Assembly: GCF_000378145.1 (NCBI RefSeq) | Contig: NZ_KB899280.1 | Coordinates: forward strand, 62,001 to 126,000 | Direction: 5' to 3' | Source: Saccharibacillus kuerlensis DSM 22868 | Lineage (GTDB): Bacteria; Bacillota; Bacilli; Paenibacillales; Paenibacillaceae | Length of the DNA stretch: 64,000 nucleotides | Part shown: positions 1 through 64,000 of the stretch, piece by piece | Position numbering within the stretch: position 1 is the stretch's first letter | Layout: each line of letters begins with the position of its first letter | Notes under the pieces: generated by a model | What the model was told of the DNA's origin: nothing | Databases searched by the model: none | Seen by the model: only the letters and a program-made list of their open reading frames with translations | Position numbers and translations under genes: made by a program

Positions 1-431
1 TGGCGCAGGATCGGCTGCTGGTCATCCTACCGGAACATCACCCACTCGCAGGGGAGGAATGCTTTCCGGTGGAGGCGCTGGGGGAAGAACCTTTTTTGCT
101 GCTGGAGGAAGGGACGGTCAATGAAATTCGGGGAATTTTCGAGCTGCACGGTATTCATCCGAAAGTGCGGTTTACCGCACGCGACGATTACACGATCATT
201 TCCATGGTCGAGAGCGGTCTGGGCATCAGCATTTTGCCTGAGCTGGTGCTGAACCGGACGCCATACCGGGTGGTGCAAAAGGAATTGAGCGTGCCTGCCT
301 ACCGCAGGCTCGGGATCTGCCTTAGGAGCCGCGAGGATGCTTCGCCGGCGCTGCAAAAATTTCTCGAGCACGTCGAGGCGTATCCGGGTTTCCGGACGGA
401 AGCTTCCCCAGACGAGAAGAAGCCGGTCTGA
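1..431 (+). CDS. LysR-family transcriptional regulator, C-terminal part (5' end outside window)
   Basis: The frame is open from the first bases of the window (codons in phase with position 3) to a TGA at 429-431, so this is the end of a gene. About 142 residues remain. They match the LysR effector-binding domain: the stretch DRLLVILPEHHPLA near the cut edge, a middle segment ending SMVESGLGISILPELV, which is the typical second-lobe LysR signature, and a closing helix SPALQKFLEHV. The DNA-binding helix-turn-helix lies outside the window. The target is unknown. A terminator follows directly, so it is not cotranscribed with the next gene. The family call is confident; the ligand cannot be seen. 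Confidence 0.85.
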   Translation, partial: AQDRLLVILPEHHPLAGEECFPVEALGEEPFLLLEEGTVNEIRGIFELHGIHPKVRFTARDDYTIISMVESGLGISILPELVLNRTPYRVVQKELSVPAYRRLGICLRSREDASPALQKFLEHVEAYPGFRTEASPDEKKPV

Positions 432-446
432 CAGCTGTTTCGATAA

Positions 447-481
447 AAGCCGTTTCTTGAGCCAAGGAAGCGGCCTTTTTG
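447..481 (+). terminator. Intrinsic terminator of the LysR gene
   Basis: GCCG-TTTCTTG (449-459) pairs with CAAGGAA-CGGC (463-474), allowing G-U pairs and one bulge, and is followed by five T residues at 476-480. Confidence 0.6.
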
Positions 482-569
482 CGGCAGCGTGCAGGAACGG
501 GAAGCAGCAGGGGCGAAGGAAGGAGAGCAAGTATTGTAAAATACAATCCGTACAGACGGGAGATCAGCC

Positions 570-1378
570 ATGCCGACATTTGAAGCGAAAGAAAACCGTT
601 TTTATTATAACGATGAACCGGTGCAGCTGATAGCGGGAGCGATTCACTATTTTCGGGTCGTTCCGGAATACTGGGAGGATCGGCTGCGCAGGCTGATCGC
701 GTGCGGCTTCAATACCGTGGAAACGTATGTGCCTTAGAACGTACACGAGCCGTAAGAAGGAAGATTCGCGTTCGATGGCATGGCCGACCTGGAGGCGTTC
801 GTAGGCTTGGCGGGTTCGCTCGGCCTGCATGCTATCGTGCGTCCGAGTCCGTACATCTGCACGGAATGGGAATTCGGCGGGCTGCCGGCCTGGCTGCTGA
901 AGGCGGAGAGATGAGGCTGAGATGCGCCGATCCATCCTTTTTGGCCAAGCTAGACGCCTACTTCGACGAGCTGCTGCCTAGGCTGCGTCCGCTGCTGTGC
1001 ACGAACGGCGGTCCGCTTGTTGCGCTGCAGATCGAAAATGAATATGGCAGCTACGGATCGGATTCGGATTATTTGAAATATTTGCGGGACGGCATGATTC
1101 GGCGCGGCATGGATGTGCTGCTGTTTACTTTCTACGGTCCGGAGACGTTCATGCTGCGCGCCGGCTCGGTTGAAGGCGCGCTGGCTACCGTCAACTTCGG
1201 CTGGGATACGCGCGGCGCGTTCGATACGCTGCGTCGCCATCAGCTGGAAGGGCCGCTGCTGCGTCAAGGGGAGAACGAACTGATCGTGCTGGAAATGCAT
1301 GGATTTTTTGCGAGCGGAGCAGAGGAGCAGGCTGCCGTACCGTTTATCGAACTGACGGACCGCGCAGACTTGGGCTAA
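570..1378 (+). pseudogene. Decayed GH35 beta-galactosidase
   Basis: From ATG 570 the frame reads a GH35 N-terminus (IAGAIHYFRVVPEYWEDRL, GFNTVETYVP, then GLHAIVRPSPYICTEWEFGG). It is interrupted by TAG at 735 where the family has Trp (VPWN), by TAA at 753, and by stops near 912-918, after which the reading shifts to the frame of 1378. That frame keeps the acid/base motif ENEYGSYG. After FDTLRRHQ it jumps straight to the family C-terminus (GPLLRQGENELIVLEMHG), so several hundred residues including the nucleophile region are deleted. Intact GH35 enzymes are near 580-600 residues. At least two nonsense changes, one frameshift and one internal deletion make this non-functional. It sits beside an AraC regulator and a GH43 gene, probably the remains of a glycan-use locus. 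Confidence 0.85.
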
Positions 1379-1471
1379 CACGCGCGGAATTTTGCCTGCC
1401 AGGCAGGTTCGCCTTTGGTGGGAGCCCGGGCCTGTTTGCGCCGCTTCTATGATTAGAAAAGGAGGGAAGGA

Positions 1472-2839
1472 ATGTCCTGGACTTCTGAGGCTGGCGGAGG
1501 AAGAGAATTCAATATCGGACAGTACGCGCTGCCGGATTTGCGTTTTTCGTTTCAGATGTGCGGAGCCCATTGGCGTCAGGTCACGACCGGCTGGACGTAT
1601 CCGCCGCATAATCACGCGCTGTTTGAGCTGAATTACGTAATGGAAGGGGAGCAGATGACGCGGGTCGAGGGCGAACGCTATGTCCAGCAGCCGGGGGAAC
1701 TGCTGCTGCTCTCTCCAGGCTGTACGCACGAGAGTCGGATCGGCGGCACGGACTCGATGACTTATTTTTGCATTCATTTCGATATCGACGACGATTTTAT
1801 GTATGCGCGGATCGCCTCGTTGGAGAGCGCGCTTTTTGCGGCGGATTCGGAGCTGGCCGCGAAGCTTAAGCCCGATTTGGAGCGGCTGTTCCGCTTGTGC
1901 GGCGAAGAGACGGATGACGCTGCGGCAGCGCTTGCGGTCCGAACGCCGCTGCTTCGAATTCTGCTTGAATTGTGTCAATACGCGTTTGATCTGCCCGAAC
2001 CGGAGACGAGAGCGAACGCGGCGATCATGGGTCAGCGGGGAGCGGCCCGACTGCTGCGCGAACGTTATGCACTGGAAAAGAAAATACAGGATTTTCTCGC
2101 CGATCCGAGCGCCGGAGAAAGGTCGGACGACAGATCGTGGTTTCCGCCGTTCAACTGGGTCGGTTTATTCTCTGTCATGGTTCCGGATCGGGAATTTTGG
2201 GGAAAACCGGACCGATTTCTGGCCAAAATGCTGCTTGAAGACGCTCTGTCCGGCTTGGGGATTGCTGCAGTGGCAGCCGACAAACGGGTGCTGACCGCCG
2301 TTTTGTTCACGGACGGATTCAGCGTTCCGCCTTTGGAAAAGCATGCAGCCGAGTGCATTCGCCTGCTGGAGCGGCGGCTGAACGAGCCGGTCCGGTTGGG
2401 CTTGGGCGGCGTCGCGGCTTCTTCGGCCGAACTTAAAGCGCTATACCGGCAGAGCTTGAGTCAGCTCGGACTTCGCGAGTCTGACGGGACGCTGCCGAAC
2501 TTCGATTTTATCAACCGTACAATAAGGCTGGCGCTGTTGGCGGTCGAATCCGAATATGCCGATCCCGACCTGACTTTAGGGAGGCTGGCAGCCAGGCTGG
2601 AACTGACGCCGAATTACCTGAGCGGACTGTTTACCGCCGAAACGGGACACCCGTTCACCTGGCATCTGACCCGGATTCGTATCGAACGGGCGCGTAAGCT
2701 GCTCGAAGAAACGCGATTGAAAGTTCACCAGATCGCCAATCAAACCGGATATACGGATCAGGCTTATTTTAGCCGCTGTTTCAAGTCGGTGGTTGGCGTG
2801 AGCCCGGCCGCTTATCGGGCGGGCGCTCAGATAAACTGA
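1472..2839 (+). CDS. AraC-family transcriptional regulator with cupin sensor domain
   Basis: 455 residues. ATG 1472 follows an AAAGGAGGG ribosome binding site at good distance. The N-terminus (about residues 25-110) is a cupin-like ligand-binding fold (YPPHNHALFELNYVMEGEQ, then QPGELLLLSPGCTHES) typical of sugar-responsive AraC regulators. A long helical middle part links to a C-terminal AraC double helix-turn-helix from about residue 350: LTLGRLAARLELTPNYLSGLF and KVHQIANQTGYTDQAYFSRCFK, ending VGVSPAAYRA. It is transcribed toward the GH43 gene 168 bp downstream, whose promoter carries two direct repeats in the arrangement AraC proteins use, so it probably activates that gene in response to a plant-derived sugar. 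The effector is not known. Confidence 0.9.
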   Translation: MSWTSEAGGGREFNIGQYALPDLRFSFQMCGAHWRQVTTGWTYPPHNHALFELNYVMEGEQMTRVEGERYVQQPGELLLLSPGCTHESRIGGTDSMTYFCIHFDIDDDFMYARIASLESALFAADSELAAKLKPDLERLFRLCGEETDDAAAALAVRTPLLRILLELCQYAFDLPEPETRANAAIMGQRGAARLLRERYALEKKIQDFLADPSAGERSDDRSWFPPFNWVGLFSVMVPDREFWGKPDRFLAKMLLEDALSGLGIAAVAADKRVLTAVLFTDGFSVPPLEKHAAECIRLLERRLNEPVRLGLGGVAASSAELKALYRQSLSQLGLRESDGTLPNFDFINRTIRLALLAVESEYADPDLTLGRLAARLELTPNYLSGLFTAETGHPFTWHLTRIRIERARKLLEETRLKVHQIANQTGYTDQAYFSRCFKSVVGVSPAAYRAGAQIN

Positions 2840-2859
2840 AGAATTCGCTTACAATTAAT

Positions 2860-2922
2860 CGTAGATTTGTCCAATTGAGCGTAGATATTTACATTGTTTG
2901 CTCCGATCACGGATGACATACT
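2860..2922 (+). promoter_or_regulatory. Promoter of the GH43 gene with tandem AraC-type operator half-sites
   Basis: CGTAGAT occurs at 2860-2866 and again at 2880-2886, exactly 20 bp apart (two helical turns) and within a wider 20-bp repeat that matches at 14 of 20 positions. A candidate promoter TTGTTT (2894-2899), 17-bp spacer, CATACT (2917-2922) starts 7 bp after the second repeat. Same-face direct repeats abutting the -35 are what AraC activators bind. The regulator encoded just upstream is the obvious candidate (inference). Confidence 0.55.
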
Positions 2923-3006
2923 GAAATGGGAGCGAAAAGAACGGAGACCCGCTTTTCCGCGCACCGTCCGTTTCGATTTAAATTCGTTTTGCAAAGGAGC
3001 GTAACA

Positions 3007-3999
3007 ATGAAATCATCATTTAATCAGCCTATCGTCACCCATATCTACACGGCCGATCCTTCTGCTCACGTATTCGAGGGCAAGTTGTACATCTACCCTT
3101 CGCATGATCTCGACCATGACGGTCCCAGCAACGATAACGGCGACCAATACCGGATGGAGGATTACCACGTGCTGTCCATGGAAGGCATCGGAGCAAAAGC
3201 AATCGATGAGGGCGAAGCCCTTCATCTTCGCGACGTACCGTGGGCTTCGTCACAGCTCTGGGCGCCGGATGCCGCATTTAAAAACGGAAAGTACTATCTG
3301 TTCTTCCCCGCTCGCGATCACGACGGCATCTTCCGGATCGGCGCGGCAGCGTCCGATTCTCCGGCGGGACCATTCAAAGCGGAGCCGAATTACATACCGG
3401 GGAGCTTCAGCATCGACCCGGCCGTGCTGGTCGACGACGATGGTAAGGCTTACATGTATTTCGGCGGATTATGGGGCGGGCAGTTGGAAAAATGGCAGAG
3501 CGGCGCCTACGAGCCTCAACGGGAAGGTCCGGCTTCCTGTGAACCCGCGCTGGGTCCACGCGTGGCGAAGCTGAGCGAAGACATGCTGTCATTCGAGGCT
3601 GAGCCGAGCGAAATTTCCATCGTCGACGAAAGCGGAAATCCGATTCTTGCCGGTGACGAAGATCGCCGTTACTTCGAAGGTCCGTGGGTACATCGATACA
3701 ATGGGCTTTACTATTTGTCGTATTCGACCGGAACGACGCACAAGCTGGTCTATGCGACGAGTGGCAGCCCGACGGGCCCATTCGTTTACAGGGGCGTTAT
3801 ACTGCCGCCGGTAGTCGGTTGGACGACGCATCATTCCATCGTCGAATTCGATGGGAAATGGTATTTGTTCTATCATGACAGTTCCTTGTCGGGAGGCGTC
3901 AATCATAAACGGTGCGTCAAATATACGGAACTGCATTATAACGATGACGGAACGATCCGAATGATAGAACCTTATGCGAATGCGGAGACCGGGGCCTGA
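3007..3999 (+). CDS. GH43-family glycoside hydrolase
   Basis: 330 residues from ATG 3007, chosen because AAAGGAGC lies 7 bp upstream; an in-frame ATG at 2926 has no such site and adds a non-conserved extension. The protein is a five-bladed beta-propeller GH43 enzyme. The three catalytic acidic residues are visible: the base in TADPSAHVFEGKLYIYPSHD, the pKa modulator in SIDPAVLVDDDGKAYMYFGG, and the general acid in YFEGPWVHRYNGLYYLSYS. There is no signal peptide, so it acts inside the cell on imported oligosaccharides, as arabinofuranosidase or beta-xylosidase; the exact substrate cannot be told from sequence alone. It lies downstream of the AraC gene and near the broken GH35 gene. Confidence 0.85.
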   Translation: MKSSFNQPIVTHIYTADPSAHVFEGKLYIYPSHDLDHDGPSNDNGDQYRMEDYHVLSMEGIGAKAIDEGEALHLRDVPWASSQLWAPDAAFKNGKYYLFFPARDHDGIFRIGAAASDSPAGPFKAEPNYIPGSFSIDPAVLVDDDGKAYMYFGGLWGGQLEKWQSGAYEPQREGPASCEPALGPRVAKLSEDMLSFEAEPSEISIVDESGNPILAGDEDRRYFEGPWVHRYNGLYYLSYSTGTTHKLVYATSGSPTGPFVYRGVILPPVVGWTTHHSIVEFDGKWYLFYHDSSLSGGVNHKRCVKYTELHYNDDGTIRMIEPYANAETGA

Positions 4000-4125
4000 G
4001 AAAGCGCTCAGCGCGGCGGAGCTTCGATGTTTGCCGAGTACCGCTTCGGGGCTTCTCGAATCGGATAATCCTTCTGCCGGTGAGCGGGAAGGGTTCGAAT
4101 TGAATAAAAGCCGTTTGCTTTACAG

Positions 4126-4153
4126 CGCCCGCGCCGATGCCGGGCGTTTTTTT
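4126..4153 (+). terminator. Intrinsic terminator after GH43 gene
   Basis: CGCCCG (4126-4131) pairs with CGGGCG (4141-4146) and is followed by seven T residues (4147-4153). The remaining bases of the 346-bp gap between GH43 and pstS hold this terminator and the Pho-box region; I see no gene. Confidence 0.8.
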
Positions 4154-4206
4154 GACGACGGTAAGGCGTTATGAAAGAAAGCATCTTTCCGGTTCGGTTC
4201 GAATAT

Positions 4207-4260
4207 TTTACACTGCTTTTACAAAACGAGTGCTTTGCGTTAATTTTCGGACCTTACAAT
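4207..4260 (+). promoter_or_regulatory. PhoP-box-like promoter of the pst operon
   Basis: TTTACA at 4207-4212 is followed after 5 bp by TTTACA at 4218-4223, an exact 11-bp period, and a weaker TTAATT is in phase at 4240-4245. Gram-positive PhoP binds tandem TTAACA-like hexamers with 5-bp spacers. A -10 like TACAAT (4255-4260) lacks a good -35 at the right distance, as expected for a PhoP-activated promoter. The downstream genes are pstSCAB, the classic Pho target. Confidence 0.7.
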
Positions 4261-4345
4261 GGGAACTGTAAAGCGGCACGGACAACTCGGACAGAGAGAA
4301 GACGACCGCAATCGTATGAATATACTTAGGAGGGTCTAATCAGAC

Positions 4346-5299
4346 ATGAAATCGAAAAAAACGTTATTCGGCACTTTGACACTTACCGCTATGCTCGCGC
4401 TTACCGCTTGTGGTGGTAACTCCGGCGGCACAACGACTACAGAACCTACTACGGGAACAGGCGGCACAACAACTCCTCCGACAACATCGGAGCAGCCAGC
4501 CGACACAGCTATCTCGGGATCGATTCTGGCAGTCGGATCTACAGCGCTTCAGCCGCTGGTTGATCAGGTAGGTCAAAAGTTCATGGAAGAAAATGCCGAA
4601 GTTACGGTTCAAGTACAGGGCGGAGGCAGCGGTACGGGCCTGACTCAGGTATCCGAAGGCGCTGCAGACATCGGCAACTCCGACGTATTTGCAGAAGAGA
4701 AGCTGGATGCCGACAAAGCGGCTGAGCTGGTCGATCACCAAGTAGCGGTTGTCGCTATGGCAACTGTAGTAAACAAAGACGCAGGCGTAGACAACCTGAC
4801 GAAGCAGCAGCTGCTGGATGTATTCAGCGGTAAAGTAACAAACTGGAGTGAAGTTGGCGGCGCTGATAAGAAGATCACGATCGTAAACCGTCCAAGCAGC
4901 TCGGGTACGCGTGCAACGTTCGAGAAATATGCTCTGGGTGAAAAAGTTGAGAACGTTGAAGGTTCGATCGAGCAGGATTCGTCGGGTACTGTTAAGCAGA
5001 TCATTGCTGACACATCTGGCGCAGTAGGCTACCTGGCCTTCTCCTACCTGGACGACACAGTTACCGCTCTGAGCTACGACGGCGTAGAGCCGACGGATGA
5101 AAACGTACAAAGCGGCGAGTACCCAGTATGGGCTTACGAGCACATGTACACGAAGGGCGAGCCTGAAGGCGCAACAAAAGCTTTCCTGGATTACTTCATG
5201 ACTGAAGAAGTTCAAAACTCGGACGTAACTGAACTGGGTTACATTCCAGTATCCAGCATGGAAGTAAAACGCGATGCAGAAGGCAAAGTCGTTCAATAA
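4346..5299 (+). CDS. pstS: Phosphate ABC transporter, phosphate-binding lipoprotein PstS
   Basis: 317 residues; AGGAGGG lies about 11 bp before ATG 4346. It starts with a lipoprotein signal whose lipobox LTAC places the lipidated Cys at residue 22, then a low-complexity Gly/Thr/Pro linker (to about residue 50), then the PstS fold: GSTALQPLVDQVGQKF, GGGSGTGLTQV, SDVFAEEK, RPSSSGTRATFEKY and DTSGAVGYLAFSY. These loops hold phosphate by Ser, Thr, Asp and Arg side chains. It captures phosphate at the outer face of the membrane and hands it to PstCA. It is first in pstS-pstC-pstA-pstB and is followed by a hairpin that may let it be made in excess of the permeases. Confidence 0.95.
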   Translation: MKSKKTLFGTLTLTAMLALTACGGNSGGTTTTEPTTGTGGTTTPPTTSEQPADTAISGSILAVGSTALQPLVDQVGQKFMEENAEVTVQVQGGGSGTGLTQVSEGAADIGNSDVFAEEKLDADKAAELVDHQVAVVAMATVVNKDAGVDNLTKQQLLDVFSGKVTNWSEVGGADKKITIVNRPSSSGTRATFEKYALGEKVENVEGSIEQDSSGTVKQIIADTSGAVGYLAFSYLDDTVTALSYDGVEPTDENVQSGEYPVWAYEHMYTKGEPEGATKAFLDYFMTEEVQNSDVTELGYIPVSSMEVKRDAEGKVVQ

Positions 5300-5322
5300 T
5301 TGACTCGACGCACCGGCAAAAA

Positions 5323-5343
5323 AGAGGCGGTCTAACCGCCTCT
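5323..5343 (+). terminator. Intercistronic hairpin between pstS and pstC
   Basis: AGAGGCGGT (5323-5331) is a perfect complement of ACCGCCTCT (5335-5343) around a 3-base loop. The bases after it are ATTTGCG rather than a true U-tract, so it is more likely a partial terminator or mRNA-stabilising hairpin that keeps pstS transcripts more abundant than pstCAB. Confidence 0.55.
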
Positions 5344-5382
5344 ATTTGCGCGTTTATCAACGAATGGAGAGGGTAACCACTT

Positions 5383-6306
5383 ATGGAAAATAATAAGGCT
5401 GCCGCAAACAATAAGAGGCGCGGCTTTGCCAGACACCAACGCGAAGACATGATCGGCAAGATTTATACGTATCTCTGCGTACTTATGCTGATTGTCGTTA
5501 TTGTGTCAATCGTGTACTTTGTTGCGTCGAAAGGGTTAGCTACCTTTATAACGGACGGTGTTAGTCCGTTCGAGTTCCTGTTTGGAACGCACTGGAGTCC
5601 TGATGGAACTAATCCGTCCTTCGGCGCTCTGCCGTTCATCGCAGGTTCATTTGTCGTGTCGATGCTTGCTGCGCTGATTGCCGGACCTCTGAGCATTTGC
5701 GCAGCACTGTTTATGACCGAGATTGTACCAGGCAAGGGCAAGCGTATTCTGCAGCCGGTTATCGAGCTGCTGTCGGGCATTCCGTCCGTTGTATACGGCT
5801 TTATCGGTTTGACGGTTCTCGTGCCGTTCATTTCGACAGTGAGCGGCGGAAACACGCTTGGTTACGGTGTAGCTGCAGGCGCATTGGTATTGTCGGTTAT
5901 GATTCTGCCAACAATTACAAGTATTGCGGCAGATGCACTGGCTTCGCTCCCGCGCGGTATGCGCGAAGCGTCCTACGCACTCGGCGCAACACGCTGGCAG
6001 ACGATCTACCGGGTCATTCTGCCGACATTGGCTCCTTCGCTGTGGACGGGTATCATTCTTGGTATTGCTCGCGCATTTGGCGAAGCACTGGCCGTTCAGA
6101 TGGTTATCGGTAACGCACCATTCTTACCTAAATCACTGCTCACGTCGGCTTCGACATTGACCAGTGTTATCACACTGAACATGACGAATACTTCGACCGG
6201 ATCGGTTCAGAACAACGTCCTTTGGAGCATGGCTTTGATGCTGCTCTTCATGACCTTCGTGTTCATCATCATTGTACGGTTGCTTCAAAGGAGGAATAAG
6301 CTGTGA
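5383..6306 (+). CDS. pstC: Phosphate ABC transporter permease PstC
   Basis: 307 residues; GGAGAGGG lies upstream of ATG 5383. A hydrophilic N-terminus of about 25 residues is followed by six predicted membrane helices. The ABC permease EAA loop that contacts the ATPase is visible at about residues 195-215 (LASLPRGMREASYALGATRW), preceded by the conserved segment ELLSGIPSVVYGFIGL. With PstA it forms the membrane channel for phosphate. The pstA gene overlaps its stop codon. Confidence 0.95.
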   Translation: MENNKAAANNKRRGFARHQREDMIGKIYTYLCVLMLIVVIVSIVYFVASKGLATFITDGVSPFEFLFGTHWSPDGTNPSFGALPFIAGSFVVSMLAALIAGPLSICAALFMTEIVPGKGKRILQPVIELLSGIPSVVYGFIGLTVLVPFISTVSGGNTLGYGVAAGALVLSVMILPTITSIAADALASLPRGMREASYALGATRWQTIYRVILPTLAPSLWTGIILGIARAFGEALAVQMVIGNAPFLPKSLLTSASTLTSVITLNMTNTSTGSVQNNVLWSMALMLLFMTFVFIIIVRLLQRRNKL

Positions 6307-7199
6307 ACGCAAAAACTGCGGACAAAATCGCGACTGGCGTCATTATTTTCTTCGCCATAGTGATCGTCGCCATTCTGGGCGGATTGCTTGGCTTTATCCT
6401 GGTGCGCGGTCTATCGCACATCAGTTGGGACTTCTTGACTTCCCCTTCGCAGAACTTCAAAGCGGGCGGCGGTATTGGTCCACAATTATTTAACTCGCTT
6501 TTCCTGCTTGTATTGACTATGATTATCACGGTTCCGCTCGGTTTGGGTGGCGGTATCTATATGGCCGAGTATGCAAAGGAAAACAAGATAACAGGATTTA
6601 TCCGCCTCGTCGTCGAAGTGCTGTCTTCTTTCCCTTCGATCGTTGTCGGTTTGTTCGGCCTCTTGCTCTTCGTTAACACATTTAAGCTTGGTTACTCGCT
6701 GCTGGCGGGTGCGATTGCGCTGGCAATCTTCAATCTGCCGCTGATGGTTCGGATTACAGAACAATCGTTCCGCGCGGTTCCGAGAGAACAGAAAGAAGCC
6801 GGCTTGGCACTCGGCCTGTCCAAGTGGAAGATCATTACTTCCATTCTGCTGCCGGTTGCTCTTCCAAGCTTGATTACAGGTACAATTCTTGCAGCTGGCC
6901 GCGTATTCGGTGAAGCTGCAGCGCTGCTCTTTACATCGGGCATGACGACACCTCCACTGGACTTCACGGACTGGAATCCACTGAATCCACGTTCGCCGAT
7001 CAATCCACTGCGCTCGGCAGAGACGCTCGCCGTGCATATTTGGAAAGTCAACAGTGAAGGACGTATTCCGGATGCTAAAGATGTATCGGCCGGAGCTTCG
7101 GCTGTACTCGTTATTATGGTTCTGATCTTCAACCTGATAGCGCGCTGGTTCGGCCGCTTCGTATATCGTAAAATTACCGCTTCCAAGCAAGTAAACTAG
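6303..7199 (+). CDS. pstA: Phosphate ABC transporter permease PstA
   Basis: 298 residues. The start is GTG 6303, which overlaps the pstC stop (GTGA), with AGGAGG about 8 bp upstream, giving translational coupling. Six predicted membrane helices; the permease motif EVLSSFPSIVVGLFGLLLF and an EAA loop FRAVPREQKEAGLALGLSKW mark it as PstA. It pairs with PstC in the phosphate channel. No start other than this GTG fits the ribosome binding site. Confidence 0.95.
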   Translation: MNAKTADKIATGVIIFFAIVIVAILGGLLGFILVRGLSHISWDFLTSPSQNFKAGGGIGPQLFNSLFLLVLTMIITVPLGLGGGIYMAEYAKENKITGFIRLVVEVLSSFPSIVVGLFGLLLFVNTFKLGYSLLAGAIALAIFNLPLMVRITEQSFRAVPREQKEAGLALGLSKWKIITSILLPVALPSLITGTILAAGRVFGEAAALLFTSGMTTPPLDFTDWNPLNPRSPINPLRSAETLAVHIWKVNSEGRIPDAKDVSAGASAVLVIMVLIFNLIARWFGRFVYRKITASKQVN

Positions 7200-7211
7200 G
7201 AGGACTTCGTT

Positions 7212-7979
7212 ATGCAGACTAGTACGCAACCCCGTTTCGGTACGGAAGAACTGAGCGTATTCTACGGCACGAACGAGGCCGTCAAAAAGATTAATATGGA
7301 GTTTCCCGACAAGAGTGTAACCGCACTGATCGGACCATCGGGCTGCGGGAAGTCGACTTTCCTGCGTTCCTTGAACCGAATGAACGACGAGATCGCTTCT
7401 GCTCGAGTCACCGGCCGCATCTGGATGGACGGAGAAGACTTGAACGATAAAAATACAGATGCAGTCACACTTCGTCAGAAGATCGGTATGGTGTGGCAGC
7501 GTCCGAACCCGTTCTACAAGTCGATCTATGAAAACATCGCGTTTGGACCTAGATATCATGGAACGCGCAGCAAAAAACAGCTTGATGAAATCGTTGAGCA
7601 AAGTCTGCGCCGTGCAGCCCTGTGGGATGAAGTTAAAGACCGTCTGAAAGAATCGGCTCTGTCACTCTCCGGTGGACAGCAGCAGCGTCTGTGCATTGCA
7701 CGTGCTCTCTCTGTAAGCCCCCAGATTTTGCTGCTCGATGAACCGGCTTCCGCACTGGACCCGGTATCGACAGGCAAGGTTGAAGAACTTATCATCGAAC
7801 TGAAGAAAGAGCTTCGCATTGTTATCGTGACGCACAACATGCAGCAGGCTGCCCGTGTCTCCGATTTCACCGCCTATTTCTATCTGGGCAATCTGATCGA
7901 GCACGACAACACAACCAAGCTGTTCTCCAACCCTTCCAACCAGATGACCCAGGAATATATCATGGGCCGGTTTGGCTGA
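7212..7979 (+). CDS. pstB: Phosphate ABC transporter ATP-binding protein PstB
   Basis: 255 residues; AGGAGG precedes ATG 7212. Walker A is GPSGCGKST at residues 41-49, the Q-loop lies in [20 protein letters not shown], the ABC signature is LSGGQQQR, Walker B is [12 protein letters not shown], and the switch His is in [15 protein letters not shown]. The GMVWQ(R)PNPF segment and the C-terminal [18 protein letters not shown] are PstB hallmarks. It powers phosphate import on the cytoplasmic side of PstCA. It ends the operon; no phoU follows here. Confidence 0.95.
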
Positions 7980-8054
7980 ACAAGCGATTTGGGAGCGGCC
8001 GACCACGGTAGAGCTTCCCATCGCTTTTCGAATACTTTCATACGATTTGTTCTG

Positions 8055-8092
8055 GACCGTTTCCTTTATAACAAAGGATACGGTCTTTTTTT
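8055..8092 (+). terminator. Intrinsic terminator of the pst operon
   Basis: GACCGTTTCCTTT (8055-8067) pairs with AAAGGATACGGTC (8073-8085) with one mismatch, followed by seven T residues (8086-8092). Confidence 0.85.
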
Positions 8093-8124
8093 GTCCCGCT
8101 GGATGTTAATCGGTTAACAACGGC

Positions 8125-8153
8125 TTGAAGGCCTTTCTTCAATCCAGTACGAT
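8125..8153 (+). promoter_or_regulatory. SigA-type promoter upstream of the FhuF-like gene
   Basis: TTGAAG (8125-8130), 17-bp spacer, TACGAT (8148-8153). A palindrome GTTAATCGGTTAAC sits just upstream at 8105-8118 and may be an operator. Confidence 0.5.
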
Positions 8154-8242
8154 AGATGAATGAGAAACAAGAAGAACAAGAAAGAAGATGAAGCAGAAAA
8201 TACGAAGCAGAAAATTTCGGTCCAAGAAAGGGTGAACCTGTC

Positions 8243-9139
8243 ATGTCCGATATTCACAATCAGACAAGCGCTGAACACGAATCAAGTAAGCTTGAGGCAC
8301 TGAAGCTTGAGAAACTGCTTGCGACCGAGTTCAATCCTTCGCAGCTGCAGCCGCAATTTTATATGACGGCCGAACTAAAACCTGGTGCAGAGCTCACTAT
8401 GGTGCTTGAAGAACTGTCCACACCCGAAGGTGCCAGCCAATTTCTTCGAGCTTTTGCCGATGTACTGCAGGCACCGGATTTGCAGGCAGCCGTCACCTAT
8501 TTCTGCAGCTGGTACAGCGGAGTTGCTGTCGCTTCCTTGTATTTCCTAGGCGGAGAACAATTGCGACCCGATTTTTCCGCAGCAAATATCAAAGTCCAGT
8601 TGTTCCGGTTGGAGAACGGACATTCACTTAATTTTGTAATTGGCAGTCGAATCGTCAGTCGGGCACCGTTGGATGTGAAGGAGCAAGAAGAATGGGTTCG
8701 AGAAGGGTTGACAGCGTTTTACGGAGAAACCTGTCGCAAAATTTTCGAGAATTTTGCGGAGCTGTCAGGACTGCCTATCGGTATGATCTGGGCACAACTG
8801 CCGGGCAGATTGGACTATTTTGTAGGAACGTGGAAGAACTCCATGGAGAACGTTTCTACGACTGAGAAGGAGAGGGGATTTGAAGAGCGAAGAGAGCGTC
8901 TTGAACAGGCTTACCACATATTGAAGAATCTTGATTCGGACATATTTGGTCGCAAAAAGAACCCATTCGATATTCGCTTTCGTTATGTCGAGCACCCGAC
9001 AGATCCTTCCCAGCAGATGCAAATGCGTCCAAGCTGCTGCCTGTATCATATGCTTCCTCGAGCGGAATATTGTTATAACTGTCCCAAACTCAATGAAAAG
9101 GATCGGGCAGAACGTCGAGCTCGGGTACAAGCCCAATGA
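8243..9139 (+). CDS. FhuF-like (2Fe-2S) protein, probable ferric-siderophore reductase
   Basis: 298 residues from ATG 8243, with AAAGGGTGA upstream. The diagnostic feature is the C-terminal cysteine pattern C265-C266-x10-C277-x2-C280 (SCCLYHMLPRAEYCYNCPKL), which in FhuF-type siderophore-iron reductases binds an unusual [2Fe-2S] cluster. The rest is soluble with no signal peptide, consistent with a cytoplasmic reductase that releases iron from imported siderophores. No siderophore transporter or Fur-box-like site was noticed nearby; the next gene overlaps its stop codon and is a phosphoesterase, so the link to iron rests on the cysteine motif alone. Confidence 0.7.
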   Translation: MSDIHNQTSAEHESSKLEALKLEKLLATEFNPSQLQPQFYMTAELKPGAELTMVLEELSTPEGASQFLRAFADVLQAPDLQAAVTYFCSWYSGVAVASLYFLGGEQLRPDFSAANIKVQLFRLENGHSLNFVIGSRIVSRAPLDVKEQEEWVREGLTAFYGETCRKIFENFAELSGLPIGMIWAQLPGRLDYFVGTWKNSMENVSTTEKERGFEERRERLEQAYHILKNLDSDIFGRKKNPFDIRFRYVEHPTDPSQQMQMRPSCCLYHMLPRAEYCYNCPKLNEKDRAERRARVQAQ

Positions 9140-9753
9140 ACCAACTCAATTCCCTCATGGGGCCGATCCGCGGCCGCACAAACAAGACGGAAGTCGAACT
9201 CACTACGGAGAAACTTGAGTCAAGTGAACCTGTCAAAATTGTTGTCGTAGCCGATACTCATATGCCGCGTATGGCAAAAGCACTTCCGCCTACACTTACA
9301 GAAGAGCTGAAGGATGCCGACCTGATCCTGCATGCCGGTGACTGGACTTCGCCGGACATATACGACCTGTTCGCCGTTTATGCGCCTATATACGGGGTGG
9401 CCGGCAATAACGATGGAGCGGCAATAGCAGAACACTGGGGATACCGACGTATTGTCGAGATTGCTGGTTGGCAAATCGGTCTGACACACGGACATCTGGG
9501 CAGAGGTGGCGGTACTCAAGCTAACGCAGCAGCTGCATTTGAAGGAGAGGAAGTGGACATGATAGTTTTCGGTCATTCTCATATCCCTTTTCTGTCTCAC
9601 GATACTATGATAAGCGAAGATAGAAAGGTCTCGCTTTTTAACCCTGGTTCACCAACGGATAAGCGATGGCAGAAACGTTATTCATTCGGAATTATTACCT
9701 TAAACGGAATGCTTGTAAGCTTCGAGCATCGCTATTATGATTCGAAAATCTAA
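9136..9753 (+). CDS. YfcE/MJ0936-family metallophosphoesterase
   Basis: 205 residues; ATG 9136 overlaps the stop of the preceding gene (ATGA), so translation is likely coupled. All metallophosphoesterase blocks are visible: VVVADTHMPR, LILHAGDWTS, GVAGNNDG, LTHGHLGRGG and IVFGHSHIPF, then NPGSP. These bind two metal ions for hydrolysis of phosphodiesters. The first 30 residues are a poorly conserved extension, so a later start is possible though no better ribosome binding site is evident. It belongs to the small single-domain branch of unknown physiological substrate, probably cytoplasmic. Confidence 0.85.
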   Translation: MNQLNSLMGPIRGRTNKTEVELTTEKLESSEPVKIVVVADTHMPRMAKALPPTLTEELKDADLILHAGDWTSPDIYDLFAVYAPIYGVAGNNDGAAIAEHWGYRRIVEIAGWQIGLTHGHLGRGGGTQANAAAAFEGEEVDMIVFGHSHIPFLSHDTMISEDRKVSLFNPGSPTDKRWQKRYSFGIITLNGMLVSFEHRYYDSKI

Positions 9754-9774
9754 GAGTTTTGTTAACGCTGTGTT

Positions 9775-9803
9775 TTGACCATGTAAAGAGAGTGTTTTAT
9801 AAT
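9775..9803 (+). promoter_or_regulatory. Strong SigA promoter of the lipoteichoic acid synthase gene
   Basis: TTGACC (9775-9780), 17-bp spacer, TATAAT (9798-9803), placed 45 bp before the chosen start codon. Confidence 0.8.
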
Positions 9804-9848
9804 GAGACTTGGACTCAACATTCTCTTACTAAAGAAGGTAATGAAACA

Positions 9849-11816
9849 ATGAAACTGATTTCGGCTCATTCCAAGACGAGCCATAGACCTGACCGCATAT
9901 TTCTGGTCTCGGTCTGTCTGTTATTTGTCAAGCTGCTGCTGCTGCGCTGGTTCTTTTTTGCGGAATATGAACTGGGCGGAATATTTATCGATCTGCTAAC
10001 GGCAATTGGGTTAACCTGTTTGCTGGAATTACTGGTACCGCGGCGTTGGAGAACAGCCGTCGCCTGGCCGGTTAATCTTTTATTATCCGTCATGTTTTTC
10101 TCGGCTGCCGTCTACCAATCGTATTTCGGCTCCGTGCCGACGTACATCGTCTTAGGTTCGCTTGGTCAGGTTCCTGAAGTCGGCAATGTACTCGGAGGTT
10201 TGATCAAACCTGCGTATTTCATTTTTTTTGCTGACCTTCTAATCAAAGGCGGGCGGCTGGCTCTAGTAGCAGTACGGAAGCGCCGATCACGCGGAAACTT
10301 GTCGTTCAATAAAGAAAGCGGTTTGATCTTTTGGAACGAAGCCGCTACCCGAATGAGCCGCATCGTAGTGGCATTAATGCTGGTGGTCTGTCTGCTGCTG
10401 TCCGGGGTATGGATCAATCGGGGTTCTGCAATCAGCAATGAAATTATTCGGGCTGAAAATATCGGTTTTCTAAACTATCAGGTCAGCACGGCGATTGAAA
10501 AACGCAAAGAGCGCGATTTGATTGCTGCGACATCGCCCCAAGAGATTGCTGAGCAGGTGAAGGAACTGCAGGCTTCTTTTCCTTATAACGATCAGGGGAA
10601 AAAGTCCTCTCCAGCCGGAGACTCACCCGCTTACTTTGGTTCAGCCAAAGGAATGAATATTGTAGTCGTACAGATGGAATCGTTTCAGACCTTCCCGATT
10701 GGCTACAATCTGGACGGAACTGAAGTAACGCCGAATCTGAACGCATTGATCGAACAAAGTTTTTACTTCCGGCATATTTTTCAGCAGATCGGGCAGGGCA
10801 ATACGTCGGATTCCGAATTTATTTCGAACACGTCGATCTATCCGACAGCGCAGATTGCCATGTCGACCGGTTACGGCGATCGGGTTATTCCGAGTTCGCC
10901 GCGCTTATTAGGAGATAAAGGATACAAGACAGCCACCTTCCAGATCAATAACGCCTCGTTTTGGAATCGAAACCAGCTGTACCCGGCACTCGGTTTTCAG
11001 AGCTATTACGATAAACCCAGCTACAAGAACGATCATTTCAACAACTTCGGCGCTTCAGATGAGGAGATGTATCGTGTCGGCCTGGAAAAAATCGACGAAA
11101 TGAGTGCCGACGGTTCACCCTTTTACGTGCAGTTCGTTACGACATCCAGTCATGCGCCGTTTGATGTGCCAAAAGAGTTTGCACAAATTCATATTCCCGA
11201 ACGGCTGCAGGGAACTCAGCTGGGTAGGTATATGAACGCCCAACATTACACGGATTATGCGCTCGGCAAGCTGATCGACGGTCTGAAGCAGAAGGGACTA
11301 TGGGATAATACGATGCTGGTCGTATACGGGGATCATGGCGGATTGTCTACAACCGAGAACGATCCCGATTGGGTATCCTCGATGCTGGACATTTCGTATG
11401 AAGCCAATATAAGCCGTCTTAACGTCCCGCTGATCGTTCGCGTTCCCGGTTTCAATGACGGAAAAGTAGTGGAGCTGGCAGGCGGTCAAATGGATATTGT
11501 GCCTACGCTAATGAACCTACTTGGCATATCGCTGGAAAAGGAAGGCTATCTGGCATTCGGACGGGATCTTCTAAATACGGATCGGAATGTGATTGGAATT
11601 CGTTATTATCTGCCGACCGGATCATTTGTCGGAGACGGCATTTTATTCATTCCGGGAAAAGGCTTTGAAGATGGCAAAGCTGTTTCTCTGAAAACGCACG
11701 AGCCGATTGCCGATCTTGAACCGTATCGGGATGATTATGAATACATTTTGAAGCTGATGAAATCATCGGACGATTATGTGAATTTATTGCCAAAACGCGG
11801 ACCTGGACTGCAATAG
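9849..11816 (+). CDS. LtaS-family polyglycerolphosphate lipoteichoic acid synthase
   Basis: 655 residues from ATG 9849, preceded by AGAAGGTA; an in-frame ATG at 9759 lies upstream of the promoter and is rejected. Five membrane helices occupy about residues 20-230. The extracellular sulfatase-fold domain follows: GMNIVVVQMESFQTF with the metal-binding Glu, GQGNTSDSEF with the catalytic Thr that accepts the phosphoglycerol, and YGDHGGL with metal-binding Asp and His. It polymerises glycerol phosphate from phosphatidylglycerol onto a glycolipid anchor at the outer face of the membrane. It has its own strong promoter. Related proteins include stress-induced and primase paralogues, so the exact LtaS subtype is not certain. 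Confidence 0.9.
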   Translation: MKLISAHSKTSHRPDRIFLVSVCLLFVKLLLLRWFFFAEYELGGIFIDLLTAIGLTCLLELLVPRRWRTAVAWPVNLLLSVMFFSAAVYQSYFGSVPTYIVLGSLGQVPEVGNVLGGLIKPAYFIFFADLLIKGGRLALVAVRKRRSRGNLSFNKESGLIFWNEAATRMSRIVVALMLVVCLLLSGVWINRGSAISNEIIRAENIGFLNYQVSTAIEKRKERDLIAATSPQEIAEQVKELQASFPYNDQGKKSSPAGDSPAYFGSAKGMNIVVVQMESFQTFPIGYNLDGTEVTPNLNALIEQSFYFRHIFQQIGQGNTSDSEFISNTSIYPTAQIAMSTGYGDRVIPSSPRLLGDKGYKTATFQINNASFWNRNQLYPALGFQSYYDKPSYKNDHFNNFGASDEEMYRVGLEKIDEMSADGSPFYVQFVTTSSHAPFDVPKEFAQIHIPERLQGTQLGRYMNAQHYTDYALGKLIDGLKQKGLWDNTMLVVYGDHGGLSTTENDPDWVSSMLDISYEANISRLNVPLIVRVPGFNDGKVVELAGGQMDIVPTLMNLLGISLEKEGYLAFGRDLLNTDRNVIGIRYYLPTGSFVGDGILFIPGKGFEDGKAVSLKTHEPIADLEPYRDDYEYILKLMKSSDDYVNLLPKRGPGLQ

Positions 11817-11853
11817 TTTCAAACAATCCGTTGAAAGCAGAGAGGATGGTCGT

Positions 11854-12432
11854 ATGATACAGCAGCCTGTCAGATGCCGATGGGTTAACGACGATCCGTT
11901 GTATATCCGTTATCATGACGAGGAATGGGGCGTACCGGTACACGACGACCGGCAGTGGTTTGAGCTGCTGACACTGGAAGGTGCACAGGCAGGACTAAGC
12001 TGGTATACGGTATTGAAAAAGAGAGAGCATTATCGTCTGGTGATGGATCAATTCGATCCGGAAATTGCTGCACAGTATGGACCGGACAAAATAGAGGAAT
12101 GGATGCAGGACGCCGGAATTATTCGCAATCGCTTGAAGCTAAAGTCCGTTATTCAGAACGCAAATGCTTTTCTGCGCGTGCAGAAGGAATTCGGCAGTTT
12201 TGACAATTATATTTGGGAATTCGTAAACGATCGTCCAATTGCCGGACATCGCGTCAAGCCGGAGGATGTCCCTGCCAGAACGGAAATTTCAGACCGGCTG
12301 AGTAAAGACTTGAAGAAACGAGGCTTCAGTTTTGTCGGCAGTACGATTTGCTACGCGCTGATGCAGGCCGGGGGCATGGTCAATGACCACCTGAAAGATT
12401 GTTTCCGTCATCCTTCGCATTCGAAACAATAA
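11854..12432 (+). CDS. tag: DNA-3-methyladenine glycosylase I
   Basis: 192 residues; AGAGAGGA lies before ATG 11854. The N-terminus CRWVNDDPLYIRYHDEEWG and the block LTLEGAQAGLSWYTVLKKRE are diagnostic of Tag. The four zinc ligands of this family are present: C8, H21, H179 and C183 (NDHLKDCF). It excises 3-methyladenine from alkylated DNA as the first step of base excision repair. It follows the LtaS gene by 37 bp and may be cotranscribed with it. Confidence 0.95.
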   Translation: MIQQPVRCRWVNDDPLYIRYHDEEWGVPVHDDRQWFELLTLEGAQAGLSWYTVLKKREHYRLVMDQFDPEIAAQYGPDKIEEWMQDAGIIRNRLKLKSVIQNANAFLRVQKEFGSFDNYIWEFVNDRPIAGHRVKPEDVPARTEISDRLSKDLKKRGFSFVGSTICYALMQAGGMVNDHLKDCFRHPSHSKQ

Positions 12433-12539
12433 GGAGGGACCAATCAAATTGCATTTCTTCGCGTCGCACCGCAATCCAGGCGGGTAAAGCTATAGTAAAG
12501 GCAGTATAGGCTGCACCGAAGGAAAGGAGCAATTGAACA

Positions 12540-12695
12540 ATGAAGGTTATGATTACCCAACAGGAAGCGATGCAGCGGAAGATTTGGGACAAAATCATCG
12601 ATATGTTCGGCCTGGACAAGGATCAAGATTACTGGGAGAAAGAGCAGTTCATTTTGACTGAAGAACAGGCACGTGAGGTAGGCTTGATTCGCTGA
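12540..12695 (+). CDS. Small conserved-looking protein, 51 residues, unknown function
   Basis: ATG 12540 follows AAAGGAGC at about 10 bp, and the frame runs 51 residues to TGA 12693-12695. The product is charged and helical (WDKIIDMFGLDKDQDYWEKE, ending EEQAREVGLIR) with no membrane segment. It lies between tag and a strong bidirectional terminator. The good ribosome binding site and normal protein-like composition argue for a real gene. I do not recognise the family. Confidence 0.6.
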   Translation: MKVMITQQEAMQRKIWDKIIDMFGLDKDQDYWEKEQFILTEEQAREVGLIR

Positions 12696-12750
12696 TAAGC
12701 CGAGAATCCGAGTGTTTCAAGCGATGAAGCATTTTCTGAAATATGAAGTA

Positions 12751-12798
12751 AAAAAAGCTGTTTCGATTCCGCAGTTGCGGAGCGAAACAGCTTTTTTT
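12751..12798. terminator. Bidirectional terminator between convergent genes
   Basis: AAAAAAGCTGTTTCG (12751-12765) pairs perfectly with CGAAACAGCTTTTTT (12783-12797). It has A and T tracts on both sides, so it can end both the + strand gene ending at 12695 and the - strand gene ending at 12841. Confidence 0.85.
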
Positions 12799-12840
12799 GT
12801 CCGTATAATTATCCGAATCGCAAGCGTAGAACTCAGCAGC

Positions 12841-14493
12841 CTAGCCAATCCGACTGTGACGATTCGCAAACCAGATTCCAGGCAGGTCATCTATGCTCAT
12901 TGGCCTGCAGATTAAGTAACCTTGGATATTGGGACAGCCCATATCCATCAACTGGATGAGCTGATCGCCATCTTCTACGCCTTCCGCAACGACATCAAGA
13001 TCCATAGCCCGTGCCATAACAAGCAGCGCGGAAATAACAGCCGGATTCATCTGCACAATAAACGATCGATCCAGCTTGAATTTGTCGATCGGAATTTGTG
13101 CCAGAATTCCTAGGGAAGAATAGCCGGTTCCAAAATCATCGAGTGAAATCATATAACCTTGTTCTCTCAGCTGCTTCAGAATAACGCAGATCTGTTCAAG
13201 ATTACGCATAACGAGCGTTTCGGTTACCTCCAAATCAAACTGCCGAGGAGTCAGTCCTTCCTCTGCAATAATCGCGTTCAGTCGGTCAATAAATTGCTCT
13301 TCTTCAAACTGAGCCCGTGAAATATTGACGGCAATACGCACATCCGGACCGAATTTTTCGCGAATCCGTGGAAAGTCTTTGCAGGCTTGTCGGATCACCC
13401 ATTCGCCAATCGGAACGATCAATCCGGTTTCTTCCGCAACGGGAATAAAATCTGCGGGAGATACAAGTCCCGAGTGTCCGAGATTCCAGCGCAGCAGAGC
13501 CTCTACTTCGACAACTTTATTGTGCAGCGGATCGAAAATCGGCTGATAATGCAGCAGCAGCTCCTCGCGCTCAATGCATTGATTAAGTGCAATCTCATAA
13601 TCGAATTTGACAAGCTGATCGTAATGAAAGGCTTCGTTAAAGACATGATATCGGCTTCGGCCTTTGCTTTTGGCATAATAAAGCGCGATATCGGCCTGAC
13701 GAAGCAGAGTAGACAAATCTGTCCGCTCAGCGGCCGAAGAAATGCCGAGACTCGCACTGACACGAACCATTTGTTGCCCTAGTTGAAACGGCTTGTCCAG
13801 CACTTCCAGAATCCGTTTCGCTATCTCTTCGGGTCGGGAAATCGGTGTCTCGCATACAATGATAAACTCGTCGGCTCCTTGACGAGCAATCACATAAGGG
13901 GCGCCGAACGAATTCCTGAAGCGCTGGGCAACTTCAATCAGCAGCGTGTCGCCGACTTCATGTCCGAGCGCATCGTTAATATTTTTGAAATTATCGAGAT
14001 CAATTAGAAACAAGCAGAATGGCTTATGGGTAAATTCGTATAAGAAGCGTCGGTTGAAAAGTTGGGTCAGCTCATCATGATACGCGTAGTGGTGCAGTCT
14101 CTGTTCTGATTCCTCACTCGTTACCATATCGCGCGTCATACAAGCGACAGCTTGAACTTCTCCTTGGTCGTTAAAAATTGGTGAGAGAATGCTTTCTCCG
14201 CTGAGGGCTCCGCTCGGAAGCAGAATTCCGTCTTCAAAACGGACGCTTCGACGTTCATCGACGACTTTCAAGTATTTTTGATGTAAGTATCTGCCCATTT
14301 CCGGTTCATGTTCAAACACTTCAAAAAAAGTTCGCCCTTCATGTTCAGGTCCAATGCCGCTGAGTTTAGCCGCTGCACGATTAACATAGCGGTAGCGAAA
14401 TTGCTCGCCATCCCAGTTCATCAAATAAATGCAATCTTCGATCGCATGAAGGAGCTGACTCAGATAGGCTTCCGGACGTTCTGGTTTTCTCAT
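12841..14493 (-). CDS. PAS-GGDEF-EAL protein, probable c-di-GMP phosphodiesterase
   Basis: 550 residues from ATG 14493, which has AAGGAGGAAA at good distance; an in-frame ATG 42 bp upstream lacks one. Domains: PAS about 10-125, GGDEF about 135-295, EAL about 310-545. The GGDEF active site reads RQGADEF, so the second Gly is Ala and cyclase activity is doubtful. The EAL domain looks intact: EVEALLRW, AVNISRAQF, DLEVTETLVM, LDDFGTGYSSL, the Lys in FKLDRSF, VAEGVE and QGYLICRP. It probably degrades c-di-GMP, with the GGDEF as a GTP-binding regulatory domain. It has no membrane segment. It is transcribed alone on the - strand. Confidence 0.88.
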   Translation of the reverse strand: MRKPERPEAYLSQLLHAIEDCIYLMNWDGEQFRYRYVNRAAAKLSGIGPEHEGRTFFEVFEHEPEMGRYLHQKYLKVVDERRSVRFEDGILLPSGALSGESILSPIFNDQGEVQAVACMTRDMVTSEESEQRLHHYAYHDELTQLFNRRFLYEFTHKPFCLFLIDLDNFKNINDALGHEVGDTLLIEVAQRFRNSFGAPYVIARQGADEFIIVCETPISRPEEIAKRILEVLDKPFQLGQQMVRVSASLGISSAAERTDLSTLLRQADIALYYAKSKGRSRYHVFNEAFHYDQLVKFDYEIALNQCIEREELLLHYQPIFDPLHNKVVEVEALLRWNLGHSGLVSPADFIPVAEETGLIVPIGEWVIRQACKDFPRIREKFGPDVRIAVNISRAQFEEEQFIDRLNAIIAEEGLTPRQFDLEVTETLVMRNLEQICVILKQLREQGYMISLDDFGTGYSSLGILAQIPIDKFKLDRSFIVQMNPAVISALLVMARAMDLDVVAEGVEDGDQLIQLMDMGCPNIQGYLICRPMSIDDLPGIWFANRHSRIG

Positions 14494-14636
14494 TTTGCAG
14501 ATTTCCTCCTTGTTGACGCTGATCCGAGATACCATAATCGCATAGTCCTATAATACTATGTGCAGTTTCAAGCGCCAAGGGAAGAAAGGGGGATAGGACT
14601 TTTAAAGACGGGTTTGAGCTTTCCCATTTTGCGAAA

Positions 14637-14662
14637 GTTTGACCCCAATTGTCGAAGGGTAC
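14637..14662 (+). promoter_or_regulatory. SigB-like promoter
   Basis: GTTTGA (14637-14642), 14-bp spacer, GGGTAC (14657-14662), close to the general-stress sigma-B consensus GTTTAA-N12-15-GGGTAT. The next gene is a general-stress-type protein. The window also encodes RsbQ and PP2C partners of a sigma-B-like pathway. Confidence 0.5.
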
Positions 14663-14696
14663 AAATGTTTATAGCAAATAGCGGGGAGGAATTAAA

Positions 14697-15419
14697 ATGA
14701 ATAAGAAAATTTCGGCGACATTCGAACGTCAAGAAATGGCAGTAAAGGCTATTCGAGATCTTCAGGATGCAGGATATAATCGGGATGATATTTCCGTCGT
14801 TGCTAAAGAAACACAGGAATCAGAAGAAATTCGCAATGAAACAGGGACTAAAGCACCGGAAGGTATGACAACTGGAGCTTTGACAGGCGGTGCACTCGGC
14901 GGTGCGGCTGGAGTTATTGCAAGTCTCGGCGCTCTGGCTATTCCAGGAATCGGACCGCTGCTTGCAGCCGGACCGATTGCTGCAGGACTTGCGGGAGCTA
15001 CAGTAGGAGCAGGTGTTGGAGGACTTACCGGAGGATTGATCGGCCTAGGTATTCCAGAGAAAGAAGCAAAATACTATGATGAACGGGTTCAGAACGGCGA
15101 TGTTCTGGTTATGGTTGATGCGGATGAAGCGATGCGAAGTCAAATCTATGAAATCTTTGAACGAAATGGAGCAAATAATACTTCGTACTTCGATCCGAAT
15201 GGGACAAGTCGCACTCCTGGAATGGCTCCGGTAGACGAAAGTGTGCCGCCAGCGGGTGTTCAACAGAACGAACTCAAGGATACGCCGGACCATTCCGTTG
15301 GACACTCGGTTCACGATCGTGAAGACGACATTGATATGCGCGACACAACAGATCCGACGCGGCAGTCTGCGAATCTGATTATCGGTCGAAGCGACCGACC
15401 TTATACGGATCGGAAATAG
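14697..15419 (+). CDS. General stress protein 17M-like (YflT-domain) protein
   Basis: 240 residues; GGGGAGGAA precedes ATG 14697. The N-terminus (KKISATFERQEMAVKAIRDL, then GYNRDDISVVAK) is the GSP17M/YflT alpha-beta fold. A Gly/Ala-rich segment from about residue 62 to 122 (TGGALGGAAGVIASLGALA and similar) resembles a glycine-zipper, membrane-active stretch. A second alpha-beta half contains YYDERVQNGDVLVMVDAD. The last 70 residues are polar and probably disordered. It belongs to general stress proteins whose biochemical role is unknown. The SigB-like promoter 35 bp upstream fits stress induction. Confidence 0.75.
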   Translation: MNKKISATFERQEMAVKAIRDLQDAGYNRDDISVVAKETQESEEIRNETGTKAPEGMTTGALTGGALGGAAGVIASLGALAIPGIGPLLAAGPIAAGLAGATVGAGVGGLTGGLIGLGIPEKEAKYYDERVQNGDVLVMVDADEAMRSQIYEIFERNGANNTSYFDPNGTSRTPGMAPVDESVPPAGVQQNELKDTPDHSVGHSVHDREDDIDMRDTTDPTRQSANLIIGRSDRPYTDRK

Positions 15420-15473
15420 AATACCGGCTTGTGAACTAAAAGATAAAAAAAGCGGGACATATCTATACAAGAA

Positions 15474-15507
15474 AGGACCGGGAGCACATGCTCTCGGTCC
15501 TTTTTTT
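15474..15507 (+). terminator. Intrinsic terminator
   Basis: AGGACCGGGAGCA (15474-15486) pairs with TGCTCTCGGTCCT (15489-15501) with one G-U-type mismatch, followed by a T tract to 15507. Confidence 0.85.
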
Positions 15508-15617
15508 GCTGCTGCCTGTCCAACTGCGCGTACAATTATCTATAGATCCACCTATACACTTGAACGGCAACCAATAGGTGCGGTCGCTTCAAATCATTAT
15601 CTATCGAGCGTACGGCT

Positions 15618-16841
15618 TTATACCGAAGCTTCCCGGGATTCAGTGTTCCCAGCGAGTCCGACTCGGCGCTGTTCTCCGCGATGATACAGACCGAAATATG
15701 CAGCCAAAGCGAGCAGAGCACAGATACCGCCGGTCAGATACATCGCCGAGTAGCTGAAGGATGCGGCGACCAAGCCGAGCAAATAGGATCCGAGTCCGTA
15801 GCCGAGATCGAAGAAGACGAAATAGGTACCGGTCGCAAGTCCGCTGCGGTGCGGAGGAGACGACTGGATCGCGAGTGTCTGGAAGCTCGGGATAATGGCG
15901 CCGTATCCCAGTCCGATTACGGCTGCCGTCAGCAGGAAAAACAGGGCGGTATCGGCCTGGCTAAGTGCGATCATGCCGACAGCGAACAGCGCGATGCCCG
16001 GATAGACAAGCACGTGCGCGCCGCGGCGATCGAACAGCCTTCCCGTGAACGGACGAGACAGCAGCACCATCGCGGCGAAGACGATAAAGAAGTAACTGGC
16101 GACGCTTTTCAAGCCGAGCGAGTCGGCATATACGGAGATAAACGTCGAGATCGCCCCGTAAGCGAAAGCGACGAGGAAACCCGCCATGGCCACCGGAATA
16201 GCGCGGAATTCGATAAAGCGCCGGATGTTCCAGGCACTCAAATCGCTGGGCTGACGTTCATGCTGCGGAATTGGCGTAATAACGCCGCAGACACAGGCAA
16301 GAACCGCGAAGACGACGATCAATCCGAACATGACCGGGTAGCCCGCTCCCGACGAAACGGACAAGCCGACGAACGGACCGAATACCATGGCCAAACTCAT
16401 AAACAGGGTGAAGTAGCCGATGCCTTCGCCTTTGCGTTTCCGGGGAATCACATCCAGTACGACAGTCGATGTCGTCGTGGCCGCGATACCAAAAGAGATG
16501 CCGTGCACGAAGCGCAGAGCAAGCAGCAGCGGATAACTATCTACCCAGAGATAGAAAAAGCTGCAGACCGCGAACATAACGACGGAGAAGACGAGCAGTT
16601 TTTTGCGGTTGATCTCATCCAGCCATTTTCCTGTCAGCGGACGGAAAATAACCGCCGCGATCACGAATATCGTCGTAACCAGTCCGATGCTGCCATTGTT
16701 GCCGTCCAGATGCTCAAGTGCATAGGCCGGAAGCGTCACGGCAAGAATATAAAAATTGATAAAAATAAAAAAGCTGCTGAAGCTTATTGTTAAAAAATTG
16801 CGCGTCCATAATCGTTCCTTAACCGAGTGGTTCTGTTCCAA
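15618..16841 (-). CDS. MFS-type efflux transporter
   Basis: 407 residues from a TTG at 16841, chosen because AGGAGGAT lies about 6-7 bp upstream; an in-frame ATG 45 bp further up has no site. Twelve membrane helices are predicted. MFS signatures: GKWLDEINRKKLLVFS between helices 2 and 3, and the repeat GRLFDRRGAHVLVYPG in the second half. It most resembles drug or sugar efflux members; the substrate is unknown. Its promoter contains MarR-like palindromes, so it is probably repressed until an inducer appears. No regulator gene is adjacent. Confidence 0.8.
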   Translation of the reverse strand: MEQNHSVKERLWTRNFLTISFSSFFIFINFYILAVTLPAYALEHLDGNNGSIGLVTTIFVIAAVIFRPLTGKWLDEINRKKLLVFSVVMFAVCSFFYLWVDSYPLLLALRFVHGISFGIAATTTSTVVLDVIPRKRKGEGIGYFTLFMSLAMVFGPFVGLSVSSGAGYPVMFGLIVVFAVLACVCGVITPIPQHERQPSDLSAWNIRRFIEFRAIPVAMAGFLVAFAYGAISTFISVYADSLGLKSVASYFFIVFAAMVLLSRPFTGRLFDRRGAHVLVYPGIALFAVGMIALSQADTALFFLLTAAVIGLGYGAIIPSFQTLAIQSSPPHRSGLATGTYFVFFDLGYGLGSYLLGLVAASFSYSAMYLTGGICALLALAAYFGLYHRGEQRRVGLAGNTESREASV

Positions 16842-16872
16842 AAAGTATCCTCCTGATCGCTTTCGAAAATAT

Positions 16873-16915
16873 AATTGTCTAAACAACTATATAAGATAAA
16901 TAGTTGTCCTGTCAA
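16873..16915 (-). promoter_or_regulatory. Promoter of the MFS gene with overlapping palindromic operators
   Basis: On the - strand TTGACA (16915-16910), 16-bp spacer, TATATA (16893-16888). ACAACTAT (16883-16890) and ATAGTTGT (16900-16907) form an inverted repeat lying between and over the promoter boxes, and AATTGTCTAAACAACT (16873-16888) is a near palindrome of the TTGT-N4-ACAA type typical of MarR-family operators. A bound repressor would block this promoter. Confidence 0.6.
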
Positions 16916-16945
16916 CAAATTGGGGATACAACTTTTCCAACAAAC

Positions 16946-16967
16946 AAAAAGCTCCGGTTATCCGGAG
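16946..16967 (-). terminator. Terminator overlapping the end of the membrane AraC gene
   Basis: On the - strand GCTCCGG-ATAA-CCGGAGC followed by TTTTTG. The stop codon of the upstream gene (16958-16960) lies in the loop, and its last codons form the 5' stem. Confidence 0.75.
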
Positions 16968-19210
16968 CTTAAACGATACATCTGCTGTTTGCGATATTCG
17001 CCGGGCGAGAGTCCGGTGCTTTTCTTGAAGCTGCGATTGAACGAGGTGATATGCGAATAGCCGACCGAGCGGCTGATTTCGCTTACGTTGAGCCGGGTGG
17101 AAAGCAGCAGCTCCTTGGCCTTTTGCATACGTACGCTCGTTAAGTGATCGCTGAAGTTAAGACCGGTCTTCTCCTTGATATAAGCGGAAAGGTAAGTACC
17201 CGACAAATTAAGTCGTTCCGACAAATAATCGAGCGAGAGATCTTCGGCATACTGTTTGCGGAGAATTTCAAAAAACAGCGCAATCACCGGTTCTTCGTCC
17301 GTACTGCGGCTCTGGCGGATCAGCGCGCAGGCCGATTCGGTCAGCAGCTTTAGCGACTCTCCGTATTCGTCGAATGTGCGGCATTCGGGAAGTTCGGCCG
17401 CCCATTTCTTCAGCGCGCGGAATGACGGAAGGTCGCTGTGCGCTGCTTCGGCGGTGTGCAGAATTTTCTGGGCGATACCATTGGCGAAAAAGCGAACCTG
17501 ATCTGCGCCGGCACCATTTCGCCGCAGCGAATCCAGCGCCTGCTCGATTAACTGCAGACAGCGCGCGGAAGCACCTTCCTGAATCGCCGAACGAAGCTCT
17601 TTTTCCTGCGCATCGCTCAGGCTGACCGAGGAAGGAAGAAGGCGGGACTCCGTCAAAATCTGCATATGTTCTTCAAGCGGCGCCTGATCGACCAGCCTTC
17701 GAACGAAAGCGTAAGCATCGCCGAACTGACTTACGCTTCGGGAAGCCGGCGCAATGGCGGAGACGATCAGGAAGCGTTCGCTTTCGCCGCCGATTACTTC
17801 TTCGATATGCCGCAGCAGCTGCATAACCCTTTCGGCATCGACTTCCTTGAGTACGGATACGATCTCGTCTTTTTCAATCTGGAAAGTATGCGCATATTCG
17901 AAGCGTTCACTCGTCAGAAGATGAATCAATTCTTTGAGACGGCGAATTTCTTCTTCGCGCTCGGCCGGAGGGACGGCGCTGCGTCTGAAGTTGATCCGAT
18001 GCAGCGCCACCGTATAATTCGAAGCATCCGAACGGAAATCTTCCCACTCTCCAATGTCCGTATTGATTCGCTTCAATTCATTGATATAACCGAAGCTTGC
18101 AAGCAGCGAACGATGGCGGTTCAGCTTGTCGCGCACTTCGCTTTTTTCCCGCATCAGCTCGGAAAGCTTGCTGCCGATCAAATCGTATTCGGCGATCCCT
18201 TCGTCGGGATAAGGGATGTCCGGTTTGCGGTCGAGCAGCCGGCCGAGAAGCCGCTGCACCGGACGATTCAAACGGCGGCTGAGCAGATAAGCGGCGCCGA
18301 GAGCGGCCGCGATCGAACCGGCCATTGCCGCGGTCATCAGTTCCGTCATTTGACGCAATTGACGTCCGATATGGTCGGCGGGGACGGAAGCGATATAGGA
18401 AAGACCGTCCTCGCCTTCCCGCTTCAGATAATAAGTATCGCTGCGAAGCGCAACCGTTTCTCCTTCGGCGAACGTCGGAAGGTTGGGTGCGGCGCCGTCT
18501 CCTCCGGAAGTGTACAGCAGCTGTCCGCTGCGATCCAAAATGGACAACGAACGTCCGCCTTCCTGTTCGTAAAAAGCTTCGGCCGCACTGGCGATATCGA
18601 TCAGCGCGATCGTCTGGCGACTGCCTTCTCCGTGCGAGAATCGGTAGGGGAGCAGCCATTTGGAATCGCCGATGCCTTCGATCGTCTCGATCTGCATAGC
18701 GGGATATAGCGTGTAACCGGGAGGTTCCTCCATTTGCCGCTTCCAGAATTCCGAGGTGTAAGTGTCCGAACGGTATTTGCGGTCGAAGAAGTATGCGGAA
18801 GAAGCGCTGCCCGATTTGTACAAAACAAGGTCGGAAGCGTCGAACTGAACCGCGGCGTCCTCCAAGTAGAAGAAAGAATTATACGCATTCCAGCGCAGCT
18901 TTTCGATCGCTTTTCGTGCTTGAAGATAGTCGGTCGTGTCCGGATTTTGCACGCGCAGCTGTCTGCCGAAGCCGACTACGTCGGGATCTTCGTTCAAGGT
19001 AAACAGCATCATGCCCACCTGGTCGAAGTAACCGCCGAATCGTTCGGCGGCACTGTCCGCTTCAAGACGGCTGGCATCGATAATTTCGCTTTGCAGGCCG
19101 TTTTTGAAAAGCTGGTATACCAGTCCGAGGCAGAGCGTGAACATAAGAATAAGTACGGCGAAGCTGAGCAGCAGCCGTCCGAACAGCGTCCGTCTTTTTC
19201 CGTGAATCAT
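16958..19210 (-). CDS. Membrane-bound AraC-family regulator (YesM-partner/LplB-system type)
   Basis: 750 residues; GGGAGGAAG precedes ATG 19210. Architecture: membrane helix at about 9-32, an extracellular sensor region of about 250 residues resembling Cache domains, a second helix at about 285-310 (LMTAAMAGSIAAALGAAYLLS), a long cytoplasmic linker, and a C-terminal AraC helix-turn-helix pair (LSLDYLSERLNLSGTYLSAYI; LNVSEISRSVGYSHITSFNRSF, ending GLSPGEYRKQQ). This design is common in Paenibacillaceae next to LplB/YtcP sugar ABC transporters, and the transporter begins 289 bp away in the opposite direction. It probably senses an external oligosaccharide directly and activates the transporter operon. 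The ligand is unknown. Confidence 0.85.
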   Translation of the reverse strand: MIHGKRRTLFGRLLLSFAVLILMFTLCLGLVYQLFKNGLQSEIIDASRLEADSAAERFGGYFDQVGMMLFTLNEDPDVVGFGRQLRVQNPDTTDYLQARKAIEKLRWNAYNSFFYLEDAAVQFDASDLVLYKSGSASSAYFFDRKYRSDTYTSEFWKRQMEEPPGYTLYPAMQIETIEGIGDSKWLLPYRFSHGEGSRQTIALIDIASAAEAFYEQEGGRSLSILDRSGQLLYTSGGDGAAPNLPTFAEGETVALRSDTYYLKREGEDGLSYIASVPADHIGRQLRQMTELMTAAMAGSIAAALGAAYLLSRRLNRPVQRLLGRLLDRKPDIPYPDEGIAEYDLIGSKLSELMREKSEVRDKLNRHRSLLASFGYINELKRINTDIGEWEDFRSDASNYTVALHRINFRRSAVPPAEREEEIRRLKELIHLLTSERFEYAHTFQIEKDEIVSVLKEVDAERVMQLLRHIEEVIGGESERFLIVSAIAPASRSVSQFGDAYAFVRRLVDQAPLEEHMQILTESRLLPSSVSLSDAQEKELRSAIQEGASARCLQLIEQALDSLRRNGAGADQVRFFANGIAQKILHTAEAAHSDLPSFRALKKWAAELPECRTFDEYGESLKLLTESACALIRQSRSTDEEPVIALFFEILRKQYAEDLSLDYLSERLNLSGTYLSAYIKEKTGLNFSDHLTSVRMQKAKELLLSTRLNVSEISRSVGYSHITSFNRSFKKSTGLSPGEYRKQQMYRLSSG

Positions 19211-19499
19211 GACGATCTTCCTCCCTTGCCGTGCGGATTTTTTGCTCCGATCCTATGAAAGCCTCAGGCCATTGTACGGGAAGAGCGTCAATGAAATTAA
19301 CGTTCTCGATTAAGCCGATGTAAAAAAACCTTGTCTTTTTTTGCGATAAAGAGCGTGAATTACGGTGTTTCTCCTTTTCGAGCCTTATCGGAACGGGGGA
19401 ACAGCTTCGCAAAAATGGTCAATACCGCAAATTTTCGGACGGCGCTACGATAAGGCTGCGAAAGCCATTCACGCAATCGAAAAAGGAGGAGGTCTTCAT

Positions 19500-20465
19500 G
19501 TGGAAAACACGGGTACGCTGAGCGGACGCCAAACGCGCAAACAAAAAAGAGCGAAGCGGCTCGCACGTACTAAAAGAAGTTGGTCGAAAAATTGGGAGCT
19601 GTATCTGCTGTTCGCTCCGGTGGCGCTGTACTTTATCGTTTTTCATTATATTCCGATGTACGGCGTGCAGATCGCTTTCAAAGACTTTATCGCCAATCAG
19701 GGAATCTGGGGCAGCCCCTGGGCCGGCTTCAAGCATTTCGAACGATTCTTCGACAGCTTCTACTTCTGGCGGATTCTGTCCAATACGCTCGGCATCGGAG
19801 TGTACGAGCTGATTGCGGGTTTCCCGATTCCGATTCTGCTTGCGCTCATGCTGAACGAAGTCCGTTCGGGACGCTTCCGGCGATTTGTTCAGACGGTAAC
19901 GTATGCGCCCCACTTTTTCTCCACAGTGGTGCTGGTCGGTCTGCTGTCGCTGTTTTTGTCTCCGTCTAGCGGGCTGCTTAACCTAATGATTGTGGCATTT
20001 GGGGGAGAAGCCAGACCTTTTCTGACCGAGCCGGGCTGGTTCAAAAGCCTGTATGTCTGGTCGGGCGTCTGGCAGGGCATGGGCTGGGGATCGATCATTT
20101 ATTTGGCGGCGCTGGCCGGTATCGACCCGCAGCTGCACGAAGCGGCGAAAATGGACGGTGCGAGCCGACTGCGGCGAATCTGGCATATCAATCTGCCGGG
20201 AATCGCACCGACAATCGTGATCATGCTGGTCCTGAACGTCGGCACCGTGCTTGGCGTCGGCTTCGAAAAAGTGTTTCTGATGCAAAACTCGCTCAATATG
20301 GAAACGTCGGACGTGATCGCCACGCATGTGTATCGAAGCGGCATCCTCGGCGCGCAGTACAGCTTCTCTGCGGCTGTGGGGCTGTTCAGTGCCGTTATCA
20401 ATTTCATTATGCTGGTGTCCGTCAACCGGATTGCACGCCGGATCAGCGGAAACAGTCTGTGGTAA
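19500..20465 (+). CDS. Sugar ABC transporter permease, LplB type
   Basis: 321 residues from GTG 19500, chosen because GGAGGAGG (19485-19492) lies 7 bp upstream; the ATG two bases before it is in another frame and reaches a stop after seven codons. A basic N-terminus (KQKRAKRLARTKRSW) leads into six membrane helices. The LplB signature ELYLLFAPVALYFIVFHYIP MYG region and the EAA loop (DPQLHEAAKMDGASRLRRIW) are clear. It forms a heteromeric channel with the next gene. First gene of a permease-permease-binding protein-dehydrogenase-dehydrogenase operon. Confidence 0.9.
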   Translation: MENTGTLSGRQTRKQKRAKRLARTKRSWSKNWELYLLFAPVALYFIVFHYIPMYGVQIAFKDFIANQGIWGSPWAGFKHFERFFDSFYFWRILSNTLGIGVYELIAGFPIPILLALMLNEVRSGRFRRFVQTVTYAPHFFSTVVLVGLLSLFLSPSSGLLNLMIVAFGGEARPFLTEPGWFKSLYVWSGVWQGMGWGSIIYLAALAGIDPQLHEAAKMDGASRLRRIWHINLPGIAPTIVIMLVLNVGTVLGVGFEKVFLMQNSLNMETSDVIATHVYRSGILGAQYSFSAAVGLFSAVINFIMLVSVNRIARRISGNSLW

Positions 20466-20481
20466 AAAGGAGGGATGTCCC

Positions 20482-21363
20482 ATGCCGGAAACCCGAAGCG
20501 ACCGGATCGCGTCGGGCGTCATTTATGTGCTGCTTGGCGTTGTGACGCTGATCGTACTCTATCCGCTTTATTTTGTGGCCATTGCTTCTTTCAGCGCTCC
20601 GGAAGCCGTGCTGCGCGGTGAAGTGTGGCTGTGGCCCCGGGATATTACGTTTGCCGGTTACGAGAGGCTGTTCGCCAATCGTGAGCTGGTGCGCGGATTT
20701 CTGAACACACTGCTCTATACGGGAGCCGGAACGGCTCTTAATCTGATTCTGACGATCGCTGCGGCTTATCCGCTGTCGAGGCGCGATTTTAAAGGGAGAA
20801 ACATTTTCAGTTTTATGCTGGTGTTCACGCTTTTTTTCAGCGGTGGTCTGATTCCGACCTATCTGCTGATCAAAGATCTAAACCTGCTCAATACGTTCTG
20901 GGTTATGGTGCTGCCGACGGCGGTCTCCGTATGGAACGTACTGATTCTCCGCACTTTTTTTCAAACGTCGATTCCATACGAGCTTCAGGAAGCTTCGTTT
21001 ATCGACGGATGCTCCAATACGAGAACGCTGCTGCGTATCGTCCTGCCGCTGTCTCTGCCGGTACTGGCTGTTATGGTGCTGTTTTATGCGGTGGGCCATT
21101 GGAATTCGTACTTCAATGCCTTAATCTATTTGTCGGACCGCGAACAATATCCGATGCAGCTGTTTTTGCGCGAGATTCTGATCCAGGGTCAGATGCAAGA
21201 GATGGTTGATATTACCGACGATTCGCTCGCCCGCAGTCTGATGGAAGCGGAATCGATCAAATACGCCGCTGTTATCGTTGCCAATCTGCCGATGCTGATG
21301 CTGTATCCTTTTCTGCAAAAGTACTTTACGAAAGGCGTTATGATCGGCGCCGTCAAAGGCTGA
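20482..21363 (+). CDS. Sugar ABC transporter permease, YtcP/AraQ type
   Basis: 293 residues from ATG 20482, with AAAAGGAGGG upstream and only 16 bp after the previous stop; a longer in-frame opening inside the first permease is rejected. Six membrane helices with the EAA loop IPYELQEASFIDGCSNTRTL. The C-terminal KYFTKGVMIGAVKG is the YtcP/AraQ ending. It pairs with the LplB-type permease. No ATPase is encoded here, as is usual: a shared MsmX-like ATPase elsewhere normally serves these systems. Confidence 0.9.
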   Translation: MPETRSDRIASGVIYVLLGVVTLIVLYPLYFVAIASFSAPEAVLRGEVWLWPRDITFAGYERLFANRELVRGFLNTLLYTGAGTALNLILTIAAAYPLSRRDFKGRNIFSFMLVFTLFFSGGLIPTYLLIKDLNLLNTFWVMVLPTAVSVWNVLILRTFFQTSIPYELQEASFIDGCSNTRTLLRIVLPLSLPVLAVMVLFYAVGHWNSYFNALIYLSDREQYPMQLFLREILIQGQMQEMVDITDDSLARSLMEAESIKYAAVIVANLPMLMLYPFLQKYFTKGVMIGAVKG

Positions 21364-21411
21364 GCCGATCCGCGCCAACATTTGACACTACATATCCGGG
21401 AGGAACTTCCA

Positions 21412-23034
21412 ATGAAAAAAATCGCTGTCCGCAAAAAAATGATCCAGCTGTCTACGCTGCTAATCGCCGCCGTCGCCGTATCCGGCTGCACGGGCGGAGG
21501 TGCCGCTCCGCAGGCGGAAGCGCAGACGAAAGCTGCCGTCAACGAAAGCGGCATGCCGATCGTAACCGAGCCGCTCGATCTGAACTTTTTCACCGGCAAA
21601 TCGCCCAGCAACGGCAGCAAGTTCGAAGACACTTTAATCTGGAAAACGTACAAGGACATGTCCGGCATGAATATCAATTTTGATCTCATTCCGTTCGAGA
21701 CGCTGACCGAAAAGCGTAATCTGGCGTTGGCCGGCGGGGAGTACCCCGACGTATTCTACTCCGCGCGTCTGTCATCGGACGAGCTGACGAGATACGGCCA
21801 GCAGGGCGTGTTTATCCCGCTGAACGATCTGATCGATCAATACGCGCCCAATTTCAAAAAGCTGATGGAACAGTACCCGGATATTCGCAAAGGATTGACG
21901 ATGCCGGACGGCAACATTTATTCGATGCCTTCGTTCTACGATCCGTCGCTGCTGTCTATGCTCGTCGGCACGCCGCTGTGGATCAACGAAGATTGGCTGG
22001 AGCAGTTGAACATGGAAGAGCCGACTACGACCGAAGAATTCCGGGCATATCTGGAAGGAGTCAAAAATACCGATCTCAACGGCAACGGACAGGCGGACGA
22101 AGTGCCATTCAGCGCAGCCGGCGTAGGCGGTCTGATCGATCAGGTCAAAGGCGCCTGGGGACTCGGAACGCGCGGGCTCGGGCATAAGTTCGTCGATGTG
22201 GACGAAGAGACCGGCGAACTGCGCTTCACGAAGGCTCGACCGGAATACAAGGAAGTGCTGCAGTATATCAACGGACTGCACAAAGACGGTCTGCTGGACA
22301 AAGAGATCTTTACGATCGACGGCGGAGCGGTAAACGCAAAAGGACAGTCGGGAGTCGTCGGCGCAACGATCGTTCCGAATCCCGAGACAGTGATGGGCCG
22401 CAAAGACTTTATCGGACTCGGTGCGCTGGAAGGCCCGCATGGAGATCAACTGTACTCGCACATCAAAGTGCCGATGGTTCACGTAGGCGCATTCGCCATT
22501 ACCGACAAAAATCCGAATCCGGCCGCGACCGTTCGCTGGATGGATTACTTCTACGGAGACGAAGGCGCGCAGCTGTACTTCATGGGCAAAGAAGGCGAGA
22601 CATTTGAGAAAGCGGCGGACGGCAGTCTGCAGTATGTCAAAGACATCACGAACAATCCGGACGGATTAACCCAGGATCAGGCGTTGGCCAAGTCGTTCAC
22701 CTGGCTGGGCGGAAGCTATCCGGGTCTGGTCAAGGAAGCGTACTTCAAAGGTTCCGAGACGCTGCCAAGCTCGCTCGCCGCAGCGGACAAAGCGAAACCT
22801 CACGCCATTGAAGACATCTGGTACAATTTCAACTTCACGCCGGAAGAAAGCGAGTTCATGACTTCGACGGGGCAGGATATTCAGGATTACGTGACAGAAA
22901 TGGAAGCGAAGTTTATTAACGGCACCGCGTCGTTCGACGAATGGGACAGCTATGTGTCCACGCTTGAGAAAATGGGATTGAGCCGCTATATGGAAACTTA
23001 CAAAGCCGCATACGAGCGCTATTCGTCGCAGTAA
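21412..23034 (+). CDS. Extracellular sugar-binding lipoprotein (LplA-type)
   Basis: 540 residues from ATG 21412 with GGGAGGAAC upstream. A lipoprotein signal ends in the lipobox VSGC, followed by a Gly/Ala-rich linker. The mature part is a family 1-type solute-binding protein of the large (about 500-residue) LplA class: KTYKDMSGMNINFDLIPFE, ALAGGEYPDVFYSA, GVFIPLNDLIDQYAPNFKKL and DLNGNGQADEVPFS, the last being a typical calcium-binding loop in these proteins. It captures an oligosaccharide and delivers it to the two permeases. Substrate unknown; the context of dehydrogenases suggests an unusual or acidic sugar. Confidence 0.9.
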   Translation: MKKIAVRKKMIQLSTLLIAAVAVSGCTGGGAAPQAEAQTKAAVNESGMPIVTEPLDLNFFTGKSPSNGSKFEDTLIWKTYKDMSGMNINFDLIPFETLTEKRNLALAGGEYPDVFYSARLSSDELTRYGQQGVFIPLNDLIDQYAPNFKKLMEQYPDIRKGLTMPDGNIYSMPSFYDPSLLSMLVGTPLWINEDWLEQLNMEEPTTTEEFRAYLEGVKNTDLNGNGQADEVPFSAAGVGGLIDQVKGAWGLGTRGLGHKFVDVDEETGELRFTKARPEYKEVLQYINGLHKDGLLDKEIFTIDGGAVNAKGQSGVVGATIVPNPETVMGRKDFIGLGALEGPHGDQLYSHIKVPMVHVGAFAITDKNPNPAATVRWMDYFYGDEGAQLYFMGKEGETFEKAADGSLQYVKDITNNPDGLTQDQALAKSFTWLGGSYPGLVKEAYFKGSETLPSSLAAADKAKPHAIEDIWYNFNFTPEESEFMTSTGQDIQDYVTEMEAKFINGTASFDEWDSYVSTLEKMGLSRYMETYKAAYERYSSQ

Positions 23035-23081
23035 TCGGCAGTCTTAAACGTTGTGAATAGGCAGTTAAGGGAGGATGGAAC

Positions 23082-24218
23082 ATGAACGGCAGCAAGATCG
23101 AGAAAAAAGATGAAGAGTCCGAGCTTAAAGCCGCCATTGTCGGCTGCGGAACGATGGGCCGCATGCATGCGCAGGCTTATGTCCGTCTGAAAGGCGTACG
23201 GCTGGCCGCGGTCTGCGACGTTTCGCAGGAAGCATCTTCCGCGTTTGCGGAGCAATTTCGCTGCAGCCGCTACGGCAGTCTGAGGGAAATGCTGCTGGCG
23301 GAAAAGCCCGATGTGCTCAGCGTCTGCCTGCCGACGCCGCTGCATTCGCCGGCGGTGCGAACCGCAGCGGAACTCGGCGTGCATGTGATCTGCGAAAAGC
23401 CGCTTGCGGGAAATCTGCAGGAGGCGGAAGAGATGATCGCTTTCTGTAGGAAGCGGGACGTACGGTTGTTCGTCGGCCAGGTGGTGCGCTTTTTCCCGAG
23501 TTACCGCAATCTCACAGAAACGGTCCGTTCAGGAGCGATCGGCGCTGTCGGCGTGGCGCATACGAAGCGGATCGGTCCCCATCCGGCTGCGGCCAAGCCG
23601 TGGTACGGTCAGGACGAGCTCAGCGGAGGCGTCATTTTGGATCTGCTTGTGCACGATATCGACTATATGCGCGGACTGCTCGGCGATCCGCATACCGTAT
23701 TTGCCATGCGGCGTGTCAACAAAGGAATCGATTATGCGCTTGTGACGCTGACTTTTGAAAACGGAAGTATGGCGAATCTGGAAGGCATGTGGGGCTATCC
23801 GGGACCTTTCTCCACTTCGGTTGAACTGGGCGGCTCCGGCGGAGTGGCGCTGCTGGACTCTTCCGCTTCGCGCTCTGTCGAGATCCGGCGAATGCCCGGG
23901 ACGATGAATGTGGATAAAAGCGACATTGCGGCAAAAGAAGCGGCAGCGAAAAATCAGGCAGCGAAAGAACATGCGGCAAACGCTGTCGCTCTGCCGGAGC
24001 TTCCCGCCTATGACGATCCGTACGGACTGGAGTTGGAGCATTTCCTCTCTTGTATACGTTCCGGCGAAACACCGCTTGTGACCGCTGAAGATGCAGCGGC
24101 GGCGGTGAAAATCGCCGAAGCGGCGCTTCATTCGGCGCGCAGCGGCAGACCTATCGATCTGAGGCGGTGGCAGGCGCAAGCGCCGGCGAAGAAGGAGGGA
24201 TTAGAATGCGAAAGCTGA
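23082..24218 (+). CDS. Gfo/Idh/MocA-family NAD(P)-dependent sugar oxidoreductase
   Basis: 378 residues; AAGGGAGGA precedes ATG 23082. N-terminal Rossmann fold with AAIVGCGTMGRMHAQAY at about residues 18-34, and the family motif ICEKPLAGN at about 105-113, whose Lys is catalytic. The C-terminal substrate domain contains GGVILDLLVHDIDYMRGLLG with the conserved Asp-His pair. An Ala/Lys-rich insert (KEAAAKNQAAKEHAANA) at about 285-302 is unusual and probably a surface linker. It oxidises or epimerises a sugar imported by the adjacent transporter. The next gene starts inside its 3' end. Confidence 0.88.
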   Translation: MNGSKIEKKDEESELKAAIVGCGTMGRMHAQAYVRLKGVRLAAVCDVSQEASSAFAEQFRCSRYGSLREMLLAEKPDVLSVCLPTPLHSPAVRTAAELGVHVICEKPLAGNLQEAEEMIAFCRKRDVRLFVGQVVRFFPSYRNLTETVRSGAIGAVGVAHTKRIGPHPAAAKPWYGQDELSGGVILDLLVHDIDYMRGLLGDPHTVFAMRRVNKGIDYALVTLTFENGSMANLEGMWGYPGPFSTSVELGGSGGVALLDSSASRSVEIRRMPGTMNVDKSDIAAKEAAAKNQAAKEHAANAVALPELPAYDDPYGLELEHFLSCIRSGETPLVTAEDAAAAVKIAEAALHSARSGRPIDLRRWQAQAPAKKEGLECES

Positions 24219-25189
24219 AAATCGGCATGCTGAATTTCGCGCATAGTCACGCGTTCAGCTATTATCGGGAACTGCGCTCGATGGAAGGGGTCGAGATTGC
24301 GGGCATCTGCCATCCCGACCGGCAGCGCGTGCAGAAGCTGATCAACGAAGACGGCATTTTCTATACGCCGAATTCCGCAGAGCTGCTGTCGAAAGAGGTC
24401 GATGCGGTGATTGTATGCAGCGAGAACGTTTTGCACAAGCGGCATGTTCTTGAAGCGGCGGCTGCCGGTAAACATGTGCTGTGCGAAAAGCCGCTCGGTG
24501 TAACCGAAGAAGAAATGGAAGAGATGATCGCAGCGTGCGGAGCGGCAGGAGTTTCGCTGATGACGGCTTTTCTGTGCCGCTATCTGCCCGGAGCAGTTAG
24601 AGCAAAGCGGGCGGTCGAGCGGGGAGAAGTCGGCGAAGTGCTGGCGATCAAAGGATATAACAGAGGCACGATGCCCGGCGGATGGTTCGTCGATCATGCG
24701 AAATCGGGCGGCGGCGCTATCCTCGACCATACCGTGCACGTCATGGATCTGATGCGATGGATGACGGGACGGGAGCCGGCATGTGTGTATGCCGAAGGAG
24801 GAACGCTGTTCCATCCGATCGACGTCGAAGATGCCGGTTTGGTGCACGTAACACTCGAAGGCGGCATTATCGGCATGATCGACACAAGCTGGTCGCGCAG
24901 CCGTTCTTATCCCTATTGGGGCGATGTCAAAATGGATATTGTCGGAACGAAAGGTGTGCTCCACTTCGACGCCTTCGCGGAAGTGAACGAAGTGTACAGC
25001 GATGCTTCGGATCGCGCCCGTTGGAGTTACTGGGGAGGCAGCATGAATCGGCTGATGCTGGAAGACTTTGTGAGACACCTGATGGAGGGGCGTTCTGCAC
25101 CGATCTCCGGCGAAGACGGACTTCAGGCGGCCAAAGTGGCGCTGGCCGCTTACGCTTCCTTACGTGCGCGCGACACGATTGTACTCTGA
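24206..25189 (+). CDS. Gfo/Idh/MocA-family NAD(P)-dependent sugar oxidoreductase (second)
   Basis: 327 residues from ATG 24206, which follows GAAGGAGGG and overlaps the previous gene by 13 bp; an earlier in-frame start is rejected. The N-terminus reads KIGMLNFAHSHAFSYYREL, so the usual GxGxxG is replaced by a His-containing loop, a variant found in some members of this family. The catalytic block LCEKPLGVTEE and the substrate-domain segment SGGGAILDHTVHVMDLMRWM with its Asp-His pair are present. Together with the first oxidoreductase it probably carries out a two-step oxidation and reduction of the same sugar. Terminator follows. Confidence 0.88.
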   Translation: MRKLKIGMLNFAHSHAFSYYRELRSMEGVEIAGICHPDRQRVQKLINEDGIFYTPNSAELLSKEVDAVIVCSENVLHKRHVLEAAAAGKHVLCEKPLGVTEEEMEEMIAACGAAGVSLMTAFLCRYLPGAVRAKRAVERGEVGEVLAIKGYNRGTMPGGWFVDHAKSGGGAILDHTVHVMDLMRWMTGREPACVYAEGGTLFHPIDVEDAGLVHVTLEGGIIGMIDTSWSRSRSYPYWGDVKMDIVGTKGVLHFDAFAEVNEVYSDASDRARWSYWGGSMNRLMLEDFVRHLMEGRSAPISGEDGLQAAKVALAAYASLRARDTIVL

Positions 25190-25240
25190 AATTTTATGTT
25201 CATACGGACCAAAACATTGAAAAGGGAATGCCGTATAATG

Positions 25241-25276
25241 AAAAGCCCGGCGGAAAACGATTTTCCGTCGGGCTTT
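25241..25276 (+). terminator. Intrinsic terminator of the ABC transporter operon
   Basis: AAAAGCCCGGCGGAAAA (25241-25257) pairs with TTTTCCGTCGGGCTTTT (from 25261) with one G-U pair; the T tract is part of the 3' arm. Confidence 0.85.
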
Positions 25277-25352
25277 TTCTCCTTTGCCGCCGTATTGTGA
25301 TATGCTTGTATCATACAGCCTGCAAGGGCCGAGCGAAAGCGGAGGGATCGCC

Positions 25353-25775
25353 ATGTCGGACGAAGTCAATCGGGTACACCGGATTCCGTTCAGCCGAATC
25401 TGCGGAGTATTGGGGATACGGCAGAAAATCATCAACGTGTATCCGGATTACGTCAGCAAAGAGGTCGTGGTGGAGACGGACAAAAATGTACGCAACCCCA
25501 GCACCATCATCGAAGTGAAAAATACGTATCTGGACGTGCGGACGATCAGTGCGGAAGAGTATAATCGGATGCCCTATACGCCGAATGTCACGGATAAGCT
25601 CAAGGCGCTGCTGGACGACGCCGAACGGGAAGCGCTCAGGGAAAGTCTGCATTTGGCAATCGGCGAAGCCGAACATCTTCTGGCCGGCGAATTGTCCGAG
25701 GAGGAGCGCAGCCAACGCCGTCTCTTTTTACAAAGCGCGCGCCGGGTGTTCAACAAGCTGAGCGGAGACACATAA
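25353..25775 (+). CDS. Uncharacterised 140-residue protein
   Basis: ATG 25353 follows GCGGAGGG at 6-7 bp; an upstream in-frame ATG at 25284 has no site. The first half looks like a compact beta-rich domain ([19 protein letters not shown], then [11 protein letters not shown] and [14 protein letters not shown]). The second half is two long charged helices ([40 protein letters not shown]). There is no signal peptide or membrane segment. It stands alone between a terminator and the YebC gene. I do not recognise the family and assign no function. Confidence 0.65.
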
Positions 25776-25932
25776 GGAACACGCATGGAAATATCCAAAA
25801 ACGCGCGAATTCGCTTGTGACTGGGGTCGTTCAAAAAGAGATCGAGACTTGTTCCGGCACCTTTTTCACGCTACAATAAACGGGTATGCAGTTGAAGACA
25901 GAACCAAACAACGGAAAGCGAGCGGGATAGAT

Positions 25933-26652
25933 ATGGGTCGTAAATGGAATAATATTAAGGAAAAGAAAGCTTCCAAAGACGCCAATACCAGTCGGGTTTA
26001 TGCCAAATTCGGCGTTGAAATTTATGTAGCGGCCAAGAAAGGGGAGGCGGATCCGGAATCGAACCGTGCCCTGAAAGTTGTTCTTGAACGCGCCAAGACA
26101 TACAACGTGCCGAAAGCAATTATCGATCGCGCACTCGACAAGGCGAAAGGCAGCGGCGACGAAACGTACACGGAGCTTCGCTATGAAGGTTTTGGACCTA
26201 ACGGGGCAATGGTTATCGTAGATGCGCTGACGAACAACGTCAATCGCACGGCTTCGGATGTACGTGCTGCATTCAGCAAAAACGGCGGGAATCTAGGAGT
26301 GAGTGGATCGGTCGCTTACATGTTTGATGAGACAGCCGTTATCGGTATTGAAGGCAAGAGCGAAGAAGAAGTGCTGGAACTGCTGATGGAAGCTGACGTG
26401 GATGCACGCGATATCGCTGCTGAAGACGAGTCGGTCATCATCTATGCGGAGCCAGATCAATTCCATGCTGTGCAGGAGGCGCTGCGCGCAGCGGGAATCG
26501 AGGACTTTACGGTTGCCGAGATTACCATGCTGCCTCAGACTTTCGTATCGCTTTCCGAAGATGCGGAAAAACAATTCGAAAAAATGATCGATGCGCTTGA
26601 AGATCTTGAAGATGTGCAGCAGGTATACCATAACGTTGACTCGGAAGAGTAA
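25933..26652 (+). CDS. yeeN: YebC/PmpR-family regulator, YeeN type
   Basis: 239 residues from ATG 25933, where the conserved family start [20 protein letters not shown] begins; a longer in-frame opening is rejected. Conserved segments: [55 protein letters not shown] region and [19 protein letters not shown]. YebC proteins act as DNA-binding regulators, and some have recently been linked to resolving ribosome stalls at proline runs. Cytoplasmic. The ribosome binding site (AGCGGGAT) is weak. A terminator follows at once, so it is monocistronic. Confidence 0.9.
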
Positions 26653-26669
26653 AGATACACATAAAAAGT

Positions 26670-26698
26670 CTTCAGAACATTGTTCTGAAGCTTTTTTT
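26670..26698 (+). terminator. Intrinsic terminator after yeeN
   Basis: CTTCAGAACA (26670-26679) pairs with TGTTCTGAAG (26681-26690), followed by C and seven T residues. Confidence 0.9.
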
Positions 26699-26836
26699 AT
26701 GTGTTTTATTTTAAATTTCTGTTTTTTAGCTGGAACGGTATGTTTATTAAAGGTAGAATGGTTAAGAATGATTTCTTTATGATCATCATTTTACTGAAAG
26801 ATCATCCCTGAATTACCGATTGGAGGTCCGAACGCT

Positions 26837-27688
26837 ATGAGTTCTTCCGTTCTGATGCGTAATAATGTTAAGATTTTGGGCGAAGGAACCCAATATATGA
26901 TTTTCGCACCGGGTTTCGGGTGCGACCAAAATATGTTTCGTTTTATCACCGGACATTTTGCAAAAGACTATCGAATTGTCCTGTTTGATTATGTAGGGAT
27001 CGGCGGGTCCGATTCTAGCGCTTATATGCCTGAGCGATACAGCAGCCTATCTGGTTATGTAGAAGACGTCCTTGATGTATGCAGCGCGATCGGCGCCCGC
27101 AATGCCATCTTTGTCGGTCATTCTGTCGGTGCCATGGTCGGATTGTTGGCTTCCATCAAGGAACCTGATTACTTCGAGCGTATGATATTGATCGGTCCAT
27201 CTCCATGTTACTTGAACGATCCGTCCAACGATTATTATGGAGGATTCGACCAAGAGCAGCTGGAAGGGCTGATTCAACTGCTCGAACAGAATTTTATGGG
27301 GTGGGGCAGCAGCCTGGCTGTCACAGTTATGCAAAATCCGGACCGGCCGGAACTTGCTTCCGAGTTGGAAGCCAGCTTTTGTTCGATCGATCCCGATGTT
27401 GCGCTTCGTTTTTCCATGGCAACGTTCTTCTCCGATAACCGGAAAGATTTATCGCTTGTTTCCGTCCCGTCATTGATCCTTCAATGCCGCGAAGATGTTA
27501 TTGCACCGGTTGCGGTCGGGGAATATATGAATCGGAACCTAAAAGAAAGTGAATACCGATTGATGCAGGCCACAGGTCATTGTCCGCATCTAAGTCATCC
27601 GCAGGAGACTATTGATCTGATTAGCGAATATCTGTCCCACCCGGCTGGCAGCAATCGTCGGACGGAGGAGAGAGGAAACCATGGATAA
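26837..27688 (+). CDS. rsbQ: RsbQ-type alpha/beta hydrolase (energy-stress signalling)
   Basis: 283 residues; TTGGAGGT precedes ATG 26837. The fold and length match RsbQ: oxyanion-hole strand MIFAPGFGCDQNMFR, nucleophile elbow GHSVGAM with S96, acid in QCREDVIAP (D220) and base in ATGHCPHLSHP (H248). In Bacillus subtilis RsbQ forms a complex with RsbP, a PAS-PP2C phosphatase, and is needed for energy-stress activation of sigma-B. Here the next gene overlaps by 8 bp and encodes only the PAS and coiled-coil portion, with a phosphatase gene a little further on, so the RsbP functions appear divided. It is the first gene of the signalling island. Confidence 0.88.
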   Translation: MSSSVLMRNNVKILGEGTQYMIFAPGFGCDQNMFRFITGHFAKDYRIVLFDYVGIGGSDSSAYMPERYSSLSGYVEDVLDVCSAIGARNAIFVGHSVGAMVGLLASIKEPDYFERMILIGPSPCYLNDPSNDYYGGFDQEQLEGLIQLLEQNFMGWGSSLAVTVMQNPDRPELASELEASFCSIDPDVALRFSMATFFSDNRKDLSLVSVPSLILQCREDVIAPVAVGEYMNRNLKESEYRLMQATGHCPHLSHPQETIDLISEYLSHPAGSNRRTEERGNHG

Positions 27689-28190
27689 TCGATTGCAGGA
27701 AGCGCCTTGCGGTTATCTTGCTTTGTCAGAAGATAACCGCATAATTGAAGTTAATCAAACTCTTGCTTCATTACTCGGATATGAAGCGGAAACGTTAAAA
27801 GGCATGAAAATTGAATATATTCTTGCCAAATCCAGTCGACTGCTGTTTCAAATCTACTTTACTACCTTGATCACTTTAAACGGTAAATTGGATGAAATGT
27901 TTTTGTCGCTGTATTCGTTAACGGAAGTGGAGACGCCTGTGCTGCTGAGTGCAGCTCGGCGTGAACGTGCAGAAGGCATCCACTATGAATGCATACTTTT
28001 TCCGCTTACACGAAGAATCGAATACGAAAAGCAGCTCAATAAAGTCGAAAGTAAAGTTCATAATGCTTATCATCGCCTTCAAAGCGTAGAGCAGCAGCTG
28101 CAGCAAAAGGAAGCTCGGCTGGCAGAATTGAATGATCGTCTGGCTGCCATGGAAGCAAATGTTGAGCATAGTAATGAAGATTCCGTTTAA
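27681..28190 (+). CDS. PAS domain plus coiled-coil protein (RsbP sensor half without phosphatase)
   Basis: 169 residues; ATG 27681 overlaps the rsbQ stop by 8 bp, with GGAGGAGAG upstream. A PAS domain covers about residues 5-115 (GYLALSEDNRIIEVNQTLAS, LLGYEAETLKGMKIEYIL). Residues about 115-160 are a coiled coil (KQLNKVESKVHNAYHRLQSV, QQLQQKEARLAELNDRLAAM). In known RsbP this pair of elements is followed by a PP2C phosphatase, which is absent here because a stop codon and terminator come next. It probably binds a small ligand supplied or altered by RsbQ and relays it to the separate phosphatase downstream (inference). Confidence 0.8.
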   Translation: MDNRLQEAPCGYLALSEDNRIIEVNQTLASLLGYEAETLKGMKIEYILAKSSRLLFQIYFTTLITLNGKLDEMFLSLYSLTEVETPVLLSAARRERAEGIHYECILFPLTRRIEYEKQLNKVESKVHNAYHRLQSVEQQLQQKEARLAELNDRLAAMEANVEHSNEDSV

Positions 28191-28231
28191 AGCAGCACTT
28201 TAGTAATAAAGAAAGACGAATATCTTCTAAA

Positions 28232-28259
28232 AGACAGCCTATATAGGCTGTCTTTTTTT
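28232..28259 (+). terminator. Intrinsic terminator after the rsbQ-PAS pair
   Basis: AGACAGCCTAT / ATAGGCTGTCT form a perfect 22-bp palindrome (28232-28253) followed by a T tract to 28259. Confidence 0.85.
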
Positions 28260-28263
28260 ACGG

Positions 28264-28292
28264 TTGGCCAAGTTATTTGAAATCGCTATACA
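28264..28292 (+). promoter_or_regulatory. Candidate promoter of the REC-PP2C gene
   Basis: TTGGCC (28264-28269), 17-bp spacer, TATACA (28287-28292), 55 bp before the start codon and just after the terminator. Confidence 0.45.
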
Positions 28293-28346
28293 TAAGTATT
28301 CTTCTTTTGACGAATATATAGATAACCTACTTGAAGGAGCAGCGCC

Positions 28347-29480
28347 ATGAGTATATTAATTGTCGATGACTCCAAGTTAAATATTTCTTATCTGCAAGGT
28401 ATTCTTGAACGAGCCGGCTACTCCGAAATATTGACGGCGGATTCCGCACTTGCAGCCCTTCAAATCCTCGGTATTCAAGATCATACTGCTCCACGTAGGC
28501 CTGCCGATATTGACTTGATCCTGCTCGATATTGTTATGCCCGGCATGGATGGGATTGCCGCCTGCCGCGAGATCAAAGAGCACGATGTATATTCAGATCT
28601 GCCGATTATTTTTTTGACTGGCAACCGGACGATGTTTAGGGAAGCTTTCAACGCGGGAGGTATGGACTTTATCGAGAAAGGCAGTCCGGAATTTGAACTG
28701 CTTGCCCGTGTTCAGTCCGCTTTGAAGCTGAAGAAAGAAATGGATATTCGCAAAAATCGTGAAATTAAAATGGGCAGAGAACTTCAGCTAGCCAAGCATC
28801 TTCAAAATAGTGTGCTCAGCCCATCCATTACGGAGAATTCAATTGGCATTCACGGCAAGTACATCCAGTCGGATGAAGTATCGGGCGATATGTTCTATTG
28901 GGCGAAGGTTGGTCGAAACAGGTATGCTGTTCTGCTTCTTGATGTATCTGGGCACGGACTTTCCGCCGCTCTAATCAGTATGTCAATCCGATCTCTTCTG
29001 GATGGGCTTGTAGGCAGACTTATTGAACCGCAATTGGTCTGTGAAGAATTAAATACAAAAGTGCTAAATTTATTTAAAAATAGCAAGCAAACGGTTTACT
29101 TTACCGCTATTTATCTTCTAATAGATCTTGAATCCCGTTTGATTCAATATTTTAATGCAGGTCATCCGCCTGCCCTTGCGCTATCGGAAGCGGGAGAAAT
29201 TCGACAGCTTGGAGGAACAACGATTCCGATTGGGATTAAGAAAGAAATCAAGGGAAACGTTCAGAGTTGGAAGATTGACTCCCCAACCAAAATTCTTCTC
29301 TACACCGATGGGCTTATTGAGCGTCCAGGTTTGTCTATTAGAGAAGCTGTTGCTAATCTGGGAAGTTATTCGCAGGAGCTTCGTCATCTGCCGAATGAAG
29401 AATTTGTTGAACAGATCGCTAGATTGGCTATTCATAAGACCGATGATGTATGTGTGATTTCTATCGACTTAGCAGAATAA
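28347..29480 (+). CDS. Response regulator with PP2C (SpoIIE/RsbU-type) phosphatase output
   Basis: 377 residues; TGAAGGAGC precedes ATG 28347. Receiver domain at about 1-130: acidic pair D7/D8 in LIVDDSK, phospho-acceptor D61 in LLDIVMPGMDG, switch Thr in FLTGN; the usual Lys is in FIEKGS. A coiled helix (about 130-160) leads to a PP2C domain (about 175-377) with the metal-binding motifs SDEVSGDMFYWA, LLLDVSGHGLSAALIS, NAGHPPAL, LLYTDGLIE and KTDDVCVISI. It should dephosphorylate a STAS antagonist such as the one encoded at 31817 under control of an upstream kinase. It has its own promoter and is followed by the riboswitch. Confidence 0.9.
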   Translation: MSILIVDDSKLNISYLQGILERAGYSEILTADSALAALQILGIQDHTAPRRPADIDLILLDIVMPGMDGIAACREIKEHDVYSDLPIIFLTGNRTMFREAFNAGGMDFIEKGSPEFELLARVQSALKLKKEMDIRKNREIKMGRELQLAKHLQNSVLSPSITENSIGIHGKYIQSDEVSGDMFYWAKVGRNRYAVLLLDVSGHGLSAALISMSIRSLLDGLVGRLIEPQLVCEELNTKVLNLFKNSKQTVYFTAIYLLIDLESRLIQYFNAGHPPALALSEAGEIRQLGGTTIPIGIKKEIKGNVQSWKIDSPTKILLYTDGLIERPGLSIREAVANLGSYSQELRHLPNEEFVEQIARLAIHKTDDVCVISIDLAE

Positions 29481-29497
29481 CTAGGAATAAAGTGTGA

Positions 29498-29525
29498 TTG
29501 AATGTCTGAATATTTTAGGTATAAT
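29498..29525 (+). promoter_or_regulatory. Promoter of the riboswitch-controlled operon
   Basis: TTGAAT (29498-29503), 16-bp spacer, TATAAT (29520-29525), 27 bp before the first base of the riboswitch P1 helix. Confidence 0.65.
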
Positions 29526-29551
29526 GGATTAATATAAAGGTACAAAGAACT

Positions 29552-29647
29552 AGAGATCTGATGAAACGGCAAACTTTACCGAAAGGGAAGGACGCAAAGC
29601 TACGGGCCTAAGTGTACATAAGGCAGCCGAGCCACCGAAAGGTCTCT
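29552..29647 (+). ncRNA. Cyclic di-GMP-I (GEMM-I) riboswitch
   Basis: Conserved GEMM-I blocks occur in order: ACGGCAAAC, ACCGAAAGG with the GAAA tetraloop, GGACGCAAAGCTACGGGCCT, and AAGGCAGCCGAGCCACCG. The ends AGAGATC (29552-29558) and GGTCTCT (29641-29647) close as P1. It binds c-di-GMP between the two helical stacks. The downstream gene encodes a DUF342 protein, a frequent neighbour of this riboswitch in Firmicutes. No U-tailed terminator lies between it and the gene, so control is probably at translation start: AGAGA of the ribosome binding site (29703-29707) can pair with TCTCT of the P1 3' strand (29643-29647) when P1 is open. Confidence 0.92.
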
Positions 29648-29718
29648 TAGTATATATATGACCATGAAACCGCTTTCTGCCCGAAGGCCAAAACTTACAG
29701 CGAGAGAGGGTGAAAAAG

Positions 29719-31788
29719 ATGGAACGAAATATCGTGTCGAAGGGGAAGACCGTAGCGGAAGCGGTTAATCTGGCTTTAGATCTTCTGGGAGCTTCTAAAG
29801 AAAATGTGAACATCGAGATATTGGACAACGGTTCAAAAGGGGTGTTCGGACTGGCTGCCAAACCGGCTGTCGTTCGGGTCACGATGGCGGCAGCGGCAGT
29901 TCCGGTTCGCGAAGTTGCTGCTCCCCTAGACCTTGACCAGTTGGTTGCCCTTACGCTTGATTCGGAGCCCGGGATTACCGATCAAGTTCCCCGTGTGCCG
30001 GATCGAGAAGAATCGGTCAGCCGTTCAAACGAGGAACATAAAGCCGGAAAACTGTGGGTGGAAGGAGGCGTAGTATACGTAAAATCGACTCCAGAACGCC
30101 GCCCGCTAATTGGCCCGGTCAAACACGCCAAAATATTCAAAAATGGTGTTCCGGTTGAAACGATGGAACCTTTAACCGATCAAGATCGGGTAACCGTCGA
30201 GGTGCAAATGGAACATAAAGAACCGGAATGGGAATTGATTGCGTCAGAAAACTTGATGAGCGTTACGCTGCATGTTAAGCCAGGTTACCGTCTGCATCGC
30301 TCTCTGCGGGATATGGAGCCTCGTCATCAAGCTGAATTCGAATTTGAAGAAGTAAAGCTGCCGATCGAAATTCAGTCCGCTGAGGTGCTTAACGCTTTGA
30401 AGGAAAAAGAAATAACTTTCGGAATTAAGCATGACGTCATCAAAGAAGCCTGTCGATCAACGATACCGGGAAGTTTTCTGATTTCGGAAGGCATGCCGGC
30501 AGCTCCAGGTTCACATGGCCACTTTCAAACTCCAATCGAGACAGGAAAGCAGCATACTTTTCCGAGAAAGCGTGAAGATGGGACTGTAGATTACAGAGAA
30601 ATCCGCGAATTCCCAACAGCAAGCGAAGGCGAAATACTTGGAACGATCATTCCGCCTGTTCCGGGAGTGCCCGGTATTAACGTTAAAGGCGAAACCGTCG
30701 AAGCACCACCGGTCTACCCGGTTGTGTCGATAGAAGGAATCGGTGTAGCATGGACCGACAACGGCAGCCGGGCAATCGCAATGAAAGCGGGAATGCCGCA
30801 AATTCGCCAGCAGGGCTATCGGATTAAAGTCTCCATTGTTCCTAAACTGATTCATGCAGGGGATGTGGATCTAACAAGCGGGAATATTCATTTTCAAGGT
30901 GACGTGGAAATCACCGGATCCGTTCAAGACGGAATGAAAGTCGATACGAGCGGAAGCATTCTCATTTTCGGAAATGTCAATATGTCGAGCATTTCGGCTT
31001 CTCAATCGCTGATTGTACGGAATAATATCATTTCAAGCAAAATCACGGTAGGAAAAAGCAACATGCTGTATGCCGAGATGGAGCCTCTGTTGAAGGAGAT
31101 CTCCGAAAGGCTGATTGTACTCAAAGCGGCTATTCACCAGATCAGCCATGCTGCTGCCTTTAAAGTGACAGATTTCCAATCTTCAGGTCTTCGTCCGCTG
31201 CTGAATGTTTTGTTGAAAGGGAAATTCAAACATTTGAATGAAACTTTCGTCAATTTGTTCGAAAAGATTGAAGGCAGTCGGTCTTACTTGGATGAAGAAT
31301 GGATCAAATACGCGGGAGAACTGCACGGCAAATTTTTGAATCCGATGAACAGCAAACTGCTGGAATTGAATGATCTGGACCAATTCCAGCAGCAAACCGA
31401 TTATTTGCACGCTATTGTCGAGCCGCCGCTGGAAAACCACGTATTTGCGAAGTTTGACTATGCTCATAACAGTCATATTTATTCAGGAGGTGATGTCGTC
31501 GCCAGCAAAGGCTTTTATGGAAGCATGGTGTACTGCCAAGGAGAGCTGGAAACACGCGGGTTTTTGAGAGGCGGGGTCTATTATGGGGGCAAAGGCATAC
31601 GAGTAGGAGAAGCCGGCTCCGGCGGTAAACCGACCAAGCTGCATGTTCCTGAACATTCTGAAATCAGAGTGATGAAAGCTCTTGAAGGCACAGTTCTTCA
31701 GATTGGCAAGAGATCGATGCAGCTGTCTGCGGAAGAACACAATATCCATGCAAGACTCAATGCCAATGGCGAACTTATTCTCCACTAA
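29719..31788 (+). CDS. Jag-N plus DUF342 (FapA-like) protein under riboswitch control
   Basis: 689 residues from ATG 29719; GAGAGAGGG (29702-29710) is the ribosome binding site, and a GTG at 29710 overlaps it and is rejected. Residues about 1-52 are a Jag-N domain (VSKGKTVAEAVNLALDLLGA, then GSKGVFGLAAKPAVVRV). The rest is DUF342, a large beta-helix polymerisation domain (TIPGSFLISEGMPAAPGSHG, FQGDVEITGSVQDGMKVDTS, GSILIFGNVN) with a helical insert at about 450-560. DUF342 proteins include FapA-like factors tied to flagella and surface polymers; the biochemical role is not settled. It heads the operon that continues with the STAS gene 28 bp later, so c-di-GMP may control the partner-switch genes too. 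Confidence 0.85.
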   Translation: MERNIVSKGKTVAEAVNLALDLLGASKENVNIEILDNGSKGVFGLAAKPAVVRVTMAAAAVPVREVAAPLDLDQLVALTLDSEPGITDQVPRVPDREESVSRSNEEHKAGKLWVEGGVVYVKSTPERRPLIGPVKHAKIFKNGVPVETMEPLTDQDRVTVEVQMEHKEPEWELIASENLMSVTLHVKPGYRLHRSLRDMEPRHQAEFEFEEVKLPIEIQSAEVLNALKEKEITFGIKHDVIKEACRSTIPGSFLISEGMPAAPGSHGHFQTPIETGKQHTFPRKREDGTVDYREIREFPTASEGEILGTIIPPVPGVPGINVKGETVEAPPVYPVVSIEGIGVAWTDNGSRAIAMKAGMPQIRQQGYRIKVSIVPKLIHAGDVDLTSGNIHFQGDVEITGSVQDGMKVDTSGSILIFGNVNMSSISASQSLIVRNNIISSKITVGKSNMLYAEMEPLLKEISERLIVLKAAIHQISHAAAFKVTDFQSSGLRPLLNVLLKGKFKHLNETFVNLFEKIEGSRSYLDEEWIKYAGELHGKFLNPMNSKLLELNDLDQFQQQTDYLHAIVEPPLENHVFAKFDYAHNSHIYSGGDVVASKGFYGSMVYCQGELETRGFLRGGVYYGGKGIRVGEAGSGGKPTKLHVPEHSEIRVMKALEGTVLQIGKRSMQLSAEEHNIHARLNANGELILH

Positions 31789-31816
31789 ATCTTTTACCTA
31801 TCAGGGGTGACGCAAA

Positions 31817-32128
31817 TTGTTTACGTATCAGCTAAGTGAAAAAGAAGATGAAATTGTCGTTTTGTGCGAAGGAGATATCGATATTGACGCCGGCGACATG
31901 ATCGAAGAAGACATTCAGCCAGCTGTTTCTCTTCGGGATCGAATTGTATTGGATTTCGAACAGGTTTATTTCGTCGATTCCTCGGGAATCGGACTTATTA
32001 TCAGCCTGGTTTCTGATCTGCAGGAAGCAGGAAAAACTGTCCGTATCGAAAAAGTGCGTCCAGAAGTGATGGAAGTGTTCGAACTTCTGCAAATTGACGA
32101 AATACTGGGCAAGCAGGTATTCGAATAA
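31817..32128 (+). CDS. STAS-domain anti-sigma factor antagonist (SpoIIAA/RsbV type)
   Basis: 103 residues from TTG 31817, with AGGGGTGA ending 6 bp upstream. The STAS fold is complete and the phosphorylation loop reads YFVDSSGIGLIISL, with S55/S56 in the position phosphorylated by RsbW/SpoIIAB-type kinases. Such antagonists free a sigma factor or other target from an anti-sigma kinase when dephosphorylated by a PP2C enzyme. The matching kinase domain is fused to the membrane protein encoded at 32926 and a PP2C is encoded at 28347. The non-ATG start may keep its amount low. Confidence 0.9.
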   Translation: MFTYQLSEKEDEIVVLCEGDIDIDAGDMIEEDIQPAVSLRDRIVLDFEQVYFVDSSGIGLIISLVSDLQEAGKTVRIEKVRPEVMEVFELLQIDEILGKQVFE

Positions 32129-32238
32129 TCGATTGACGTATCACTGGGTATTGAAGCTGGTTCTTTCGTTTATACGAAAGATAATCATATAAGGCATGCG
32201 CAAGCTGCCCATCTCAGCTTAGGAAGGAGAAGGAGACC

Positions 32239-32328
32239 ATGAAGAACCGCATCCTCTGGATTGCTTACAACGCTACGATTCTTGCAGCACTGGCTCTTGC
32301 AACTGTCGTTCAAAGACCGTGGAACTAA
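32239..32328 (+). CDS. 29-residue membrane peptide
   Basis: ATG 32239 has an excellent ribosome binding site (AAGGAGAAGGAG) and the frame runs 29 codons to TAA 32326-32328. The product starts MKNRILWIAYNATI, continues with a hydrophobic stretch rich in Leu, Ala and Val, and ends QRPWN, so it is a single membrane-spanning peptide with a positive N-terminus. It is followed by a GC-rich hairpin and lies between the STAS gene and the DUF5317 gene. The position suggests a regulator of one of the membrane proteins here, but that is inference; it could also be a leader peptide for the hairpin. Confidence 0.55.
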   Translation: MKNRILWIAYNATILAALALATVVQRPWN

Positions 32329-32342
32329 TTTCCTTCTTCTGT

Positions 32343-32367
32343 GCGGGGTCGGTCGATCCGATCCCGC
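32343..32367 (+). terminator. GC-rich hairpin before the DUF5317 gene (possible attenuator)
   Basis: GCGGGGTCGG (32343-32352) pairs with CCGATCCCGC (32358-32367) with one G-T mismatch around a 5-base loop. The following bases (CTTACTTTTAT) are T-rich but not a clean U-tract, so termination may be partial. Confidence 0.45.
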
Positions 32368-32395
32368 CTTACTTTTATAATCCCAGGGTGAGAAT

Positions 32396-32929
32396 ATGAT
32401 CTATTTTCTGCTTATCGGATTCATCTGGATTCTTCTGCTTGGAAGAAACCCGTTATCTATGCTTGTTCATCTTAGATTTAAAGCCTCCTATTTGCTTATC
32501 GGCAGCCTGGCTGTCCAAATCTACCTGGCGTTTTATACTTTGAATACAGGGGAAACCATCCCTTTCCTGCTTGAAGGGGCTTTTGCAACTCTGGTGGTCT
32601 GTCTAATCCTCAATCGCGAGAAAGCGGGCGTTCCGCTGATCGGCATGGGGTGTTTCTTGAACCTTCTGGCAATCTTGGCCAACGGAGGGAAGATGCCCGT
32701 TTCTTCGACCGCTCTGAAAATGGCCGGTCTCGAGCATCTGGACGATTACAGCCTGGCTTCCCGTCACAGCAGCATGCAGGATAATCCGTTATCGTGGTTA
32801 GGGGACTGGATCCCGTTTCTTACACCTGTTGGTACTAATTATGTGCTCAGCCCGGGCGACCTGGTCGTCGGAATCGGTCTAATCATGTTTATGTTGGGCA
32901 TATCGAAGCGGAGGACTGCGATCAAATGA
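32396..32929 (+). CDS. DUF5317-family membrane protein
   Basis: 177 residues from ATG 32396, with CAGGGTGAG upstream. Four or five membrane helices are predicted (FLLIGFIWILLLG; YLLIGSLAVQIYLAFY; ATLVVCLILN; LIGMGCFLNLLAILAN; VVGIGLIMFMLGI). The conserved block NGGKMPVSSTALKMAGLEHL, then SRHSSMQDNPLSWLGDWIPF, is characteristic of DUF5317. No function is known for the family. Its stop overlaps the start of the HD-GYP/ATPase gene (ATGA), so the two products are made together and may form a membrane complex. Confidence 0.75.
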   Translation: MIYFLLIGFIWILLLGRNPLSMLVHLRFKASYLLIGSLAVQIYLAFYTLNTGETIPFLLEGAFATLVVCLILNREKAGVPLIGMGCFLNLLAILANGGKMPVSSTALKMAGLEHLDDYSLASRHSSMQDNPLSWLGDWIPFLTPVGTNYVLSPGDLVVGIGLIMFMLGISKRRTAIK

Positions 32930-35025
32930 AGGAGCAGAACAGCTATACATTGTCGCTTTGTTCCCTGGGATTGCTCTCTTTGATGTTCTTGTTCTGGAAC
33001 GCAGGATCTATTCCTTATGTAGAAGTTCTGTTCGTTCTGGTTTTAATTATTATGCTGGATTTGTTCCCTGTTCGTCTCCCCAGCGGTGACCAATACAGCG
33101 GAGGGATCATTGGCGTATTCATTCTGCTGCTGGCATACGGCATCGAGACAGCTCTGATGGCTTTGTATGTCAGTACTTTTTTATACTATCTAAAAACTTC
33201 AAATTGGAATATTCGCAAGCTTGCCCGCTTTCGTTTGCTGACAACATGGGGGATGTATTCAATCTGCCTATTGCTTTGTCATATCCTTTTAATGCAGCTG
33301 GGTACCGCTTCCTTATATATTAAAACAGCATTAGGGATCGTTTTGTTTGAGATGTTAAATATCTTTCTGATTGCGGGAATTCGTACGACGGTAGGCGGAA
33401 GTCCCTTTTTTGAAAATATCCATTTTAAATTTAAAGAAATTTTGATCCCGGCGCTGCTCGGCATTGCGGTGATCCCGCATTTTGTTCATCATCTGGGAAC
33501 GGAAGGCCTGTTCTCCGAAACCATATATACATCCGTATTTTTATTCTTTATCCTATTTTTCTCGCGCGAGTTTTTGAAGCAGTATACAGCCCGAAAAAAG
33601 GCGTCCGAAGAGTTTGTCCGGTTAGCGGAGGTCAAGCAGGAAAAAGATTCGCAGGGGCACGGGAACCGAATTGGAGTCATTATGGAAAGTTTTCTGGATG
33701 AGATTTCCTATTCGAAATCGAATCGAAGCGAATTGGTGATGTCGGCCATTCTGCATGACATCGGCAAAACGCTTATTCCGGCACATGTCTTTCGCAAGCG
33801 AGGTGCTTTATCTCTGACCGAGGAAGCGGAATATCGCTCGCACACCGAGTTTGGAGCGCAAATTCTGTTCAATATTACGGGAGAGGCCAAGATTGCGGAT
33901 TGGATTCGTTACCATCACGAAAGATTCGATGGAAAAGGATATCCGAAAGGCCTGAAAGGCAAAGAAATTCCTTATGAAGCAAGAATCATTACGCTCTGCA
34001 ATGAATTGGATCATCTGATGATGCGTTATGAAGATGACGGTTATGTAGCATCGCTGCTTCAAGAGATGGCCGGAAAAGTGTTGGACCCTGCTTTGGCAGC
34101 CGGAGTTGAGGTTTCATTTGTAACATCCATTCGTCAAGCGCTTGTGTTCAATCGGGAAGAACCGGAAGAGCAGCCGCAAGGAGAGGAATTCCAGGAAGAC
34201 GGGTTGTTTATCGGAGGCACAAGTTTGATCAAATATACACCCGGAATTTCGATCGAACATGCGCTTTCCCGTTCGTTGGCTGACCAGATTGCCGCATTGG
34301 CTGACCGCTCGCTCAACGAACAGCAGACCTTTTACGAAATTTTCAAAGAATCCGGTAAGACATATGAAGTCCATTTCTACCCGGAATCTGAAAATGTTTC
34401 GATCGTGCTAACGGACATTACGCCTGCCGTTCGTTACCGGGAGAAGATGCATGAAGACATTTTGCACTCTTACAAGGGCGTAATCGAAACTTTGTCTCAC
34501 AGCAAAGTGGATCTCTGTCTGAATCGAGAAGAAATCGAAGACCATTTGGGTCGTTTTGTAGGAGCTATCGAAGTTAAAGAAAAATCAGATGTTGCGGCAA
34601 GCCGAAATTTCGTAGCGGAGCACTGTGCGGAGCGTTATGATGCGAAAAGGATCATGCACATTAAATTGGCCGTATCGGAAGGTGTAACTAACCTGATCAA
34701 GCATGCGGTTGGAGGAAGAGTATCGATCTATGAAAAGCAGGGAATGGTGCAAATCTTCATTACGGATCGAGGCTCGGGTATTCCTCTGCACGAACTGCCC
34801 AAAACAATTCTTGTTTCCGGCTACAGCAGCAAACGTTCATTGGGAAAAGGATTTGCGCTGATGCATGCTTCGGCCGATCGTTTGCTTCTGCATACGTATG
34901 GTAAAGGCACTTCGCTTCTGTTGGAGTTTGAAGCGGCTCCTTCAAGCGAGCAGGCCGATGCTCAATCGGCAGAGAAGAAAGAGTCTCAAACTGCTGTTTC
35001 CAATCCACCTGCCACACAGCCTTAA
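32926..35025 (+). CDS. Membrane protein fusing HD-GYP and RsbW-type ATPase domains
   Basis: 699 residues; ATG 32926 overlaps the previous stop, with AGCGGAGGA upstream. About residues 1-215: multi-helix membrane sensor. About 235-400: HD-GYP phosphodiesterase fold with H245, HD pair H277/D278, HTEFGAQIL, and H330/H331 in YHHERFDGKGYPKGLKGKEI. The last metal ligand, normally Asp in the AD motif, is Asn359 (LCNELDHL). About 430-520: PAS-like linker. About 530-670: GHKL ATPase of the RsbW/SpoIIAB class with N-box EGVTNLIKHA (E585, N589), G1 DRGSGIP (D614) and G2 GKGFALM. The tail is polar. It may bind or degrade c-di-GMP and phosphorylate the STAS protein encoded upstream. Confidence 0.85.
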   Translation: MKEQNSYTLSLCSLGLLSLMFLFWNAGSIPYVEVLFVLVLIIMLDLFPVRLPSGDQYSGGIIGVFILLLAYGIETALMALYVSTFLYYLKTSNWNIRKLARFRLLTTWGMYSICLLLCHILLMQLGTASLYIKTALGIVLFEMLNIFLIAGIRTTVGGSPFFENIHFKFKEILIPALLGIAVIPHFVHHLGTEGLFSETIYTSVFLFFILFFSREFLKQYTARKKASEEFVRLAEVKQEKDSQGHGNRIGVIMESFLDEISYSKSNRSELVMSAILHDIGKTLIPAHVFRKRGALSLTEEAEYRSHTEFGAQILFNITGEAKIADWIRYHHERFDGKGYPKGLKGKEIPYEARIITLCNELDHLMMRYEDDGYVASLLQEMAGKVLDPALAAGVEVSFVTSIRQALVFNREEPEEQPQGEEFQEDGLFIGGTSLIKYTPGISIEHALSRSLADQIAALADRSLNEQQTFYEIFKESGKTYEVHFYPESENVSIVLTDITPAVRYREKMHEDILHSYKGVIETLSHSKVDLCLNREEIEDHLGRFVGAIEVKEKSDVAASRNFVAEHCAERYDAKRIMHIKLAVSEGVTNLIKHAVGGRVSIYEKQGMVQIFITDRGSGIPLHELPKTILVSGYSSKRSLGKGFALMHASADRLLLHTYGKGTSLLLEFEAAPSSEQADAQSAEKKESQTAVSNPPATQP

Positions 35026-35061
35026 GCGAAGCTGAACACTCGCTGGGCTGTGCGGCTTTTT
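35011..35061 (+). terminator. Intrinsic terminator ending the signalling island
   Basis: CACAGCC (35015-35021) pairs with GGCTGTG (35046-35052), extended by GCC/GGC outside and AGCGA/TCGCT inside, followed by five T residues (35057-35061). The 5' arm is within the last codons of the upstream gene. Confidence 0.65.
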
Positions 35062-35136
35062 GTGTCCTGCGGTTAGTTTTTCCTTGTCTCGGGTAAAAGT
35101 GGAGAGATCAAACTTACAGACAGGGAGGAATTGAAC

Positions 35137-36429
35137 ATGAGTAATGACAACCAAACGACACCCAAAGATCCGGATATGAACGTTGTAAATCCGGATGAGA
35201 ATTCTGCGGACGTAAATGTGAATCAGACCGAGGCCGTTACGGAAACCAAGTCAGATGATTCCGATTCGGAAGACTCGGAAGAACCTGATCGAGATTCGAA
35301 AGAGTCCGCTCCGGATAAATCCAATACTCTTTCAACTTCCTCAACGACTTCAACTTCATCGGACGGAGTCCAGAAAGCGAAATCGGGTGAAGACACCAAG
35401 CAAAAGTCTTCTAAATTCAAGCTGGCATTGAAGCCTCTGTCCGAGCAGGTCATCGTCATCACCGGGGCGTCCAGCGGAATCGGTCTGGTTACCGCTCGAA
35501 TGGCTGCTGCACAAGGAGCTAAAGTTGTGGCGGTAGCCCGTAACGAAGATGCGCTTCAACAACTTGTTACCGAACTGCAAGGGAAGGGACAGACTGCGGT
35601 TTACGTTGCTGCGGATGTGGGGAGAGAAGAAGAGATCGAGCGGGTGGCTGAAACGGCAATCCGGGAGTTCGACACATTCGATACTTGGGTAAATAACGCC
35701 GGCGTCTCTATTTTCGGCAAAGCGATGGACGTTACGACGGAAGATATGAAGCGTATGTTCGACACGGTATATTGGAGCGTCGTATACGGTTCAAAAGCGG
35801 CGGTACGTCACTTCAAAGAACGCGGTGTACCCGGAGCTTTGATTAATGTAGGCAGTATTTTCGGCGATCGGGGCGTTGTTATCCAATCTACGTACTCATC
35901 GGCAAAGTTTGCTGTACATGGCTGGACAGAAAATTTGCGTATGGAATTGGAAAAGGAAAAGGCCCCGGTGTCCGTTACCCTGATTCACCCGGGCCGGATC
36001 GATACGCCTTACAATGAACATGCGCAGAGCTATCTCGATAAGCAGCCGGTACACCGAGGAATGATCTATCCGCCGGAATCTGTTGCCGAAGCCATTCTGT
36101 ATACGGCAGCCCATCCGAAACGCGATATGTTTGTCGGATCGCAGGCCAGGCTGGGTGCCTTGTTCGGCAATCTTGTCCCGCGGCTTACCGATAAAGCGTT
36201 CGAGCTGATTATGTTCCGTGGTCAACAATCCCATGATCGCCCTTCACAGCCGCGTCAAGCCGGTGCCCTACATGAGCCAGGTTACGGTATGCATGAGCGT
36301 GGTACGAATGAAGGATTCGTTCGCGGCGGCAGTCTGTATGTGAAAGCGACAAAGCATCCAGTTGTATCCACTGCGGCAGTTGCCGGACTGGGAGCGCTTG
36401 TGTGGGCGATCGCCAAACGTAAACGCTGA
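35137..36429 (+). CDS. Short-chain dehydrogenase with acidic N-terminal extension and C-terminal membrane anchor
   Basis: 430 residues from ATG 35137 with GGGAGGA 7 bp upstream. The first 95 residues are an Asp/Glu/Ser/Thr-rich, probably disordered segment. The Rossmann fold starts at about 104 with VIVITGASSGIG, followed by NNAGVS and the catalytic Tyr-x3-Lys in STYSSAKFAV. The C-terminus after about 365 is polar and ends in a hydrophobic helix (STAAVAGLGALVWAIA) plus KRKR, a tail anchor. The core resembles classical SDR oxidoreductases of unknown substrate. The added head and tail suggest it works at the membrane. Monocistronic, terminator follows. Confidence 0.82.
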   Translation: MSNDNQTTPKDPDMNVVNPDENSADVNVNQTEAVTETKSDDSDSEDSEEPDRDSKESAPDKSNTLSTSSTTSTSSDGVQKAKSGEDTKQKSSKFKLALKPLSEQVIVITGASSGIGLVTARMAAAQGAKVVAVARNEDALQQLVTELQGKGQTAVYVAADVGREEEIERVAETAIREFDTFDTWVNNAGVSIFGKAMDVTTEDMKRMFDTVYWSVVYGSKAAVRHFKERGVPGALINVGSIFGDRGVVIQSTYSSAKFAVHGWTENLRMELEKEKAPVSVTLIHPGRIDTPYNEHAQSYLDKQPVHRGMIYPPESVAEAILYTAAHPKRDMFVGSQARLGALFGNLVPRLTDKAFELIMFRGQQSHDRPSQPRQAGALHEPGYGMHERGTNEGFVRGGSLYVKATKHPVVSTAAVAGLGALVWAIAKRKR

Positions 36430-36510
36430 GAAAGAACACCATATCTATATTTATATCTAGGCGTTTAAATATTTCTAATTTTCCAAGCGATTGAATGAAT
36501 ATAATCAATA

Positions 36511-36546
36511 AAAAAAGCGGGTTCCCAACATGGAACTCGCTTTTTT
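36511..36546 (+). terminator. Intrinsic terminator after SDR gene
   Basis: GCGGGTTCC (36517-36525) pairs with GGAACTCGC (36532-36540) with one G-T pair; A tract before and T tract after. Confidence 0.85.
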
Positions 36547-36601
36547 GTGTATTAAGCAGAAGAAAACAAAGAAAAAACAACACGAAAATAATGTATAGTT
36601 G

Positions 36602-36630
36602 TTGACTTAGAAGAAAAACACAGGTACGAT
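36602..36630 (+). promoter_or_regulatory. Promoter of the rha operon
   Basis: TTGACT (36602-36607), 17-bp spacer, TACGAT (36625-36630), 38 bp before the rhaB start codon. Confidence 0.7.
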
Positions 36631-36668
36631 GAGTGTATAAAAAGATTGGCAGCAGCGGAGGAATGAAT

Positions 36669-38147
36669 ATGACCTATGCAATTTCTGTCGATATTGGCGC
36701 GTCCAGCGGCCGTCTAGTAGTGGCATCCCTTGTAGAAAACAAGCTGGTGATAAATGAAATTCATCGTTTTGGTAACGCTTTTTTAAGGAAGAACAGACAT
36801 GACTATTGGGACATGGATGCGCTGCTTGCAGAAATTATGACCGGTTTAAAAAAGGCAAAAGCTGCCGGAATCGATCAGTGTACGCTAGGAATCGATACTT
36901 GGGGCGTAGATTATGTCTTGTTAGACCAAAATGGAAAGCGATTGCATGATGTATACGCTTATCGGGATGGTCGTACAACAGGCGCCTCAGAACTTTTTCA
37001 TCAAAAAGAGCTGGATCGCGAAGTTGTCTATGAGAAGACCGGCATTCAGGAATTGAGATTCAATACGCTGTATCAGCTGTATGTTCACGAACAGAGTCAA
37101 TTGGATCAGGCAGCTCATATTCTGCTTGTTCCGGATTATTTGTATTACTGTTTGACCGGCAGGTTAATCAATGAAACGACCAATGCTTCCACAACCCAGC
37201 TGTTGAATCTGCAAACGCGGTCGTTCGACGAAGAGCTGCTGCAAACGCTCGGACTGCGTAGGAATCAATTTGCGGAACTGACCTCTCCGGGAACCATTTT
37301 GGGAGGGTTGAAGTCGGAGTTTGCCGATACCGGCGAGTATCCGATGTGCCAAGTTGTTGTTGCGCCTACTCATGATACCGCCTCAGCTGTTGTCGGAGTG
37401 CCGGCCTGCAGGGACCGGACCTGGGCATATATCAGCAGCGGAACTTGGTCACTGCTTGGAACCGAGCGAAAGGAACCCCTAAACGGAGAAGCCCCGATGA
37501 AAGCTAACTATACGAATGAATGGGGGGCTTACGATACCTTCCGTTTTCTCAAAAACATTATGGGATTATGGATGATCCAAGAAGTTCGGCGCGAAGACGG
37601 AGCGCGTTACAGTTTTGCGCAGCTGGCGGAGCAAGCGGAAAGGGAACCCGCTTTTCGCAGTCTCGTTCCCTGTAACGACGAGCGTTTCCTGAATCCGGAC
37701 AGTATGACGGACACGATACGGGCTTTCTGTCTGGACAGTGGACAGCCTCTTCCCGACACGCCGGCAAGGCTGGCAAGATGTATCTTTGACAGTCTTGCGC
37801 TGACTTATTTCTGTGCCATGGAAGAGCTGGAGCAGCTTACGGGCATACGCTATGAAGTGCTGCATATTGTCGGCGGAGGAGCGAACAATAGACTGCTTTC
37901 CCAGCTGACTGCCGACCTGCTTGGTATCGAAGTGCATACAGGTCCTTCGGAAGCGACTGCAATCGGCAATATTGCGGTACAGTTAATCGCTTCCAGAGAA
38001 CTTGCCGATTTGAAAGCGGCAAGGCAGCTAATATCCGATTCTTTCCCGCCGGCCGTCCATTATCCACAGCCCTTGCCCGGTCGTGAAGAGCTGATTAACC
38101 GCTGGCATCATATTAATCAAATGACAGTGAAGGAGACTTTGCAATGA
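36669..38147 (+). CDS. rhaB: Rhamnulokinase
   Basis: 492 residues. ATG 36669 is chosen because GCGGAGGA ends about 6 bp upstream; the ATG at 36663 touches the ribosome binding site. FGGY carbohydrate kinase fold: [14 protein letters not shown] (phosphate-binding loop), [44 protein letters not shown] and the ATP-binding [20 protein letters not shown]. The HDTASA and WGVDY segments are rhamnulokinase hallmarks. It phosphorylates L-rhamnulose to L-rhamnulose 1-phosphate. First gene of rhaB-rhaA-rhaD; rhaA overlaps its stop. Confidence 0.93.
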
Positions 38148-39424
38148 ACAAAGCGATCGAAGATGCTTATATACAGGCCCGGGAATTATATGCCAAGCAC
38201 GGTGTAGATGTAGATGCGGCACTGGAAAAACTGATTGACATCAAAATTTCTCTCCACTGCTGGCAGGGTGATGATGTAAAGGGATTTCTGTTTAACGATA
38301 AAACGTTGAGCGGCGGCATCGCAGTTACGGGCAGCTATCCTGGCCGCGCTTCGACACCCGATGAGCTGCGCGCCGATCTGGATGAAGCGCTGTCGCTGAT
38401 TCCCGGCAAGCATAAAGTCAATCTGCATGCGATCTATGCGGATACCGAGGAGCAGGTGGATCTAGACAGTCTGGAACCCCGCCATTTTCAAAGGTGGATC
38501 GATTGGGCCAAAGAGCGCGGATTGGGTCTCGACTTCAACCCGACTTTGTTCTCTCATCCCAAAGCCGAAGACGGATTTACGCTGAGTCATACCGATCCGG
38601 AGATTCGCAAATTTTGGATCGATCACTGTAAAGCCTCCCGCCGCATCGCCGAGACATTCGGACGCGAATTGGGACAACCCTGCGTAACCAACCATTGGAT
38701 GCCGGACGGATTCAAGGATACGCCGGTTGACCGCTGGTCTCCCCGTGCCCGCCTGCGCGATTCGCTCGACGAAATTTTCGCCGAAGAGATTGACGAACGG
38801 TACAATATCGATGCTGTCGAGAGCAAGCTGTTCGGAATCGGATCGGAAAGCTACGTAGTTGGTTCGCATGAATTTTATATGGGTTATGCGATGAGCCGGG
38901 GTAAGACCGTCTGCCTCGATGCGGGTCATTTCCATCCGACGGAAGTGATCTCGAACAAACTGTCTTCGATTCTTATGTTTACGGATCAGCTGCTGCTGCA
39001 CGTCAGCCGTCCGGTACGCTGGGATAGTGACCATGTCGTGACCATGGACGATGAACTTCTGGAAATTGCACGTGAGCTTGTACGCGGGAACCTGCTGCCT
39101 CGTACTCATATCGGCCTTGATTTCTTTGACGGCAGTATCAACCATATCGCTGCTTGGGTGATTGGAGTACGCAATACTCAGAAAGCACTGCTTCGCGCTC
39201 TGCTGGAGCCGATCGAACAACTTAAAAAGATCGAAGCTGACAGAGACTATACCTCCCGTCTGGCTCTCGTTGAAGAGTTCAAATCCTATCCGTTCGGTGC
39301 CATCTGGGATTACTTCTGTGAGAGATCCGGTGTTCCGGTTCGCGAAGATTGGCTGTCCAAAGTCAAGACTTATGAAAAAGAAGTCCTGCATAAACGCGGT
39401 CAGAAGAGCGGCGTATTGCAATAA
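38144..39424 (+). CDS. rhaA: L-rhamnose isomerase
   Basis: 426 residues; ATG 38144 overlaps the rhaB stop (ATGA), with GAAGGAG upstream. Family blocks: [14 protein letters not shown] near residue 34, [60 protein letters not shown] and [14 protein letters not shown], which contain the metal-binding Glu, Asp and His residues. It converts L-rhamnose to L-rhamnulose in the cytoplasm. A small candidate ORF and 84 bp follow before rhaD. Confidence 0.95.
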
Positions 39425-39463
39425 AAATCTCAAACCTAATTACGCCTTTTAAATGGGGAAGAA

Positions 39464-39583
39464 ATGCCGAAAATTTCTTTCGCTTTTTTTAAAAAAATTA
39501 TACGTGCGAGCCGAGCGGAGGAAGAGAAGAAGCCGAAGAAACGAAGTGTTCGCATTTGGAATTTCGATTTCAACTTATTATGA
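39464..39583 (+). CDS. Candidate 39-residue basic peptide between rhaA and rhaD
   Basis: ATG 39464 follows TGGGGAAGAA at 4-5 bp, and the frame runs 39 codons to TGA 39581-39583. The product begins MPKISFAFFKKIIRAS and then has a Glu/Lys/Arg-rich stretch (AEEEKKPKKRSVR). It might be a real small protein, but the same bases also form a weak GAAA/TTTC hairpin with a T tract (about 39470-39492). Composition alone cannot decide. Confidence 0.3.
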   Translation: MPKISFAFFKKIIRASRAEEEKKPKKRSVRIWNFDFNLL

Positions 39584-39667
39584 GTTAATTGAAGAAATCG
39601 AAATCCAACGGTGATCGCAGGCTCTTCTCTTCCGCAGCGTCTCCCAAGCGCACAAAAGGAGACATAT

Positions 39668-40507
39668 ATGAGCACAGTCAACGCCGATCAAACAGCCAAA
39701 GCCCTTGAAATTCCCTTTATCAAAGAAATGTCCGAAATCACCCAGCATATGTGGCGCAATGGATGGGATGAACGCAACGGAGGCAATGTCAGTTACATCT
39801 TGGATGAAGCCGAAGTTGCCCGATATCTCGACATCAATCATGTCATTCGGGTAATCGAGCCGGCATTTCCGGTGAATGAGCTGGCTGGCAAGTACTTTAT
39901 CGTAACAGGCTCCGGAAAATATTTTAAAAATGTGATCCATGATCCGTCCGGGAATCTGGGTATACTGCGCGTGTCGAATGATGGAACGAAGCTTGAGCTG
40001 CTCTGGGGATTGGACAACGACGCCAAGCCGACCAGCGAACTGGCGTCACACTTTATGAGTCATATCGAGCGCCTGAAAGCCGATCCCAATCATCGCGTCG
40101 TCATTCACAATCATGCTACGAATGTGCTGGCCATGACTTTTATCCATGATCTTGATGAAGCCAAGTTCACCAAGACACTGTGGGAAATGTGTACGGAATG
40201 CATCGTTGTATTCCCTGACGGCATTGGTATTATCCCTTGGATGGTACCAGGGTCAAGCGAAATCGGTCGTGCGACAGCGGAAAAAATGAAGGAGTACCAT
40301 TCCGTAATCTGGCCGCAGCATGGGATCTTTGGAACGGGCACGTCGATCGATGAAGCCTTTGGCTTAATTGAGACGATCGAGAAGGCGGCACAGATCTATA
40401 TGCTAATTGCTCATCATGAGATCAAGCAGCGCATTACCGAGCGGGAACTATCCGATCTGGCAGCTGCATTTGGCGTAATCCCTCGTCCCGGAATCCTGAG
40501 CGTATGA
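39668..40507 (+). CDS. rhaD: Rhamnulose-1-phosphate aldolase
   Basis: 279 residues from ATG 39668 with AAAAGGAGA 6 bp upstream; an earlier in-frame ATG at 39611 is rejected. Class II aldolase fold: [40 protein letters not shown] with the catalytic Glu region, [14 protein letters not shown] with two zinc-binding His, and [20 protein letters not shown] with the third His. It splits L-rhamnulose 1-phosphate into dihydroxyacetone phosphate and L-lactaldehyde, completing the pathway. No rhamnose transporter, regulator or lactaldehyde enzyme is adjacent. Confidence 0.95.
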
Positions 40508-40591
40508 CCTCGATTTCAACACGCGAGCGGAACGAATTTCCTTCGCAGCCTTTGAGCTTCCATAACGAATAGGACTTTCTTGACAGCCAGA

Positions 40592-40613
40592 GCTGCCTCC
40601 GGGCGGCTTTTTT
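40592..40613 (+). terminator. Intrinsic terminator of the rha operon
   Basis: GCTGCC (40592-40597) pairs with GGCGGC (40602-40607) with one T-G pair around TCCG, followed by a T tract (40608-40613). Confidence 0.7.
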
Positions 40614-40621
40614 GTCGTTTT

Positions 40622-40698
40622 ATGCGGAACCGCGCAAAAAAGTTTGCGGACCTCCTCGTGCATTTTTCGTTTCTGCAAGCAGGCGACACCCCTATAAT
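40622..40698 (+). promoter_or_regulatory. ComA-box-like operator and promoter of the cheY operon
   Basis: ATGCGG-AACC-GCGCAA (40622-40637) matches the Bacillus ComA box TTGCGG-N4-CCGCAA at 10 of 12 positions. A third half-site TTGCGG follows at 40644-40649. A -10 TATAAT is at 40693-40698 and no good -35 is present, as expected for an activator-dependent promoter. The same layout, with identical 22-bp offset between box start and third half-site, is at 44990-45067. Confidence 0.65.
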
Positions 40699-40732
40699 GA
40701 GAGCAGATACACAGACTATAGGGGGATTAAAA

Positions 40733-41095
40733 ATGACAACGGTATTGATTGTAGACGACGCGACTTTTATGCGAATGGTATTGAAAGAAATGCTGGTCAA
40801 ACTGGGATATGAAGTAATCGGGGAAGCGGGTAATGGTGCCGAAGCGGTGCAGGAATACGAAAAATTGAAGCCGGATTTTGTCACAATGGATATTACAATG
40901 CCGGAAATGGACGGAATTGCTGCGGTGCGGAAGATCAAAGAAAATGATCCGAATGCCCGGATTATCATGTGTTCGGCAATGGGACAGCAGGGAATGATTG
41001 TCGAAGCTATTCAAGCAGGCGCGCGGGACTTTATCGTCAAGCCTTTTCAACCTGATCGAGTCGAGCAGGCTTTCCGAAAGCTGGAAGGAGTCTGA
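40733..41095 (+). CDS. cheY: CheY-type single-domain response regulator
   Basis: 120 residues from ATG 40733 with AGGGGGAT upstream; a longer in-frame opening is rejected. The receiver is complete: D8/D9 in LIVDDATFMR, phospho-acceptor D53 in FVTMDITMPEMDG, switch Ser in IMCSAMGQQ and Lys in FIVKPF. It closely follows the CheY pattern of Firmicutes. It should be phosphorylated by CheA encoded at 45569. It heads an operon with a degenerate GGDEF protein and a ComP/ComA-like pair. Confidence 0.88.
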   Translation: MTTVLIVDDATFMRMVLKEMLVKLGYEVIGEAGNGAEAVQEYEKLKPDFVTMDITMPEMDGIAAVRKIKENDPNARIIMCSAMGQQGMIVEAIQAGARDFIVKPFQPDRVEQAFRKLEGV

Positions 41096-41192
41096 TGATG
41101 TTTTCATTTGAAACTAGTCAATCTTTCTCATTTCACGTTTGATATCTAAAAAGACCCTGGCTGATTCCGATATGAAAATTGAGGAGGAGAAA

Positions 41193-42119
41193 ATGATTAT
41201 ACAGGAGATTGTCTCGCGCGAGCCGTTCAAGGCTGCCTCTCGTAATGTAATGGAGGTTCTTCGTCGTTCCGTTGATGTTGATGCTCTCTTTATTGCAGTC
41301 AATGACAAGGTGAACAATTTTATTTTGACTGCAGTTAACAAGCATGAACAGCTGATCGAAGCGGACACTTCTCTCCCTTTTGAACAGTCTTACTGCAAAC
41401 TGGTGTGCGGCGGAGGAAAGATAGCGACTGTCATTCCGAACACAGAGAGCGATCGACTGACAGCTGCCCTGGACGTTACTCGAAAAATGGGGAGAAGTTC
41501 TTTTGTGGGGGTACCGCTGTGTTTGGAAAACGGTGAAGCATTCGGTACCATTTGTGCCATCGATAAGCAGGTGAGAGATTTTACGAATGAGGAACTGGAG
41601 CTGTTTTATTCCATGGCGAATCTGTTGTCGCATGTTCTGACCGTGGAGTATGAAGGTTACAAAGATTCGGTTACAGACGCTTTCAATCGCAGATATCTGG
41701 AAGTCCTACAGCGTTCGTACGATATGACCCGCGATCCGCTCAGTGCTTTGTATATTGATCTCAATGGATTTAAGTCTATCAATATGACGTATGGACATGC
41801 TTATGGAGATAAGCTGCTTGATAAATGTGTGCGTATGGTCATGAAGCTGTGCGGCGATAAAGCGGCAATCGTGCGTCTCCACAGCGATCAATTTATAGTA
41901 TTCATTCATGAATCTCACCCAATTAGGCTGACTGAACAAGCTCAGACTATTCTGGCAGGATTAGAGAAAATTCAGCTGCCTTCCGGGGAACAGATCACAG
42001 CCAGCATTGGAGCGGCGCTCTCCGATCCCTGGACAGCCAGTTTGAATGATCTGATTCATCGCGCCGATACCAAAATGCTTTCCGTCAAGTCGCGGTCCGG
42101 ACACGGCATCGCCTACTGA
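41193..42119 (+). CDS. GAF-GGDEF protein with degenerate active site
   Basis: 308 residues from ATG 41193, next to GAGGAGGAG; in-frame ATG 41172 and TTG 41139 are alternatives without a site. GAF domain at about 5-150 (SVDVDALFIAVND; PFEQSYCKLVCGGGKIATVI; SFVGVPLCLENGEAFGTICA). GGDEF domain at about 155-305 begins DSVTDAFNRRYLEVLQ and keeps YIDLNGFKSINMTYGHAYGD, but the signature is LHSDQF instead of RxGGDEF, so it should not make c-di-GMP. It may bind GTP or a partner protein. It lies between cheY and the kinase gene. Confidence 0.82.
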   Translation: MIIQEIVSREPFKAASRNVMEVLRRSVDVDALFIAVNDKVNNFILTAVNKHEQLIEADTSLPFEQSYCKLVCGGGKIATVIPNTESDRLTAALDVTRKMGRSSFVGVPLCLENGEAFGTICAIDKQVRDFTNEELELFYSMANLLSHVLTVEYEGYKDSVTDAFNRRYLEVLQRSYDMTRDPLSALYIDLNGFKSINMTYGHAYGDKLLDKCVRMVMKLCGDKAAIVRLHSDQFIVFIHESHPIRLTEQAQTILAGLEKIQLPSGEQITASIGAALSDPWTASLNDLIHRADTKMLSVKSRSGHGIAY

Positions 42120-42160
42120 ATGATTGTCGGCCTGCGGAAATCTGGGAGTGATTATCGATT

Positions 42161-44173
42161 TTGCTCGTACAAACTCATCTGGAATTAACGCTGCTGTCGG
42201 GTTTTATCTTGTTAACTTTGTTTTCCGGCGGTCTGCTGTTTTATATTAAAAGAACCAGCGTCTGGTTGAAGAAATCCGAAAGCCAGCGCGGCTATTACCG
42301 ATCGCTGTTTGAACAGCAGCGAAACGTCATCATTGAGGTAGGGCTTGACGGTATTATTACAGGGCTTAACCCTTATGCGCAACGCTTGGTCAGAGACGCA
42401 TATACTGCCTGTATTGGAGAACCGCTGCTGAAATTCGCTTTTCCGGAGCATAGAGACCAAATATCAGATGCATTCAATCGGGCCGCCTGCGGAGAAACAA
42501 GTATCATCGATCAAATTTCGGTATTTTTGTCCCCGGAGCATATGCATTGGCACGTCACCTATAGCCCGGCTTACCGTGAGGGCAGGATCAGCGGCGTGTT
42601 CATTACTGCGGTCAACTGCACGGATACACATAATCTGCAGCTCGAATTGGAGCAGAAACAGACCAGCTACGAACAGGTCGCGGACAGCATTACGGACATT
42701 ATTATCGTTCTCGATGAAGATCTGGTTCCCATGTACGTATCGCCATCCTTTGAAAAGAAGCTTGGCTATGAAAGAGGGCCCTACCTGTTCTCCCATCCCG
42801 TTACCGAATACGTTCCGGAAGAAGTGGCAGCGAGCATCCGCAGAAAACGAGATGAACTTCAAAACGGCGAATTCATATCCAATTTCGAATTGAAATTTCC
42901 TCAAAACGACGGAAACATTATTGATTTGGAATGCAGCGCTTCGCCAATGCTTAACGATCAAGGCAAAGTTAACAGATTGATTGTCGTACTGCGAGATATT
43001 ACCTTGCGAAAAAGTGCCGAACAGGCGTTGATAGACGGCGAATCCCTGTATTTAAAGCTTCAGAACAGTCTGGATCATTTCTCGGAAGACGGTTCCCGGA
43101 TGATGAAAGCGGCCGAGCTGGAGCAGCGGTTGGTGGGGGAACTGAAAGGGATTTTAAATACGAATCAAGTGTCCATTTTGGAAACGGCTGGCTTCCAACA
43201 CTTTGCCTGCCGTCAGGGGAATTTGCCTTCGGAAAAGAAGCTGAGCAAGCTCCAAAGTTATCGTGAAATTCGTCTTCCAGTCGGCCACATTTTTAAATTG
43301 GACTCTGCTGCCTTTTTCGTGATCGGGAATCGACGGGGTATGGTTCAGCTTGTATGGTTGGAAGTCTATCCGCCGGAATTGGAAAAAGCTCCTGTTCGGA
43401 TCTGGCTTCAGACGCTCGCCCGTTATATCGATTCTTTTTATGAAAATATACTCAAAATCAAAGACCTTACAGATGAATTGGAATCTTTAACGCAGAAACA
43501 ACGCACACCGGCCTGGCTGCTTCGACTGATGTATGCCGTATCTGAAAAGGAGCGTCGAGGGGTATCCCAGGATCTTCATGATGCCGCTCTGCAGGAACAG
43601 ATTATTTGGTACCGTAAACTGGAAGTGCTTCAATATTCGGAAGATATGAGTGAGCCGGCAAAAGAAGAAATACGCCGTGTCTGCGATGGACTGCTGGATG
43701 TTATTCATCAGATTCGGACTACCTGTCATGAACTGAGACCACCGTTCTTAAAAGAGTGGGGAATTGGTCAAGCTCTCGAAGCTCTGCATGATCAAGTGCA
43801 GCTGCGTGCCGATTATCGGATCGATTTTGACCAGAAGGGATTTACCGCCAAGCTTGAAGATGAGCAGATGATTGCCTTATACCGAATTAATCAGGAACTG
43901 CTGAACAATGCGATCAAACATTCGGAAGCGACGGAAGTACGGTTGTCACTAACCGATCATAAAGACGGGGTGCTGATGACTTATCAGGATAACGGCATCG
44001 GTATTCCGGAAACCAAGCTGCAAAATCTGTTATCTACCATGGGACTGTATGGCATGCAGGAGAGGGTAAGAAGTCTGGAAGGGGATATGCAGATCGACTC
44101 CTCGCCGGGCCGCGGTCTTACAATTCATGTTCATCTTCCGCGAATCCACGCTGCGGCGATTGCTGCTGTATAG
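42161..44173 (+). CDS. ComP-like PAS sensor histidine kinase
   Basis: 670 residues from TTG 42161 with GGGAGTG about 10 bp upstream. One membrane helix (about 8-28) is followed by PAS domains at about 48-155 and 165-290, a GAF-like region (about 300-430), a HisKA_3 dimerisation helix with phospho-acceptor H473 in VSQDLHDAALQEQ, and a HATPase domain (NQELLNNAIKHSEA; DNGIGIP; GLYGMQERV). The dimerisation region strongly resembles ComP of Bacillus, but the ten-helix pheromone-binding half of ComP is absent; the PAS domains replace it. It is directly upstream of the ComA-like gene, its likely partner. Confidence 0.85.
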   Translation: MLVQTHLELTLLSGFILLTLFSGGLLFYIKRTSVWLKKSESQRGYYRSLFEQQRNVIIEVGLDGIITGLNPYAQRLVRDAYTACIGEPLLKFAFPEHRDQISDAFNRAACGETSIIDQISVFLSPEHMHWHVTYSPAYREGRISGVFITAVNCTDTHNLQLELEQKQTSYEQVADSITDIIIVLDEDLVPMYVSPSFEKKLGYERGPYLFSHPVTEYVPEEVAASIRRKRDELQNGEFISNFELKFPQNDGNIIDLECSASPMLNDQGKVNRLIVVLRDITLRKSAEQALIDGESLYLKLQNSLDHFSEDGSRMMKAAELEQRLVGELKGILNTNQVSILETAGFQHFACRQGNLPSEKKLSKLQSYREIRLPVGHIFKLDSAAFFVIGNRRGMVQLVWLEVYPPELEKAPVRIWLQTLARYIDSFYENILKIKDLTDELESLTQKQRTPAWLLRLMYAVSEKERRGVSQDLHDAALQEQIIWYRKLEVLQYSEDMSEPAKEEIRRVCDGLLDVIHQIRTTCHELRPPFLKEWGIGQALEALHDQVQLRADYRIDFDQKGFTAKLEDEQMIALYRINQELLNNAIKHSEATEVRLSLTDHKDGVLMTYQDNGIGIPETKLQNLLSTMGLYGMQERVRSLEGDMQIDSSPGRGLTIHVHLPRIHAAAIAAV

Positions 44174-44221
44174 GCCGCACCTAGTGTTACCGTTTATTTT
44201 ACTGCCGAATACGGAGGATTT

Positions 44222-44872
44222 ATGCTGAATATACTTTTACTTGACGACCACCCTGCCGTTACGGAAGGAACCAAACTGATTTTGGAAAAGGATCAGGAAT
44301 TTCGGGTAACGGCTTTTGATAAATTTGATGGACTGATCGAAATTGTCCAGCAGCAGCATTTCGACGTCATGTTGTTTGATTTATTCATGCCTCCTTTTAA
44401 CGGGATCGATCTCGCATCTGAAGTGATTAAACATGTACCGGATGCCTGCATTTTGATTTACACGGGCTTTGATATTGGTCCGCATTTAAATCGTCTGATT
44501 GATGCCGGACTGTCCGGTTATGTACCGAAAACGTCTACTCGCGAGCAGTTGGTCGGAGCGATCCGGTGCGCCATGCGCCGGGAAGTCGTACTGCCGCTTG
44601 ATGTATTCCGCGATATGCGCAAAAATCAGCAGGAAGCTGTGGCGGAGCGCCCGGCTTCGAGCAGACCTTCGCTGCTTGAGCGCGACATCGAAATTTTGCA
44701 GCAGATATCTCAAGGCAAAGGAAATCGTCTGATTGCGGAACAAATGTGTATGAGCCAGCGTTCCCTGGAATACCAGCTGACTCATCTCTTTCAAAAACTT
44801 GGCGTCAAATCGAGAATCGAAGCGGTTGGCAAAGCCAAAGATATCGGAATTCTCGATCAGATTGTGATATAG
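44222..44872 (+). CDS. ComA-like NarL/FixJ-family response regulator
   Basis: 216 residues; ATACGGAGGA precedes ATG 44222. Receiver: LLLDDHPAVTEGTKLIL, the ComA-type N-terminus, with D53 in VMLFDLFMPP, Thr in LIYTGFD and Lys in YVPKTST. C-terminal LuxR-type helix-turn-helix: LLERDIEILQQISQGKGNRLI, then MSQRSLEYQLTHLFQKLGVK and SRIEAVGKAKDIGIL, again ComA-like. It should be phosphorylated by the kinase encoded just upstream. ComA-box-like sites in front of this operon (40622) and the che operon (44990) are plausible targets, which would make the circuit self-regulating. Confidence 0.88.
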   Translation: MLNILLLDDHPAVTEGTKLILEKDQEFRVTAFDKFDGLIEIVQQQHFDVMLFDLFMPPFNGIDLASEVIKHVPDACILIYTGFDIGPHLNRLIDAGLSGYVPKTSTREQLVGAIRCAMRREVVLPLDVFRDMRKNQQEAVAERPASSRPSLLERDIEILQQISQGKGNRLIAEQMCMSQRSLEYQLTHLFQKLGVKSRIEAVGKAKDIGILDQIVI

Positions 44873-44905
44873 ATACAGTATTCATATATCAAATTGAATG
44901 TAATT

Positions 44906-44939
44906 AAAGCCCGGATTCCTTAGTGGAGTCCGGGCTTTT
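44906..44939 (+). terminator. Intrinsic terminator of the cheY operon
   Basis: AAAGCCCGGATTCC (44906-44919) pairs with GGAGTCCGGGCTTT (44925-44938) with one G-T pair, then T. Confidence 0.85.
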
Positions 44940-44989
44940 GTCGTTAGCATGCTATGGGTTTTACGAGAAACATTCCGCGCATATTCGGT

Positions 44990-45067
44990 TTGCGGAGCTG
45001 CGCAAAAAGGTTTGCGCGGTCCCGAATGCTTTTTTACGGTTACCAAAGTGTGTTGCGCGACTATGAT
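44990..45067 (+). promoter_or_regulatory. ComA-box-like operator and promoter of the che operon
   Basis: TTGCGG-AGCT-GCGCAA (44990-45005) matches TTGCGG-N4-CCGCAA at 11 of 12 positions. A third half-site TTGCGC lies at 45012-45017, and a -10 TATGAT at 45062-45067 without a good -35. Sequence similarity with 40622-40698 extends across the whole element with nearly the same spacing (box centre about 60 bp before the -10 in both). Confidence 0.65.
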
Positions 45068-45133
45068 AGAAGTACGAGAAATAGAAAACAAAATTAACTA
45101 TGGGTTTTAGTCCCAATGAAAGGCGAGATTTAC

Positions 45134-45553
45134 ATGGAGGAATCCGGTCAACAATTTATCGCGATCGAACTTGGCAGTGAGCGATATGCGCTCCCCATTT
45201 CTCATATTCATGAAATCATCAAGATGCAGAAAATTACGGTTGTGCCAAACAGTCGTTTCTTTATGGAGGGTGTGACAAATCTCAGAGGTAAAATTGTGCC
45301 GATCATCAATCTGCGCAAACGCTTCAGCATGGAAGAAGTGTCCGCCACTCGCACGACCCGAATTGTCGTAGTCAATCATCAAGATGAGATTGTAGGCATG
45401 GTAGTCGATCGGGTACGCCAGGTCATTCAGTTCAATTCTATCGAAGATGCGGGAGACAGCACATCAGGGATCGACAGCCATTATTTTTCGGGAATCGGTT
45501 ACTTGGACGACGATTTTATAACCATTTTGAATATTGGAAGTACGCTGCGATGA
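45134..45553 (+). CDS. cheW: CheW-type chemotaxis coupling protein
   Basis: 139 residues from ATG 45134, preceded by AAAGGCGAG; an in-frame ATG at 45116 has no site. SH3-like CheW fold: FIAIELGSERYALPISHIHE, NLRGKIVPIINLRKRF, VVVNHQDEIVGMVVDRVRQV and the closing GIGYLDDDFITILNI. It links receptors to the kinase CheA. First gene of cheW-cheA-mcp-cheR-cheB-cheW. Confidence 0.92.
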   Translation: MEESGQQFIAIELGSERYALPISHIHEIIKMQKITVVPNSRFFMEGVTNLRGKIVPIINLRKRFSMEEVSATRTTRIVVVNHQDEIVGMVVDRVRQVIQFNSIEDAGDSTSGIDSHYFSGIGYLDDDFITILNIGSTLR

Positions 45554-45568
45554 AGGGAGGCAAGCAAT

Positions 45569-47695
45569 GTGAATCGTGATGAATTAATGAGGTTTTTTCT
45601 CGAAGAAGCCGACGAACAGCTGCAGCTGCTTGAACAAGAAGTATTAAGGCTGGAACAGGATGGAGGAGCGGAAGCGACGATCCAATGCATTTTCCGTGCC
45701 GCTCATACCTTGAAAGGTTCCTCTGCAGCAATGGGATTTGAAACGATGAAAAATTTGACGCACGAAATGGAAAATGTGCTGGATCAGATTCGCGGCGGAA
45801 AGCTTGGAGTCGACAAATCGATTATCAATGTGCTGTTCCTCTGTCTCGATCAGCTGAACGATTTTAAGAAGCAGATTGAAGATCGGGGAGATTGCGAAGG
45901 TGACACCGGCCCGCTCGTTGAGCAGTTGAAGAAACTGATTGGCGGGGATAAGCAGACGCAAGCCCCGCAGTCCGTGCAGACGTCCGCTCAAGACCTTTTT
46001 GGACAAAAAGAGAGGGACCTGCTGGAAGAAGCAAAAGCGGAAGGATTCCGAGGCTGGACAGTTCGTCTGCTGATTTCCGAAAGCTGTGAGATGAAGATGG
46101 CCAGGGCATTTATTTTGAGAAATCGAATGGAAGAATGTGTGAAAGTGGTGGCCATGCATCCGGGGTTGGAAGAGATCGATGAAGAGGCAATGGGGCCGCT
46201 GGAGGTAACTTACCTGATCGCCTGCCTCAAAGAAAGAGTCGATATTGAGGATCATCTGGCATTGGTTATGAAAGATGAACCGGTAGAAGGGTTTGAGCTG
46301 CTGGATGAGCATTTGAAACAGCCAGGAAGAACGGAGACTTCCGCATCGAGCGAAGAGCTTAAATTCGCGGGAAATCAAGCTTCTCCAGAAGAAGAGAGCC
46401 TTTCTGTATCAACGGCTCCAGCGATATCCGGCTCCGCTAAGAGTGAAGGAGACGAGCCTCGCAGAGTAACCGGGCAAAGTGTCCGTGTCGATGTTGATCG
46501 GCTGGAAAATCTGATGAATCTTGTCGGCGAACTGGTTATCGATCAGACGAGGATCGCCCAGGTGGGGGGGCTGCTGAGAGATCTGGTGAGCAGCGACGCC
46601 GACGATACCATGGACGAATTCGACAGTATCGCCAACCATATTTCCAGAGTAGTCGGAGAGCTGCAGGAAAGCGTAATGAAGACGCGTATGCTGCCGATCG
46701 AACAGCTTTTCAATCGCTTCCCGCGAATGATTCGGGATTTGGCGCAGAAGATTGACAAGCCGATCAATCTGCTGCTGGAAGGCAAAGAAACCGAATTGGA
46801 TCGGACAGTAATCGAAGAGATCGGCGATCCGCTGATTCACCTCCTGCGCAATAGTGCGGATCACGGCATTGAAGGTCGGGGAAAGCGTCTGGCATCCGGT
46901 AAGCCGGAGGTAGGAATGATCCGACTGAAAGCCGCTCATCAAGAAAATCAAGTTGTGCTCACCATCGAAGACGACGGTGGGGGGATCGATGCGGAGAAAA
47001 TCAAACAGTCGGCGCTGAGCAAGAAGCTGATTACCGAGACCCAGGCTGCCCAAATGTCTGAGCAGGAGCTGATCCACTTGATTTTCGCGCCGGGTTTCTC
47101 GACTGCCAAGGAAATCAGCGATGTTTCGGGACGCGGAGTCGGGATGGATATCGTTCGCAGTCATATCGAGAAGCTTAATGGCATTATCGACGTGGAAACA
47201 AAGCTGGGCGAAGGGACCAAGTTCACAATTAAACTTCCGCTCACACTGGCCATCATGCGCGGTCTGCTGATCCGGATCCATCATTCGACTTATGCGCTTC
47301 CGATCAGCAGCGTTGCCGAAATTATGCGGCTGCCGCGCAAGGAAATTCATTCAATCAAAGGCCAAATGGCCGTTCGAATACGGGAGCAGGTGCTTCCTCT
47401 AGTATGGATACACGATCATTTCAATGTACCGAGACCTGCAGTGCGCAGCGACGATAATGTCTTCATTGTGATTGTGGGCGCAGCGGAAAAGCGAATTGCG
47501 CTTGTTGTTGACGAGTTGGTGGGCAACCAGGAAATCGTTGTAAAGTCGATGGGTTCTTATGTAGGCAAGGTAGACGGGGTATCGGGGGCCACGATACTGG
47601 GAGACGGCGGAGTGGCACTGATTCTCGATATTACTGGTATTTTCAGTCTGTTGAGCAGGGACAAAGGGCTCCCTCATGACAGCTTGGCCGTATAA
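45569..47695 (+). CDS. cheA: Chemotaxis histidine kinase CheA
   Basis: 708 residues from GTG 45569, with AAGGGAGGC upstream, 15 bp after cheW. Domains: P1 Hpt with phospho-acceptor H46 in FRAAHTLKGSSAAMGF; P2-like response-regulator-binding domain at about 155-250; P3 dimerisation helix at about 300-375 (VDVDRLENLMNLVGELVIDQ); P4 ATPase at about 375-560 (HLLRNSADHGIE, DDGGGID, FSTAKEISDVSGRGVGMDIV); P5 CheW-like regulatory domain at about 565-708 (LAIMRGLLIRIHHSTYALPI). All catalytic parts are intact. It phosphorylates CheY and CheB. Confidence 0.95.
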   Translation: MNRDELMRFFLEEADEQLQLLEQEVLRLEQDGGAEATIQCIFRAAHTLKGSSAAMGFETMKNLTHEMENVLDQIRGGKLGVDKSIINVLFLCLDQLNDFKKQIEDRGDCEGDTGPLVEQLKKLIGGDKQTQAPQSVQTSAQDLFGQKERDLLEEAKAEGFRGWTVRLLISESCEMKMARAFILRNRMEECVKVVAMHPGLEEIDEEAMGPLEVTYLIACLKERVDIEDHLALVMKDEPVEGFELLDEHLKQPGRTETSASSEELKFAGNQASPEEESLSVSTAPAISGSAKSEGDEPRRVTGQSVRVDVDRLENLMNLVGELVIDQTRIAQVGGLLRDLVSSDADDTMDEFDSIANHISRVVGELQESVMKTRMLPIEQLFNRFPRMIRDLAQKIDKPINLLLEGKETELDRTVIEEIGDPLIHLLRNSADHGIEGRGKRLASGKPEVGMIRLKAAHQENQVVLTIEDDGGGIDAEKIKQSALSKKLITETQAAQMSEQELIHLIFAPGFSTAKEISDVSGRGVGMDIVRSHIEKLNGIIDVETKLGEGTKFTIKLPLTLAIMRGLLIRIHHSTYALPISSVAEIMRLPRKEIHSIKGQMAVRIREQVLPLVWIHDHFNVPRPAVRSDDNVFIVIVGAAEKRIALVVDELVGNQEIVVKSMGSYVGKVDGVSGATILGDGGVALILDITGIFSLLSRDKGLPHDSLAV

Positions 47696-47782
47696 AAAGG
47701 TCTGATCAGACAGCAAGATTGCCCGGATCGTCTAACTTACAAAGCGTCTATTGACATTGAGTATATTTCAGGGGGAATTAAG

Positions 47783-50700
47783 ATGGGATTCACATCGAAG
47801 ATCGCAGCCAAACGAATTAACGAACTGGGCATCGAACGTCATGTTGTTCAAGCCTCGCAGGAAGCGCACACACTGGATCGCAGTTTAACCGATATTTCAG
47901 GTCGGGCAGGACAGTTGGCGGAAGGTACGCATGTTCAGGCAGGTACGGCGGAAAGCCACGCACGCGGTGCCAAAGAACTGGCTGAATCGCTTGAGGAACT
48001 GGCGGGACATTCGGATAAAACGAAACGTACGCTTCAAGATACGACAGAAACATCAGGTAAGCTTTATCGCTCGTTGGAGCAGCAGGCGGAAGCGGAACGC
48101 AGGGCGGATCGGTTGATCGACGAGGCATCCGAAAGTATTCGTTTCGCCGGTATCGGAGCTTCCTCGCTGGTGAAGCAGGCGGATGAGGCGGTAGAGGCTT
48201 CTTCTCAAACGGCATCATCGGTTCGTAATCTGAACTTGTCATACGAAGAGGATCTGCGTACGGCCAAACAGGCTGCAGCCGCTGCGAGCATAGCAGCCGG
48301 AGTTTCGATGTCGCTGAAACCGAATGCGGAATCTGTTCAAGAAGAAATCTCTCTAGCAGGGAAAGCCGCTGCTTCGGCGCTCGCCAAATTCCGTGAGATC
48401 GGCAGCGAAACGGCTTCGCTGCGGCATCATACAGAAAGTACAGCGGATTCTGTCGAGGGTATTTCCGAACAGATCGAAACGATGGATGCTTCCATCAAGA
48501 GCACAGCCGACAGTGCCGAGAGTCTGACGGCTTCTGCGGAAGAAACGGCTGCTGCGATTCAAGAAATGGCGGCTTCCATTCAGCAGGTCGCGGGCAACGC
48601 GGAAAGCACAGCGGGATCGGTAGAGCAGATCTCCGCTTCCATCGAAGAGATGGGAAGTTCGATCAAAGGAGTAGCCGTCAACGGTGAAAGCCTGACGGCT
48701 TCCGCTCAGGAAACGACCGCAGCTGTTCAGGAAATGATCGTTTCCATTCAGCAGGTTGCAGGCAACGCGGAAAATACAGTCGGATCGGTAGAACAGATCT
48801 CCGCTTCTATCGAAGAAATGGGTGCATCCATTAAAGGTGTTGCGATCAATGCCGAAAGTCTGACCGGCTCTGCAGAAGAAACGGCTGCTGCGATTCAAGA
48901 AATGGCCGCTTCCATTCAGCAGGTCGCGGGCAACGCGGAAAGCACGGCGGGATCGGTAGAGCAGATCTCCGCTTCCATCGAAGAAATGAGCGGTTCAGTT
49001 AAGGGAGTCGCAACTAACGCGGAAAGCCTGACAGCTTCCGCAGAGGAAATGACGGGCGGCGTCCAAGAGATGGTCGTTTCGATCGAGCAGGTTGCAGGTA
49101 ATGCGGTCAGCACTACAGCTTCCGTAGAAGAAATTTCCGCATCGATCGAGGAGATGGGCAGTTCTATTCAGGGAGTAGCAGTGAATGCCGAAAGTCTGAC
49201 GGCTTCCGCAGAAGAAACGGCTGCCGCAATTCAAGAAATGGCGGCTTCCATTCAGCAGGTTGCAGGCAACAGTGAAAGCACAGCCAGCTCGGTGGAACAA
49301 ATTTCGGCATCGATCGAGGAAATGAGTCATTCTATTCAAGGCGTGGCCAACAACGCCGAAAGTCTAAGTGCTTCCGCCAAGGAAACAACGGATGCTGTTC
49401 AAGAAATGGTTGCTTCCATTCAACAGGTAGCCGGCAACAGCGAAAGCACAGCCAGCTCGGTGGAGCAGATTTCCGCTTCGATTGAACAGATGAGCAGTTC
49501 GGTAAAAAGCGTGGCTCGCAATGCGGAAGATCTTCAGCGATACACGGGAGATACCTCCGCTTCCGTCGAACAAATGGCCGCTTCGATTGAGCAGGTGGCT
49601 CGTAATGCCCAAACGGTCAACGGCTTGGCCGAAGAGGTGAGAACGGATGCGAGAGACGGAGAAAAGTCTATCGTACAATCCGTACAAGGAATGAAAGAAA
49701 TTGCCGAGGTCGTTACCCAGGCTTCCAGCGTAATGCTCAATCTGGGCAAAAGCTCGGAGGAGATCGGCAGCATTATTGAAGTCATTGATGATATCGCGGA
49801 GCAGACGAACCTGCTGGCGCTGAATGCGGCTATCGAAGCGGCGCGTGCGGGAGAACATGGAAAAGGTTTCGCAGTTGTGGCAGATGAGGTTCGTAAGCTG
49901 GCCGAGCGCAGTGCAAAGGCAACCAAGGAAATTGCACAGCTGATCAAAGGTATCCAGTCCGAAACATCGGATGCAATTAAAGCGATCGACCTGGGTACAG
50001 AGAAAGTCGAACAGGGAACGGTGCTGGCCGACGAAGCCGGCGTTGCGATCCGTAAAATTGTAGACGGAATCGACCGAATTACAGGCGAGGTGTCCCAAAT
50101 CACAACAGCCACTGTTGAACAGGCAAAAGGAGCCGAGACTGTCGTTGAATCGATCTCAAGGCTTGTTGAGCAGTCAGAGATGGTAACGCTGGCGACGAAG
50201 GAGCAGGCGTCGGGGGTTGAAGAAATCGTCAAAGGCATCTCCAACGCCCGTGAACAGGTTCGTCAGGTAACAGTGGCTACGCGCGAGCAAGCCAAGCAGG
50301 GGGAAAGTATTGCACAGGCTGTTGAAAATGTAACGAAGCAGGCCCAGATGGTATCGGCTGCAGTCAAGGAACAGTCGATGGGTGTCGGCGAAATTATCCA
50401 AGGGATTGTCAATGCTCGCGATCAGGTTGGTCAAATCAGCAGTGCAACGGTTGAGCAGGCCAAGCAGAGCCGGGAATTGGTCACTGCCGTTGAAAATGTA
50501 ACGAGACAGGCAGAAATGGTAACGATGGCCGTAAGCGAACAGGCTAACGGTGTAAAAGATATTATTCTCGGCATTACCAATGCCCGTGAGCAGGTTCGTC
50601 AAGTATCGACTGCAACAGTTGAGCAGGCTAAGCAGGGCAGAATGTTGACCGAAGCTGCAAGCAGCATGACGAAGCAGGCAGAAATGGTGACAGCTTCGAT

Positions 50701-51871
50701 CAAAGAACAAGCTCAGTCGGTTGATGAGATTGTCAAAGGCATTATCAACGCCCGTGATCAGGTTGGCCAAGTGACTTATGCTGCGGTCGAAATGGCCAAG
50801 CAGAGCCGCGAAATTGTTTCCGCAGTCGAGAATGTGACCAAGCAGTCGGAAATGGTCTCAAGCGCTATGATCGAGCAGGCGGAATCCGCTCAGGAAGTTG
50901 CAAAAGGAATTGCCGAGGCCCGTGAGCAGGTCAGACAGATTACATCCGCTATGAGAGAGCAGGCTGAGCAGGGCCGTAACATCGCATCTGCAGTCTCCAG
51001 TGTATCCGAGCAGGCGGAAATGGTTGCTTCAGCCGTGAAAGAACAGGCGGCGAGCGTAGAAGAAATTGTACAGGGAATTGTCAGTGCCCGTGAACAGGTC
51101 GGACAGATTACTTCGGCTGCCGTTGAACAAGCCCAGCAGAGCCGTGAAATCGTCAAAGCGGTCGAAAATGTGACAAAACAGTCGGAGAATGTGGCTGCAT
51201 CGGCTCGTGAACAAGTTGCGGTTTCGGAAACGGTCGTTACCGGCATTCGAAATGCGAGAGAAAAGCTGGTTCTGATCCGCACGACTCTCTCCGGACAGCT
51301 TGACAGCGGAACGGATGTAATCGAACGCTTTGAAGAGGCGACTGCCAACAGTGCACAAGCTTCGGATGCTGCAGGACGTCTGGTCCAAGAAGCTGGTACG
51401 GCTTGGGAGCGTTCCGAAGAAGCGTTCCAAGCGGCGGAAGAACTCGTGAAATCGATCGCCAACCGTGAAGCGAATCTTCGCAAACTGGAAGAGCAGAGCC
51501 TTACGGCTGCCGAATCCGCACTTGTCATTCAAGGCGGAACCAATGAACGAATCAAGCAAATTCAAGTGTTGGAGCAGACATTTGCGGACATTCGTGCTGC
51601 GCGCAAACAATCGGAGTTCGAAGCACAGCTTCAGCTAAGCCGAGCACTTGGTGAACGTGCGGACGATGCATTCCGTTCGGTTAGCGGTTCCTCCGATATG
51701 CTTCGTCTTGCCGGCGACCAAGGAAGGAAATTGGCTCGCGAAGCGAAGGAAGCGGGAGAGTTCACGCTGCGGTTCGCAGACGAACTGCGTCGTATGAGCC
51801 AGAGCTTTGCAGAAGCGACAGAACGCGCCCAGACAGTTAGACACTCTCTGAACAGCGTAAGATTTAACTAA
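47783..51871 (+). CDS. Giant soluble methyl-accepting chemotaxis protein with matched repeat arms
   Basis: 1362 residues; AGGGGGAA precedes ATG 47783. No membrane segment and no recognisable sensor domain; almost all is Ala/Glu/Gln/Ser-rich coiled coil. The MCP tip is canonical ([20 protein letters not shown], then [20 protein letters not shown]) with its turn near E691. The arm before the tip contains six and a half 56-residue repeats (residues 245-608); the arm after it contains seven (779-1170). The arms are about 690 and 670 residues, so the hairpin can pair along its whole length. It couples to CheW and CheA encoded upstream. Input may come through protein partners or the non-repeat ends (inference). 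Confidence 0.88.
48515..49606 (+). repeat. Tandem 168-bp coding repeats, N-side arm of the giant MCP
   Basis: Six full copies of a 168-bp unit (56 codons, eight heptads) and one half copy. Each unit starts like [20 protein letters not shown] and ends near [14 protein letters not shown]; each is itself two related 28-residue halves. Odd copies resemble each other more than even ones, giving a 336-bp higher-order period. Copies starting at 48515 and 48851 are almost identical in DNA, pointing to recent duplication. Confidence 0.9.
50117..51292 (+). repeat. Tandem 168-bp coding repeats, C-side arm of the giant MCP
   Basis: Seven copies of a 56-codon unit of the form [20 protein letters not shown] ... 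[14 protein letters not shown]. Copies alternate between the endings REQVRQ and RDQVGQ/REQVGQ, giving a 112-residue higher-order period like that of the other arm. Confidence 0.9.
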
Positions 51872-51897
51872 TTGAAATAGAAAGAAGATCCGTAAGC

Positions 51898-51931
51898 TGG
51901 CACAGAAAGTCCTTATGGACGGTCTGTGCCA
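51898..51931 (+). terminator. Long hairpin between the MCP gene and cheR
   Basis: TGGCACAGA (51898-51906) pairs with TCTGTGCCA (51923-51931), with an inner GTCC/GGAC stem. It is followed by ATATTTTAAG, not a clean U-tract. It may be a partial terminator or a processing site lowering cheR-cheB-cheW expression relative to the receptor. Confidence 0.5.
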
Positions 51932-51956
51932 TATTTTAAGGAAAGGAACAATAAAT

Positions 51957-52781
51957 ATGATGTCTGAAAAGTTAAATGCCGCGACCGCTCAAGAGAATAC
52001 GCCGCTGGTCCGACTGGCCAATCTGATCTATCTGCACAGCGGCTTGAATTATCAGAACAATTTATTTACGCTGGAGCCTAAGGCTGCCAAGCGATTCAAG
52101 GAACTTGGACTGGATTGCGCCGCTTACCTTGAATTTTTGGAACGCAGCCCGCTTGAATGGGAAGTGCTGATGCAGCATGTCACGATTAACGAAACGTACT
52201 TTTTCCGCGAAGAAGCCCAATTGAACGAGTTGGTTAAGATTGCACAGCGAACTGCACCTGGAAGCGAGATCCGTATTTGGAGCTCGGCCTGTTCGACGGG
52301 AGAAGAACCTTATAGTCTCGGAATGATGTTGGAGAAGCATGGAATCACCCGCCGTAATCCGGTCAGCATCATCGGTTCGGATATCAACCTGCGTGTAATC
52401 AAAACAGCTTCAGAAGCTTTTTATTCTGCATCGTCACTATGTTTTCGAAGAACGGGCGATGAGCAGAAGAAAGCTTATTTTACAGAAGAAACAGGTGGTT
52501 ATCGGGTAAACCCTTCGATTCGTGAGCTGGTTGAATTTCGCAGAGTCAATTTGCTTAATGATGACCAGGTAGAGTCGATCGGTCCGGTAGACGTCATTTT
52601 TTGCCGAAATGTCATGATCTATTTCGACATGGAGACCATCCGTACGCTTGTCGATCGTTTCCATCGTCTGCTTAAGCCGGGCGGCTATTTGTTTCTTGGA
52701 CATGCGGAAACACTTCGAGGGCTGGACTGCGGTTTCGAAACGGTTAAAGAGAACGATACTTTCTTCTATAGAAAAGGGTGA
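51957..52781 (+). CDS. cheR: CheR chemoreceptor methyltransferase
   Basis: 274 residues from ATG 51957 with AAAGGAAC upstream; an in-frame opening at 51915 is inside the hairpin region and is rejected. N-terminal helical domain, then the S-adenosylmethionine-binding domain: TINETYFFREEAQLNELV, IRIWSSACSTGEEPYSLGM, VDVIFCRNVMIYFD and LKPGGYLFLGHAETL. It methylates glutamates of the receptor for adaptation. The stop overlaps the upstream region of cheB, so the two are coupled. Confidence 0.93.
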   Translation: MMSEKLNAATAQENTPLVRLANLIYLHSGLNYQNNLFTLEPKAAKRFKELGLDCAAYLEFLERSPLEWEVLMQHVTINETYFFREEAQLNELVKIAQRTAPGSEIRIWSSACSTGEEPYSLGMMLEKHGITRRNPVSIIGSDINLRVIKTASEAFYSASSLCFRRTGDEQKKAYFTEETGGYRVNPSIRELVEFRRVNLLNDDQVESIGPVDVIFCRNVMIYFDMETIRTLVDRFHRLLKPGGYLFLGHAETLRGLDCGFETVKENDTFFYRKG

Positions 52782-52786
52782 GCAGT

Positions 52787-53839
52787 ATGGGCAAGTATGG
52801 AGTTCTGATCGTCGACGATTCCGCATTTATGCGTCGTGCGATTACACTGCTGTTTGAAGCGGACCCTGACTTCTTCATCGCCGGTATCGCACGAAACGGC
52901 CGGGAGGCAATCGATAAAATCCAGAGACTGAAACCCGATCTCGTTACAATGGATGTCGAAATGCCGGAGATGGACGGTATTACCGCATTGGCGAACATTA
53001 TGGAACATCATCCTGTACCGGTTGTCATGCTGAGCGTACAGACCGACGACGGAACGGAAGCGACGATTCGGGCCCTTCAATTGGGGGCGGTTGACTTCTT
53101 TTTGAAAGACCGACTGGTTCATGAACCGGACCGTTCGGCTGTCGTATTGGATTTTCTGGAACGGGTCAAGTCAGCGGCAGGCGCTAAAATTTCTCGTCCT
53201 GGTTCAGCTATGCCTGTCGTTTCCGAGCCAAAAAAAAAGCCGGAAGCCGTCCGCGCTCGTACCGCCGATCTGCTGGTTATCGGCTGCTCGACGGGAGGAC
53301 CTTCCGCGCTGCAGTCGATCCTGCCTCGTTTCCCAAAAGATTTCCCGATACCGGTCATTGTTGTTCAGCACATGCCGCCGGGCTTTACAAAACCTCTTGC
53401 GGATCGCTTCAACAACCTCTGCGAGTTGGATATTTCCGAAGCTCAGGACGGAGACATACTGAAAGCCGGTACAGCTTACGTGGCTCCGGCCGGATTCCAG
53501 ACGATTCTGGAACGCAAAGCAGACGGAAGCATACAGCTGAGAATTCGCTCCGATCTGGCGCCGAATGCCTTGTACAAGCCTTCAATCGATGTGCTGCTGA
53601 CTTCGGCCGCTCCATTATTCGGAGACAGGTTGATTACGGCCATTTTGACCGGAATGGGAGTGGACGGAACGGCAGGATGCCGCGACGTCAAAAATCTTAA
53701 AGGACGGGTGATCGCCGAAGCGGAAGAAAGCTGCGTCGTTTACGGTATGCCCAAATCGGTATTTGAAGCGGGTCTAACCGATCGGCAGGTGACTCTTTCG
53801 CAAATTTATGCCAATTTGGTCGATCTAGCTTTCGAATAA
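52787..53839 (+). CDS. cheB: CheB receptor methylesterase/response regulator
   Basis: 350 residues from ATG 52787 with AAAAGGGTGAG upstream; an in-frame GTG at 52778 overlaps this site. Receiver domain: VLIVDDSAFMRRAITLLF, phospho-acceptor Asp in LVTMDVEMPEMDG, then MLSVQTDDG. Linker about 135-160. Catalytic domain: IGCSTGGPSALQSIL with S168, VQHMPPGFTKPLADRFN with the catalytic His, and LTGMGVDGTAGCRDVK with the catalytic Asp. It removes methyl groups from the receptor when phosphorylated by CheA. Confidence 0.94.
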   Translation: MGKYGVLIVDDSAFMRRAITLLFEADPDFFIAGIARNGREAIDKIQRLKPDLVTMDVEMPEMDGITALANIMEHHPVPVVMLSVQTDDGTEATIRALQLGAVDFFLKDRLVHEPDRSAVVLDFLERVKSAAGAKISRPGSAMPVVSEPKKKPEAVRARTADLLVIGCSTGGPSALQSILPRFPKDFPIPVIVVQHMPPGFTKPLADRFNNLCELDISEAQDGDILKAGTAYVAPAGFQTILERKADGSIQLRIRSDLAPNALYKPSIDVLLTSAAPLFGDRLITAILTGMGVDGTAGCRDVKNLKGRVIAEAEESCVVYGMPKSVFEAGLTDRQVTLSQIYANLVDLAFE

Positions 53840-53852
53840 CTGCTGCCTTCCC

Positions 53853-53858
53853 TATAAT
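53853..53858 (+). promoter_or_regulatory. Possible -10 element before the second cheW
   Basis: TATAAT in the short gap after cheB, in the context CCCTATAATAGAG, similar to the cheY promoter -10 (CCCTATAATGAG). No acceptable -35 or ComA-like box upstream. Confidence 0.3.
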
Positions 53859-53892
53859 AGAGACAAGAGTCAAGATGAGGAGGCTGCGTCAG

Positions 53893-54345
53893 ATGTTCCA
53901 TAATCAGACCGAACAGTACGTCGTTTTTAGAATCGAAGGGGAAGAGTATGGGCTGCCGATCGAGAATGTGCTTCAGATCGTAACCGTACCGGAAGAAGTT
54001 CCGGTGTCGGACTATTATTCCGCCGTAAGGGGAATGATGAAGGTTCGCGGAAAAATCATGCCGATATTCGATGTCAGATTCGCTTTTGGTTTCGACGAAG
54101 CCGTTCCCGATCCGAAACAGAGAATATTGGTTACGGAATTGGGACGCCTGACAGTAGGATTGATCGTGGATGAAGTAACCGAAGTGCTTAAGGTCGGAAC
54201 CGAAGCTCCTCTGATTGCGGATGGCCGGAGCCGGGGGAAGAAGAAAGGGAGCTTTTTTACCGGTATGTATAAGACAGAAGATCGAATTGTAATGCTATTT
54301 GATCTTCAGGAAATGTTGGAAGAGGAAGGTCTTGACGTTGGTTAA
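53893..54345 (+). CDS. CheW-type coupling protein (second copy)
   Basis: 150 residues from ATG 53893 with GAGGAGGC about 9 bp upstream; an in-frame ATG at 53875 overlaps that site. CheW fold: YVVFRIEGEEYGLPIENVLQ, MMKVRGKIMPIFDVRFAFGF, ILVTELGRLTVGLIVDEVTE, and a basic loop RSRGKKKGSFF. It is diverged from the first CheW of this cluster and lacks the usual closing segment, so it may link a different receptor or compete with the first. Last gene of the operon. Confidence 0.85.
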   Translation: MFHNQTEQYVVFRIEGEEYGLPIENVLQIVTVPEEVPVSDYYSAVRGMMKVRGKIMPIFDVRFAFGFDEAVPDPKQRILVTELGRLTVGLIVDEVTEVLKVGTEAPLIADGRSRGKKKGSFFTGMYKTEDRIVMLFDLQEMLEEEGLDVG

Positions 54346-54356
54346 AGCACACAAAT

Positions 54357-54393
54357 ACCCCCGCATCCTTGAATTAACAAGACTGCGGGGGGT
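54357..54393 (+). terminator. Terminator-like hairpin after the che operon
   Basis: ACCCCCGCA (54357-54365) pairs with TGCGGGGGG (54384-54392) across an 18-base loop. The tail TTATTCG is weakly T-rich. Confidence 0.5.
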
Positions 54394-54418
54394 TATTCGT
54401 TATAATCAGTATTCAATT

Positions 54419-54574
54419 TTATTCGTTCCTCCTGGTGATGAATCCAATCCACATGCTTGACATGGCGAACAATTTTCTTGTGTTTCCAGTCTTGCCGATT
54501 GGCGTATGCTTCACAGCTTTCGTCAATCGTTTAGCGGTTTGTTTCCTTAATTTTTTCTTGCCCGGGTCCTGCAT
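54419..54574 (-). CDS. Doubtful 51-residue basic ORF
   Basis: On the - strand ATG 54574 follows ACGGAG at short distance and reads 51 codons to TAA. The product is very Lys/Arg-rich at the start (KKKLRKQTAKRLTKAVKH) and ends in WIGFITRRNE. It lies in the otherwise gene-free block that holds the repeat array, and an apparent degenerate repeat copy (GTATGCTTC at about 54524) falls within it. I cannot tell whether it is expressed. Confidence 0.25.
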   Translation of the reverse strand: MQDPGKKKLRKQTAKRLTKAVKHTPIGKTGNTRKLFAMSSMWIGFITRRNE

Positions 54575-54640
54575 CCGTACTCCGTCTTATCGGAGCTAGC
54601 TGCATATTCGCAGCAGTGCCATGTCGTTTTGCATATGGGG

Positions 54641-55608
54641 GTGAGTTCCCGCATACATCGATCCCACGAAAAGTGTTTTCACGGACACCTTCCCTCAGTG
54701 TGAATCGTTACAGTATGCTTCGCTTTCGCTATTGCATTGGAATCCTGCTCCTTTCTACGCAAGGTCTAATCCTGCTCGAAACGGCTTCTTCCTCTGAACA
54801 ATAGTTTCCCTTTGGTTTGACACCCTGAGTCTCCGCATGAGGCGTCTTCTGGATCTTCTTGTCCAGTGTGCGAAAACTACGGTCTGCCTGCCTAACCTAT
54901 TGCATTGGAATCATGCTCCTCTCTTGCAAGGTTTGTTTCCCCGCTCGAATTCGCTTTTTCCTTCTACAATGGTCTTTTTCAATGTTTCACCTTCACTTTT
55001 TCAATTTTACCATGATACTTCTTTTCGATAATGCTTTTTTACCAAAATACTTTTTTCCATAATGCTTCTTTACCATAACGCCTTTAATACCTTTTAATGG
55101 GTGACTCTGAGTTTCCCACATACCTGATTCCACAGAAAGTGCTGTCACGAACGCTTTCTGAACGTGAAACCACTCAGTATGCTTCGCTGACCCGTTTCAT
55201 CGGAATCTCCTCCTTGTTGCGGAACTCGTTCCGCTGTCGGCGTTTTCCGGTTATCCAAGGTTCAATCTTCTGAGTTCCCCGCGTATCCTCGATCTCACGA
55301 AAAACGTTGTCACATCCGTTTTTCATGCGTGAAAATCGGTCATTGATACGCTTCGCTTACCTGTTTCATCGGAATCCTGCTCCCTTCGAACAATGATAAG
55401 ATACGAACATCTTCATTCATTTTCATTCGAGCGGTCTTCAATCTTCCGAGTTGACAGCTTACCTTTTTCTTTTCAATGGTCTACGGTGAGTAATTGAGTT
55501 CCCGCATACCTCGTACTCCGAAAGACGTTTTCACGTTCGTCTTTCATCAAATAAGAGCCCGGCCGATATGCTTCGCTTACCCTAGTCCATTGGACTTGTC
55601 CCTCCTTT
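54641..55608 (-). repeat. Array of five diverged ~115-bp repeats with conserved secondary structure
   Basis: Copies at about 54641-54755, 54825-54923 (short), 55107-55216, 55271-55386 and 55495-55608. Read on the + strand each runs GAGTTCCCGCATACCT ... hairpin ... GTATGCTTCGCTTACC ... GGAATCCTGCTCC. An outer helix covaries: GCATAC:GTATGC in copy 1 becomes GCGTATC:GATACGC in copy 4. An inner helix covaries too: GAAAGTG:CGCTTTC (copy 3), GAAAAACG:CGTTTTTC (copy 4), GAAAGACG:CGTCTTTC (copy 5), around a loop with TCAC. Read on the - strand each copy starts with AAGGAG, then ATTCC, then ATG. The rest of 54346-55891 has T-rich spacer and no supported gene. Strand assignment is tentative. Confidence 0.7.
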
Positions 55609-55681
55609 ACGGATGATGGAAAGTCTATAGAGTGGCACCTGCGGCTGCTTTTGTGTGAAGCTTTGAAGCATCGCTGGTGTT

Positions 55682-55695
55682 GTTAATATATTAAC
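55682..55695. promoter_or_regulatory. Perfect 14-bp palindrome upstream of the GNAT gene
   Basis: GTTAATATATTAAC. It could be a repressor site; nothing else supports it. The stretch from here to 55891 holds no gene. Confidence 0.35.
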
Positions 55696-55891
55696 CTCAG
55701 CCTTAGAAAAGTAAAACGTCTGTAAAATCTTCTCGAAGTTTGTAAAACGAGCTGTGGTGAACTTAGCTCATTCGATCTTCATCAGACGTGGAATTACCCT
55801 TTATTTTTCGTTATTCCTCGATTTCGGGAGCAAGTGAGGTCTATATTCGCTGTGAAATTGGGTAATAAGCGACAAAGGAGGCGGAAAAGAA

Positions 55892-56461
55892 ATGGCTATG
55901 TTAAAAACGATCAAAAACAGTATCAGCGACTCAAAGGAAGCGATGGACGGAATTAAACAATCCATGAACAGCGTCAAGGAAGAAGTAGATACGCTAAAGG
56001 GGAATTTGGCACAGGTTCAGGAACAGATGAAAGAAAAGCCAGCTAAATTTAAAGCTTCGCTTTCCTATCTGAAGCTTGGAATTGCAGATGCAAAATCGAC
56101 CGTAGAAGAAACCAAACAAGGAGTATCGGAAGTGAAAGACGCAGGCAAGGATAGAGAGCCGGCTGGTTCCCTGATTGCAGGTGCAGAATTCATCCGCGAA
56201 CCCCACGGTTTCAAATTGAAGCGCGCAGGTGAGAACATTGGCGAAATCACTTATGCCGAGGGACCGGACCCAGACATTTGGATGGCCAATCATACGTATG
56301 TGGAACCCGATTATCGGGGAGGCAGTGTAGCCAAACTTCTACTTGACCGCCTGGTTGAAGAAGCGCGCATGGAAGGCAAACAAATTTTCCCGGTCTGTTC
56401 GTATGTACGGGCCCAATTCAAAAGGGATCCTGACTATCGCGATGTATGGCACGAATATTGA
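55892..56461 (+). CDS. Coiled-coil protein with C-terminal GNAT (YjdJ/NATD1-type) domain
   Basis: 189 residues; AAAGGAGGC precedes ATG 55892. Residues 1-95 are a charged coiled coil (SISDSKEAMDGIKQSMNSVK; KEEVDTLKGNLAQVQEQMKE). Residues about 97-189 match the short YjdJ/NATD1-type acetyltransferase fold: LKRAGENIGEITYAE, NHTYVEPDYRGGSVAKLLLD for acetyl-CoA binding, and FPVCSYVRAQFKRDPDYRDV. Family members of this type are usually free-standing at about 90-100 residues, so the coiled-coil head is unusual and may cause oligomerisation. Substrate unknown. Confidence 0.8.
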   Translation: MAMLKTIKNSISDSKEAMDGIKQSMNSVKEEVDTLKGNLAQVQEQMKEKPAKFKASLSYLKLGIADAKSTVEETKQGVSEVKDAGKDREPAGSLIAGAEFIREPHGFKLKRAGENIGEITYAEGPDPDIWMANHTYVEPDYRGGSVAKLLLDRLVEEARMEGKQIFPVCSYVRAQFKRDPDYRDVWHEY

Positions 56462-56473
56462 ACAGCGGCATAC

Positions 56474-56519
56474 TGCGGACCGAAACGACAAAAAGTCGTC
56501 TTGGTCCGCACTTTTTTTT
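56474..56519 (+). terminator. Intrinsic terminator
   Basis: TGCGGACC with an inner ACGAC arm (56474-56488) pairs with GTCGT and GGTCCGCA (ending 56510), followed by C and eight T residues. Confidence 0.85.
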
Positions 56520-56690
56520 GTTAAGGAAATCAGTTATTCTTAGTATAGAAACATTTGTGAACAAGAAAATTTTTCGTAAGTCGTATTAGGCGCATCGTTT
56601 GATATTCAATAAAAGAGTTCGTGCGAAGCGCGGCGGCAGAATGTCCGCCGCGTCGTTTTTTAGGCACGTCCCAAGGAGAGAAGAAACCCG

Positions 56691-57290
56691 ATGACCGCAA
56701 CTATTTTAGAACGGCTGCGAAACGAAAGCGCACCTTATCACGATCGTGTGGAATCCAATCCTTACGCTTCAGCCATTATGGATGGAACAATCAGTCTGGA
56801 AGCCTACAGACGTTATCTGGAACTGTTCTATGGATTTATTATGCCGCTCGAAAGAAAAGCCGAAGCTTCACCGGCATTAGCCGCTTCCAGATATGATCTT
56901 GAAACCAGAAGGAAAACGCCTATGCTGGAAAAGGATTTGAGCGAATTAGGCATGTCTTCTGAAGAAATAAACGGGCTTCCGCTTTGCGAAGAACTGCCTG
57001 ATCTGTCGAGTCCTGAAAAACTTCTCGGCTGCTTTTACGTCATTGAAGGATCAACAATGGGTGGTCAAATGATTACCAAAAAGCTGTCTCAAACTTTGCA
57101 GATGAATCCGGAAAGTGGCCTTGCCTACTTCAACGCATATGGTTCGGATACGCGTACCCGCTGGTCTTCTTTCCGAGAGCGGCTTATGGAAGCCGGTACA
57201 GGCGAAGCGCAGCAGGACGAAATGACCAAATCGGCCATTTCGACTTTTGAAATGCTGGAACGCTGGCTTGAATCGGAATCAATTCGTTAA
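56691..57290 (+). CDS. bphO: Heme oxygenase (biliverdin-producing, BphO type)
   Basis: 199 residues; AAGGAGAGA lies about 12 bp before ATG 56691. The proximal heme ligand is H17 in SAPYHDRVESNP; the distal helix reads LLGCFYVIEGSTMGGQMITK, with the flexible Gly residues over heme. The family is confirmed by YRRYLELFYGFIMPLE. It opens heme to biliverdin, iron and carbon monoxide. The next gene, 44 bp downstream, is a bacteriophytochrome that needs biliverdin as chromophore, so the pair forms a light-sensing unit. Confidence 0.92.
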   Translation: MTATILERLRNESAPYHDRVESNPYASAIMDGTISLEAYRRYLELFYGFIMPLERKAEASPALAASRYDLETRRKTPMLEKDLSELGMSSEEINGLPLCEELPDLSSPEKLLGCFYVIEGSTMGGQMITKKLSQTLQMNPESGLAYFNAYGSDTRTRWSSFRERLMEAGTGEAQQDEMTKSAISTFEMLERWLESESIR

Positions 57291-57334
57291 TTTCATACTT
57301 TAAAACTATAATATAGGAGGAATTCTACCCAGTT

Positions 57335-59887
57335 ATGCCCAATACCAACTTGACTTCCGAAAATGAGGCCTTGAATCGTTCGCTGGTTACCAGCGGTGAT
57401 TACGTTACGGACGAGCCGATCGACTTAACGAACTGCGAAAAAGAACCCATCCATATTCCCGGGATGATTCAACCTAACGGAGTGCTTCTGGCAGCGCGGA
57501 GAACCCCAACCGGAAAAATTGTTCAATGCAGTCGTAACACCGACAGCTTTCTTGGCCGCACGCCGGAAGAACTTCTCGGCACCCCACTTGCCGATCTGAT
57601 CGGCAGCGAGGTGATGATGGATCTCGTCAAACGGGATCTGAATGCTGCTGCTTCCTCCGACCTTCAATATTTGAAAATTCAAATCGAAGTGGACGGGATG
57701 CCTGTACATTTCACAGCCGTTGCTCATGAAAGTGAAGGACTGCTTATTCTGGAGCTTGAATACGAATCTGAAGAAAAGGACAGTGAAGACGACTTTCGTT
57801 GGATTCGTACTTTCTTTGTGAAGCTTAAGCAAAGCGCCAATCGGTATACGGCCAGTCAAATGGCAGCCGAACAAGTCAAGGAAATTCTCGGGTATGACCG
57901 AGTAATGATCTATGAATTCGACAAAGAATGGAACGGCAAAGTGATTGCGGAAGCGAAAGAGGCGAATTTGGAAGCGTTTCTCGGTCACCATTATCCGGCA
58001 TCCGATATTCCCAAGCAGGCACGCGAACTGTATCTGCGCAACTGGTTAAGAACAATTGTGGATGTCGATTATACGCCGGTCGAGATCATTCCGACGGTTC
58101 AGCCGCTGACCGGTAGACCTCTCAATCTCAGCTTGTCTGTGCTGCGCAGTGTCTCGCCTATGCATATTGAATATTTAAAAAATATGGGCGTTTGCGCAAC
58201 CGTGACGATTTCACTGATTCATGACGGCAAGCTGTGGGGCATGATTACCTGCCACCATTACTCGCCGAAATACGTCTCGCACCGGATTCGCAATCTATGC
58301 AACTTCCTCGGCGCATTCTTCTCCAACGAGCTGTATCAGCGTCAGCAGCTTGACAATTATCAGTCCGAGCTGCGACTGCGGAGCGAAGCGTCGAAAATTG
58401 CCAAGATCTTTACAGGCAACTCCAGTCCGTTTCATGTGACGGAAGAGCTGTATGCGTCCGAAGAACGTCTGCTGCAGATGATGAGCGCGTCCGGAGCTGC
58501 TGTCAGCTATAACGATAAGCTGCTGCTTCTGGGAGATACTCCCACGCCTCAACAAGTACGTGAACTGGCCGGATGGATGAGCGGTAAGGTACACAATTAT
58601 ACGTATCAGACGTCGAGATTGAGTCTAGAATTCCCGGCTGCCGCAGCATATAAAGAGAAGGCTTCCGGCGCCCTGTACGTCGCCATGTCTCCGGGTCAAC
58701 AAAACTATATGATCTGGTTCAGGCCGGAGATCCTGCAGTTCGTGGATTGGGCCGGCGATCCGGCCAAAGCGGTTATTCAGGAAGACGACGGTATTCGTTT
58801 GTCTCCGCGCAAATCGTTCGAGAAATGGCGTGAAGTCGTTCAGTCGACCGCGCTGGATTGGAAGCCGGAAGAGTTGAACGCCGTATTTGAACTTCGTGCG
58901 GTCGTTGATACTCAGACTAAAAATGAGCTGCAGCGGGCGGAAGAGCAGGCGCTGCAAAACTCGCGTATGCTGCGACAGAATGAACAGCGCTATTTGCAGC
59001 TTATGGAGTTTTCTCCGGTCGCTTTCTTGACCATTACGGATCGGCGTATTGTATACTGCAACGAACAAGCGGCGAAGCTGCTGGGAGAAACCGACAAGGA
59101 AGAGCTGCTTCATCGGGATGTCCTCCCGTTCATTTTGGAAGAATCGCGTGAGCCGATGCGCAAGCTCCTGCAGCAGTTGGAGAGCGACGCATCTGCATTC
59201 GTGTCCGGAAACCAGGCGTTCTTAAGCGTCAAATGCGAGCCGCTTCAGCTTGATGTTACTTTGGCCGCCGTATCGCACAGCGGTCGCCCTTCCGTTATGC
59301 TGATTGCACGGAAAATGGCCGAAACGGATGAGCAGCGGACGGAGTATACAAGTATTACCGATCAGCTCAGCAATTATATGGCGACCGATCCGCTTACCGA
59401 TCTTCCAAACCGGAGAAGCTTTGAAGAGCTTCTTGAAGAGGACTGGATGAGGGCTGCAGACTCCGGCGGGGCACCAATTGCTCTACTCGAAATCGATATC
59501 GACGATTTCCGTGCCTACAACGCGGTACATGGCCTGCAGGGCGGAGATTTGTGCATCCAAAACGTTGCACAGGTATTAGATCTGTTCGGACGCCAGTATA
59601 AAGCGAAAGTATCCCGAATGGGCGGAGGTACGTTTATGCTGCGTATGGACGGCGAACATGCCGGCCGGGCCAAAGAGTTGGCTGAACAGCTTCGCCAAGG
59701 CATTCTTGGACTGCAGATGAGCCGCGACGAAGGAGTGGAAGGCGAAGATTACGTTACGGTTAGTATCGGCGGAGCCGTTATGCAGCCGGGCCCGGATTGC
59801 CGTTTTACCCACTTCATTGCCCAGGCTGACCGGGCGCTGATGAAAGCGAAACGCGAAGGGAAAAATCGCGTCGTCTTTATGGAATAA
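57335..59887 (+). CDS. bphP: Bacteriophytochrome with PAS and degenerate GGDEF output
   Basis: 850 residues; AGGAGG lies about 12 bp before ATG 57335. Domains: PAS about 25-135 with C34 in LTNCEKEPIHIPGMIQPNG, the biliverdin-linking Cys of bacteriophytochromes; GAF about 155-325 with HHYPASDIPKQARELYLRNW; PHY about 335-525; PAS about 545-660; GGDEF about 685-850 (ATDPLTDLPNRRSFEELL, LEIDIDDFRAYNAVHGLQGG). The GGDEF signature is RMGGGTF, with Asp and Glu lost, so cyclase activity is unlikely. It senses red/far-red light through biliverdin made by the upstream heme oxygenase. Output may be by binding GTP, c-di-GMP enzymes or other partners. Confidence 0.92.
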   Translation: MPNTNLTSENEALNRSLVTSGDYVTDEPIDLTNCEKEPIHIPGMIQPNGVLLAARRTPTGKIVQCSRNTDSFLGRTPEELLGTPLADLIGSEVMMDLVKRDLNAAASSDLQYLKIQIEVDGMPVHFTAVAHESEGLLILELEYESEEKDSEDDFRWIRTFFVKLKQSANRYTASQMAAEQVKEILGYDRVMIYEFDKEWNGKVIAEAKEANLEAFLGHHYPASDIPKQARELYLRNWLRTIVDVDYTPVEIIPTVQPLTGRPLNLSLSVLRSVSPMHIEYLKNMGVCATVTISLIHDGKLWGMITCHHYSPKYVSHRIRNLCNFLGAFFSNELYQRQQLDNYQSELRLRSEASKIAKIFTGNSSPFHVTEELYASEERLLQMMSASGAAVSYNDKLLLLGDTPTPQQVRELAGWMSGKVHNYTYQTSRLSLEFPAAAAYKEKASGALYVAMSPGQQNYMIWFRPEILQFVDWAGDPAKAVIQEDDGIRLSPRKSFEKWREVVQSTALDWKPEELNAVFELRAVVDTQTKNELQRAEEQALQNSRMLRQNEQRYLQLMEFSPVAFLTITDRRIVYCNEQAAKLLGETDKEELLHRDVLPFILEESREPMRKLLQQLESDASAFVSGNQAFLSVKCEPLQLDVTLAAVSHSGRPSVMLIARKMAETDEQRTEYTSITDQLSNYMATDPLTDLPNRRSFEELLEEDWMRAADSGGAPIALLEIDIDDFRAYNAVHGLQGGDLCIQNVAQVLDLFGRQYKAKVSRMGGGTFMLRMDGEHAGRAKELAEQLRQGILGLQMSRDEGVEGEDYVTVSIGGAVMQPGPDCRFTHFIAQADRALMKAKREGKNRVVFME

Positions 59888-59976
59888 ATTTTATATGAAA
59901 TGAATAGCTGTAACATGGATCTTTAGGGTTACGGCAAGGATCTTGATTAAATAGCGAATACGGAGATTCTATTCAA

Positions 59977-60008
59977 AAAAGCCTTCTGGCATTTGCCGGA
60001 AGGCTTTT
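59977..60008. terminator. Bidirectional terminator between bphP and the P450 gene
   Basis: AAAAGCCTTCTGGCA (59977-59991) pairs with TGCCGGAAGGCTTTT (59994-60008) with one T-G pair. A and T tracts flank it on both sides. Confidence 0.85.
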
Positions 60009-60036
60009 CGTTTTCAAAGCTATAATAATCTCGAGG

Positions 60037-61224
60037 TTACAGCGACAGCGGAATTTCCTTGACCCCGCGGACAATCATGCCGGGCCGCCATTCAAGTTTG
60101 CCGGCGTCTTCGCGCAGACGAATATTCGGGAAGCGGCGCAGCAGCGTGTTGACGGCAATTTCCCCTTCCAGCCGGGCGAGCGGAGCGCCGAGGCACATAT
60201 GAATACCGTGGCCGAAGGCCAGATGTCGGCTGCGCTCGCGGGTAATATCAAACAGATCCGGGTCGTCAAACTGACTGCCATCCCGATCGGCGGAATCCAG
60301 CGCGACGACGACCAAGTCGCCGCGTTTCATGGAATGCCCCCTGAATTCCAGATCTTCGCCGGCCCATCTGGAGGTGCTGAACTCTACCGGTCCGTTGTAA
60401 CGCAGCATTTCTTCGATCGCCCCTTTGATCAAGTCCGGATTATCGCGCAGCATGTGCAGCTGTTCAGGATGCTGCAGCAGCGAAATGATACCATTGCCAA
60501 TCAGATTGACCGTTGTCTCGTGTCCGGCAATGATCAGCAGTGAAACGACTCCGTAAATTTCCTGTTCCGACAGCCGTTCGCCGGCTTCTTCAGCAGCGAT
60601 CAGTTGGCTGATCAGGTCGTCACCGGGCTCGCGCCGAACTTTCTCGAACCAAGTACCAAGATAAGCCGTGAATTCCTGCATATGCTGATATACCTCGGAG
60701 CTGCCTTCAGAGTTTGAAGCTCCGATAATGGAGTTTGACCAAATGCGGAATTTGTCTTGATCCGAAGTAGGCACGCCGAGTATTTCACTGATCACAATAA
60801 TCGGAAGGGGAAACGCATAGTCATCGATCAGTTCGATATGTTCGCGTCCTTCCACAGCATCCAGCAGTTTGTCGGCAATCTGCTGAATGTGTTCGCGCAT
60901 ACCTTCAATCAGCTTGGGCGTAAAGGCTTGTTGAACAAGCCCTCGCAGTCTGCGGTGATCCGGCGGATCAGAAAACAGCATGTTGCTCGTAAAAATGCTT
61001 TGCCCTGTGCTTCCGTAAATTTTGGTCATATCTTTGATAAATCGATTGTCTTTCAATACTTCGACAGCGTCCTCGTATCGGGTAATCATCCAGCCGAATT
61101 GACCATCGGGAAACATCAGTTTGGCAATCGGCTCTTCTTCTCTCAATCGGGCATAGACCGGATAAGGATTCTGACTGAATTCCCGTGTGAACAGGGCATT
61201 TTTTGGAGATTCGTTTGCGCTCAA
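60037..61224 (-). CDS. Cytochrome P450 (CYP107-like)
   Basis: 395 residues from TTG 61224, chosen because GAGAGGAG lies about 8 bp upstream; another TTG 24 bp earlier lacks a site. Landmarks: DPPDHRRLRGLVQQAFTPK (helix C), LLIIAGHETTVNLIGNG (I-helix oxygen-binding Thr), EEMLRYNGPVEF (ExxR), and the heme loop FGHGIHMCLGAPLARLEGEI with the thiolate Cys at about 344. It is a soluble bacterial class I P450 needing separate redox partners, none of which is encoded nearby. Substrate unknown; relatives hydroxylate macrolides, fatty acids or steroids. Confidence 0.92.
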   Translation of the reverse strand: MSANESPKNALFTREFSQNPYPVYARLREEEPIAKLMFPDGQFGWMITRYEDAVEVLKDNRFIKDMTKIYGSTGQSIFTSNMLFSDPPDHRRLRGLVQQAFTPKLIEGMREHIQQIADKLLDAVEGREHIELIDDYAFPLPIIVISEILGVPTSDQDKFRIWSNSIIGASNSEGSSEVYQHMQEFTAYLGTWFEKVRREPGDDLISQLIAAEEAGERLSEQEIYGVVSLLIIAGHETTVNLIGNGIISLLQHPEQLHMLRDNPDLIKGAIEEMLRYNGPVEFSTSRWAGEDLEFRGHSMKRGDLVVVALDSADRDGSQFDDPDLFDITRERSRHLAFGHGIHMCLGAPLARLEGEIAVNTLLRRFPNIRLREDAGKLEWRPGMIVRGVKEIPLSL

Positions 61225-61258
61225 GCGAAAAGCTCCTCTCAAATTCAAATAGAGACTC

Positions 61259-61287
61259 TATTTACCATTTATTCAACCAGAGGACAA
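61259..61287 (-). promoter_or_regulatory. Candidate promoter of the P450 gene
   Basis: On the - strand TTGTCC (61287-61282), 17-bp spacer, TAAATA (61264-61259). Confidence 0.4.
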
Positions 61288-61308
61288 TTGAAACAGCCGC
61301 AGTGCGCG

Positions 61309-61338
61309 TTGCTCGTCCGAAAGAGGAAGTTGTATACT
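61309..61338 (+). promoter_or_regulatory. Candidate promoter of the DinB-like gene
   Basis: TTGCTC (61309-61314), 18-bp spacer, TATACT (61333-61338), divergent from the P450 promoter. Confidence 0.45.
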
Positions 61339-61418
61339 GAAGAAGTGAGTTTATCAAAAATAAATAGCATGACCGTAAGCCTCGTTAAAGGCTTCGCCAT
61401 GCGGTATGGAGGGCAATC

Positions 61419-61883
61419 ATGACGGAAGCTTTCGTATTTAAACTGATGGACAGAGCACAGGCCAGTATTCTGAAGTATTTGGAAGATGTACCGGAAGAAG
61501 CAAGAAAAACGATTCCGGAAGGATTCAACAACAATCTTCACTGGCAGTTAGGTCATATTCTGGCGATCAGCGACCGTGTCGTGAACACTTTCTCCGGACG
61601 AGAGTTGGTTTTCCCCGAGACCTATGCAGTCTATTTTGCAGCGAGAACCAAGCCGGCCGAATGGCAGGGCGAGCCGCCGGCGTGGGACGAACTGATCGGT
61701 GAACTGGAGCAGCTGCCGGCGCGGTTCCGTGAAGCTTATGCCGATAAGTTGGACGAGCCGCTCGCCAACCTAGACAATTTTGCTAAAGCGGAAACGCTCG
61801 GCGATCTGTTGACATTAAACGTGGCACATATGAATCAGCATATGGGAATCATCAATGCTTTGACGCGTATTACACGCCGTTAA
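61419..61883 (+). CDS. DinB-superfamily metal-binding protein
   Basis: 154 residues; GGAGGGC precedes ATG 61419. Four-helix DinB-like fold with the conserved metal-binding His pattern: NNNLHWQLGHILAISDRVVN in helix 2 and LLTLNVAHMNQHMGIINAL near the C-terminus. DinB-like proteins include thiol transferases of bacillithiol and many of unknown role. It is cytoplasmic. The hydrolase gene starts 50 bp later, probably in the same transcript. Confidence 0.8.
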   Translation: MTEAFVFKLMDRAQASILKYLEDVPEEARKTIPEGFNNNLHWQLGHILAISDRVVNTFSGRELVFPETYAVYFAARTKPAEWQGEPPAWDELIGELEQLPARFREAYADKLDEPLANLDNFAKAETLGDLLTLNVAHMNQHMGIINALTRITRR

Positions 61884-61932
61884 GCTGCCTGCTGCTTCTG
61901 CAGGACCCCCGACCAAAAAGGAGAGATTTCGT

Positions 61933-62901
61933 ATGAAAACATCCAAAGCCCTTCTGACAGCGCTCAGCGTGGCTGCTATTCCGGCTGCCGCTGTCGTCGC
62001 AGGAAGCTTTTATTTCTACAAATTGGCTGTGGCGCGTGCACCCAAAAATTTTCTGGATTCCGATCCCGGTCTGCAGCCGAACCCTGATGTGCAGACCGAA
62101 ACGACTTCCAGCCGCGAATGGTGGGACACTCGGGACTTTGAAGATCGAACTCTGCTCTCGGGAGACGGCTTGAAGCTGCATGCCTATTATTTGCCGGCCA
62201 AGCGGCAGACGGCACAAACGGCTATTCTTGCCCACGGATATTCCGGGGATGCTTCGATCATGAGCGGAGTAGCCAAGTTCTATCACGAAGATCTCGGCAT
62301 GAATATCCTGTTACCCGATGCGAGGGGACATGGACGCAGTGAAGGGACTTATATCGGCTATGGTTGGCCTGAGCGCATCGACTATCTGGGCTGGATTCGG
62401 CAGATCATTGCACAGGACGGAGCACAAGCCGAAATTGTGCTGCACGGCATTTCGATGGGAGGAGCGACCGTCATGATGACGAGCGGGGAAGATCTTCCTC
62501 CGCACGTCAAAGCAATCGTCGAAGACTGCGGTTACACGTCGGTCCGCGATGAATTAGCCTACCAGATGAAGCGGATGTACCGAATTCCTACTTTCCCAAT
62601 GCTTCCGGCAACCGAGGCATTGACTCGAGTCAAAGCCGGATACTCGTTTACAGAAGCTTCTGCGCTTAATCAAGTGCGCCGCTGCCGGACACCTATGCTG
62701 TTTGTCCACGGATCGAACGACGAATTCGTGCCGACATCAATGGTGCACGAGCTGTATGCAGCCTGCCCTGCGGACAAAGAACTGCTGATTGTCGAAGGAG
62801 CAGGGCACGGCGATTCGTTTTTGGTCAACAAACCGCTGTATACGCGTAAAGTCAGCGAATTTTTGAGCAATCGTTTGACCTCTGCGGCTGCTGCCGATTG
62901 A
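61933..62901 (+). CDS. Membrane-anchored alpha/beta hydrolase (YqkD-like)
   Basis: 322 residues; AAAAGGAGAG precedes ATG 61933. A hydrophobic N-terminal helix (LLTALSVAAIPAAAVVAGSF) anchors the protein, or is a signal. The catalytic triad is visible: Ser in LHGISMGGATVMM, Asp in FVHGSNDEFVPTSM, His in VEGAGHGDSFL. ILAHGYSGDAS provides the oxyanion hole. The domain arrangement follows YqkD/FrsA-like serine hydrolases of unknown substrate, outside or at the membrane. Confidence 0.82.
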   Translation: MKTSKALLTALSVAAIPAAAVVAGSFYFYKLAVARAPKNFLDSDPGLQPNPDVQTETTSSREWWDTRDFEDRTLLSGDGLKLHAYYLPAKRQTAQTAILAHGYSGDASIMSGVAKFYHEDLGMNILLPDARGHGRSEGTYIGYGWPERIDYLGWIRQIIAQDGAQAEIVLHGISMGGATVMMTSGEDLPPHVKAIVEDCGYTSVRDELAYQMKRMYRIPTFPMLPATEALTRVKAGYSFTEASALNQVRRCRTPMLFVHGSNDEFVPTSMVHELYAACPADKELLIVEGAGHGDSFLVNKPLYTRKVSEFLSNRLTSAAAAD

Positions 62902-62960
62902 GGGAATTTCCGTGATTTTGTACAAGCTGATCTTGTTCAGACGATTTTTTACAGGATCGG

Positions 62961-62996
62961 ATCCATACAGTCAAGTTCGAATTCATACAGCCAAGT
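62961..62996 (+). repeat. Short direct repeat, 16-bp units with 20-bp period
   Basis: ATCCATACAGTCAAGT (62961-62976) and ATTCATACAGCCAAGT (62981-62996), two differences, just before the terminator. Role unknown. Confidence 0.4.
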
Positions 62997-63000
62997 AAGA

Positions 63001-63037
63001 AAGCTTTTTTCCGTTCTCGAACGGGAAAAAGCTTTTT
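63001..63037 (+). terminator. Intrinsic terminator after the hydrolase gene
   Basis: AAGCTTTTTTCCGTT (63001-63015) pairs with AACGGGAAAAAGCTT (63020-63034) with one G-T pair, followed by a T tract. Confidence 0.85.
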
Positions 63038-63058
63038 TTATGTAAATATTAAAATTTG

Positions 63059-63070
63059 GGACATATGTCC
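63059..63070. promoter_or_regulatory. Palindrome upstream of the YdcZ-type gene, possible regulator site
   Basis: GGACATATGTCC is a perfect 12-bp palindrome about 100 bp before the transporter start. A Crp/Fnr-family regulator gene follows the transporter, which makes it a candidate operator. Confidence 0.35.
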
Positions 63071-63166
63071 TTCACGGCTTGCGTCTCTCTGTACGTATAA
63101 TAGAAAAAGAATTCGGCGAAGCTTTTTTGAAAAGAAATGCCGAAACAGGAAACGGAGGCAAAGACA

Positions 63167-63595
63167 GTGTTTAGAGGCATATTATTTGCTTTTATAGGCG
63201 GCGCTTGCATTACACTGCAAGGTGTTGCCAACTCCCGGATCAGTCACGATATTGGGACTTGGCAGGCGGCGACGGTTACGCAGTTTACGGGCTTCATTAT
63301 GGCGCTGCTGATCTATTTATTCGTGCGGGACGGCGATCTTGGCGGATTTCGCAAAGTCAAACCGCTGTATTTGGCAGGCGGCGCATTCGGTGCGGTGATC
63401 ATTTATACCGAGGTAACCGCCATTCAGACGATCGGTGTAACTTTTACCATCTCGGCGCTGCTGATTGCTCAGCTCTGCGTCACGTTCATGATTGATGCTT
63501 TCGGTTGGTTCGGCAGAACCAAGAGCAAAATGGGTGCTCCGCAGCTGATCGGGCTGGTAATGATGATCGGCGGCGTGCTGATTATGAAACTATAA
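63167..63595 (+). CDS. DUF606/YdcZ-family DMT-type membrane transporter
   Basis: 142 residues from GTG 63167, with CGGAGG 8 bp upstream; an in-frame ATG at 63137 has only a weak site. Five membrane helices: FRGILFAFIGGACITLQGVA, TVTQFTGFIMALLIYLFV, LYLAGGAFGAVIIYTEVTAI, FTISALLIAQLCVTFMIDAF and LIGLVMMIGGVLIM. The short five-helix format and the NSRIS motif after helix 1 mark the DUF606/YdcZ group of the drug/metabolite transporter superfamily. Such genes often lie beside a Crp/Fnr (YeiL-like) regulator as here. Substrate unknown. Confidence 0.85.
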   Translation: MFRGILFAFIGGACITLQGVANSRISHDIGTWQAATVTQFTGFIMALLIYLFVRDGDLGGFRKVKPLYLAGGAFGAVIIYTEVTAIQTIGVTFTISALLIAQLCVTFMIDAFGWFGRTKSKMGAPQLIGLVMMIGGVLIMKL

Positions 63596-63675
63596 ACCGT
63601 ATGAAAAGGCAGATGGAAGCTGGTTCTGCAGATTAGACGGACAAAACGATAGTTGAAGCGAAGGAGCCTTGCGGG

Positions 63676-64000
63676 ATGAGAGAAATCAAGGAACACGATT
63701 TGCTGGAAGCCTACTTGTCGCAGCATGGGCTGGAGACCATATTTCATGAACCGCTGCGTCCGCATCTCTCCTTGTATGCCTTCGATCCGGGGGAAGAATT
63801 GTGCACGCAAGGCGCACAGGCGGACATGCTGTATGTACTTGTAAAAGGCAAAATCAAAATTTATACGACGTCGCCGGAAGGGCGTACGCTGGTCATTTCG
63901 TTCAAGAATCCGCCGGAAGTTGTTGGAGATATTGAGTACCTTCGGGATTTGAACATTATCAATACGGTAGAAGCGGTCTCACCCGTCACGGTAATCGGAA
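63676..64000 (+). CDS. Crp/Fnr-family (YeiL-like) transcriptional regulator, 3' end outside window
   Basis: ATG 63676 follows AAGGAG at 9 bp and the frame is open to the window edge (108 residues seen). The cyclic-nucleotide-type sensor barrel is visible: LSLYAFDPGEELCTQGAQAD, MLYVLVKGKIKIYTTSPEGR and FKNPPEVVGDIEYL. The second part resembles YeiL-type members more than Fnr, since no N-terminal Cys cluster is present; there is one Cys at about residue 44. The DNA-binding part is missing. It probably regulates the preceding transporter. Confidence 0.82.
   Translation, partial: MREIKEHDLLEAYLSQHGLETIFHEPLRPHLSLYAFDPGEELCTQGAQADMLYVLVKGKIKIYTTSPEGRTLVISFKNPPEVVGDIEYLRDLNIINTVEAVSPVTVIG

Follow-up and report, generated by a model that had tools for sequence, protein, structure and literature searches.

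A candidate c-di-GMP-linked partner-switching module with a membrane HD-GYP/HATPase protein in Saccharibacillus kuerlensis

Partner switches are known mostly as controllers of sigma factors. The module described here, from a window of Saccharibacillus kuerlensis DNA (the whole stretch of 64 000 nucleotides that was analysed), resembles the RsbU/RsbP–RsbV–RsbW and SpoIIE–SpoIIAA–SpoIIAB switches of Bacillus subtilis in its SpoIIE-type PP2C phosphatase, its single STAS protein with a DSSG motif and its SpoIIAB/RsbW-type ATPase. It differs from them in that no dedicated sigma factor was found nearby, in that the presumed kinase is a membrane HD-GYP fusion and in that the unit includes FapA and a c-di-GMP riboswitch. 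HsbR–HsbA–HsbD of Pseudomonas aeruginosa and CrsR–CrsA share with it a REC-PP2C phosphatase acting on an antagonist, and the excerpts of PMC6482189 used here also link HsbA to c-di-GMP. HsbR, however, carries a kinase domain as well and its c-di-GMP partner is a diguanylate cyclase, whereas in the window the HD-GYP membrane kinase is a separate protein and c-di-GMP would be read by RNA. Excerpts of PMC7647112 describe SiaABCD (P. aeruginosa) as a partner switch of PP2C, kinase and antagonist coupled to c-di-GMP, and MtT–MtG (Moorella thermoacetica) as a system in which an RsbT-like switch kinase acts on a c-di-GMP enzyme. SiaD is a cyclase, and these excerpts mention no riboswitch, FapA or HD-GYP fusion for SiaABCD. 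The stressosome-type kinase and the cyclase of MtT–MtG are separate proteins, unlike the arrangement in the window. FapA of Vibrio is a DUF342 protein. In V. vulnificus it binds only dephosphorylated EIIA-Glc (PMC6877527, in excerpt); it has its name in common with the window protein, which differs in having a STAS neighbour and a Jag_N domain. Among the matches listed in the open-access literature (subscription papers and preprints lie outside this scope), no description of the module was found and no paper combined partner switching with HD-GYP.

All of the parts named in a sequence-only reading of the block were located, on the plus strand: RsbQ, a PAS coiled-coil protein, a REC-PP2C phosphatase, a c-di-GMP-I riboswitch, a JagN-FapA (DUF342) protein, a STAS protein and a membrane HD-GYP/HATPase protein. 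That gene list had missed two genes, encoding a DUF5317 membrane protein (32396–32929, +; PF17248, E = 3.7e-31) and a membrane micro-protein of 29 residues (32239–32328, +) with a C-terminal (R/K)PW. Of the 16 distinct DUF5317 loci, 12 retain the micro-protein. Its (R/K)PW pattern, drawn up after inspection of the members, also matches eight ORFs away from DUF5317. No NCBIfam match was obtained for the four members tested. The parts lie at the positions given for the block, but they are probably not cotranscribed from RsbQ to the kinase. A single operon of this extent was rejected in view of an intrinsic-terminator-like hairpin with a T run between the RsbQ-PAS genes and REC-PP2C (about 28230–28259, +; read by eye and absent from the terminator scan list) and of a σ70-like site, TTGAAT-16-TATAAT, upstream of the riboswitch (29498–29525, +; 10/12). 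The latter is the best promoter-like site of a region that is not enriched in such sites (10 against a shuffle mean of 15.1). The block is further divided by a GC-rich terminator-like hairpin 3′ of the small ORF (32343–32367, +; from the scan). Comparable hairpins were seen by eye 3′ of the small ORF in three other loci (L061, L062 and L075).

The presumed STAS phosphatase (28347–29480, +) combines REC (PF00072, E = 6.9e-24) with a SpoIIE-type PP2C serine phosphatase domain (PF07228, E = 1.4e-35). The antagonist (31817–32128, +) is a single STAS domain (PF01740, E = 5.3e-14; ant_ant_sig above cut-off), and its putative phosphosite Ser55, in DSSG, aligns with the DSSG of SpoIIAA (1th8_B). The presumed STAS kinase (32926–35025, +) consists of N-terminal membrane helices, an HD-GYP-like domain (PF13487, E = 1.7e-25), a linking α/β region without a Pfam match and a SpoIIAB/RsbW-type HATPase domain (residues about 510–672; PF13581, E = 4.4e-10). 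Its model (pLDDT 82.6, pTM 0.43) gave fold matches to 4r8z, 4mcw and SpoIIAB (1l0o/1th8). The catalytic residues of REC, PP2C, HATPase and STAS are all intact in the window. Among homologues, the REC Asp and the first PP2C Asp are each kept in 25/25, the STAS phosphosite Ser in 24/24 and the HATPase kinase motifs in 22/22; two PP2C acidic positions, intact in the window, differ in 4/25. Phosphatase, antagonist and kinase are encoded together, in an order found at 19 loci, and the proposal that they form one partner-switch unit gains further from the STAS protein being nearly the sole free PF01740 STAS of the genome (G000). Four PF01740 matches were found there, two of them free STAS proteins (STAS_2-only proteins are outside this count): that of the window and one on contig C22, which adjoins a SpoIIAB-like ATPase and the best SigBFG match, i.e. 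a sporulation locus. The genome has three SpoIIE-PP2C genes: one in the window, another on C22 and a second copy of REC-PP2C. Pairing in this genome is not one to one, because a second REC-PP2C/HD-GYP-HATPase pair (L077) has no STAS and additional, unassigned HATPase_c_2 matches lie above the cut-off. A phylum-wide STAS scan was kept out of the counts, since most of its weaker matches are probably SpoIIAA.

The order REC-PP2C, FapA, STAS, (DUF5317), HD-GYP-HATPase was recovered in 16/16 same-genus genomes and in G035, G076 and G084, so that the suggested gene-order check in relatives gave 19 conserved loci and the refuting outcome named for it, a lack of conservation, did not occur. Outside this count, L093 has REC-PP2C, FapA, STAS and HD-GYP-HATPase in the same order; L087–L103 and L113 come from genomes already in the set or close kin, except that L089 and L093 are additional genomes. 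Weak matches (L141–L154) were left out, and L109/L110 and L124/L133 are close relatives that do not count as independent. Related modules occur in Bacillaceae/Bacillales and in Clostridia, where the gene set stays together across families with varying order and fusions; several lineages have the HATPase without an HD-GYP fusion. The claim that the layout has no described counterpart agrees with the literature searched, but the locus is not a one-off.

The RsbQ and PAS genes, which the sequence-only reading had listed in the block, fared differently. The RsbQ-like α/β-hydrolase (26837–27688, +; 283 residues; phmmer to PDB RsbQ 1wom, E = 9.2e-106) is followed by an overlapping gene for a stand-alone PAS and coiled-coil protein (27681–28190, +; 169 residues; PF00989, E = 1.8e-5; sensory_box above cut-off), an arrangement that recalls RsbQ–RsbP. 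RsbP homologues, except for two uncertain cases, have PAS fused to PP2C, a kinase or GGDEF (PMC3183031, in excerpt), whereas the PAS protein described here stands alone beside REC-PP2C: it ends at residue 169 and the domain scan found no output domain in it, so that this RsbQ does not adjoin a PAS–output fusion. Among the full-order loci RsbQ lies close to the module only in the window, L061 and L062. With 3/19 loci, RsbQ-PAS was rejected as a core component; it is an add-on to the module.

The JagN-FapA protein (29719–31788, +; 689 residues; PF14804, PF20250 and PF03961) is a scaffold-like β-solenoid protein that probably starts at ATG 29719, behind a Shine–Dalgarno sequence, rather than at the listed GTG 29710. 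It shows similarity to Jag (3gku) and MinC; its model has a pLDDT of 82.3, and the fold search found nothing in the PDB with E ≤ 0.001. Among 36 outgroup loci fetched by the HATPase alone, 26 carry FapA. STAS lies within 250 nt downstream of FapA in 22 of these 26, and the HATPase and STAS genes (on either side) are within 250 nt of each other in 11. Over all FapA-bearing loci the corresponding count for STAS downstream of FapA is 44/49, with L079 scored as a miss because its STAS frame is overlong. The tighter STAS–FapA link is an outgroup result, because in the same genus STAS abuts the kinase about equally closely: at the 14 riboswitch-less same-genus loci the STAS–kinase gap is about as small as the STAS–FapA gap (within 90 nt in 13/14, one not being scored). 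FapA as a bystander does not fit the outgroups, where it is the gene coupled most tightly to STAS; the likely outputs are FapA, the HD-GYP domain or both.

The antagonist gene does sit downstream of a c-di-GMP-I riboswitch, as had been proposed. The aptamer (29558–29639, +; RF01051, 70.5 bits against a gathering threshold of 35, E = 8.4e-12) is directly 5′ of FapA in the window, L061, L062, L075 and L076, i.e. in 5/19 full-order loci, but as part of the layout it is inconstant: the search found none at 14 of the 16 same-genus loci, so RNA gating is dispensable to the module. In 34 of the 36 outgroup loci (0.571 Mb; L129 and L137 were left out of the RNA model search) 23 c-di-GMP-I riboswitches were found against 0.50 expected, all on the HATPase strand, with at least one at 19/34 loci. 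An Rfam rescan of 16 of these 19 loci (omitting L105, L110 and L111) recovered 20/20. Terminators lie within +60 of 18/31 aptamers compared with 20/600 random windows, a control that includes coding DNA. Pairing between the terminator and the 3′ end of the aptamer exceeds the shuffled mean in 16/18 cases, in a test that mixes related loci and in which only 5/18 loci singly reach p = 0.05. In relatives the element thus looks like an OFF switch. In the window, thermodynamic folding predicts an expression platform in which an anti-Shine–Dalgarno sequence, CCGCUUUCU (29670–29678, +), pairs with the Shine–Dalgarno sequence, GAGAGAGGG (29702–29710, +). OFF at high c-di-GMP is most likely here by analogy, because no terminator follows this riboswitch and the Shine–Dalgarno hairpin is predicted both with P1 formed and with P1 blocked. 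An ON riboswitch, considered from complementarity between the P1 strand and the Shine–Dalgarno sequence, was rejected because of the terminators in relatives.

The reading we favour, and consider moderately probable, is that the block is a c-di-GMP-gated, sigma-factor-independent partner-switching module. It draws on computed features: the parts and their intact residues, their order, the riboswitch, the enrichment in relatives and the few other candidates in the genome. From these we infer a series of binding, phosphorylation and output steps, together with the direction of the S. kuerlensis riboswitch. REC-PP2C, set through REC by a histidine kinase and perhaps also by RsbQ-PAS, would dephosphorylate STAS Ser55; the membrane HD-GYP protein would, through its HATPase domain, bind unphosphorylated STAS and phosphorylate it, and the STAS form free of the kinase would act on the neighbouring FapA. 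In place of a sigma factor, the output would be FapA, the HD-GYP domain in cis, or both. c-di-GMP would be read at the RNA level, with the riboswitch setting the supply of FapA and STAS and most likely turning it OFF when c-di-GMP is high; the HD-GYP domain is a possible second reader.

Three alternatives bear on this reading. That the genes are neighbours without a common mechanism, with the riboswitch merely controlling FapA, is very improbable: it accords with the position of the riboswitch directly 5′ of FapA in the five loci above, but the set co-travels across families despite altered order and fusions, riboswitches are enriched at the outgroup loci, and one precedes the HATPase in L131 and L120 and both the HATPase and DUF5317 in L118. 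A classical anti-sigma switch, in which the HATPase would hold a sigma factor from another part of the genome until STAS frees it (as in RsbV/RsbW and SpoIIAA/SpoIIAB) with FapA as a passenger, we regard as unlikely. The HATPase and STAS are nearest in the PDB to SpoIIAB/SpoIIAA and to RsbW/RsbV or TM1442, and the genome has four long SigBFG-like matches, though all are below the cut-off. The cut-off is strict: it rejects even the match next to the SpoIIAB-like gene, which is presumably SigF, so the genome may also encode a SigB-type factor. On the other side, this lineage has a membrane protein as its kinase, and the block has no sigma factor gene, as originally noted (0 sigma-family matches among nine block proteins). 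With phmmer no SigF-like ORF was found in 95 loci save the query's own locus, a search that divergent or ECF sigmas could escape. By eye, a sigI-like ORF was seen in L133, 2.7 kb beyond the final gene of the module. A sigma-independent switch is the best reading because the other free STAS lies in a sporulation locus and no SigF-like gene is near any module.

The third alternative makes the HD-GYP domain an active c-di-GMP phosphodiesterase and the direct output, with STAS–HATPase binding toggling hydrolysis and a feedback loop through the riboswitch. Combined with an OFF riboswitch this would give positive feedback and possible bistability. Six of the eight PmGH metal ligands are retained in 31/31 homologues and the Lys in 30/31; the two altered here, E185 and D305, correspond to D241 and N359 in the window, so that the full ligand set was not found and the last metal Asp is missing. 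PmGH E185A and D305A still hydrolyse c-di-GMP weakly (PMC4159591, in excerpt). Against activity, the D305 equivalent is N or S in 27/31 homologues, and DvhD, which binds c-di-GMP without cleaving it (PMC13090378, in excerpt), has an Asn aligned at that position, though it also lacks the HD motif; moreover, in several lineages the HATPase lacks the HD-GYP fusion. We consider an active enzyme somewhat unlikely; the domain may serve as a sensor of c-di-GMP instead of a hydrolase. Of the kinase as a membrane protein of c-di-GMP type, the membrane part stands, but it is unsafe to call it a c-di-GMP-type enzyme when N or S so often replaces one of the catalytic metal ligands.

The favoured, sigma-independent reading can be extended, tentatively and as something we think less likely than not, to a widespread sigma-free machine of the Bacillota. 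c-di-GMP would be read twice: the riboswitch would limit synthesis of FapA and the antagonist, and the HD-GYP domain fused to the switch kinase would be a non-catalytic receptor. Phosphorylation would move STAS between the membrane kinase and the FapA β-solenoid, the (R/K)PW micro-protein and DUF5317 would be membrane accessories, and the outcome would be a bistable c-di-GMP decision. The set is conserved from Clostridia to Bacillales without a visible sigma target alongside, and in this lineage the switch kinase is fused to an altered HD-GYP domain. If the proposed mechanism is true, it would give Gram-positive spore-formers an effector route for c-di-GMP and suggest what these FapA (DUF342) proteins may do, with a second messenger controlling both the supply and the activity of a phosphorylation switch.

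All genes of the block at 26837–35025 lie on the forward strand. The first encodes an RsbQ-type hydrolase, whose best PDB match is RsbQ (1wom; E = 9.2e-106), and the next a PAS-coil protein in which no output domain was recognised. These are followed by the gene for a REC-PP2C phosphatase (28347–29480), a c-di-GMP-I riboswitch (aptamer 29558–29639; 70.5 bits, gathering threshold 35) and genes for a Jag_N-FapA protein (29719–31788), a STAS protein (31817–32128), a DUF5317 protein (32396–32929) and a 699-residue protein (32926–35025), the presumed kinase, which combines membrane helices at its N-terminus with an HD-GYP-like domain and an HATPase of the SpoIIAB/RsbW type. The parts named in the sequence-only reading were all recovered, but DUF5317 and a 29-residue membrane ORF (32239–32328, forward strand; C-terminus RPWN) had been overlooked. 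That reading had also treated the region as one block. It is divided on the forward strand by a terminator-like hairpin, seen by eye, at about 28230–28259 (the end of the RsbQ-PAS unit, with REC-PP2C next), a promoter-like site upstream of the riboswitch (29498–29525) and a hairpin downstream of the 29-residue ORF (32343–32367), so that three or four transcription units are probable.

Regions matching the HD-GYP-HATPase protein or the STAS protein were fetched from 98 related genomes and annotated. The gene order REC-PP2C > FapA > STAS > (DUF5317) > HD-GYP-HATPase was found in 16/16 genomes of the window's genus and in genomes G035 (P. tarimensis), G076 and G084; in G088 the contig end falls within FapA. 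In the DNA that was fetched, this core has RsbQ and PAS beside it only in the window, S. deserti (G009) and P. tarimensis. Four same-genus loci (L065–L068) have an extra REC-PP2C gene, which lies beyond the HD-GYP-HATPase gene as seen from the first. Relatives of the 29-residue ORF, ending in (R/K)PW plus 0–2 residues, lie shortly 5' of DUF5317 in 12 of 16 distinct loci; this pattern was defined after members had been seen and also matched eight ORFs elsewhere. Four members gave no NCBIfam match. Membrane micro-proteins of 28–29 residues with this ending occur in the window, L061, L062, L073, L075 and L106–L112, and that of L106 starts 14 nt downstream of a c-di-GMP aptamer.

A second locus in the window's own genome (L077) holds a REC-PP2C/HD-GYP-HATPase pair (8053–11400) without FapA or STAS. 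Its S. deserti counterpart (L086, 6559–8618), also without FapA or STAS, consists of REC-PP2C and only HATPase-end pieces in broken frames. In the HD-GYP protein tree the window, S. deserti and P. tarimensis were grouped (support 100/99) and L077 was placed with the remaining Saccharibacillus copies; the FapA tree gave the identical grouping of the former three (90/87). The window copy was probably acquired from outside the genus, or is an old paralogue that was retained, FapA and STAS then being lost from the original locus. It is as if this copy had taken the place of the second locus in both species.

Catalytic residues are conserved in the kinase motifs (22/22), at STAS Ser55 (24/24) and at the REC aspartate (25/25); two acidic PP2C positions differ in 4/25. 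PP2C, STAS and kinase are most likely each other's partners. In the window's own genome there are three SpoIIE-PP2C genes (one each in the window, at L077 and on contig C22), four PF01740 STAS matches, of which two are free (the window STAS and one adjoining a SpoIIAB-like ATPase), and additional HATPase_c_2 matches above the cut-off. No SigBFG match in this genome exceeded the cut-off, a weak test since the match adjoining SpoIIAB, presumably SigF, also fell below it. A phmmer search of 95 loci with the presumed SigF gave no further SigF-like ORFs. A sigma gene linked to the module, as in SigF/SigB-type control, was looked for and not found, and a linked target of this type appears unlikely. 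By eye, a sigma-I-type-like ORF lies about 2.7 kb past the last STAS gene in Desulfosporosinus (L133, 17289–18002); it was not among the phmmer matches.

Across 84,980 species genomes, a search with the HATPase end matched 68 loci. Leaving out L087–L103 and L113 (genomes already covered or their close kin) and L141–L154 (weak matches) left 36 outgroup loci, of which 26 have FapA within the fetched DNA. STAS lies at most 250 nt downstream of FapA in 22 of these 26, whereas a STAS gene lies within 250 nt of HATPase, on either side, in 11; the STAS–FapA tie is thus firmer in outgroups than the STAS–kinase tie. The orders are riboswitch > HATPase > STAS > PP2C > FapA > STAS in Oceanobacillus (L131) and riboswitch > DUF5317 > HD-GYP-HATPase > HAMP protein > STAS > PP2C > FapA > STAS in Brevibacillus (L118). 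In the 14 riboswitch-less same-genus loci STAS abuts both FapA and the kinase gene. The firmer tie suggests FapA as the best candidate for a second partner of STAS. A useful yet distant precedent is Vibrio FapA, which binds EIIA-Glc solely in its dephosphorylated form, according to excerpts of PMC6877527.

Of 44 compared loci, nine carry, within the module or close to it, a member of one membrane protein family (e.g. L118 9809–11425, L081 10864–12501 and L082 10537–12123), with a HAMP domain in the single member scanned; it is possibly an input sensor. In L082 (5577–18156, reverse strand), L083 (4274–9123, forward strand), L117, L121 and L125, module variants are joined to an SDR gene and to genes resembling, by eye, GTP cyclohydrolase I and 6-pyruvoyl-tetrahydropterin synthase. 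Those of L082 and L083 lie downstream of a c-di-GMP riboswitch, and a link from c-di-GMP to pterin synthesis is possible in such variants.

An RNA model from seven aptamers, run on 34 of the 36 outgroup loci (0.571 Mb), found 23 c-di-GMP-I aptamers in 19 loci, always on the HATPase strand. Only 0.50 were expected from the background density of 0.88 per Mb (464 aptamers in 525 Mb of the 98 related genomes, after counting filters that drop some weak matches); the excess would remain large even at 5 per Mb. An Rfam rescan of 16 riboswitch-bearing outgroup loci recovered 20/20 model aptamers, and in eight loci where the model had no match Rfam, too, detected no c-di-GMP riboswitch. Since it is absent from 14 of 16 same-genus loci (17–19 kb fetched each), the riboswitch is a common yet dispensable layer of the module.

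Predicted intrinsic terminators lie within 60 nt downstream of 18/31 aptamers, compared with 20/600 windows drawn at random from these loci, coding DNA among them. The aptamer 3' end (CCGAA and downstream bases) is complementary to the terminator; this pairing exceeded the shuffled mean in 16/18 cases (combined p = 1.4e-6, a value weakened by kinship among the loci), with 5/18 individual loci at p ≤ 0.05. On these two grounds the layout in relatives is predicted to be that of an OFF switch, in which ligand would keep the aptamer closed and the terminator would form. The window riboswitch is without a terminator. Folding predicted its Shine–Dalgarno sequence to be paired with CCGCUUUCU both with the P1 stem formed and with P1 blocked; by analogy, it is likely OFF at the level of translation.

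Alignment of the HD-GYP domain with the reference PmGH showed ligands H189, H221, D222, H250, H276 and H277 kept in 31/31 homologues and K225 in 30/31. The D305 equivalent is N or S in 27/31 and D in four, and E185 is unconserved. In the portion of PMC4159591 drawn on here, alanine at most ligands kills PmGH activity, but E185A and D305A retain slight activity. DvhD, reported in part of PMC13090378 to bind c-di-GMP without cleavage, likewise has Asn aligned at D305, but has further losses. A receptor or weak enzyme is the somewhat more probable reading of the domain.

Of described systems, HsbR-HsbA-HsbD and SiaABCD come nearest; in the excerpts used, their partner switch touches a diguanylate cyclase (PMC6482189; PMC7647112). 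For the RsbQ-PAS input pair, the nearest is RsbQ-RsbP (PMC3183031, in part). Among the matches listed in the open-access literature (subscription literature lay outside the scope), no paper described the module, which would be a variant of partner switching new to those matches. Its predicted anatomy is that by which partner switching is defined, and it belongs to a genome rich in c-di-GMP signalling, as 34 GGDEF and 8 HD_5 matches indicate.
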